A stretch of 32,132 bases of DNA from NCBI GenBank assembly GCA_000474255.1, contig BATO01000071.1, positions 1 to 32,132 of the forward strand, in the 5' to 3' direction. The position numbers were made by a program, and so were the translations under genes. Position 1 is the stretch's first letter. Each line of letters starts with the position of its first letter. The notes beneath the pieces are model-generated. The model was not told the origin of the DNA. It searched no databases and saw only the letters and a program-made list of their open reading frames with translations. This document shows, piece after piece, positions 1 to 32,132 of the stretch. This DNA comes from Aquipseudomonas alcaligenes MRY13-0052. GTDB lineage: Bacteria; Pseudomonadota; Gammaproteobacteria; Pseudomonadales; Pseudomonadaceae.

Positions 1-118
1 GGCAAGCCTCTTTGGTTTCTTTCTTGGCGACTGAAGAAAGAGACTCGCCCGGGTGGGCGAAACCAGAAGCACCAACAAAACTCGGCAATCAGCTGGGCTC
101 AATTCTTCTAGCAACACT

Positions 119-146
119 TAACGCAGACAGAGCCAATGAATTCGCC
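119..146 (+). repeat. Dispersed intergenic repeat, copy A
   Basis: An 18-base block (119-136) followed, after three variable bases, by ATTCGCC (140-146) recurs as its reverse complement at 31830-31857, with 25 of 28 positions identical. The ATTCGC part resembles short REP-like palindromes also present at 27407-27420 and 27529-27544. The rest of 1-184 shows no gene I can support. It contains a TCTTTCTT/AAGAAAGA inverted pair and a CGCCC/GGGCG pair near 20-60, typical of non-coding Pseudomonas spacer DNA. An open frame starting at base 12 runs antisense through pagL and is not credible. Confidence 0.6.
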
Positions 147-184
147 CCTACGAAAAGGCGCTGGGCGGGATATCCAAAGGCCAT

Positions 185-210
185 AAAAAAACCGGGCGCT
201 GGGCCCGGTT
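185..210 (-). terminator. Rho-independent terminator of pagL
   Basis: Read on the minus strand, AACCGGGC pairs with GCCCGGTT (203-210 with 190-197) around a 5-base loop. It is followed by a run of T residues (A-run 185-191 on the plus strand). It lies 17 bases past the pagL stop codon. Confidence 0.88.
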
Positions 211-227
211 CTTCGTGTCACTCGCGC

Positions 228-743
228 TTAGAAGGAAACGCGGTAGTGCAGGCTGTACGCCTCGACGCCATCGTTCGGCTGCTTGATGCCGGCGTTGGAG
301 TAGTGAATGGCGCGAACGCCGACTTCCTGGTTGCTGAAGCGCAGGCCGGCGCCGATGCGGTCTTCGAACTGGAAGGAGGAGCCCAGCTCGTTGTCTTCCA
401 GTTCGGTATTGGCGAACAGGGCGACACCGATGCCAGCTTCGACATAAGGCTTCACGGTTTCGCCGGCGAACTCGTAGACGAACACCGGGGCGAAGGAAAT
501 GCTGTGGTTGCTGGAGGTCTTGTCGCCGTCCCAGTAGGTGTAGCCGGCATCCCAGTAGCCGGTCAGGCGGCCGACGTCGGTCTGGAACCAACTGCTGGAG
601 AAATCGAACTGGGTAGCGAGGCGATAGACCATGGTCGATTCGCCGGTCTGACCAACATCGAGAGAAACATCAGCTGCCTGCGCTGCAACAGCTTGCCCTA
701 CGCAAATGGCTGCAACGGCAGCCAAAGAGAACAGTTTCTTCAT
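228..743 (-). CDS. pagL: Lipid A 3-O-deacylase PagL
   Basis: PagL is an outer-membrane beta-barrel enzyme that removes the 3-O-linked acyl chain from lipid A, altering recognition by host immunity and antimicrobial peptides. The 171-residue product starts with a signal peptide (residues 1 to about 24, ending AQAA). It then alternates polar and hydrophobic residues as in a small barrel and ends in a C-terminal Phe, as expected for BamA-dependent insertion. The catalytic signature is clear: H147 and S149 in AIHYSNAG, with E161 as the likely third residue. An AAGGA ribosome site lies about eight bases before the ATG. The gene is a single transcription unit with its own terminator. Its position beside murI matches my memory of P. 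aeruginosa. In that species pagL is under PhoP-PhoQ control; I could not confirm a PhoP box here. Confidence 0.92.
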   Translation of the reverse strand: MKKLFSLAAVAAICVGQAVAAQAADVSLDVGQTGESTMVYRLATQFDFSSSWFQTDVGRLTGYWDAGYTYWDGDKTSSNHSISFAPVFVYEFAGETVKPYVEAGIGVALFANTELEDNELGSSFQFEDRIGAGLRFSNQEVGVRAIHYSNAGIKQPNDGVEAYSLHYRVSF

Positions 744-798
744 GGAAACTTCCTTATTCAGACTTAATCGACAGGTTCAAAACGTACGATTTGTAGCG

Positions 799-827
799 AT
801 TATAGATACGTTTGGACTAAGAGAAAG
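799..827 (-). promoter_or_regulatory. Probable pagL promoter
   Basis: A perfect TATAAT (minus strand, 799-804) lies about 55 bases before the pagL start. The segment 17 bases further upstream reads CTTTCT, a poor -35. A good -10 with a weak -35 would fit an activator-dependent promoter, but this is inferred from two short matches only. Confidence 0.4.
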
Positions 828-854
828 ACGGCCCCTGGCAAGTTCAAGGTATTT

Positions 855-1652
855 TTAAAAGCCGAGATCCGCTACGCAAACGGCCTCATTTCCCCATAGC
901 GCAGGCAGCACATTCTGCATCGCTGCAGGCTCGCCACTGCTCCAGAAACGACAGGCTTGAGCCGGCCCACGCGCCAGCAGGTCACGGGCCTCGAGCAGGC
1001 GTTGCAGCTGCCGCGCCACCGCGGCGCCGGTGTCCACCAGGCGCACCGACTCAGGGACCATGCCAGCCAGCAACGGACGCAGGAAGGGGTAATGGGTGCA
1101 GCCGAGGATCAGCGTGTCGCAGCCCTCGGCCAACAGCGGTTGCACGTAGCCCCAGAGCAGCGCACGGGTCGCCTCGCTGTCGAGGTCGCCCATCTCGATG
1201 CGCTCCACCAGGCCCGGGCAGGGCTGGGTGACCACACGCACGTCATTGGCGAACCGGTCGAGCAGCGCGGCGAACTTGGCGCTTTTCAGGGTACCGGTGG
1301 TAGCGAGCACGCCGACCACGCCGGAGCGCGTGGCGGCCGCTGCGGGCTTGACCGCCGGCTCCATGCCGACGATGGGCAGCTGTGGATAACGCTCTCGCAA
1401 GTCAGCGACCGCTGCGACTGTGGCGGTGTTGCAGGCCAGCACCAGCGCCTTGGCGCCGCGCTCCAGCAGGAAGCGGGTGATCGCCTGGCTGCGCTCGCGG
1501 ATGAAGTCCTGGCTCTTCTCGCCATAGGGGATATGGCCACTGTCGGCCACGTACATCAGGGATTCGCTCGGCAACAACGCGCGGATTTCGCGCAGCACCG
1601 AAAGGCCGCCGACGCCGGAGTCGAAGACACCGACGGGGGCCTGGTCAGGCAT
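855..1652 (-). CDS. murI: Glutamate racemase
   Basis: MurI converts L-glutamate to D-glutamate for peptidoglycan stem peptides, without a cofactor. The two catalytic cysteines are visible: C74 in [12 protein letters not shown] and C185 in [10 protein letters not shown]. The N-terminal [12 protein letters not shown] block is also typical. The 265-residue length is normal. The reading frame is open well upstream, but that part is an antisense-like read of moeB. The ATG at 1652 places the family motif VGVFDSG at residue 7 and overlaps the moeB stop by 8 bases. It is the last gene of the hemA-prfA-prmC-moeB-murI operon. No clear terminator follows; the gap of 111 bases leads directly to the pagL promoter. 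Confidence 0.96.
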
Positions 1653-2400
1653 GCCCATTCCCACAGACGGCACAGCCCGGATCGCGCTTGACCCGCAGCT
1701 CGCGGAAGCGGCTGCCGAGGGCGTCCACCAGCAGCAGGCGGCCCACCAGGGGCTCGCCGAAACCGGCCAGCAGCTTGAGTGCTTCCAGAGCCTGCAGGCT
1801 GCCGACCATGCCCACCAGCGGCCCGACCACACCGGCTTCGCTGCAGGTCAACTCGGCTTCGCTGCCATGGCCATAAAGGCAGTGGTAGCAGGGGCTGTCG
1901 TCGCGTCGCGGGTCGAACACCGAAAGCTGGCCTTCGAGACGGATCGCAGCGCCGGAAACCAGCGGCTTGCGCGCGGCCACGCAGGCGGCATTGACCGCCT
2001 CGCGGGTGCCGAAGTTATCGGTGCAGTCGAGCACCAGGTCCACGGCCGAAACAGCGGCAGCCAGGGAGTCGACATCCAGCGCGGCACGGTGAGGCACCAG
2101 GCGCACTTCGGGGTTGAGCGCGGTGAGACGAGCCATGGCCGAGTCGACCTTGGGCTGCCCGACGCTCTGGCTGTCGTGGATGATCTGGCGCTGCAGGTTG
2201 GTCAGGTCGACGCTGTCGAAGTCCGCCAGGTGCAGCTCGCCGACACCGGCAGCGGCCAGGTAGAGGGCGACCGGCGAGCCAAGGCCACCGACACCGACGA
2301 TGAGTACACGGGCCTGCTTCAGGCGCAGCTGGCCATCGACGTCGATCTGCGGCAGGAGGATCTGCCGGCTGTAACGCAGGAGTTCTTCGTCGCTCAGCAT
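1645..2400 (-). CDS. moeB: MoeB/ThiF-family sulfur-carrier adenylyltransferase
   Basis: MoeB uses ATP to adenylate the C-terminal Gly-Gly of the small subunit of molybdopterin synthase (MoaD), preparing it for sulfuration in molybdenum-cofactor synthesis. The 251-residue protein has the nucleotide-binding GVGGLG loop (36-41) and the DLTNLQRQ segment. The structural zinc site is formed by C171/C174 and C243/C246. ThiF and HesA share this fold, so the partner carrier cannot be decided from sequence alone. The neighbourhood (between prmC and murI) is the one annotated moeB in P. aeruginosa. The start overlaps the prmC stop by 7 bases and the end overlaps the murI start, so translation is likely coupled. 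Confidence 0.92.
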
Positions 2401-3224
2401 GGCAGGCGGCCCAGGCTGATGCGTTCGTGGCCGCCCAGGTCGCGACAGCTTTCCACCGCCTCGAAGCCCTGGCGGGACAGCAGCTCGCGCACGGCGGCGG
2501 CCTGGTCGTAGCCATGTTCCAGCAGCAGCCAGCCACCGGCATTCAGGTGTGCGGGCGCTTCGCTGATGATCAGGCGGATGTCGTCCAGCCCGTCGGCACC
2601 GGAGACCAGCGCACTGGCCGGCTCGAAACGCACGTCACCTTCGCTCAGGTGCGGGTCGCGGGCGGCGATGTAGGGCGGGTTGCTGACGATGAGATCGAAG
2701 CGCTCGCCAGCCAGGGCGGAGAACCAGTGGCCCTCGCGGAATTCGACGTTGTCCAGCTTCAGGCGTACGCGGTTGCGTTCGGCCAGGGCCACGGCATCGC
2801 CGATGCGGTCAACGCCCACCAGGCGCCAGCCCGGGCGCTCGCTGGCCAGGGCCAGGACGATGGCGCCGCTGCCGGTGCCCAGGTCGAGCACGCGGGCGGG
2901 GGTGGCCGGCACCAGGGCCAGGGCGCTTTCCACCAGCAGCTCGGTGTCGGGACGCGGGATCAGGGTGTGCGGGGCGACCTCCAGGTCCAGGCTCCAGAAG
3001 CCCTGCTGACCGAGGATGTAGGCCACCGGCTCGCCGTTGCGCCGGCGCTCCAGGTAGCTGGCGTAAAGCTCGGCGGCCTCGCCACTGACCACACGCTCGG
3101 GCCAGGTATGCAGGAAGCTGCGCGGCTTGCCCAGGGCGGCGGCGAGCAGCAGCTCGGCGTCCAGGCGGGCGCTCGGCGAGCCCGGCAGGCGGGCCTCGCT
3201 GAGCAGGCTGGCGATGATGGTCAC
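2394..3224 (-). CDS. prmC: Peptide chain release factor N5-glutamine methyltransferase
   Basis: PrmC (HemK) methylates the glutamine of the GGQ motif in release factors 1 and 2, raising termination efficiency. The SAM-binding motif DLGTGSG (114-120) and the substrate-binding NPPY (182-185) are both present. I set the start at a GTG at 3224, one base after the prfA stop codon. This gives 276 residues, the usual family length, and begins just before the N-terminal helical domain. The longer open frame upstream is antisense-like read-through of prfA. Its location immediately after prfA, whose product is its substrate, is the common bacterial arrangement. Confidence 0.95.
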   Translation of the reverse strand: MTIIASLLSEARLPGSPSARLDAELLLAAALGKPRSFLHTWPERVVSGEAAELYASYLERRRNGEPVAYILGQQGFWSLDLEVAPHTLIPRPDTELLVESALALVPATPARVLDLGTGSGAIVLALASERPGWRLVGVDRIGDAVALAERNRVRLKLDNVEFREGHWFSALAGERFDLIVSNPPYIAARDPHLSEGDVRFEPASALVSGADGLDDIRLIISEAPAHLNAGGWLLLEHGYDQAAAVRELLSRQGFEAVESCRDLGGHERISLGRLPC

Positions 3225-3225
3225 G

Positions 3226-4308
3226 TCAGTCTCCCAGGGCGGCCAGCTGGTCGGCCTGGTATTCGGCGAGCAGCGGTTCGATGACCGCTTCGACGCCACC
3301 GGCGAGCACATCGTCCAGGGCGTAGAGGGTCAGGTTGATGCGGTGATCGGTGACCCGCCCCTGGGGATAGTTGTAGGTGCGGATGCGCTCGGAACGGTCG
3401 CCGGAGCCCACCAGCAGCTTGCGGGTGTCGGAGATTTCCTTGTGCGCGGCGGCTTCCTGCTGGTCGTTCAGCCTGGCCGCCAGCCAGGCCATGGCCTTGG
3501 CGCGGTTCTTGTGCTGCGAGCGCTCTTCCTGGCACTCGACCACGATCCCGGAGGGGATGTGGGTGATGCGCACGGCGGAGTCGGTCTTGTTCACGTGCTG
3601 GCCGCCGGCGCCGGAGGAGCGGTAGGTGTCCACGCGCAGGTCGGCCGGGTTGATCTCGATGGCGGCCTGTTCGTCCGGCTCGGGGAGCACGGCGACGGTG
3701 CAGGCGGACGTGTGGATGCGGCCCTGGGATTCGGTTTCCGGCACCCGCTGCACGCGGTGCGCGCCGGACTCGAACTTGAGCTTGGCGTAGACGTTGTCGC
3801 CCTCGACGCGGGCGATCACCTCTTTATAGCCACCGTGCTCGCCTTCGTTCTCGGAGAGGATTTCCACCCGCCAGCCCTGGCGCTCGGCATAGCGCGAGTA
3901 CATGCGGAACAGGTCGCCGGAGAAGATCGCCGCCTCGTCGCCACCGGTGCCGGCGCGAATTTCGAGGAAGACGTTGCGACCGTCGTTGGGGTCCTTGGGC
4001 AGCAGCATGCGCTGCAGGCGCGCCTCCAGCTCGACCAGTTGCTCGCGGGCCTGGGCGACTTCTTCCTCGGCCATCTCGCGCAGGTCCGGGTCGCTGTCCT
4101 TGAGCAGCGCCTGGGCGCCCTCGAGATCGGACTGCACCTTGCGGAATTCACGGAAGGCCAGGTAGACGGGCTCGACCTCGGCGTATTCCTTGGAATACGC
4201 GCGGAACTTGCTCTGGTCGCTGATGACTTCGGCATCGCCGAGCAGGGCCGTGAGTTCCTCGAAACGATCCTGGAGGATGTCGAGCTTGTTGAGCAGTGAC
4301 GCTTTCAT
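3226..4308 (-). CDS. prfA: Peptide chain release factor 1
   Basis: RF1 reads UAA and UAG stop codons in the ribosomal A site and triggers peptidyl-tRNA hydrolysis. The 360-residue protein has the peptidyl-transferase-centre motif GGQ (235-237). At the RF1 codon-recognition position it carries PET (190-192, in [10 protein letters not shown]), which fits the PxT pattern of RF1 rather than the SPF of RF2. Its start overlaps the hemA stop by 4 bases (ATGA), a sign of translational coupling. The GGQ glutamine is the target of PrmC encoded by the next gene. Confidence 0.97.
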
Positions 4309-5579
4309 TGGGCTTGCTTGTCCGTGCCCTCGTCGAGGGCGAAGAGTTCCTGGGCCACGGCCAGCGCATCGAAGCGACCGTCGGCGGAGAGTTTTTTCAG
4401 CTGCACGCTGGGGGCATGCAGCAGCTTGTTGGTGAGCCCGCGGGCGAGCTGGGCCATGACGTCTTCGGCGGAGCTGCCGTTGGCCAGCATGCGCTGCGCC
4501 TTGGCCAGTTCCTCGTCACGGGTGCGTTCGGCCTGCTGGCGGTAGGCGCGCAGCACGTCCACAGCAGCCAGTTCGCGCAGGCGCTGCATGAACTCGACCA
4601 CACCGCCACCGACCAGCTCCTCGGCGGCCTGGGCGGCGCCCTGGCGACTCTTGAGGTTTTCGGCGACCACTTCGTGGAGGTCGTCGACGGTATAGAGGTA
4701 GACGTCGTCCAGCTCGCCGACTTCGGGTTCGATGTCGCGCGGCACGGCGATGTCGACCATGAAGATCGGCTTGTGCTTGCGCTGCTTCAGCGCGCGCTCG
4801 ACCGCGCCCTTGCCGAGGATCGGCAACTGGCTGGCGGTGGAACTGATGACGATGTCGCTGTTGACCAGCTCGTCGGGGATATCGGCCAGCAGCACGGCGT
4901 GGGCACCGAACTGCTCGGCGAGCATGCTGGCGCGTTCGAGGGTGCGGTTGGCGACGACGATGCGCTTCACACCCTGCTCGTGCAGGTGGCGGGCGACCAG
5001 GGTGATGGTTTCGCCGGCGCCGATGAGCAGCGCCTGGCTGCGGTGCATGTCGGTGAAGATCTGCTTGGCCAGGCTGACTGCGGCGAAGGCTACGGAGACC
5101 GGGTTCTCACCGATCGCGGTGTCGGTGCGCACGGTCTTGGCGGTGCTGAAGGTGGCCTGGAACAGCCGGCCCAGCAGCGGGCCGACGGTGCCGGCCTCGC
5201 GCGCCACGGCGTAGGCGGACTTCATCTGGCCGAGGATCTGCGGCTCGCCGAGGACCATGGAGTCGAGCCCCGACGCGACGCGCATCATATGGCGTACGGC
5301 GGCATCGTCCTGGTGCACGTAGGCGCAGGCACGCAGCTCTTCGAGGCTGAGGTTGTGGTAGCCGGCCAGCCAGGCCAGGACTTCGTCGGCGCTGATCTGC
5401 TCCTGCTCCAGGTACAGCTCGCTGCGGTTGCAGGTGGAGAGGATCGCCGCCTCGCGGCTGGCCGTGAGGTTGCACAGCTGCCGCAGCGCCTCGACCAATT
5501 GCTCGGGAGTAAAAGCCACGCGCTCACGTACATCCACGGACGCGGTTTTGTGGTTGATACCGAGGGCAAGAAAGGCCAT
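4305..5579 (-). CDS. hemA: Glutamyl-tRNA reductase
   Basis: HemA performs the first committed step of C5-pathway tetrapyrrole synthesis, reducing glutamyl-tRNA(Glu) to glutamate-1-semialdehyde with NADPH. The catalytic cysteine is C50 in LSTCNRSE. The NADPH-binding domain shows LLIGAGETI, and the C-terminal dimerisation helices complete a 424-residue protein of normal length. It is the first gene of the five-gene leftward operon and is divergent from the TPR lipoprotein across 185 bases. No strong Shine-Dalgarno sequence is seen immediately before the ATG. The hemA-prfA-prmC order is widely conserved in gammaproteobacteria. Confidence 0.97.
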
Positions 5580-5764
5580 GCAGGGTCGCTAACGGAAACG
5601 GGAGGCGCGCAATTGTCCTCCTTCAACAGATTGAGAACAACCACCGCTCGCTATTGTCACAATCACCATGAACCGGCCCAACAATGTATCGGCCCTTGCC
5701 CCATGGGCTTGCCCAGCCGCTTGTGTCATGATGCTCCGACCGCAGGTTAGTCGCCTTTTCCCCT

Positions 5765-7492
5765 ATGAATAAATCCTTCGCGTTGCTGACCGCCCTCCTG
5801 CTCGTTGGCGGTTGCCAGACCCTGGCCCCCACCTCGCCGGACGGCACGCCGCCGGTGGAAGACACCAGCCAGGCGCCCGATTCCAAGCCGGAAGTCTATG
5901 GCTCCTTCAGCCGCGACACGCTGTTCGCCCTGCTCTCCGCCGAAGTGGCCGGGCAGCGCAACCGCTTCGATATCGCCCTCGGCAACTATGTCCAGCAAGC
6001 CAATGCGACCCAGGACGCCGGCGTCGCCGAACGCGCCTTCCGCATCGCCGAGTACCTGGGGGCCGACCAGGCCGCACTGGACACCGCGCTGATCTGGGCG
6101 AAGAACGCGCCGGACAACCTCGACGCCCAGCGCGCCGCTGCCGTACAGCTCGCCCGTGGCGGCCGCTACGACGAATCCATGACCTATATGGAGAAGGTGC
6201 TGCAGGGCCAAGGCGATACCCACTTCGATTTCCTCGCTCTCTCTGCCGCCGAGACCGACCCGGATACCCGCACCGGCCTGCTGCAAAGCTTCGACCGCCT
6301 GCTCGCCAAGTACCCGGACAACAGCCAGCTGGTGTTCGGCAAATCGGTGCTGCTGCAACAGGACGGCCGCACCGAAGAAGCGCTGGCGCTGCTGGAAGAC
6401 ATCCCCGCGGATGACCAGCAGATCCCGCCGATTCTTTTGCGCGCACGCCTGCTGCAAAGCCTGGACCGCACCGACGAAGCCCTGCCGCTGCTGCAGAAAG
6501 GCATCAAGCAGCACCCGGACGACAAACGCCTGCGCCTGACCTACGCGCGCCTGTTGGTAGAAGAGAACCGCCTGGACGAAGCCAAGTCCGAGTTCGCCGG
6601 CCTGGTGCAACAGTTCCCCGACGATGACGACCTGCGCTTCTCCCTGGCACTGGTGTGCATGGACGGCGAAGCCTGGGACGAAGCCCAGGTCTACCTCGAA
6701 GAGCTGGTCGACCGTGGCAGCCACGTGGACTCCGCCCACTTCAACCTGGGCCAGGTCTACGAAAAGCGCGGCGACAAGGAAAGCGCGCTGATCGAGTACG
6801 CACTGGTCGGTGCCGGCAACGACTACCTGCCCGCGCAACTGCGCCAGACCGAGATCCTGCTGGACGCCAACCGCCCCGACGAAGCCGCCGCCCGCCTGGA
6901 CAAGGCCCGCGACGTCCAGCCCGACTACGCCATCCAGCTGTACCTGATCGAGGCCGAGAGCTTCGCCGAGCGCCAGCAGCAGGACCGTTCCTGGAACGTC
7001 ATCCAGCAAGGCCTGCAGCAATTCCCGGATGACCTCAATCTTCTCTATACCCGCGCGATGCTCGCGGAGAAGCGCGGCGACCTGGCGCAACTGGAGCGCG
7101 ACCTGCGTTTCATCCTCGAGCGTGAACCGGAAAATGCCATGGCGCTCAACGCCCTCGGCTACACCCTGGCCGATCGCACCACGCGCTACGAGGAAGCCCG
7201 CCAACTGGTCGAAAAGGCATACCAACTCAAGCCGGACGACCCCGCCATTCTCGACAGCCTCGGCTGGATCAACTTCCGCCTGGGCAACATGGATGAAGCA
7301 GAACGCCTGCTGCGCCAGGCCCTGAAGGAATTCCCCGATCACGAAGTGGCCGCCCACCTGGGCGAAGTGCTCTGGGCCCGTGGCAAGCAGAGCGAAGCTC
7401 GCGAAGTCTGGTCCGAAGCCCTCAAGACCCAACCCGACAGCCCGATCCTGCGCGGCACCCTGCAGCGCCTGACCGGCTCCGAGACTCTTTGA
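5765..7492 (+). CDS. TPR-repeat outer-membrane lipoprotein
   Basis: This 575-residue protein begins with a lipoprotein signal peptide. The lipobox is LVGGC, giving Cys17 as the lipidated residue, followed by a Pro/Thr-rich linker. The rest is mostly helical tetratricopeptide repeats, for example AHFNLGQVYEKRGD near residue 323 and NALGYTLADRT near 460, with the conserved Gly/Ala/Tyr spacing. TPR arrays are protein-binding scaffolds, so a role in assembling an envelope complex is likely, but the partner is unknown. The same gene sits between hemA and lolB in P. aeruginosa (PA4667 as I recall). Only 3 bases separate it from lolB, so the two are co-transcribed, which hints at an outer-membrane lipoprotein link. 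Confidence 0.88.
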   Translation: MNKSFALLTALLLVGGCQTLAPTSPDGTPPVEDTSQAPDSKPEVYGSFSRDTLFALLSAEVAGQRNRFDIALGNYVQQANATQDAGVAERAFRIAEYLGADQAALDTALIWAKNAPDNLDAQRAAAVQLARGGRYDESMTYMEKVLQGQGDTHFDFLALSAAETDPDTRTGLLQSFDRLLAKYPDNSQLVFGKSVLLQQDGRTEEALALLEDIPADDQQIPPILLRARLLQSLDRTDEALPLLQKGIKQHPDDKRLRLTYARLLVEENRLDEAKSEFAGLVQQFPDDDDLRFSLALVCMDGEAWDEAQVYLEELVDRGSHVDSAHFNLGQVYEKRGDKESALIEYALVGAGNDYLPAQLRQTEILLDANRPDEAAARLDKARDVQPDYAIQLYLIEAESFAERQQQDRSWNVIQQGLQQFPDDLNLLYTRAMLAEKRGDLAQLERDLRFILEREPENAMALNALGYTLADRTTRYEEARQLVEKAYQLKPDDPAILDSLGWINFRLGNMDEAERLLRQALKEFPDHEVAAHLGEVLWARGKQSEAREVWSEALKTQPDSPILRGTLQRLTGSETL

Positions 7493-7495
7493 TCC

Positions 7496-8113
7496 ATGCG
7501 CCTACGTTCACTGCTAGCCGCCGGCGCCCTGCTCCTGCTCACGGGCTGCGCCGGCCTCACCTCCCACGAAACCGTTGACGGCCAGGGCGACCCGGCGCAA
7601 TGGAAAGTTCACAAGGAACAGGTCGCCGCGCTCGACGGCTGGCAGATCGCCGGCAAGGTCGGCATCCGCGCACCGAAGGACTCCGGCAGCGGCACGCTGT
7701 TCTGGCTGCAACGCCGCGACTATTACGACATCCGCCTTTCCGGCCCCCTGGGTCGCGGCGCGGCACGCCTCACCGGGCACCCGGGCGCCATTACCCTCGA
7801 AGTGGCCAACCAGGGTCGCTACGAAGCCGAATCCCCCGAAGCCCTGCTGGAAGAACAGCTCGGCTGGCGCCTGCCGGTGTCCCACCTGCAATGGTGGGTG
7901 CGCGGCCTGCCCGCCCCGGATAGCCGCAGCCGCCTGACCCTGAACGGCAAGAGCCACCTGGCGAGCCTCGAGCAGGACGGCTGGCAGGTGCAGTACCTCA
8001 GCTATGTGGAGCAGAACGGCTTCACCCTGCCCGAGCGCATCAAGCTCAAGGGCGCCGACCTCGACGTCACCCTGGTGATCAAGGACTGGCAGCCGCGCCA
8101 GCTCGGCCAGTAG
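7496..8113 (+). CDS. lolB: Outer-membrane lipoprotein receptor LolB
   Basis: LolB accepts lipoproteins from the periplasmic carrier LolA and inserts them in the inner leaflet of the outer membrane; it is itself a lipoprotein. The product is 205 residues with a signal peptide and lipobox LLTGC (Cys18). The mature part has the [11 protein letters not shown] opening strand typical of LolB, followed by a beta-rich half-barrel pattern. It lies between the TPR lipoprotein and ispE, the standard Pseudomonas and enterobacterial neighbourhood (lolB-ispE-prs). The start codon is 3 bases after the previous stop. Confidence 0.94.
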
Positions 8114-8120
8114 GCGCACC

Positions 8121-8972
8121 ATGCAGGACGCACAGCTGATCCTCCCGGCTCCGGCCAAGCTCAACCTCATGCTGCATATCCTCGGCCGCCGTGCCGACGG
8201 CTATCACGAGCTGCAGACCCTGTTCCAGTTCCTCGAACACGGCGACGAACTGGGCTTCACCCTGCGCCAGGATGGTGAAATCCACCTGCGCACCGAGGTG
8301 CCGGGCGTGCCCCATGAGAGCAACCTGATCGTCCGCGCCGCCAGGCGCCTGCAGCAGGAATCCGGCACCGCTCTCGGTGCCGACATCTGGCTGGACAAGC
8401 GCCTGCCCATGGGCGGCGGCATCGGCGGCGGCAGCTCGGATGCCGCCACCACCCTGCTCGGCCTCGACCACCTCTGGCAGACCCACCTGGGCGAGGACCG
8501 CCTCGCCGAACTGGGCCTGGCCCTGGGCGCCGATGTGCCGGTATTCGTACGCGGCCGTGCGGCCTTCGCCGAAGGTGTCGGCGAGCGCCTGCAGCCGGTC
8601 ACCCTGCCCGAGCCCTGGTTCCTCGTCGCCGTACCGCAAGTCTTTGTCAGCACAGCGGAAGTTTTCACCGATCCCGAGTTGACACGGAATACTCCGCCCA
8701 TTAATCTTCGCAGCCTTCTTGAGGGGGGCGGTCGTAATGACTGTCAACCGGTAGTCGAGAAACGTTACCCGGATGTTCGTAACGCGCTGATCCTGTTGAA
8801 TAATTTCACAGCAGCTAGACTGACCGGCACTGGAGCTTGTGTGTTTGGGAGCTTCCCAAACAAGGACGATGCTGATAAAGTCGCCCGCCAACTTCCAGCC
8901 ACTCTGCCGAATTTCGTCGCGCGAGGAAGCAACATCTCGATGTTGCACCGCAAGCTCGGAATCCTGGCTTGA
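8121..8972 (+). CDS. ispE: 4-diphosphocytidyl-2-C-methyl-D-erythritol kinase
   Basis: IspE phosphorylates CDP-methylerythritol in the non-mevalonate (MEP) isoprenoid pathway. It is a GHMP kinase: the N-terminal [12 protein letters not shown] block holds the catalytic Lys13, and the ATP-binding glycine loop is [13 protein letters not shown] (96-108). The 283-residue length is standard. It starts 7 bases after lolB with only a weak ribosome site, so translation may depend on lolB. The last third is noticeably less GC-rich than the first. The tRNA-Gln genes begin 35 bases after the stop, so any tRNA promoter must lie in the end of this gene. Confidence 0.96.
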
Positions 8973-9007
8973 AAGAAGTGTTGCAAGTCCTCCGGTTATA
9001 CCGATAC

Positions 9008-9082
9008 AGGGGCGTCGCCAAGCGGTAAGGCAGCAGGTTTTGATCCTGCCATGCGTTGGTTCGAATCCAGCCGCCCCTGCCA
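9008..9082 (+). tRNA. tRNA-Gln (anticodon TTG), copy 1
   Basis: The acceptor arms AGGGGCG and CGCCCCT pair, followed by discriminator G and an encoded CCA (9080-9082). The anticodon stem GCAGG/CCTGC (9033-9037 with 9045-9049) encloses loop TTTTGAT, with anticodon TTG at 9040-9042. The T-loop is TTCGAAT. The sequence is identical to copy 2 at 9137-9211. Confidence 0.97.
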
Positions 9083-9136
9083 TAACCCTCCAAGGGTTCG
9101 GTACGACAAGGTCTTGCAAAGAGAGTTGAAACAGAT

Positions 9137-9211
9137 AGGGGCGTCGCCAAGCGGTAAGGCAGCAGGTTTTGATCCTGCCATGCGTTGGTTCGAATCCAGC
9201 CGCCCCTGCCA
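9137..9211 (+). tRNA. tRNA-Gln (anticodon TTG), copy 2
   Basis: A second gene, base-for-base identical to the first, begins 54 bases after the first one ends. The spacers before each copy are mostly different, so the tRNA itself, not a longer unit, is what is preserved. The two are probably processed from one transcript that ends at the hairpin at 9220-9261. Confidence 0.97.
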
Positions 9212-9219
9212 TACACGAG

Positions 9220-9261
9220 AAAGCTGTTCAAAAAGCACCTGTGCATTTTGAACAGCTTTTT
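9220..9261 (+). terminator. Rho-independent terminator after the tRNA-Gln pair
   Basis: A perfect 14-base stem, AAAGCTGTTCAAAA (9220-9233) with TTTTGAACAGCTTT (9246-9259), has a 12-base loop and ends in a run of five T (9257-9261). It starts 9 bases after the second tRNA and ends 38 bases before the prs start codon. Confidence 0.9.
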
Positions 9262-9298
9262 ATTCATCAGGTCCACCCTCAGCCGGCAGGTACTGCGC

Positions 9299-10240
9299 GT
9301 GTCCAAGATGATGGTCTTCACGGGGAACGCCAACCCCGATCTGGCGCGTCGCGTCGTACGTCAATTGCACATCCCCCTCGGTGATGCCTCCGTAGGCAAA
9401 TTCTCCGACGGCGAGATCAGCGCTGAAATCAATGAAAACGTTCGCGGTAAGGACGTCTTCCTGATTCAGCCCACGTGCGCGCCCACCAACGACAACCTGA
9501 TGGAACTGGTGGTGATGGCTGACGCCTTCCGCCGCTCCTCGGCGTCCCGTATCACTGCAGTGATCCCCTACTTCGGCTATGCCCGCCAGGACCGCCGCCC
9601 GCGTTCCGCTCGCGTGGCGATCAGCGCGAAGGTAGTGGCCGACATGCTCACCGTGGTCGGCGTCGACCGCGTGCTGACCGTCGACCTGCACGCCGACCAG
9701 ATCCAGGGCTTCTTCGATATTCCGGTAGATAACATCTACGGCTCCCCCGTTCTGGTGGATGACATCGAAGACCAACGCTTCGACAACCTCATGATCGTCT
9801 CCCCGGACATCGGTGGCGTGGTGCGTGCTCGCGCCGTTGCCAAGTCCCTGGGTGTCGATCTGGCGATCATCGACAAGCGTCGTCCCAAGGCCAACCAGTC
9901 CGAAGTCATGCACATCATCGGTGATGTGGATGGCCGTACCTGCGTCCTGGTCGACGACATGGTCGATACCGCCGGCACCCTCGGCCACGCTGCCAAGGCC
10001 CTGAAGGACCACGGCGCCGCCAAGGTCTACGCCTACTGCACCCACCCGGTGCTGTCGGGCCGTGCCATCGAGAACATTGAAAACTCCGTGCTGGACGAGC
10101 TGGTGGTGACCAACACCATCCCCCTGTCCGCCGCGGCACAGGCCTGCTCGCGTATCCGTCAACTGGATATCGCGCCGGTCGTGGCTGAAGCGGTCCGCCG
10201 CATCAGCAATGAGGAATCGATCAGCGCGATGTTCCGCTAA
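9299..10240 (+). CDS. prs: Ribose-phosphate pyrophosphokinase
   Basis: Prs makes PRPP from ribose-5-phosphate and ATP, feeding purine, pyrimidine, histidine, tryptophan and NAD synthesis. The PRPP-binding loop [10 protein letters not shown] (about 218-227) and the catalytic-site HADQ (131-134) are present. The longer open frame begins inside tRNA-Gln copy 2. I choose the GTG at 9299, giving [10 protein letters not shown] and 313 residues, which is the length I recall for Pseudomonas Prs. The ribosome site is weak (GGCAGG). A strong terminator lies just upstream, so expression needs either read-through or a promoter hidden in the 38-base gap or the tRNA region. Confidence 0.96.
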
Positions 10241-10260
10241 GCGGACATGCCTGACGAAAA

Positions 10261-10285
10261 CGCCCCGCTTCGGCGGGGCTTTTTT
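10261..10285 (+). terminator. Rho-independent terminator of prs
   Basis: GCCCCGC (10262-10268) pairs with GCGGGGC (10273-10279) around a stable TTCG tetraloop, followed by six T. It lies about 20 bases past the prs stop. Confidence 0.94.
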
Positions 10286-10349
10286 GCCCAACCGCTCAAG
10301 ATGCTGGTCGCAAGCACTCGGGGCGGTTTGGTTATTTTGGAGAAACGTA

Positions 10350-10958
10350 ATGACTGATTTTGCCCTGAATGCCGAAGCGCGTTCCGACCTGGGGAAAGGT
10401 GCGAGCCGCCGCCTGCGTCGTAATGCCAACCTGGTTCCCGCCGTGATCTACGGTGGCGAGAAAGCCCCGGAATCCGTAAGCCTGCTGGCCAAAGACCTGG
10501 CCAAGCTGCTGGAAAACGAAGCTGCCTTCAGCCACGTCCTGTCCCTGAACGTTTCCGGCAAGACCGAAACCGTTCTGATCAAGGCCCTGCAGCGTCACCC
10601 GGCCAAAGGCTTCGTACTGCACGCTGACTTCCAGCGCGTCGTTGCCGGCCAGAAACTGACCGCTCACGTGCCCCTGCACTTCCTGAACGAAGCGACCGCC
10701 GTTGGCGTGAAGACTGGTGGTGGCGAGATCTCCCACACCATCTCCGAAGTCGAAGTCTCCTGCCTGCCGAAAGACCTGCCGGAGTTCATCGAAGTCGACC
10801 TGGCCAAGGTTGAACTGGGCCAAATCGTTCACCTGTCCGACCTCAAGCTGCCGAAAGGCGTCGAGCTGGTCGCACTGGCGCACGGCAACGACCTGGCTGT
10901 GGCTAACATCCACGCCTCCCGCGTTGTGAAAGACGAAGCAGAAGGCGCAGCCGAGTAA
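10350..10958 (+). CDS. rplY: 50S ribosomal protein L25/general stress protein Ctc
   Basis: This L25 protein binds 5S rRNA in the large ribosomal subunit. The 202-residue form has the N-terminal L25 domain ([19 protein letters not shown] onward, roughly 1-95) and the C-terminal TL5/Ctc beta domain, unlike the short enterobacterial form. The ATG at 10350 is preceded by GGAGA at a good distance. The longer upstream open frame would cross the prs terminator and is rejected. It lies between prs and pth, the usual order, and uses codons rich in the pattern of highly expressed genes. Confidence 0.95.
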
Positions 10959-10992
10959 TCACTACTCGCCAGCCTGAGGAAGGGCCCCTGTC

Positions 10993-11577
10993 GTGACTGC
11001 CGTACAACTGATCGTCGGCCTGGGTAATCCAGGCCCTGAATACGACCAGACCCGGCATAACGCAGGGGCCCTTTTCGTTGAGCGCGTGGCAGACAGCCAG
11101 CGCGTCAACCTCTCCCTCGACAAGAAGTATTTCGGCCTGGTCGGCAAGTTCAGCCATCAGGGCCGCGACGTTCGCCTGCTCATCCCCACCACCTACATGA
11201 ACCGCAGCGGCCAGTCCGTAGCGGCGCTCGCCGGTTTCTTCCGCATCCCGGTCGAGGCGATCCTGGTGGCCCACGACGAACTCGACATGCCTCCCGGCGT
11301 CGCCAAGCTCAAACTGGGCGGCGGGCACGGCGGGCACAACGGGCTGCGCGACATCATCGCCCAGCTCGGCAATCAGAACGGCTTCCACCGCCTCCGGCTC
11401 GGCATCGGCCACCCGGGGCACAGCAGCCTGGTCTCCGGCTTCGTCCTCGGCCGCGCCCCGCGCAGCGAACAGGAAAAGCTCGACTCCAGCATCGACTTCG
11501 CCCTCGGCGTGCTGCCGGAAATGCTCGCAGGTGACTGGACCAAAGCGATGCAGAAGCTGCACAGCCAGAAGGCCTGA
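10993..11577 (+). CDS. pth: Peptidyl-tRNA hydrolase
   Basis: Pth frees tRNA from peptidyl-tRNA dropped by stalled ribosomes, an essential recycling step. The 194-residue protein shows [19 protein letters not shown] with catalytic His22, the TYMNRSG block with the substrate-binding Asn, and HDELDMPPG containing the catalytic Asp. It starts with GTG at 10993 behind a strong GAGGAAGGG site. The spacing from rplY is 34 bases and no terminator separates them, so they are likely co-transcribed with ychF. Confidence 0.96.
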
Positions 11578-11616
11578 TCACACCTCTTTATCGCCAATCA
11601 GCGCGAGGGACATAGC

Positions 11617-12717
11617 ATGGGATTCAATTGCGGCATCGTCGGCCTGCCCAACGTCGGCAAGTCCACCCTGTTCAACGCCCTGACCAAATCCGGCATCGCG
11701 GCGGAGAACTTCCCCTTCTGCACCATCGAGCCGAACAGCGGCATCGTGCCGATGCCCGACTCGCGCCTGCAGGCACTGGCCGAGATCGTCAAGCCCGAGC
11801 GCGTGCTGCCGACCACCATGGAATTCGTCGACATCGCCGGCCTGGTAGCCGGCGCCTCCAAGGGTGAAGGCCTGGGCAACAAGTTCCTCGCCAACATCCG
11901 CGAGACCGACGCCATCGCCCACGTCGTGCGCTGCTTCGAAGACGAGAACGTCATCCACGTCTCCAACAGCGTCGACCCCAAGCGCGACATCGAGATCATC
12001 GACCTCGAACTGATCTTCGCCGACCTCGACAGCTGCGAGAAGCAACTGCAGAAGGTCACCCGCAACGCCAAGGGCGGCGACAAGGACGCCCTGGCGCAGA
12101 AGGCCCTGCTGGAAAAACTCATCCCCCACTTCAGCGAAGGCAAGCCCGCACGCTCCCTGCTGAAGAACCTGGGCGATGAAGAGAAGCGCATCGTCCGTGG
12201 CTTCCACCTGCTCACCAGCAAGCCGGTGATGTACATCGCCAACGTCGCCGAAGACGGCTTCGAGAACAACCCGCACCTCGACGTGGTGAAAGCCATCGCC
12301 GAAGAGGAAGGCGCCATCGTGGTACCGGTCTGCAACAAGATCGAAGCCGAGATCGCCGAACTCGACGACGGCGAAGAGAAGGACATGTTCCTCGAAGCCC
12401 TCGGCCTCGAAGAGCCGGGCCTCAACCGCGTGATCCGCGCCGGTTACGACCTGCTCAACCTGCAGACCTACTTCACCGCCGGCGTGAAGGAAGTGCGCGC
12501 CTGGACCGTGCGCATCGGCGCTACCGCCCCGCAGGCCGCCGCCGTGATCCACACCGACTTCGAAAAAGGCTTCATCCGCGCCGAAGTGGTCGCCTATGAC
12601 GACTTCATCCAGTTCAAGGGTGAAGCCGGCGCCAAGGAAGCCGGCAAATGGCGCCTGGAAGGCAAGGAATACATCGTCAAGGACGGCGACGTGATGCACT
12701 TCCGCTTCAACGTCTAA
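11617..12717 (+). CDS. ychF: Redox-regulated ATPase YchF (Obg family)
   Basis: YchF/OLA1 is a ribosome-associated Obg-family P-loop NTPase linked to stress responses. The P-loop is GLPNVGKS (9-16) and switch II is DIAGL. The usual NKxD guanine-specificity motif is replaced by NKIE (in [10 protein letters not shown]), which in this family goes with ATP rather than GTP preference. The C-terminal TGS domain ends in [11 protein letters not shown]. The length of 366 residues is close to the usual 363. It closes the conserved core block; in P. aeruginosa tRNA-Met follows directly, whereas here about 5.9 kb intervenes. Confidence 0.96.
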
Positions 12718-12734
12718 GCCCTCCCCGCTTCACC

Positions 12735-12771
12735 CGAAGCCCCCTGCGGACCTGCGCCGCCGGGGGCTTCG
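12735..12771 (+). terminator. Hairpin between convergent ychF and the CMD-like gene
   Basis: CGAAGCCCCC (12735-12744) pairs with GGGGGCTTCG (12762-12771) around a 17-base loop. There is no long T-run on either side, but its position between convergent stop codons (12717 and 12776) suggests a two-way terminator. Confidence 0.6.
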
Positions 12772-12775
12772 TGCT

Positions 12776-13162
12776 TCAGGCCGCCTCGCCCCGCTGCTCG
12801 AACACCTCCCGCGCCACCGCCAGGCCATTCAGCGCGGCCGGAAAGCCCGCGTAGACGGCCATCTGCATGATCGTCTCGATGATCTCCGTGCGGCTGGCGC
12901 CGACGTTCAGCGCGCCGTGTACGTGGACCTTCAGTTGCGGGGCGGCGTTGCCCAGGGCAGTCAGTGCCGCCACCACGGCGATCTCCCGGCTCTTCAGGTC
13001 CAGCCCCGGGCGGGAATAGATGTCGCCGAAGGGGAACTCCACCAGGTAGCGCGCAAAGTCCGGGGCAATGCCCGCCAGGCTCTCCACCACCCGCTCACCG
13101 GCCTCGCCGTCGATCTCCTTCAGTTTCGCCAGCCCACGCTGGTAGCGGCTCTCATCGTTCAT
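12776..13162 (-). CDS. Carboxymuconolactone decarboxylase-like protein
   Basis: The 128-residue product fits the CMD/AhpD-like helical family: [20 protein letters not shown], then [11 protein letters not shown], then [20 protein letters not shown]. It has no cysteines, so the AhpD-type CxxC redox site is missing. It therefore resembles the decarboxylase-type branch (with the conserved H in HVHGAL) rather than a peroxidase partner. The substrate is unknown. I place the start at 13162; the longer frame runs over the MerR gene. It overlaps the MerR stop by 11 bases, so the two form an operon, and the regulator probably senses a compound this enzyme handles. Confidence 0.85.
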
Positions 13163-13565
13163 GTGCGTTGTCCTTCTCGGTTGATGGCTCCAGCGCCAGG
13201 GCCTGCTCGCACGCGCGGTAATGCTCGATCTTCGCGTGCAGCGCATCGGCGGCCTGGCGCATCGCCTCGATCTCGGCCAGGACCTCCGCAAGGTGGCCCT
13301 CCAGTATCTGGCGACGCGCCGGCACCGTCGGCTCCCCGGCGCTCCTCAGCGCAGCGAACGCCTGCATCTTGCCGATGGGCATGCGGGTCGTGCGCAAGCG
13401 CAGCAGGAACTCGATCCAGGCCATGTCCGAAGCCGCGTAACGCCGCTGCCCACCCGGCGCCCGGCCCACCGGGGCGATGAGCCCGATGCGCTCGTAATAA
13501 CGCAGGGTGTGAGCCGTAAGCCCGGTGCGCCGGGCGACTTCGTCGATGCTGAGATGAGGTTCCAT
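13152..13565 (-). CDS. MerR-family transcriptional regulator
   Basis: The 137-residue protein has the N-terminal winged HTH of MerR regulators ([20 protein letters not shown], 6-25, then GLIAP and GGQRRY) and a long dimerising helix at 80-125. The C-terminus has no cysteine pair of the kind that binds metals, and the protein resembles the AdhR/NmlR-like branch that responds to aldehydes or other electrophiles. It overlaps the downstream CMD-like gene. It probably controls its own promoter at 13572-13602, whose 19-base spacer is the hallmark of MerR-activated promoters. The ATG sits where the first base of the transcript is expected. Confidence 0.9.
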
Positions 13566-13571
13566 GGGGCG

Positions 13572-13602
13572 ATCCTAGAAGTTCGAGTGCGCTCTAAGTC
13601 AA
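13572..13602 (-). promoter_or_regulatory. MerR-type promoter with 19-bp spacer
   Basis: On the minus strand, TTGACT (13597-13602) and TAGGAT (13572-13577) are separated by 19 bases. MerR-family activators twist such over-long spacers into an active form. The spacer contains an imperfect dyad, TTAGAG and CTCGAA, as expected for the operator. Only six bases separate the -10 from the ATG at 13565. Confidence 0.8.
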
Positions 13603-13634
13603 CCCTTTGCCGGCGCCGCGTCAAGCACAGCCCC

Positions 13635-14975
13635 TCAGCGCCGGCGAAAGCGCAGAGGCAGCCCCTGGCAGTCGTCGCCAAAATGCCCCTGGTGCCAGCC
13701 CAGTTGGCCCGACACCAGCGTGGTGCGCACCGCGTGGCGGAAGGACCGGCCCTGGAACGGCGTCCAGCCACATTGCGCGTGGATCGGGTCCGCCTCCACC
13801 GGCCGGGGCTCGGCCAGGCGCTCCACCAACACCAGGTCCGCCCAGTAGCCCTCGCGCAGGTAACCGCGCTGCTCGATGGAGAAGCGCTCCGCCACCGCGT
13901 GGCTGGTCTTGTGCACCAGCAGCGTCAGCGGCAGCAGCCCGTCGGCCACCAGCTCCAGCAGCGCCGGCAGGCTGTGCTGCACCAGCGGCAAGCCGGCGGG
14001 CGCCTGGGCGTAGGGCCGGGCCTTCTCCTCCCGGGTATGGGGCGCGTGGTCGCTGCCGATCACGTCCAGACGCCCGTCCAGCAACGCCCGGCGCAGGGCA
14101 TCGCGGTCGGATGGTGTCTTGATCGCCGGGTTGCACTTGATCAGGTGGCCCAGGCGCGGGTAGTCGCGGTCATCGAACAGCAGGTGGTGCACGCACACCT
14201 CGGCGGTGATGCGCTTGCCCGGCAGCGGCCCGGGGGTGAACAGCTTCAGCTCCCGCGCGGTGGTGATGTGCAGCACATGCAGATTGGTGTCGAAACGACG
14301 GGCCAGCGCCACCGCCCGGCTGGAGGAGCGGTAGCAGGCCTCCGCATCGCGGATCAGCGGGTGCGCCTCGGGCGGGATGGCCTCGCCGTAGCCGGCCGCC
14401 CATTGCGCCTCGCGCTCGCGGATGCGCGGCGCGTCTTCGCAGTGGGCCAGCAGCAGCGTCGGGCAGTCGCGGAACAACCGCTCCAGGGAGGCCTCGTCGT
14501 CCACCAGCAGGTTGCCGGTGGAGGCGCCCATGAACACCTTCACCCCCGCCACCCGCTCCGGGTCGAGCCGGGCCACGGTGTCGAGGTTGTCCCGGCTCAC
14601 GCCGAAGTGAAAACCGTAGTTCACCGAGGAACAGGCCGCCGCGCGGCGTTCCTTCGCCGCCAGCGCCTCCAGGTCCAGGGTCGGCGGCTGGGTGTTGGGC
14701 ATGTCCATCACGCTGGTCACGCCCCCCGCCAGCGCCGCGCGGGACTCGCTGAGGAAGGTGCCCTTGTGGGGCGCGCCGGGGTCACGGAAGTGCACCTGGT
14801 CATCGATCATCCCCGGCAGCAGGTACTGGCCCTTGGCGTCGATCACGCACATATCCGGGCGGGCGCTGATGCTGCGGTCGATGCGTTCGATACGGCCGTT
14901 GTGCACCAGCAGGTCGGCCTCCCATTCGCAGCCTTCATTGACCAGGCGGGCATTGCGGATCAGCAGGTTGTGCAT
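13635..14975 (-). CDS. pyrC2: Dihydroorotase paralogue of a zinc-starvation operon
   Basis: Dihydroorotase closes carbamoyl-aspartate to dihydroorotate in pyrimidine synthesis. The 446-residue protein is a class I amidohydrolase: carboxylated-lysine candidate K146 (GVKVFMG), H178 (LLAHCE), H236 (LHIT) and D309 (GSDHAPHT). The usual HxH metal motif reads QVH here (Q60, H62 in DDQVHFRDPG), so one zinc ligand is replaced. Such QxH forms are known in some dihydroorotases. Loss of a ligand fits an enzyme meant to work when zinc is scarce. It is the last gene of the znuCBA-hisI2-carbonic anhydrase operon, 2 bases after the previous stop. In P. aeruginosa a similar extra dihydroorotase (pyrQ, PA5541) lies in a Zur-controlled cluster, as I recall. 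Allantoinase is a less likely alternative. Confidence 0.85.
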   Translation of the reverse strand: MHNLLIRNARLVNEGCEWEADLLVHNGRIERIDRSISARPDMCVIDAKGQYLLPGMIDDQVHFRDPGAPHKGTFLSESRAALAGGVTSVMDMPNTQPPTLDLEALAAKERRAAACSSVNYGFHFGVSRDNLDTVARLDPERVAGVKVFMGASTGNLLVDDEASLERLFRDCPTLLLAHCEDAPRIREREAQWAAGYGEAIPPEAHPLIRDAEACYRSSSRAVALARRFDTNLHVLHITTARELKLFTPGPLPGKRITAEVCVHHLLFDDRDYPRLGHLIKCNPAIKTPSDRDALRRALLDGRLDVIGSDHAPHTREEKARPYAQAPAGLPLVQHSLPALLELVADGLLPLTLLVHKTSHAVAERFSIEQRGYLREGYWADLVLVERLAEPRPVEADPIHAQCGWTPFQGRSFRHAVRTTLVSGQLGWHQGHFGDDCQGLPLRFRRR

Positions 14976-14977
14976 GG

Positions 14978-15538
14978 CTAGAACTCGTTCTGCAGGGCCT
15001 TGTAGCCGCGCACCAGATCGATGTTGGTGCGCGCCACATCTTCGGAGAATTCGGCGGCGGAGACGCTCACCCGGGGCAGGCTGTCCAGATCGGTCTTCGG
15101 CCCGATGCGCTGGGTCGAGGTCACGTGGAAGCCCGGGGGCAGGTCGCAGCCGTCCACCACCGCGTTGTGTCGCACCACGCAGCCATCGCCCACGGTGCAG
15201 TTGAACAGCACGCTGTTGAAGCCGATGAACACCCGGTCCCCCACCTGGCAGGGGCCGTGGATGATCGAGCGGTGGGCAATGGAGGTGTGGCTGCCGATGG
15301 TGACCGCCGCCCCGGACTTGGAGTGGATCACCACCCCGTCCTGGATGTTGGAGTTGGCGCCGATGACAATCGGCTGCATGTCGCCGCTCGCGTCCACCTC
15401 ATCCGCGCGGATCACCGCATAGGGCCCGATGAACACGTTGTCCTGCACGATCACCTTGCCGCAGAGGATGGCGGTCTTGTCCACATAGGCGGACTCGGCA
15501 ATCACCGGCAGGTGGCCGGAAGGGTTCTTGCGGATCAT
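14978..15538 (-). CDS. Gamma-class carbonic anhydrase-like hexapeptide-repeat protein
   Basis: The 186-residue product is a left-handed beta-helix protein with repeated hexapeptides (for example [27 protein letters not shown]). It keeps the three histidines expected to bind metal in gamma carbonic anhydrases: H72, H89 and H94 ([15 protein letters not shown]). These enzymes interconvert CO2 and bicarbonate and can use iron or zinc, so a copy in a zinc-starvation operon could replace a zinc-only beta enzyme. I choose the ATG at 15538, which overlaps the hisI2 stop by 4 bases; the longer frame is antisense-like. Activity is not guaranteed, since many relatives have no proven function. Confidence 0.85.
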
Positions 15539-15966
15539 GGATGGCCTCCCGCAGAGGGCACCGGCACCGAGCTCATCACCCGCAGCCCAACGTCGGACAG
15601 TTGGTTGTAGAAACAGGAGCGACGGCCGGTGTGGCAGGCCGGGCCGGCCTGGTCCACCTGCAGCAGCAGCGCATCGCCGTCGCAGTCCAGGTGAGCGCTG
15701 ACCAAGTGCTGCACATGCCCGGAGGTGTCGCCCTTGCGCCACAGGCAACGCCGCGAGCGCGACCAGTAGCACGCCCGCCCCTCCTCCAAGGTGAGCCGCA
15801 GGGACTCGGGGTTCATCCACGCCAGCATCAGCACCTCGCCGCTGTCGTACTGCTGCGCCACGGCGGCGATCAGCCCGTCGGCATTCCAGGGGATGGCCGC
15901 CATCACCTCCTCCAACGGTCGCGCGGTGCCGGCCGGGCTCCGCTCCAGTTGCAGCCAGAAGCTCAT
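15535..15966 (-). CDS. hisI2: Phosphoribosyl-AMP cyclohydrolase paralogue
   Basis: HisI opens the purine ring of phosphoribosyl-AMP in histidine synthesis. The 143-residue protein has the family core DCDGDALL (Mg-binding aspartates around 94-98) and [14 protein letters not shown]. The cysteines C95, C111 and C118 that bind zinc in known HisI are all kept. The start at 15966 overlaps the znuA stop by 4 bases. Its place in the zinc operon, away from any his gene, marks it as the extra copy reported in several Zur regulons (hisI2). Because the zinc ligands remain, it may bind zinc more tightly rather than avoid it. That is inference. Confidence 0.9.
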
Positions 15967-16838
15967 GGCGCCAGCGCCTGCAGCAGCCGCTCGACGTTCT
16001 GCCGGTACATGCCGAGGTAAGTGCTGGCCGGGCCCTCGGCCGCCAGCGCATCGGAATACAGCGTGCCGCCCACCCGCGCCCCGGCCTCCTCGGCGATCTG
16101 CTTCACCAGCCGCGCATCGCGGATGTTCTCCACGAAGATGGCGCGCACGCCCTCTGCCCGCAGTTGGCGGATCAGCCCCGCCACCTCGGCGGCGGAGGGC
16201 TCGGCGGCATCGCTCACGCCCTGGGCCGCGAGGAACTGCAGGCGCCACTCCTGGGCGAAGTAACCGAAGGCATCGTGGCTGGTCAGCACCCGGCGCCGCT
16301 CCGGCGGCAGCGCCATCAGGCGCGGGGCGATGCCCTGGCGCAGCGCCCCCAGGCGGCCCAGCCAAGAGTCCCGCCGCGCCTCGAAGGCCGCCGCGCGGGC
16401 CGGCACCAGCTGTGCCAGCGCCTGGGTGATGTTGCGCGCGTAGATCTCCGCATTGCCCAGGCTCTGCCAGGCGTGGGGGTCCACCAGACGCTGGTCGTGC
16501 TCCAGCACCGTCATCGGCACCACGCCCTTGCTCGCGTCGATGCGCGTACCGCGCGCCTCGCCGTTGGCCAGCAGGCGCTCCAGCCAAGGCTCAAAGCCCA
16601 GCCCGTTGGCGATCACCAGGTCCGCCTCCAGCACCGCCCGCACCTGGGCCGGCGCCGGCTCAAAGACGTGGGCATCGGCATCCGCCCCCACCAGGTTGGT
16701 GAGCTGGATATCGTCCCCGCCGATCTCGCGGGTGATGTCCGCCAGGATGCTGAAGGTGGTCGCCACCCTAGCCTTCTCCGCAGCGGACAGTGAAACGGGC
16801 AGGCACAGCAACAGCACAACGCACAAGCGCATGAACAT
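15963..16838 (-). CDS. znuA: Zinc ABC transporter substrate-binding protein, ZnuA-like
   Basis: This periplasmic protein captures divalent metal for the ZnuBC importer. The 291-residue product has a signal peptide (to about SLSA, residue 19). The cluster A-I metal site is formed by H57 (DADAHVFEP), H122 (VDPHAWQS), H188 (TSHDAFGYF) and D263 (YSDALA). The His/Asp-rich flexible loop found in many high-affinity ZnuA proteins is absent, so manganese cannot be excluded on sequence alone; the operon context supports zinc. The AGGAG ribosome site overlaps the znuB stop codon (TGAGGAG). The start at 16838 is the first in-frame ATG before the signal peptide. Confidence 0.9.
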
Positions 16839-16849
16839 GCGGGGGCTCC

Positions 16850-17710
16850 TCAACAGGGCACGGGAAGGGGCGCGCGTCGCAGCAAGCCGTGGACCGGCCC
16901 GACGAACACCGAAATCAGGTAGGCGAGCCCCGCCAGCAACACGATGCAGGGGCCGCTGGGCAGGTTGGCGTGGAACGACAGCAACAGCCCCAGCCACACG
17001 CAGCTCGCGCCGATGCCCGCCGCCGTCAGCAGCAGCACCGGCAGGCGCCGGCTCCAGAAGCGCGCGGCAGCGGCCGGCAGCATCATCAGCCCCACCACCA
17101 TCAGCGCGCCGATGGCGTGGAAGCCGGTCACCAGGTTGAGCACCACCAGCGCCAGGAACAGCGCATAGGCCGGCGCCCCGAAGCGGCTCACCCCGCGCAG
17201 GAACACCGGGTCGAAGCTGTCCCACAGCAGCGGGCGGTAGATCAGCGCCAACAGCGCCAGGCTGGTGCCGGCCACCGTCAGCATGCTGCGCAGCGTCTCG
17301 CCGTCCACCGCCAGGGCCGAGCCGAACAGCAGGTGCAACAAATCGATCCGGCGCCCGGCCAGCCCCAGCAACAGCACACCGCCCGCCAGGGAAATGGGGT
17401 AGATGGCCGCCAGGCTCGCATCCTCCCGCAGGCCGGTACGGCGGGTGATCCACGCGGCCAGCCCCGCCATCCCCAGCCCCGCCACCAGGCCGCCGAAGGT
17501 CAGCGCCGGCAGGCTCAGGCCGAAGAACCAGAACGCCAGCGCCGCACCGGGCAACACCCCATGGGAAATGGCATCACCGATCAGGCTCATGCGCCGCAGC
17601 ATCAGGAACACCCCGAGCGGCCCCGCGCTGCACGCCAGCGCCACCCCGCCCAGCAGCGCCCGCTGCAAAAAGGCGAACTCCGCAAAGGGTTGCCAGAGCG
17701 CCGCGAGCAT
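16850..17710 (-). CDS. znuB: Zinc ABC transporter permease, ZnuB-like
   Basis: An inner-membrane protein of 286 residues with about eight hydrophobic segments. It belongs to the ABC-3 metal permease family: the RRMSLIGDAISHGVLPGAAL segment (39-58) near the N-terminus is its best-known signature. It forms the channel for the ZnuA-delivered metal and is driven by the ZnuC ATPase. The ATG shares one base with the znuC stop (TGATG), so translation is coupled. The next gene, znuA, begins 11 bases downstream. Confidence 0.92.
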   Translation of the reverse strand: MLAALWQPFAEFAFLQRALLGGVALACSAGPLGVFLMLRRMSLIGDAISHGVLPGAALAFWFFGLSLPALTFGGLVAGLGMAGLAAWITRRTGLREDASLAAIYPISLAGGVLLLGLAGRRIDLLHLLFGSALAVDGETLRSMLTVAGTSLALLALIYRPLLWDSFDPVFLRGVSRFGAPAYALFLALVVLNLVTGFHAIGALMVVGLMMLPAAAARFWSRRLPVLLLTAAGIGASCVWLGLLLSFHANLPSGPCIVLLAGLAYLISVFVGPVHGLLRRAPLPVPC

Positions 17711-18378
17711 CAGGCCACCCGCTGGCTGGCCGACGCCGGCAGCAGCACCCGGCTGGCGCCATGACGGCAGCCGTCGGCGCGGATCAGCAGGCAGCGCGGC
17801 AGGCGCTCGCGTACCGCCTCCAGGTCATGGCAGACCACCAGTTGCGTGCGCCCCTCCCGCTGCCAGCGGGCGATGCGCTGCCAGAGAATCGCCTGGCCCT
17901 CCGCGTCCAGCGCCGCGTCGGGCTCGTCCAGCAACAGCAGCGGCGCGTCCATCAGCTCCAGCCGCGCCAGCAAGGCCCGCTGCAACTCCCCGCCGGAAAG
18001 CGCCAGCAGCGGCTGGTCGGCCAGCGCCTCCAGCTGCCAATCCGCCAGGGCCGCCTTGCAGCGCCGACGCCGCTCCGCCCGGCTCAAGCGGCTGCGCCAC
18101 AAGCCCGCCATCGCCAGCTCCCCCAGGCTGAGGGGGAACTGCCGGTCCAGCGCCTGTTGCTGCTGCAAAAAGCCCACCGCCCCCCGGCCCGCCGCGCCGA
18201 CGCTCACCCGCCCCGCCAAAGGGCGCTGCAAACCGGCGATCACCCGCAGCAGGCTGCTCTTGCCACACCCGTTGCGCCCCACCACCGCCGTGAGGCTGCC
18301 AGCCGGCAACGCCAGGGAAAGCGGCGGCGCCAACGGCCGCGCAGGCGGCCCCCATTGCAAGGCATCGAACTGAAGCAT
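17710..18378 (-). CDS. znuC: Zinc ABC transporter ATP-binding protein, ZnuC-like
   Basis: A 222-residue ABC ATPase with Walker A GRNGCGKSS (34-42), Q-loop in GFLQQQQ, signature LSGGE (127-131), Walker B LLLLDEP (147-153) and the switch His in VVCHDLEAV. It powers metal uptake through the ZnuB permease. It is the first gene of the six-gene leftward operon and begins 40 bases after the predicted transcription start. The C-terminus lacks the His-rich tail seen in some ZnuC proteins. This may be a second system in the genome, since Pseudomonas usually has another znuABC beside zur. Confidence 0.92.
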   Translation of the reverse strand: MLQFDALQWGPPARPLAPPLSLALPAGSLTAVVGRNGCGKSSLLRVIAGLQRPLAGRVSVGAAGRGAVGFLQQQQALDRQFPLSLGELAMAGLWRSRLSRAERRRRCKAALADWQLEALADQPLLALSGGELQRALLARLELMDAPLLLLDEPDAALDAEGQAILWQRIARWQREGRTQLVVCHDLEAVRERLPRCLLIRADGCRHGASRVLLPASASQRVA

Positions 18379-18419
18379 CGTCAGGTCCAGGGCGTGGGAG
18401 AAAGGGCTGTAGGAAAACG

Positions 18420-18453
18420 CAAATGTTATAAAGTAACAAATCGCGCTTCACAA
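18420..18453 (-). promoter_or_regulatory. Zinc operon promoter with overlapping Zur-like box
   Basis: On the minus strand a -35 TTGTGA (18448-18453) and a -10 TATAAC (18425-18430) are 17 bases apart, placing the start about 40 bases before znuC. The 23 bases at 18420-18442 match the gammaproteobacterial Zur box as I remember it at 17 of 22 fixed positions. The half AAATGTTATA is perfect; the other half keeps TAACA. The box covers the -10 and part of the spacer, so bound zinc-loaded Zur would block RNA polymerase. Confidence 0.78.
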
Positions 18454-18556
18454 CCCATTTCCCCGCGCACACCCCCTCCCCTTTTCCAACCCGAACGCCA
18501 ACCGGCACCCACCGCTAAGCGGTTGATCGCCCTTCGAAAAATTCTGAAAAGTGGGG

Positions 18557-18585
18557 TTGACAGAGGCAGGAAGCGAGAGAATAAT
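18557..18585 (+). promoter_or_regulatory. tRNA-Met promoter
   Basis: A consensus -35 TTGACA (18557-18562), a 17-base spacer and AATAAT (18580-18585) lie just upstream of tRNA-Met. They are followed by a GC-rich discriminator (GCGCGCC) typical of stringently controlled stable-RNA promoters. Confidence 0.88.
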
Positions 18586-18597
18586 GCGCGCCACGTT

Positions 18598-18674
18598 GGC
18601 TACGTAGCTCAGCTGGTTAGAGCATAGCATTCATAATGCTGGGGTCCGGGGTTCAAGTCCCTGCGTAGCCACCA
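18598..18674 (+). tRNA. tRNA-Met (elongator, anticodon CAT)
   Basis: Acceptor arms GGCTACG and CGTAGCC pair, with discriminator A and encoded CCA (18672-18674). The anticodon loop TTCATAA places CAT at 18632-18634. The sequence closely follows the elongator tRNA-Met pattern, with a paired first acceptor base, rather than initiator. In P. aeruginosa a tRNA-Met directly follows ychF, so this is probably the same locus. It marks the left edge of the accessory island. Confidence 0.96.
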
Positions 18675-18680
18675 TACAAA

Positions 18681-18710
18681 ACAAAGGGTTAGCTTCGGCT
18701 AACCCTTTGT
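18681..18710 (+). terminator. tRNA-Met terminator hairpin
   Basis: A perfect 13-base stem ACAAAGGGTTAGC (18681-18693) / GCTAACCCTTTGT (18698-18710) carries a TTCG tetraloop. Only a short, interrupted T-run follows (GCTTTCT). Confidence 0.82.
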
Positions 18711-18797
18711 GCTTTCTGGGGTGTTCATTTCTTGACCCATCCCTGCCCGCCTCCCTGCATCACGCCCTCCCCCTGATTGCTCTCACCGCAGCGGCCC

Positions 18798-19166
18798 TCA
18801 TGCTGCGCCGCCCTTCCCTGGCTCCCCGCCCTGGCACGCGCCTCCGTCAACAGCACCGCTTGTTGGATCCCGCGACCACAGGGCCCGAATCGTGCGGATG
18901 GTGGAAAGGAAGACCTCGCTGGGAAAGCGCTCACGGCAATGACCATCGATGGTCATGAAGAACGCTTCCTCATACACGCCCGCCATGGGCAGGACCACGC
19001 CGACGATGTGCTTGCAGCACCAGGTCGGCGCCTCGCTGTCATCCCACACCAGCTCGACGAGCACCGTCTTGCCGATGTAGCCGATAGCCGTGTCCGCATC
19101 GAATTCCAAAGCGCCGCGCTTGCCAGTCGTAGCCGCTCCGAAGGGTGAAACCAGGTGCCGTCTCAT
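18798..19166 (-). CDS. Unknown 122-residue protein next to a phage-like regulator
   Basis: I do not recognise the family. The protein is soluble, with a compact beta-rich central part (YIGKTVLVELVWDDSEAP, then CCKHIVGVVLPMAG) and a C-terminal 25 residues of Gly/Ala-rich low complexity that may not be ordered. The ATG at 19166 has AGGG about eight bases upstream. It is transcribed away from the small repressor-like gene at 19312, across a 145-base gap that holds three palindromic sites, so it is probably the target of that repressor. The stop lies 88 bases from the tRNA-Met terminator. It could be a morphogenetic or early phage gene left from an integrated element. Confidence 0.6.
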   Translation of the reverse strand: MRRHLVSPFGAATTGKRGALEFDADTAIGYIGKTVLVELVWDDSEAPTWCCKHIVGVVLPMAGVYEEAFFMTIDGHCRERFPSEVFLSTIRTIRALWSRDPTSGAVDGGACQGGEPGKGGAA

Positions 19167-19220
19167 TGCCTATCCCTGCCTCTGAAATGCCCATAAACTG
19201 TGACTCAATCACGCTCAAAT

Positions 19221-19290
19221 ATGACGTAATATTCGTCATCCGAGCCAATCATACATGACGAAATATTCGGCACAACGAAATATTCGTCAA
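19221..19290. promoter_or_regulatory. Three-site palindromic operator array
   Basis: Three 19-base sites, at 19221-19239, 19255-19273 and 19272-19290, share the core CGNAATATTCG. The first has complete ATGACG / CGTCAT arms; the second and third have one or two changes per arm. Start-to-start distances are 34 and 17 bases, the latter so close that neighbouring sites overlap by two bases. The array fills the gap between divergent genes, the layout of a phage immunity or control region. Confidence 0.78.
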
Positions 19291-19311
19291 TTTTATAGAT
19301 GGTTTTTGAAT

Positions 19312-19554
19312 ATGGAAGATCGGCTCAGGGAGGTTGTAAGGCATATAGGCCCTTCAACCTTGGCGAAAAATACGACCATCAGTGATCGACGTCGGTGGCA
19401 AACCGTGGCGACTGACTTCAGAACGAAAACCCGGGTCGAAGACCTGGCAGCGCTGCTGGCCATCTACCCCGAGTACGAGCTTTACATCATCCACGGCGAG
19501 ACCGACCTGGCCCGGGGGCAGATCAGCCCGGGCGTTACCGATGCAGATGTGTAG
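19312..19554 (+). CDS. Small CI/Cro-like DNA-binding regulator (module 1)
   Basis: An 80-residue protein that I read as a helix-turn-helix regulator of phage type. An earlier in-frame ATG at 19255 exists, but it would put two of three operators inside the gene. The ATG at 19312 gives a length and N-terminus that align with the regulator at 24451. The two share RWQ at the start of the recognition part, then R....L..L...P.Y...I.G...L..GQ.SP to the end. No strong ribosome site is visible, as often seen for repressors expressed at low level. It is divergent from the unknown gene at 18798-19166. Its likely role is to bind the AATATTCG sites and set the balance between the two directions. Confidence 0.7.
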   Translation: MEDRLREVVRHIGPSTLAKNTTISDRRRWQTVATDFRTKTRVEDLAALLAIYPEYELYIIHGETDLARGQISPGVTDADV

Positions 19555-19624
19555 TTGGCGGGGGACGAAGCGGGGAGTAGCGGGGTTTAGGCGAGCGGGA
19601 TGACCTCCAGGAGGGAGGTAGTAA

Positions 19625-19744
19625 GTGAGCATCAAGGAAGAGCGGGTCAGATCACTTGCTTCGATCGTCGGCATGGATCGCTTGGTCCGTGAGACGCCCA
19701 TTGGCTCCAGCAGATTGCGTACCGTGATCTACAACAATCAGTAA
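19625..19744 (+). CDS. Short ORF resembling the N-terminal half of the module 1 regulator
   Basis: A 39-codon frame begins with GTG at 19625 behind a very strong Shine-Dalgarno stretch (AGGAGGGAGGT, 19609-19619). The product starts MSIKEERVRSLASIVG and ends SSRLRTVIYNNQ. It lines up with the first half of the regulator just upstream (RLREVVRHIG ... RRRWQTV) and stops where that protein continues into its second half. It is either a truncated third paralogue or a real small protein that could dimerise with the regulator. The rest of 19555-19854 holds no other gene I can support; a weak AAGAGC/GCTCTT hairpin sits at 19744-19762. Confidence 0.5.
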   Translation: MSIKEERVRSLASIVGMDRLVRETPIGSSRLRTVIYNNQ

Positions 19745-19854
19745 AGAGCTCAGCAGGCTCTTCCGTCCCTACCGGCCTCACTCAACTAGGACTTGAGCTA
19801 ATCCAGACAAGGGGGAGAATTTAAAACACACAGACATGCCAGTAATAGTTTTGG

Positions 19855-21474
19855 CTACTTTTTCGGCTTAATTTTCTTTTTCATATGCACAGTCGGGTCG
19901 ACCTCAATCTTGCATAACTCTACCGTGTAGCCTAAAGCACGCAGCGTCCGAAGCGAATTTTTAAGTGTCACCTTAGAGAAGAAAGGCAGCTCCTTCGGTA
20001 TATTCTTGTCTGTAGCAATAGCATATACAACCTTAAATTTTCGCGCATCCGGCATAGCCTTACTGTCGGCCAGTTTCAAAATCGCCGGCAGTTTACCATT
20101 AAGCTTTTCTCGAAACTCTACATCACGAACAAAAACCTCTGCCGCAACACACCCTTGAGCGAAAAGATGACTAAGCGTACTTGAGCTACGATAATACTTG
20201 ACGTGAATAAAGTCATTTACATCCCTTACAAGATCACAGAATTCTATCTTATCGTAGGCACCGCCTACTCTGACATTTTTCTTGTCCATTTTCAGATAAT
20301 TACTATCTATAGACGCAACATAATCATTGTACTCACCCTCAGAGTCGTGAATATATTTAGGCATAACATGCCCATATGACTTTAAATCAAAAAAATAGTT
20401 ATCTATCTTGTTAACAAAGTCCCGATCAACTCGATACCAAATACCATTACGCAGAATATAGCACTCTCCCCCAACCGTTAACTCCGCATACAAACACCTA
20501 TATGCACTCCAGCTTTTCACATCTCTATATTCACTGTCATTGACATGAACCGTAGTCAATCTCAATGAATCAGTGGTAATAGCCAGCCCCTTCCCTGCCA
20601 TATGGCCGAACAAATCATCCATATCAAGCACAACATGCCTAGGCGTATTGGGATACATGTCAAAGGAGTATCCAACCTGAGACTCCCAATCAACGACTTC
20701 AGGCTCTCCCACCCAAAAACCTGCTGTATTCCCAGCCTTTAAGTAGTCATCTAGTTCGAGATCAAGCAATTGATTTGTTTCTGCATCCCTAATTCGGTAT
20801 ACATTATCAACCCACTCGAACTGCTCCGGCAGTTTCTTTTTATACCTAACAATCGCCTCTGTTAGGATCGCCACCAAACCATCCACATCTACAGACACAA
20901 CTAACGTCAGCGCATCCCTACCAGTAACATGCGACCCAAATACATCCACTATTGAAACGCCAGTTACGGCATATAACATCTCTGTTTCAGAGTCTATATG
21001 AAGATCAAATATATCAACCTCCCTTGAACTTTGAGTCCTAGAATTCAAGGGATTGTGATCATAGCTTGCCTTATCCAAGCTTCTAAGTTTGTCCGGATCA
21101 ACAGAGTTCAACGTCACTCGCAAACCAAAATCCCTTTCAATTTGCTCATTTTGAAGAAGGTGAAATCCAGAACCAAAAGTGAGAACAAACTTACTGCCCA
21201 GCACAGAAACTATAAGCGCAGCGCCAACCGTGCTGGAGTCCCCAAAAGCATCGCCCGGAACCTCACGTCTCGAAGTAAAGAACTTCGTCCAAGGCGGGGA
21301 GTGCTTCGGCGGTTCAACTTTTATATAAAGCAAAGCAGAGTCACACCCCTCAACCGTGAGCTCTATAGGAGCCTTCGCTTTATCTAGCTTTAGAAGTGAG
21401 GAGTTCAAACACGAGGGGTCCTTAGCGAGATAAATCGAGAGGCGCTCCTTTCTTTCCTTCTTCGATTTAACCAT
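19855..21474 (-). CDS. DUF6119/TIGR04141-family protein
   Basis: A 539-residue soluble protein that I recognise as the sporadically distributed TIGR04141 (DUF6119) family. Shared landmarks are FVLTFGSGFHLL (97-107), IERDFGLRVTLNSVDP (112-127), WSAYRCLYAEL (322-332) and SSSTLSHLFAQG (430-441). The biochemical function of the family is not known to me; members are patchily distributed and often lie in variable regions beside restriction-type genes. The start at 21474 is chosen for its strong AGGGAGG site six bases upstream; an extra 11 codons are open before it. The gene is much richer in AT than the surroundings, including rare codons for Pseudomonas, a clear sign of recent transfer. It lies 97 bases downstream of the Mrr-like endonuclease on the same strand. 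Confidence 0.82.
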   Translation of the reverse strand: MVKSKKERKERLSIYLAKDPSCLNSSLLKLDKAKAPIELTVEGCDSALLYIKVEPPKHSPPWTKFFTSRREVPGDAFGDSSTVGAALIVSVLGSKFVLTFGSGFHLLQNEQIERDFGLRVTLNSVDPDKLRSLDKASYDHNPLNSRTQSSREVDIFDLHIDSETEMLYAVTGVSIVDVFGSHVTGRDALTLVVSVDVDGLVAILTEAIVRYKKKLPEQFEWVDNVYRIRDAETNQLLDLELDDYLKAGNTAGFWVGEPEVVDWESQVGYSFDMYPNTPRHVVLDMDDLFGHMAGKGLAITTDSLRLTTVHVNDSEYRDVKSWSAYRCLYAELTVGGECYILRNGIWYRVDRDFVNKIDNYFFDLKSYGHVMPKYIHDSEGEYNDYVASIDSNYLKMDKKNVRVGGAYDKIEFCDLVRDVNDFIHVKYYRSSSTLSHLFAQGCVAAEVFVRDVEFREKLNGKLPAILKLADSKAMPDARKFKVVYAIATDKNIPKELPFFSKVTLKNSLRTLRALGYTVELCKIEVDPTVHMKKKIKPKK

Positions 21475-21571
21475 TTTGCCCTCCCTAGAGAGAAGAACTA
21501 AGAGCATACCTAGAGGCAGCTAGACTGCATCTCGGTGAAGTCAATAACCTCTACTCAGTGCCTAGCCTGGA

Positions 21572-22426
21572 TTATTCTTTTAAATTTTCCAGGTGGCGTA
21601 TACCTCTGCAGGCAGGATATTGCGAGCAGCCCCAAAACTGATTTCCCAAATTCACCCCACGCTTAGCTGTACGCACAACCATAGAGCCCCCACAAACCGG
21701 ACAGAGCGGGATGGTAGGTTGCGATTTAGGCTTTACGTACTGACGTGTAGAGGATTGCGAAGCAATGGAACGATTAGCAATCCAGTGTTTCAGTATGGCT
21801 CCATCAATCAATTGAATATTTCGTCCTTGGGCGAACGTCTTAGCCTCCTCGGTATAGGTACCGGAGGTGACAATGAAGCCCCCTGCTGCTCCCTCAGCAG
21901 CCATGACACCGAAGAACTCGCGGACGACTGTTACTCCAACCTTGAGGGCCTTCCATTGCTTGCATTGAACTAAGTATTTGTCCGTGCCCAAGTGCAGCTC
22001 CAGATCAACGCCACCGTCCGGTCCGTTGCCGCCTCTCTCGGTAACGCTGAAACCCTTGCGCCTGAATGCTTCGCCCACCAGCAGCTCGAACTCGCGCCAG
22101 CTGATGCCATCCAGCGTCTTAGCCGGTTGAGTGGCTTCTGCCACATCCTTGAATAGCTTCTTGCGCTTGGCCCGCCCAGCAATGGAACCAATTGCACCAA
22201 GGGCAAAGATGAAAGGCACGAAGTACTGGAACGCCATGGCAAGGCCCCGGAACATGGCACCGGTCATATCGGGTCTGTGCGGGTCGACAGGGGGGATTGG
22301 GCTGGTGGCGTATCCGTGGAGCAAGTACCAGGACACGAACGCAACTAACAGGCTTACCCACCAGGGCAGCAAGGTGGCGAGGGTGAAGAGGTCGTCAAAC
22401 AGGGAGGTTTTGCGGCGGCGTGCCAT
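21572..22426 (-). CDS. Membrane-anchored Mrr-type restriction endonuclease with zinc finger
   Basis: The 284-residue protein has three parts. Two hydrophobic helices (about 20-38 and 60-83) anchor it in the inner membrane. Residues 107-220 form an Mrr_cat / restriction-endonuclease-like domain with E114 (FELLVGEAF), D141 (GGVDLEL) and the QxK motif Q154-C-K156 (LVQCKQWK). A C-terminal four-cysteine finger (C242, C245, C267, C273; CPVCGGSMV ... FWGCSQYPAC) resembles topoisomerase I zinc fingers and probably binds DNA. Mrr proteins cut modified or foreign DNA. The ATG at 22426 has GGAG six bases upstream; a TTG four codons earlier is less likely. Base composition is closer to the host than that of the DUF6119 gene downstream, with which it may form an operon. 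Confidence 0.88.
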   Translation of the reverse strand: MARRRKTSLFDDLFTLATLLPWWVSLLVAFVSWYLLHGYATSPIPPVDPHRPDMTGAMFRGLAMAFQYFVPFIFALGAIGSIAGRAKRKKLFKDVAEATQPAKTLDGISWREFELLVGEAFRRKGFSVTERGGNGPDGGVDLELHLGTDKYLVQCKQWKALKVGVTVVREFFGVMAAEGAAGGFIVTSGTYTEEAKTFAQGRNIQLIDGAILKHWIANRSIASQSSTRQYVKPKSQPTIPLCPVCGGSMVVRTAKRGVNLGNQFWGCSQYPACRGIRHLENLKE

Positions 22427-22569
22427 GCCATGCTCCAATCCGATTCCATTCGTGGCAAAACGCTATGACGGACACTAGCGCGGTCCCCCATTACCCGTAA
22501 ATACCCTGGGGACATACCTTAGGCGTAGAGCCCTGACAGTGAGCCTGACCAAACCAAGGAGCGGTAACG

Positions 22570-22911
22570 ATGAAAGCAGCATCCCTCGCCCTCACCTTCC
22601 TACTTGCAGCCCTCGCGCTGCCCTCCTCCGCGGATGAATCGAAACCTCTGGCCACTCAAGCCGGAGAGGCCGTGCAGCCCTATGCCAAACAGATTGGCCA
22701 AGCCATTGACCGAACCGTGATGGAGTTCTTCGCCGGCTCCGATGGCCCTATGGGTGACGCGGCACGCAGCAATCTCAAGATGCAGGAGCAAGCCGAGCGC
22801 CAGGCTAATCGCAGCACGCGGAAGACGATGAAGGAATGCATCAAACCCGGGAACGTGATTGATGATGATGTGAAGGAGTGTATGGAGGGGTTAAGAGAGC
22901 GGGATTGGTGA
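22570..22911 (+). CDS. Small exported protein of unknown function
   Basis: A 113-residue protein with a clear signal peptide (MKAASLALTFLLAALALPSSA, cleavage near residue 21). The mature part is charged and mainly helical, with two cysteines (KECIKPG and KECMEG) spaced to form a disulfide. AAGGAG lies seven bases before the ATG. I do not recognise the family. It is divergent from the Mrr-like gene, with a 143-base gap that must hold both promoters. It could be an unrelated host gene or part of the island. Confidence 0.7.
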   Translation: MKAASLALTFLLAALALPSSADESKPLATQAGEAVQPYAKQIGQAIDRTVMEFFAGSDGPMGDAARSNLKMQEQAERQANRSTRKTMKECIKPGNVIDDDVKECMEGLRERDW

Positions 22912-23003
22912 CTCAGCAAGTTGATTCAACTGGGGGCTCTGTCTTCTGTTGCTGTGCAACACAGCCAAAAGATCAGCAGTCGCCAGAGTTAGAGCCACAC
23001 AGG

Positions 23004-23252
23004 CTAATCATTCAGCCTGATCGTTGCCCCGAGTGACTCCAACGTGTGTATAAGCGCGCCCGCCGCTTCCACGCTGGTGACTTCGATCTGTTCGACCTCT
23101 CTCTTTCGTATGGCACGAGCGAGGCGCTTAAGCTCTGTGCCCCGCAGTGTGGAGCACAGGGAGAGCCGCTGAACAAAAGCCTCCAGATTCCAGCCATTCA
23201 CTGAGGCCCAGGCCAGGTCATCCGACCAGGACTCAATCTGCAGCACAGGCAT
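23004..23252 (-). CDS. Unknown 82-residue protein
   Basis: A small soluble protein with no signal peptide. The second half (LKRLARAIRKREVEQIEV, then EAAGALIHTLESLGATIRL) has an alpha-beta pattern faintly like the C-terminal fold of ribosomal protein L7/L12, but this is a weak impression, not an assignment. An AAGGAAGGA stretch lies upstream of the ATG at 23252 at a rather long distance. It stands alone between the exported protein and a gene-poor stretch. Confidence 0.55.
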   Translation of the reverse strand: MPVLQIESWSDDLAWASVNGWNLEAFVQRLSLCSTLRGTELKRLARAIRKREVEQIEVTSVEAAGALIHTLESLGATIRLND

Positions 23253-23598
23253 GTTCTAAGTTCCTTCCTTGGGTGTGTTCTTGGCATCAACCCAAAGCGA
23301 GACAACGTTGCACTCGCTTTGAGCCAAATTGTGAAGCGACGGGATCATAACGCTGACGGAGTTTGAACTCGCCAGCCCGCTCTCCCCATCACCTCTTGAT
23401 CTTTCATTCGGTTGACCGACTCACCTCGGCGCCAAAGGCTCCGCGCTACGCGACGAATCGCCTCCATCAATCTCTCCCAGCGTTATAACCCTCAGCTGAA
23501 ACCCAGAAGCCTGAATCAGACTTCCAACTTGGGGGAACATTTTCTGCACTGACGAGGCGGTAACTCCAGCTCTGCACCACATGAAGAGAAGCGTCGGA
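23253..23598. other. Gene-poor stretch in the island
   Basis: I see no gene here that I can support. A 53-codon frame on the minus strand (ATG at 23582, stop about 23421) has no ribosome site. It follows closely after the four-gene set that ends at 23599, so it could be the decayed continuation of that transcript. No repeats or terminators are obvious. Confidence 0.5.
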
Positions 23599-23847
23599 TC
23601 ATCTCACGCCCAACTGCTGGCCCCCTTCCCTGCCCGGCCACCCGTGCGGCTTCCAAGCGAAGGTTTCGCGCAGGTAGAGGCCGGTAGGCAATGCCAGCCC
23701 CCAGCGCCCTTGAACATCGACCCAGGGTGCGCGCGCTCTCTGCGTCACGGCGGGTACCGCATGTAACGCTCCCGTGAGAGACGGCACCAGCAGGCAGAGC
23801 AGGCGCAACTCCCTGCGCCTGCGAAAATTCAGGACATTTCCTTTCAT
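23599..23847 (-). CDS. Small probably exported protein, third gene of mini-operon
   Basis: An 82-residue frame from the ATG at 23847, which shares a base with the previous stop (TGATG); a GTG one codon earlier is also possible. The N-terminus has an arginine cluster (FRRRRELR) followed by a hydrophobic stretch (LLCLLVPSLTGALHAVPA), as in a signal peptide. The remainder contains aromatic and glycine residues without a known motif. Support rests mainly on coupling to the gene before it. It may be truncated. Confidence 0.45.
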   Translation of the reverse strand: MKGNVLNFRRRRELRLLCLLVPSLTGALHAVPAVTQRARAPWVDVQGRWGLALPTGLYLRETFAWKPHGWPGREGGQQLGVR

Positions 23848-24062
23848 CACTCCCTCACAAGATTCCGGCCACGGCGCTGCGCAAACGCGTTAAGCCCGAG
23901 CTGATCGAGGCGCCGCAACGTCTCTGCTTCATAGGCGCCCGTGTCCTGCAACGCATCCACATAACCGGTAAAGCGCATGAACTGTGCGAACGCCCGATCC
24001 GGATCCGAGTAGCGAATCCTCCGCAGAAGCAACAGCAGCTGATGGGCAGTCGTCCTATTCAT
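23847..24062 (-). CDS. Unknown 71-residue helical protein, second gene of mini-operon
   Basis: A short, highly charged, probably all-helical protein (TAHQLLLLLRRIRYSDPDRAF at its start) with no membrane segment. It overlaps the excisionase-like gene upstream by 8 bases and meets the next gene in a TGATG junction, so the three are almost certainly translated from one message. I do not recognise the family. Small proteins of this kind are common directly after the excisionase or Cor-like genes of integrated phages. Confidence 0.6.
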   Translation of the reverse strand: MNRTTAHQLLLLLRRIRYSDPDRAFAQFMRFTGYVDALQDTGAYEAETLRRLDQLGLNAFAQRRGRNLVRE

Positions 24063-24327
24063 TCGCGTAGTCCCCTGCGCTGAAGACCGTCTTGCCCTGA
24101 TCCAGGTCGCTGCGAATGCGATGGAGATTGATCACCCGACGACGCCCGATCTTCACGGTGGGGATCGTTCGAGTCTCGACCCAGCCGCGCACCACGTCCT
24201 CGGTGATCTCCTCGATGCCGCACATCTCCGCCAGGACGAGTTGAGTGCAGAACGGCGCACAACGTGCGTCGTTTATTCGTTCAGGCTTTCCATCAGCGCT
24301 GAGCCCCACTACGCCAGACTGTTCCAT
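24055..24327 (-). CDS. Excisionase/AlpA-like DNA-binding protein (HTH_17 type)
   Basis: A 90-residue protein whose second half matches the MerR-like winged helix of excisionases and AlpA regulators: ITEDVVRGWVETRTIPTVKI (41-60), then GRRRVINLHRIRSDL. Such proteins bend DNA for site-specific excision or activate phage genes. The ATG at 24327 is preceded by AGGAG at about seven bases. It is transcribed away from the small repressor-like gene at 24451 across a gap with a perfect palindrome. That is the organisation of a repressor/excisionase switch in integrated phages, including filamentous ones. No integrase gene is in the window, so the element is incomplete or the integrase has been lost. 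Confidence 0.72.
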   Translation of the reverse strand: MEQSGVVGLSADGKPERINDARCAPFCTQLVLAEMCGIEEITEDVVRGWVETRTIPTVKIGRRRVINLHRIRSDLDQGKTVFSAGDYANE

Positions 24328-24364
24328 ATAAAGCTCCTATAATCGGCTCTATATTTGGACAACC

Positions 24365-24394
24365 CGTGTATCTAATACACGTCTCAAATACACG
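24365..24394. promoter_or_regulatory. Palindromic operator of module 2
   Basis: CGTGTATCTAATACACG (24365-24381) is a perfect 7-base inverted repeat with a 3-base centre. A further half-site, ATACACG, follows at 24388-24394, and a weaker one, ATACATT, at 24401-24407. The sites lie between the divergent excisionase-like and repressor-like genes and differ in sequence from the module 1 operators. Confidence 0.75.
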
Positions 24395-24450
24395 CAAACA
24401 ATACATTAAACCGAAAAAGCACAAATGTAGGAAAAGTCTGGGAATAGTGT

Positions 24451-24714
24451 ATGAGCGAAGGAATTACGCAGCGCGCCATGCAACTCTTGGAAATGGCCAG
24501 CATCACCGAATTATCAGAAGCAGGTAGTACGGGATATGTTCGCTGGCAGAACATAAAGCGTGGACGTGCTCGCCTTGGTGCTGATGAGATAGGAATACTA
24601 AGCAGAGTTTTTCCGCAGTATCAGTGGTGGTTGATCAGCGGAGATTTGCGTCTCCAAGATGGACAAACCAGCCCCGAACACGACGGCCTGATCACCCCGC
24701 CCTCCCTGGACTAG
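24451..24714 (+). CDS. Small CI/Cro-like DNA-binding regulator (module 2)
   Basis: An 87-residue protein similar to the regulator at 19312-19554. The shared segment runs from RWQNI (31-35) through R..LGADEIGILSRVFPQY and WWLISGDLRLQDGQTSP. The pattern of an N-terminal helix-turn-helix followed by a short W/Y-P-Y-W-L-G tail is common in small phage repressors of Pseudomonas. The ATG at 24451 has GGGA about eight bases upstream. It is divergent from the excisionase-like gene and probably represses it through the CGTGTAT palindrome. A CTCGGTGC/GCACCGAG hairpin (24729-24756) after the stop may end transcripts from both sides. Confidence 0.75.
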   Translation: MSEGITQRAMQLLEMASITELSEAGSTGYVRWQNIKRGRARLGADEIGILSRVFPQYQWWLISGDLRLQDGQTSPEHDGLITPPSLD

Positions 24715-24780
24715 CTCACCTTTCCCAACTCGGTGCACAGCTCATGTGGCACCGAGCCGTTCCCCCGCCCGGCCTTACTT

Positions 24781-25242
24781 TCACTCTCCCCTTCTACGCG
24801 CCACCAACTGCTCATGCAGGGACCACGCGACGGCGTAGGGCTGCTCGCGCGGGTTGAGGGCGTCCCCTGCCTTTCGCCAGCGAGCTTCATCCAGCCCGCT
24901 GCGGGCGATTTGGTGGGCGAGTGCATCGATCTGCCCTTCGAGCGTGCTGCCCAGGCCGGCGGTGACGGTCAGGGGCAGGCCGAACAGCGGCCGCCCGATA
25001 AAGGCGGGGTGGCGTTCCGCCGGCACGTCGAGGCCGTTGGCCTGGATGCCCAGCAGGACGACACGGCCCTCGGCATCCACCACCTCCAGAGCGTACGAGC
25101 CGCCATCGCTCAGGGCCCAGCTGTCGAGGCGCTGGAGGGGGTAGGCCAGGCGGGGCACCTGGGTGAGGTAGAGGTAGCCGGCACCTGCGGTACTGGCGGC
25201 GAGTGCCAGGGTGAGTGAGGTAATCCCTAACGCGCGTTTCAT
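24781..25242 (-). CDS. Unknown exported or membrane-anchored protein
   Basis: A 153-residue protein with an N-terminal hydrophobic stretch (MKRALGITSLTLALAASTAGAG) that may be a signal peptide or a single anchor. The mature region is beta-rich, then helical, ending RRRGE. The ATG at 25242 has a strong AAGGAGG site five bases upstream. Base composition is that of the host. I do not recognise the family. It is divergent from the acyl-CoA dehydrogenase, so the TTGTACAAAC array may control both. Confidence 0.7.
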   Translation of the reverse strand: MKRALGITSLTLALAASTAGAGYLYLTQVPRLAYPLQRLDSWALSDGGSYALEVVDAEGRVVLLGIQANGLDVPAERHPAFIGRPLFGLPLTVTAGLGSTLEGQIDALAHQIARSGLDEARWRKAGDALNPREQPYAVAWSLHEQLVARRRGE

Positions 25243-25356
25243 CGAGGCCTCCTTGCGGGTGGGCGAAGCCTACAGGGCGCGGGGCCTGGCGGGCCATGGC
25301 GGCTTGCCGGGGCGCTGAAAGCGGAACTGGCCGGTCATCCCCCCGGCGGGAAAAAG

Positions 25357-25424
25357 TTGTACAAACCCCTTGTACAAACTTATACGCGGCAGTAGAAAAG
25401 CTATACAAATTCACTCGATGTACA
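25357..25424. promoter_or_regulatory. TGTACA operator array before the acyl-CoA dehydrogenase
   Basis: TTGTACAAAC occurs twice exactly (25357-25366 and 25370-25379), 13 bases apart. Related CTATACAAAT (25401-25410) and TGTACA (25419-25424) follow. Each full copy contains the 8-base palindrome TTGTACAA. The first copy could double as a -35 (TTGTAC) with TATACG at 25381-25386 as -10 (18-base spacer). This looks like a repressor operator of TetR or similar type. It does not match the PsrA site I know from Pseudomonas fatty-acid control. Confidence 0.65.
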
Positions 25425-25442
25425 GCTTTAGAGGACTCCACC

Positions 25443-27221
25443 ATGCCGGCCTACCGCGCGCCGCTCCGCGACATGCGCTTTGTGTTCGATGAAGTACTCG
25501 ATGCCTATACGCACCTGCAGGCCTTGCCGTCCCAAGGGGAATTCGGCACGGACCTGGGCAGCGCGATCCTCGAAGAGGCGGCGCGCCTGGCTGAGGGGGT
25601 GCTGGCCCCGCTGAACAGCTCGGGCGACAAGGAAGGCTGTCATTACGACCCGGCGACCCGCGCGGTGAAGACGCCTGCCGGGTTCCGCGAGGGCTACCGC
25701 CAGTTCGCCGAAGGCGGCTGGACGGCGCTGGCCTGCCCCACCGAGTTCGGCGGCCAGGGCCTGCCCCATGTGCTGAACATGATGGTGGAGGAGATGGTGT
25801 GCTCGGCGAACCTGTCGCTGGGCATGTACCCGGGCCTGACCCACGGCGCCATCAATGCCCTCACCGCCCACGGCACCCGCGAGCAGCAGGAGGCCTACCT
25901 GCCGAAGCTGATCAGCGGTGAGTGGACCGGCACCATGTGCCTGACCGAGCCGCAGTGCGGCACGGACCTGGGGCTGATCCGCACCCGCGCCGAACCCCAG
26001 GCGGACGGCAGCTACGCGCTGAGCGGCACGAAGATCTGGATCACCGGCGGCGAGCACGATCTGGTGGAGAACATCGTCCACCTGGTGCTGGCCCGCCTGC
26101 CCGACGCGCCGGCCGGGGTGAAGGGGATTTCGCTGTTCCTGGTGCCCAAGTTCCTCGCCGATGGCAGCCGCAACCCGGCCTTCTGCGGCGGGCTGGAGCA
26201 CAAGATGGGCATCAAGGGCTCGGCCACCTGCGTGATGAATTTCGAGGGTGCCAAGGGCTGGCTGATCGGCGAGCCCCACAAGGGCCTGCGCTGCATGTTC
26301 ACGATGATGAACTCGGCACGCCTGATGGTCGGCATGCAGGGCCTGGGCATTGCCGAGAACGCCTACCAGATCAGCCTGGGCTTCGCCCGCGAGCGCTTGC
26401 AGAGCCGCTCGCTGAGCGGGCCGAAGGCGCAGGACAAGCCGGCCGACCCGATCCTGGTGCACCCGGATGTGCGGCGCATGCTGTTGCGCCAGAAGGTGAT
26501 GATCGAGGGCAGCCGCGCGCTGGCCTACTTCACCGGCCTGCATCAGGACATCGCCCACGACCACCCGGACGCCGAGGTGCGCCAGCAGGCGGACGACCTG
26601 GTGCAGCTGCTGACGCCGGTGGTGAAGGCCTTCCTCACCGACGAGGGCTTCGCCTGCGCCAACGAGGGCCTGCAGGTGATGGGCGGCTCGGGCTTCACCG
26701 AGGACTGGGGCATCGAGCAACTGGTGCGGGATTGCCGCATCACCCGTATCTACGAAGGCACCAATGGCATCCAGGCGCTGGACCTGGTGGGCCGCAAGCT
26801 GGCCCTGGGCGGCGGCCGTGCGGTGCGTGGCTTCTTCCAGTTGGTGGAAAAGTGGCTCAAGGCCAACCCCGAGGCGGCCCACGTGGCCAAGGTGGACAAG
26901 GCGCTGCGCCAGTTGCAGCAGGCGACGATGTGGCTGGCCACCGAAGGCATGAAGGACCCGGAACAGGCCGGCGCTGCGGCCACGCCCTACCTGCGGCTGT
27001 TCGCGCTGACCACGCTGGCCTGGCTGTGGGCCCGCATGGCTCAGGTGGCCCAGGCCAAGCTGGACGCGGGCAGCGAGGAGAAGACCTTCTACGGCGCCAA
27101 GCTGAAGTCCGCCGACTTCTACATGACCCGAACCCTGACCGAGACCGACGGCCTGCTGGCCGAGGTGATGGCAGGCAAAGCATCCCTGATGGCGTTCAAC
27201 GAGGACGAGTTCGCCGCATAG
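25443..27221 (+). CDS. Acyl-CoA dehydrogenase, FadE-like long form
   Basis: This flavoenzyme introduces the trans-2 double bond in beta-oxidation of fatty acyl-CoA. The 592-residue product is the long type. It has a short N-terminal extension domain (1-40), the N-terminal and middle domains with TGTMCLTEPQCGTDLG (FAD contacts) and GTKIWITGGEHD, and the C-terminal domain with RIYEGTNGIQALDL, where E438 is the likely catalytic base. A further C-terminal domain follows, as in Pseudomonas FadE enzymes for medium to long chains. I start it at the ATG at 25443 with GAGGA upstream; the longer frame would cover the operator array. Substrate chain length cannot be told from sequence. It is a single-gene unit ending in a good terminator. 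Confidence 0.92.
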   Translation: MPAYRAPLRDMRFVFDEVLDAYTHLQALPSQGEFGTDLGSAILEEAARLAEGVLAPLNSSGDKEGCHYDPATRAVKTPAGFREGYRQFAEGGWTALACPTEFGGQGLPHVLNMMVEEMVCSANLSLGMYPGLTHGAINALTAHGTREQQEAYLPKLISGEWTGTMCLTEPQCGTDLGLIRTRAEPQADGSYALSGTKIWITGGEHDLVENIVHLVLARLPDAPAGVKGISLFLVPKFLADGSRNPAFCGGLEHKMGIKGSATCVMNFEGAKGWLIGEPHKGLRCMFTMMNSARLMVGMQGLGIAENAYQISLGFARERLQSRSLSGPKAQDKPADPILVHPDVRRMLLRQKVMIEGSRALAYFTGLHQDIAHDHPDAEVRQQADDLVQLLTPVVKAFLTDEGFACANEGLQVMGGSGFTEDWGIEQLVRDCRITRIYEGTNGIQALDLVGRKLALGGGRAVRGFFQLVEKWLKANPEAAHVAKVDKALRQLQQATMWLATEGMKDPEQAGAAATPYLRLFALTTLAWLWARMAQVAQAKLDAGSEEKTFYGAKLKSADFYMTRTLTETDGLLAEVMAGKASLMAFNEDEFAA

Positions 27222-27247
27222 CCAACCCTCTCCTCCGTATGCGCACG

Positions 27248-27283
27248 CCGGCAATCCCTCCCCTTTTGATTGCCGGTTTTTTT
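27248..27283 (+). terminator. Rho-independent terminator of the acyl-CoA dehydrogenase
   Basis: CCGGCAATC (27248-27256) pairs with GATTGCCGG (27268-27276) around an 11-base loop and is followed by seven T. Confidence 0.94.
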
Positions 27284-27332
27284 GCCCGGAATTGGGTCGG
27301 CCCCGGGGTAGCGCCACGCGGGTTGGGGCCGT

Positions 27333-27544
27333 CGTAGGGTGGATCGCGCTTCATCGATCCACCGTCTGAGCCATGCCAGATGCCCATGGTGGACAGGAAA
27401 AGCATCGCGAATGAATTCGCTCCCACGGGGTGGCGCCACCCTACAAGGCCGTGCCGAACACCCCAGGTGGATGGGAAGAGCGCCATCCACCCTACGCCCC
27501 GAGCGGTGATGTGCCGGGGCGTGGGGGGCGAACTCATTCGCGAT
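27333..27544. repeat. Cluster of intergenic hairpin repeats
   Basis: The 312-base gap after the acyl-CoA dehydrogenase holds no gene; past the terminator it is almost entirely repeats. Hairpin GGTGGATCG/CGATCCACC lies at 27338-27363, and GGTGGATGG/CCATCCACC at 27466-27491, followed by CCTACG. Palindromic GCGAATGAATTCGC lies at 27407-27420 and a related GCGAACTCATTCGC at 27529-27542. The GTGGAT...CCTACG type recurs at 30808-30839 and 31933-31964. These resemble REP-like families common between Pseudomonas genes. Confidence 0.75.
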
Positions 27545-27890
27545 TGCTGAGGTGGCCCAGGTGGCGCACCAGCGTATCGATCAGGAACCAACCCGAAAGC
27601 GGCAGGCCGATGAACATCATCGGTACGCTCAGGAATAGCGCTCGCCCAACCCAGGCGGTCATGTCCTGCCCGTTCGACAGGCAGTCGTGCAGCCCCTTGG
27701 TGTTGCCTTGGCAGTCGAAGTGCTCAAAGGCCCAGATGCCCCATTGCCATCCCAGCCAGGTAACGCCCACCGGGAGCAAGGCCAGCGCGTAGCGGCTCAA
27801 CCAGCCCAGCCGCTCGGCACGCCTCCAGAGCAACCAGGGCGGCGCGAACAACAGGGTGACGAGCAGTGGCCAGAACAGCAGGTCGATCAT
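27534..27890 (-). CDS. Small inner-membrane protein of unknown function
   Basis: A 118-residue protein with three hydrophobic helices: near the N-terminus (LLFWPLLVTLLFAPPWLLW), the middle (YALALLPVGVTWLGWQWG) and near the C-terminus (LFLSVPMMFIGLPLSGWFL). Between the second and third helices, a short loop with two cysteines (FDCQGNTKGLHDC) could carry a disulfide if it faces the periplasm. I start it at the ATG at 27890 (AGGA upstream); the longer frame has no membrane-protein character. The last codons and the stop fall in a REP-like repeat, so the C-terminal tail (LSNRE) is repeat-encoded. The family is not recognised. Confidence 0.7.
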   Translation of the reverse strand: MIDLLFWPLLVTLLFAPPWLLWRRAERLGWLSRYALALLPVGVTWLGWQWGIWAFEHFDCQGNTKGLHDCLSNGQDMTAWVGRALFLSVPMMFIGLPLSGWFLIDTLVRHLGHLSNRE

Positions 27891-28041
27891 GGGGTACGTC
27901 CTGTACGGAAAGCGTCCAAGCAAGGGGCGCGATCTTAGCGTCGTCGGGGCCGTGTCGGGTGCCTGAAAGAGATCCACTGGCATGAGCACAAAGCAGCCTG
28001 TCATGCTTGCCCGAAGCGACAACCACCTGAAAGGAAGCATC

Positions 28042-28407
28042 TTGAAGAAAACTACGCTGGCACTCGCGCTCCTGGTAACCACCGCTCACGCGGACGACTT
28101 TGATATGAAGTCATACGTGGACAGCGCCTATAAGAAAGGCAACTCCGTCCTCTTCAAATGTGTCGAGGCCGATGGCTCATACGACTACATAGATCTCTAT
28201 GGCGAAGACGAGATGCTGTGGACGAGGTACGTGGGGGGTGATCCGGTCACAAGGCAGTTCGTAAAGCCCAAAGTCTCGAAAGACAAGGTCGTGATTCCAT
28301 TCGAAAACGCTTATGAAGGTGCCTCGGAACGAGTGTTCACCTTCGTGGCCAAGGACGGGAACAAGGTGACCTGGAACTACGGGAAGCCATGCACCACTGA
28401 ACTCTAG
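28042..28407 (+). CDS. Small exported protein with probable TTG start
   Basis: The frame is open from an ATG at 27982, but the stretch before residue 21 looks non-coding. A TTG at 28042 has AAGGA six bases upstream and yields a standard signal peptide (MKKTTLALALLVTTAHA, cleavage before DDFD). The resulting 121-residue protein has a mature part of about 104 residues, charged and beta-rich, with two cysteines (FKCVEAD and GKPCTTEL) likely to form a disulfide. I do not recognise the family. It is AT-richer than its neighbours. Confidence 0.7.
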   Translation: MKKTTLALALLVTTAHADDFDMKSYVDSAYKKGNSVLFKCVEADGSYDYIDLYGEDEMLWTRYVGGDPVTRQFVKPKVSKDKVVIPFENAYEGASERVFTFVAKDGNKVTWNYGKPCTTEL

Positions 28408-28416
28408 TGGCCTCAT

Positions 28417-28450
28417 GTTCCCGGAAGGCTAAAGCGAGCCCTCCGGGAAC
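28417..28450. terminator. Strong hairpin between convergent genes
   Basis: GTTCCCGGA (28417-28425) pairs with TCCGGGAAC (28442-28450), and the inner GGCT/AGCC pair (28427-28430 with 28437-28440) extends the stem. No T-run follows, but the position between the convergent stops at 28407 and 28461 suggests a two-way terminator. Confidence 0.55.
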
Positions 28451-28460
28451 CATTAGCAAT

Positions 28461-28889
28461 TCACTTTCCCAGTCTCGATAGCGCTAGAGCCGTCCCAAAC
28501 CCCGCCCCCGCCACCATCACCGGCAACACCGCATACCCCAGCACCTCGATCGCCATCTCCAGGCTCGTGTAGGTGCTCCAGCTCGCCACCCGGTTGTCGA
28601 AGATGCTGATGTCCACCAGGTACCACGCAAGCATCGCCAGCAAGGTGGCCAAGGCCACCCTGAGCAGGCGGTAAGTAATGCGCTTGCCGAGCCAGCGGGC
28701 GAGCAGCAGAAACGGGATAAGCAGCAGCGCATGCACCAGCAGCTCCTCGGCCAGCGAGTAGCGCCCCATGTCCGAGGGCGGGTTGCTGGCGAAGGGCGCG
28801 AGCGCCCAGAGGCCCTGGAGCAGGGTGCCGATGATGAAGAGCAGGCTGATCGCCAGTGCGCGGCTGGCGGTGCGGAATCCATTGCCCAC
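28461..28889 (-). CDS. Inner-membrane protein of unknown function
   Basis: A 142-residue membrane protein with about four hydrophobic helices: ALAISLLFIIGTLLQGLWAL, LLVHALLLIPFLLLARWLG, LATLLAMLAWYLVDI and VLGYAVLPVMVAGAGFGTAL. The frame is open for 21 more codons to a TTG at 28952, but neither that nor any in-frame ATG has a good ribosome site. I prefer the GTG at 28889, with AGGA about eleven bases upstream; the start is uncertain. The family is not recognised. It lies downstream of the amino-acid permease but is separated from it by a terminator. Confidence 0.68.
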   Translation of the reverse strand: MGNGFRTASRALAISLLFIIGTLLQGLWALAPFASNPPSDMGRYSLAEELLVHALLLIPFLLLARWLGKRITYRLLRVALATLLAMLAWYLVDISIFDNRVASWSTYTSLEMAIEVLGYAVLPVMVAGAGFGTALALSRLGK

Positions 28890-28974
28890 GAAGTGATCCG
28901 TCCTGTGGATAAGGTGCCCATTGTAAGCCGTGAGCGGGAGGTGAACCGCCAAGGCGTTCGCGCCCGCCCAAATG

Positions 28975-29003
28975 AAAACACCCCGAACCAGTCGGGGTGT
29001 TTG
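28975..29003 (-). terminator. Terminator of the amino-acid permease
   Basis: AAACACCCCGA (28976-28986) pairs with TCGGGGTGTTT (28992-29002) around a 5-base loop. Read on the minus strand, the stem runs directly into a short T-tract. It lies about 20 bases after the permease stop. Confidence 0.85.
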
Positions 29004-29021
29004 GGTGCATCAACGCGGCGG

Positions 29022-30416
29022 TCAGGAAGCCAGATCGCCTACCGCACTGTCCGCTTCGACCTTGGCCTTGAGGTTGAGCACCTTGTACAGCACGGTCAGC
29101 AGCACCAGGAACGCCGGGCCGATGTACAGGGCGATGCGGGTTTCCTCGAAGAAGGCCATCAGCACCACCACCAGCACCAGGAAGGCCAGGGCGAGGTAGG
29201 AGCTGAGGGGGAACAGCCACATCTTGAACTGCAGCTTGCCCTGTTCGGCCGGGCTCAGGCTGCGGCGGAACTTCATCTGTGCGAGTAGGATCATGGCCCA
29301 GGTCCAGATGGCGCCGAAGGTGGCGATGGAGGTGACCCAGACGAACACCTTCTCCGGCACCAGGTAGTTCAGCAGCACGCCGAGCAGCAGGGCGCCGATG
29401 GACAGCAGCAGCGCGTTGCGCGGTACGCCGTTACGCGAGGTACGGGCGAAGGGCTTGGGCGCCTGGCCGTGTTGGGCGAGGCTGTAGAGCATGCGCCCGG
29501 TGCTGAAGATGCCGCCGTTGCAGGAGCTCAGCGCCGCAGTGATGACCACGAAGTTGATGATGCCGGCGGCGGTCTTGATGCCGAGGCGTTCGAAGGTCAT
29601 GACGAAGGGGCTGCCCTGGGTGCCGATCTCGTTCCAGGGGTAGATGGACATGATCACGAACAGCGCGCCGACGTAGAACAGCAGGATGCGCCAGAACACC
29701 GAGTTGATGGCGTTGGGGATGGTCTTCTGCGGGTTGCGCGCTTCGCCGGCGGTGAGGCCGATCATCTCCACACCCAGGTAGGCGAACATGACCATTTGCA
29801 GCGACATGAGCACGCCCTGGATGCCGTTGGGCATGAAGCCGCCATGGTTCCACAGGTTGCTGATGCCGGTGGCAATGCCGCCATTGCCGATGCCGAAGAC
29901 GATCATCCCGGCGCCGGCCACGACCATGGCGATGATGGTGACGATCTTGATCAGGGCGAACCAGAACTCGAACTCGCCGAAGGCGCGCACGGTGATCAGG
30001 TTGATGGTGCCCATGCTCGCCAGGGCCAGCAGGGCCCAGATCCAGCGGTCCACGTCGGGGAACCAGATCTGCATGTAGATGGCGACGGCGGTGATCTCGG
30101 CGACGCAGGTCACCAGCCAGAGGAACCAGTAGTTCCAGCCGGTGAGGAAGCCGGCCAGCGGGCCGAGGTAATCCTGGGCGTAGCGGCTGAAGGAGCCGGC
30201 CACGGGGTTGTGCACGGCCATCTCGCCGAGGGCGCGCATGATCACGAGGATGGCGAGGCCACCGATGATGTAGGAGAGCATGATGGCGGGGCCGGCCATC
30301 TGGATGGCCTTGGCGGAGCCAAGGAACAGGCCGACGCCGATGCAGGCGCCGAGGGCCATGAGGCGGATGTGCCGCTCACCCAGGCCGCGTTGCAGTTCAT
30401 GTTCGCTGCTGGACAT
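29022..30416 (-). CDS. proY: ProY-like amino-acid permease (APC family)
   Basis: A 464-residue inner-membrane transporter with about twelve helices, of the amino acid-polyamine-organocation family. It follows E. coli ProY closely over long stretches: RHIRLMALGACIGVGLFLGS, IMRALGEMAVHNP, GWNYWFLWLVT, GVEMIGLTAGEARNP and FVIMSIYPWNEIGTQGSPF. ProY was described as a cryptic proline permease, and the close relative HutT carries histidine, so the substrate should be regarded as open (Pro, His or another neutral or aromatic amino acid). The ATG at 30416 has AGAGG five bases upstream. It is a single-gene unit with a strong terminator. No hut or put genes are beside it to settle the substrate. Confidence 0.85.
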   Translation of the reverse strand: MSSSEHELQRGLGERHIRLMALGACIGVGLFLGSAKAIQMAGPAIMLSYIIGGLAILVIMRALGEMAVHNPVAGSFSRYAQDYLGPLAGFLTGWNYWFLWLVTCVAEITAVAIYMQIWFPDVDRWIWALLALASMGTINLITVRAFGEFEFWFALIKIVTIIAMVVAGAGMIVFGIGNGGIATGISNLWNHGGFMPNGIQGVLMSLQMVMFAYLGVEMIGLTAGEARNPQKTIPNAINSVFWRILLFYVGALFVIMSIYPWNEIGTQGSPFVMTFERLGIKTAAGIINFVVITAALSSCNGGIFSTGRMLYSLAQHGQAPKPFARTSRNGVPRNALLLSIGALLLGVLLNYLVPEKVFVWVTSIATFGAIWTWAMILLAQMKFRRSLSPAEQGKLQFKMWLFPLSSYLALAFLVLVVVLMAFFEETRIALYIGPAFLVLLTVLYKVLNLKAKVEADSAVGDLAS

Positions 30417-30896
30417 GTGAACCTCTTATTTTTGTAAAAGGGCTGGCACCCGCCGAGGGGTAACCCGGCAGGGCTGACTGTTGTTTCCGGTGACCGGGTC
30501 GCGGGACCGGAAAGCAGAAGTCGCCCGTTCGGCAGCAAAGACAAGGCAGGCTTTGTCGGCCGGATACGGACGGTTGGCTGTTGTATAGAGGGGGCACCGA
30601 GGGGGCAATGCGACAATCGGCTTCCCGATTAAAACAGCTGAATCTGCCGCGCGAACTATACAGGGCGAGAGAAATAACTTCGATGCGACCTTCTGACAGG
30701 CGGAGTCGTTCTGGTACGGCGGTTCTTGGAGCGAAAGAAGTCGACGCTACAGGTTCCTGGCCGTTTCGCCAGGAAACATAAGCCCATGGCTGTCTGGTGC
30801 TGGGCTCGATGGGTTTCGCAGAGCTCTACCCATCCTACGGCTCTGTGACACAGGATCCGGCGAAGGCGCTTCCCTGCCCCGCCGGATCCCGTTGCC
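30417..30896. other. Gene-free leader of the permease and 3' side of the araC-type gene
   Basis: This 480-base gap holds no gene I can support. The part nearest the permease would be its 5' leader. It contains a hairpin TTTCCGGT/ACCGGAAA (30484-30491 with 30506-30513), which could be regulatory; no known riboswitch pattern is visible. A second perfect hairpin TTCCTGGC/GCCAGGAA (30754-30761 with 30768-30775) and the repeat at 30808-30840 lie on the side of the regulator gene and may act as its terminator region. Confidence 0.5.
30808..30840. repeat. GATGGGT hairpin repeat
   Basis: GATGGGT (30808-30814) and ACCCATC (30828-30834) form a hairpin followed by CTACG. The 32-base unit recurs with small changes at 31933-31964, and its shape matches the hairpins at 27338-27363 and 27466-27491. 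Confidence 0.7.
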
Positions 30897-31730
30897 CTAC
30901 TTCAGCGGCATGCAGATGCAGGTCTGCAGCTGCGCGGGCGGGGTGGTGCGGGGGTCGTTCATGTACATCTCGAACATGGGGAAGTTCGACGGTTCGTGGC
31001 CGCTGGCGGGCAGCCATTGCGAGAACATCCAGTTGTAGGGCTTTTCCATCTCGTTGTACGGGCCGGTGTAGGTCAGTACGGCGCAGCGGCCAGCGGGGAT
31101 TTCGAAGCGCAGCAGCTCGTCGCCCAGCACGGCATCGGGCGCCACCGGGACGCAAGCCATCGAGCGCAACTCATGCTCGGGCACCTGGGCGGGGTCGTCG
31201 AAGTAGATGCCGTAGCCGACCGACTCGGGCTGGGCGATGCCGCGGGTGGCGGCGAGCATAAAGACGCGGGCGAACTGCGGGCCGATTTCCTGGTAGCTGC
31301 CACGATGGGCCAGGCCTGCCAGGGTGACGCCGGGTAGGGTTTCGATCTTGATGGGGTACATGCCGAGCTCCTTGGGGTCGAAGGGTCGGGAGCGGGCTGC
31401 GCGATAGCGCCCCGGCGGGATGCCGAAGGCGGTGCCGAATGCCCGGTTGAACGCCGCGTCCGACTCGTAGCCGGCGCGCTGCGCCACATCACGCAAGGAA
31501 GCCTCGGGGTTGCCCAGCGCCACCGCCGCACGGTGCATGCGGATGCGTTGCACCGTGGCGTTCACCGTCTCCCCCATCAAGGCGCGGTAGACGCGATGGA
31601 AGTGGTACGGCGAAAGGCAGGCCAGGTCCGCCAGCCGGTACAGGTCCGGGTCGGCATCGGGGTGGCGAGCCAGCCAGTGCAGGACGGGTTCCAGGCGCTG
31701 GCCGTAGTGGTTCAGGGTCTCGGGCTTCAT
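30897..31730 (-). CDS. AraC-family regulator with GyrI-like effector domain
   Basis: The 277-residue protein joins an N-terminal AraC DNA-binding domain (about 8-108; the two helix-turn-helices around LADLACLSPYHFHRVYRALM and LRDVAQRAGYESDAAFNRAF) to a C-terminal GyrI-like/SbmC effector domain (about 124-277). This is the Rob/SoxS-like layout in which the GyrI fold binds small, often amphipathic or toxic molecules. The likely role is control of a detoxification or efflux gene, but none is next to it. The ATG at 31730 has AGGAGA four bases upstream. It is flanked on both sides by repeat-filled gaps. Confidence 0.9.
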   Translation of the reverse strand: MKPETLNHYGQRLEPVLHWLARHPDADPDLYRLADLACLSPYHFHRVYRALMGETVNATVQRIRMHRAAVALGNPEASLRDVAQRAGYESDAAFNRAFGTAFGIPPGRYRAARSRPFDPKELGMYPIKIETLPGVTLAGLAHRGSYQEIGPQFARVFMLAATRGIAQPESVGYGIYFDDPAQVPEHELRSMACVPVAPDAVLGDELLRFEIPAGRCAVLTYTGPYNEMEKPYNWMFSQWLPASGHEPSNFPMFEMYMNDPRTTPPAQLQTCICMPLK

Positions 31731-31829
31731 GCGGTCTCCTTGGAACGCACTGTAGCGACGGCGGTTTTGCAGATTTTGCGCTTTTTACGGGCGAGGCCGA
31801 AGGCGCCAGGGCAACGCTGTGCGCTGCTT

Positions 31830-31857
31830 GGCGAATGAGTTGGCTCTGTCTGCGTTA
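31830..31857 (-). repeat. Dispersed intergenic repeat, copy B (inverted)
   Basis: This is the reverse complement of 119-146 with 25 of 28 positions identical; the three differing bases form one block between the 18-base and 7-base conserved parts. Confidence 0.75.
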
Positions 31858-31932
31858 GCTGTTGTGGCTTTAATGCAAGCGCTCAAGCACGGCCCTTTCC
31901 GGGCGCCCAAGGGGTCGTGCCACCGCCACCGC

Positions 31933-31964
31933 ATGGGTTTCGCTTCGCTCTACACCATCCTACG
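31933..31964. repeat. GATGGGT-type repeat, second copy
   Basis: ATGGGTTTCGC and CCATCCTACG are shared with 30809-30839; the central bases differ. The arms ATGGGT and ACCAT pair less well than in the other copy. Confidence 0.65.
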
Positions 31965-32066
31965 AAAGCCCGTGCGCACCACATGGCGATGCGCTGGACG
32001 AAGAAGTTGGAGCAGCCGCCAACGCCCCTCCAGGAGGCCGAACGCAGTCGTTGCGCCGGGGGACGA

Positions 32067-32109
32067 GCGGCATGGATGCCGCGAGAGGCGCGCCAGGCCA
32101 TGGATGGCC
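32067..32109. repeat. Paired ATGGAT palindromes
   Basis: GCGGCATGGATGCCGC (32067-32082) and GGCCATGGATGGCC (32096-32109) are two palindromes with different arms around the same ATGGAT core, 13 bases apart. Keeping the centre while the arms vary together suggests selection for a folded RNA or DNA structure. Confidence 0.6.
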
Positions 32110-32132
32110 CATCGCGCCGGCCCCCAGAGCGG

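Follow-up and report, generated by a model that had tools for sequence, protein, structure and literature searches.

Neighbouring DUF6119 and Membrane-Anchored Mrr-Type Genes as Probably Unrelated Cargo of a Pf-like Prophage Remnant at tRNA-Met

The Locus and Its Two Genes

The stretch of DNA analysed here (the window; 32,132 nucleotides) is one whole contig (G000:C167) of the 6.88-Mb genome of Aquipseudomonas alcaligenes MRY13-0052. On its minus strand lies a gene for a 284-residue membrane-anchored Mrr_cat protein with a C-terminal C4 zinc ribbon (21572..22426; phrog_33422, 1e-81), which is followed, after 97 bases, by a gene for a 539-residue DUF6119/TIGR04141 protein (19855..21474), a candidate defence nuclease. 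The DUF6119 reading frame is open across 19855-21507, and the gap is counted from its better start, the ATG at 21474, which is preceded by a ribosome-binding site (AGGGAGGG); for the Mrr gene an alternative TTG start at 22438 is also open. A consensus scan of 19300-22900 detected no promoter-like or terminator-like site within the 97-base gap, so that, judged from the sequence, co-transcription of the two genes would be possible. The GC content is 0.431 for the DUF6119 gene, 0.551 for the Mrr gene and 0.633 for the window, and GC3 is 0.431 for the DUF6119 gene versus 0.618 for the Mrr gene.

The original prediction had described two codirectional, closely spaced genes, one belonging to the TIGR04141/DUF6119 family and the other encoding a nuclease with two helices, a zinc finger and the residues D141, Q154 and K156, set between phage-like control modules. 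This anatomy is confirmed throughout, including coordinates and gap, the full-length matches of the DUF6119 protein to both profiles, the two hydrophobic stretches, zinc ribbon and catalytic residues of the Mrr protein, and flanking modules that prove to be genes for Pf-type repressor-like regulators and a Pf-type excisionase.

The Mrr Protein

The Mrr protein matches Mrr_cat over residues 106-216 (2e-31; 108.9 bits against a Pfam cut-off of 21) and the Pfam model Zn_ribbon_Top1 over residues 241-279 (3e-9), with the two hydrophobic stretches beginning near residues 13 and 61. The catalytic D and QxK of Mrr-type enzymes are present as D141, Q154 and K156. The Mrr_cat domain and these residues are common to the Mrr-type (type IV) restriction endonucleases, from which the window protein differs by the added N-terminal hydrophobic stretches and the C-terminal zinc ribbon. 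A sequence search of solved structures returned no match for this protein or for the DUF6119 protein.

As an anti-phage principle, a membrane-anchored nuclease is also represented by SNIPE (PMC13190303), which has one membrane helix, a DUF4041 domain and a GIY-YIG nuclease and is in these respects unlike the Mrr protein, whose Pfam matches are confined to Mrr_cat, a related inactive-REase model and zinc ribbons, with neither DUF4041 nor GIY-YIG. The word "Mrr" does not occur in the main text of that report. The original prediction's idea that a membrane-bound nuclease may encounter DNA on its way into the cell thus has a forerunner in SNIPE, and a comparable role at the inner membrane is conceivable for the Mrr protein.

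The DUF6119 Protein

The DUF6119 protein matches both family models over their whole length, namely Pfam DUF6119 (PF19614; 2e-131, 439.7 bits against a cut-off of 27) and TIGR04141 (5e-161, 536.6 bits against a cut-off of 35), neither of which has a function attached. In the open-access library searched, which leaves subscription papers mostly outside and does not cover bioRxiv, DUF6119 is named in a single paper, on wheat MADS-box genes, and the terms "TIGR04141" and "sporadically distributed protein" do not occur; thus, no description of the family was found within that library. What is added here is a nuclease-like reading of the C-terminal domain, together with the settings in which the genes occur, i.e. 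beside restriction-modification (R-M) genes and as cargo of Pf-like prophages.

The predicted structure (pLDDT 90, pTM 0.85) suggests a protein of two parts. The N-terminal part (residues 9-215; 20830..21450, minus strand) has a weak structural match to an RdgC-like fold, while residues 360-532 (19879..20397, minus strand) form a predicted PD-(D/E)XK-like domain, in which the model places a helix at 379-389, strands at 409-417 and 421-427 and a helix at 431-450. When the Foldseek list for residues 360-532 was re-ranked with VIA, nuclease folds came first, the best matches being EndoMS/NucS, HamA of Hachiman and SduA of Shedu, with which the modelled domain would share a helix-strand-strand-strand-helix core with conserved D, K and Q. 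The catalytic residues of PD-(D/E)XK enzymes follow the order E, D, (D/E/Q)xK, Q. In an alignment of 116 DUF6119 sequences, a count that takes in the window protein and four duplicates, E379, E411, D414, H424, K426 and Q440 are conserved in all 116 and D397 in 115. His424 occupies the position at which the motif usually has an acidic residue or Gln, and the putative active site (E379, D414, H424, K426 and Q440) would accordingly be an unusual D...HxK variant.

The Island at tRNA-Met

The two genes lie in an island at a tRNA-Met gene (18598..18674, plus strand; ARAGORN), the last 46 bases of which (18629-18674) form the att-like core of the island. One group of Pf phages uses tRNA-Met as its attachment site with a 46-bp fragment (PMC7549136). 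The 46-base stretch repeats further along in G057, a genome of the same species, and in G005, a congener; in G057, a 63-bp, 94% copy of 18629-18690 is found at L073:8957-9019, and a 60-bp, 85% copy lies at L105:10211-10270.

Downstream of the tRNA, a small Pf-type repressor-like regulator (19255..19554, plus strand; phrog_147, 2e-8) shares 25% identity with the repressor of PfAC01b (E 3e-8), and the cargo slot is adjoined on its other side by a gene for a 113-residue Pf ORF4-like protein (22570..22911, plus strand; phrog_5121, 7e-48), which matches eight Pf-type records at 60-69% identity, including ORF4 of PfAC01b (68% over 92 residues). Beyond it are a Pf-type excisionase of the Pf1 orf90 family (24055..24327, minus strand; phrog_2951, 1e-44) and a further Pf-type repressor-like regulator (24451..24714, plus strand; phrog_147, 8e-17; 42% identity to the PfAC01b repressor). 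The excisionase has matches in 11 phage records at 60-80% identity, and the ten matches listed are all Pf-type, Pf1 included, at 65.6-67.8%. Between the 19255 regulator and the DUF6119 gene, the 68 bases at 19670-19737 are 76% identical to a repressor-like gene of L105, which suggests layered prophage remnants.

The island shares with Pf-type filamentous phages (Inoviridae) such as PfAC01b, PfAC20 and 62-2 the relatives of excisionase, repressor and ORF4, the 46-bp tRNA-Met att core and the slot beside ORF4. It differs from these named phages in its cargo and in what it lacks, since no int, rep, zot or coat gene was found in the window (tblastn, E 1e-3) and the window holds one tRNA-Met end only, with no second copy of the att-like core; the island is therefore a remnant and not a prophage. 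In PfAC01b, PfAC20 and 62-2, the cargo near ORF4 consists of a retron, a cytosine methylase with an ATPase, or Rad50/OLD genes.

Exchange of Cargo in Relatives

Orthologues of the Mrr gene at 71-74% identity are present in the congeners G005, G006, G011 and G012, all of which lack DUF6119. There, the gene is accompanied by an AriA-like ATPase (L102), by an AriA-like and a weak AriB-like gene making up a PARIS-like pair (L103), by two unknown genes (L104), or by no large gene (L105). Directly 3' of the Mrr gene, three of these loci have a gene of about 110 codons (L102:6856-7191, L104:8318-8656 and L105:7742-8068, the last being a BLAST range in which a stop codon occurs), with a trace of it in L103, and it is in this place that the window holds DUF6119. 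In G057, a 105-residue piece of the Mrr gene remains, and DUF6119 and the intact Mrr gene are replaced, between tRNA-Met and the Pf excisionase, by a retron-type reverse transcriptase (RT_V, 4e-78) and a Septu pair (PtuA, 6e-134; PtuB, 2e-73; L073:3073-8667). In Pf-type loci of another genus (L232-L234), the Mrr gene adjoins ParA and SIR2 genes, a cyclase with Cap15 (CBASS), or a ParA-like gene.

The closest DUF6119 protein among the relatives fetched is 71% identical and comes from Pseudomonas sp. MRCP1333, in which the gene is again cargo of a Pf-like prophage (L124:6385-17586), together with ShosA (1.7e-65) and ShosT (6.7e-19). This prophage has Pf matches for int (85%; truncated where the locus ends), rep (80%), zot (41%), gp6 (36%) and part of coaA (42%), as well as for DUF5447, excisionase and repressor, and no Mrr gene is present in the 17.6 kb covered. 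Both Mrr and DUF6119 hence look like exchangeable cargo genes. Among the literature matches listed, no title concerned Pf prophage cargo as a defence slot except for KKP in Pf6, a known Pf-borne defence (PMC11341870).

Distribution of the Two Genes

If the two genes formed a system, as originally predicted, they would be expected to recur together. Among 398 genomes of the family, 63 carry the Mrr gene at E 1e-20 or better, partial copies included, and 21 carry DUF6119, of which 20 score over the family cut-off and one below it. The two 398-genome samples were drawn in the same way and are assumed, as the listed handles suggest, to comprise identical genomes. Both genes are found in four genomes (G000, G145, G161 and G293) versus 3.3 expected (P for four or more, 0.43), and only in the window genome G000 are they neighbours; in G145 some 580 kb separate them, and G161 and G293 have each on a contig of its own.

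The surroundings of DUF6119 genes elsewhere agree with this. No homologue of the membrane-anchored Mrr protein was found within up to 8 kb on each side of DUF6119 in 81 loci, namely one viral contig plus the best 80 among 157 genome_contigs relatives, nor near DUF6119 in 29 further loci, one of which has a match below the cut-off; these 110 other loci contain at least four duplicates, and several are shortened by contig ends. Generic Mrr_cat-type proteins occur in three of the 81 loci (L148, L169 and L142), which would favour a loose association judged here to be accidental; the only close one, in L148, is encoded downstream of DUF6119 in the opposite orientation, with matches to Mrr_cat and an inactive-REase model. 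The lack of recurrent co-occurrence, which the original prediction had itself named as refuting, goes against the pair, and on these grounds the two-gene system was rejected.

DUF6119 and Restriction-Modification Genes

In other lineages, DUF6119 genes are embedded among R-M genes. Four plasmids carry the arrangement hsdS-DUF6119-hsdR, in which the genes overlap or abut at their ends, and type I R-M genes lie within 6 kb of DUF6119 in seven of 19 annotated plasmid or phage regions (21 were viewed, two of them without annotation). In the genome-assembly loci L095, L152, L178, L181 and L194, DUF6119 follows an hsdS-type gene in an operon, the gene families having been assigned by clustering and profiles, and for L152 also protein by protein. 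In two Neisseria genomes (L160:5095-15081 and L162:4963-16234), DUF6119 has an SNF2-type helicase gene on one side and an N6/N4 DNA methylase gene on the other, an arrangement that possibly represents a non-type-I restriction system. In the window itself, no Hsd domain was detected among the ten ORFs scanned around DUF6119, whereas relatives do sit within hsd operons.

An operon-like neighbour is absent in 59 of 109 DUF6119 loci, the window among them, and in a FastTree tree of 112 rows (four were dropped beforehand), which has long branches and on which the R-M label was set by the author to cover operons as well as near neighbours, R-M linkage (21 rows) requires 13 changes, at least 11 of them on well-supported branches, which indicates that it was gained or lost repeatedly. 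Any R-M match within the fetched stretch was seen for 27 of 105 distinct DUF6119 loci, four duplicates having been dropped (P 0.04 versus the Mrr control). Two or more Hsd subunits were counted in 15 of the 105 versus two of 27 Mrr control loci (P 0.52), even though the Hsd profiles were made from DUF6119 neighbours and tilt the count towards the DUF6119 side; proximity to R-M genes is thereby weakened as proof.

Other settings were also observed. In two genera, two radical-SAM genes and a gene with a peptidoglycan-binding domain lie directly upstream of DUF6119 (L098:4560-7963 and L099:4631-8034; domains were scanned in L099 only), a cluster which we take to be hxs-like. DUF6119 is found in 32 plasmid records, and in the phage vB_PaeS-D14B (L121:5890-8571) the DUF6119 gene, annotated as hypothetical, adjoins an integrase gene near the genome end.

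An extra effector gene tied to a type I R-M locus is known from PrrC, which in this respect resembles DUF6119; PrrC/RloC, however, are described as anticodon nucleases that include an ABC ATPase part (PMC2610378), and no such domain appears in the Pfam scan of the DUF6119 protein.

Interpretation

Taken jointly, the observations are probably best explained by unrelated cargo genes in the slot of a decayed Pf-like prophage at tRNA-Met, with no dedicated system formed between them, DUF6119 acting as a stand-alone defence nuclease, the Mrr protein as a separate nuclease, and recruitment of DUF6119 into R-M systems taking place elsewhere. The competing proposal is a true two-gene defence system in which the DUF6119 protein senses or licenses the membrane-anchored Mrr nuclease. 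The two genes are indeed codirectional and only 97 bases apart, and the same slot holds defence genes in relatives, but the proposal has to contend with the lack of association across the 398 genomes, the absence of the pair from every other locus fetched, the islands of like type in which an orthologue of only one of the two genes is present, the differing base composition and the nuclease-like site that DUF6119 has of its own, and it is considered very improbable. The last point also bears on the role assigned by the original prediction, in which DUF6119 was a sensor or regulator: with a nuclease-like domain of its own, the protein is more likely to act as an effector than to sense the Mrr protein. 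Of the proposed defence function, then, the pairing is not supported, while a defence role remains plausible for each gene singly and gains support from the known defence systems that occupy the slot in relatives.

Two further alternatives concern DUF6119 itself. It could be a regulator or DNA-binding accessory of R-M systems and not a nuclease, namely an RdgC-like clamp with a nuclease-like scaffold that would control or protect the DNA of the host, as the tight hsdS-DUF6119-hsdR operons and the weak RdgC-like match of the N-terminus might indicate. The metal-site-like residues are, however, almost completely conserved in solo and R-M-linked members alike, which would be unexpected for a pure scaffold, and more than half of the loci have no operon-like neighbour, making this reading rather unlikely. 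The presence of DUF6119 on plasmids, on a phage beside the integrase and in a Pf-like prophage could alternatively mean that the gene serves mobile elements, through anti-restriction or phage fitness, and not host defence. Against this stand the R-M genes in the fetched stretches of about a quarter of the distinct loci and the DUF6119 genes located inside R-M operons, since a placement in or near R-M genes is more in keeping with a partner of restriction than with a gene that counters it, and such a role appears improbable.

Based on the predicted fold and the conserved residues, DUF6119 is thus most likely a DNA nuclease serving as a stand-alone defence or superinfection-blocking gene. In the mechanism proposed here, DNA would be bound by the N-terminal half and cleaved at the D...HxK site of the C-terminal PD-(D/E)XK-like domain, with the nuclease either recognizing incoming DNA alone or, in R-M operons, acting with the restriction complex; in other lineages, DUF6119 would have become an accessory subunit encoded within type I and other R-M operons. 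The Mrr protein, for its part, is predicted to be a restriction-type nuclease in its own right, anchored in the membrane and found repeatedly in Pf-type islands next to varied defence systems. A bolder version, which is possible but doubtful, would make DUF6119 an undescribed class of defence nuclease, in which an RdgC-like DNA-encircling half is joined to a D...HxK PD-(D/E)XK nuclease. Such a protein would protect by itself in prophages and islands, and on many occasions it would have been taken up as a fourth type I subunit between HsdS and HsdR, and also beside other DNA methyltransferases.

Implications

A two-gene system that is not supported is herewith replaced by two single-gene candidates in a recognizable Pf cargo slot, and what is new is this slot and the reading of DUF6119, from its sequence and model, as a putative nuclease linked to R-M systems. 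Beside related Pf genes the cargo is swapped among Septu, CBASS, a PARIS-like pair, ShosTA, Mrr and DUF6119, which suggests that filamentous prophage slots are a good hunting ground for new defence genes. If the reading of DUF6119 is true, a family named only for its patchy distribution would become a family of defence nucleases whose active site is unusual and which restriction systems have recruited repeatedly.
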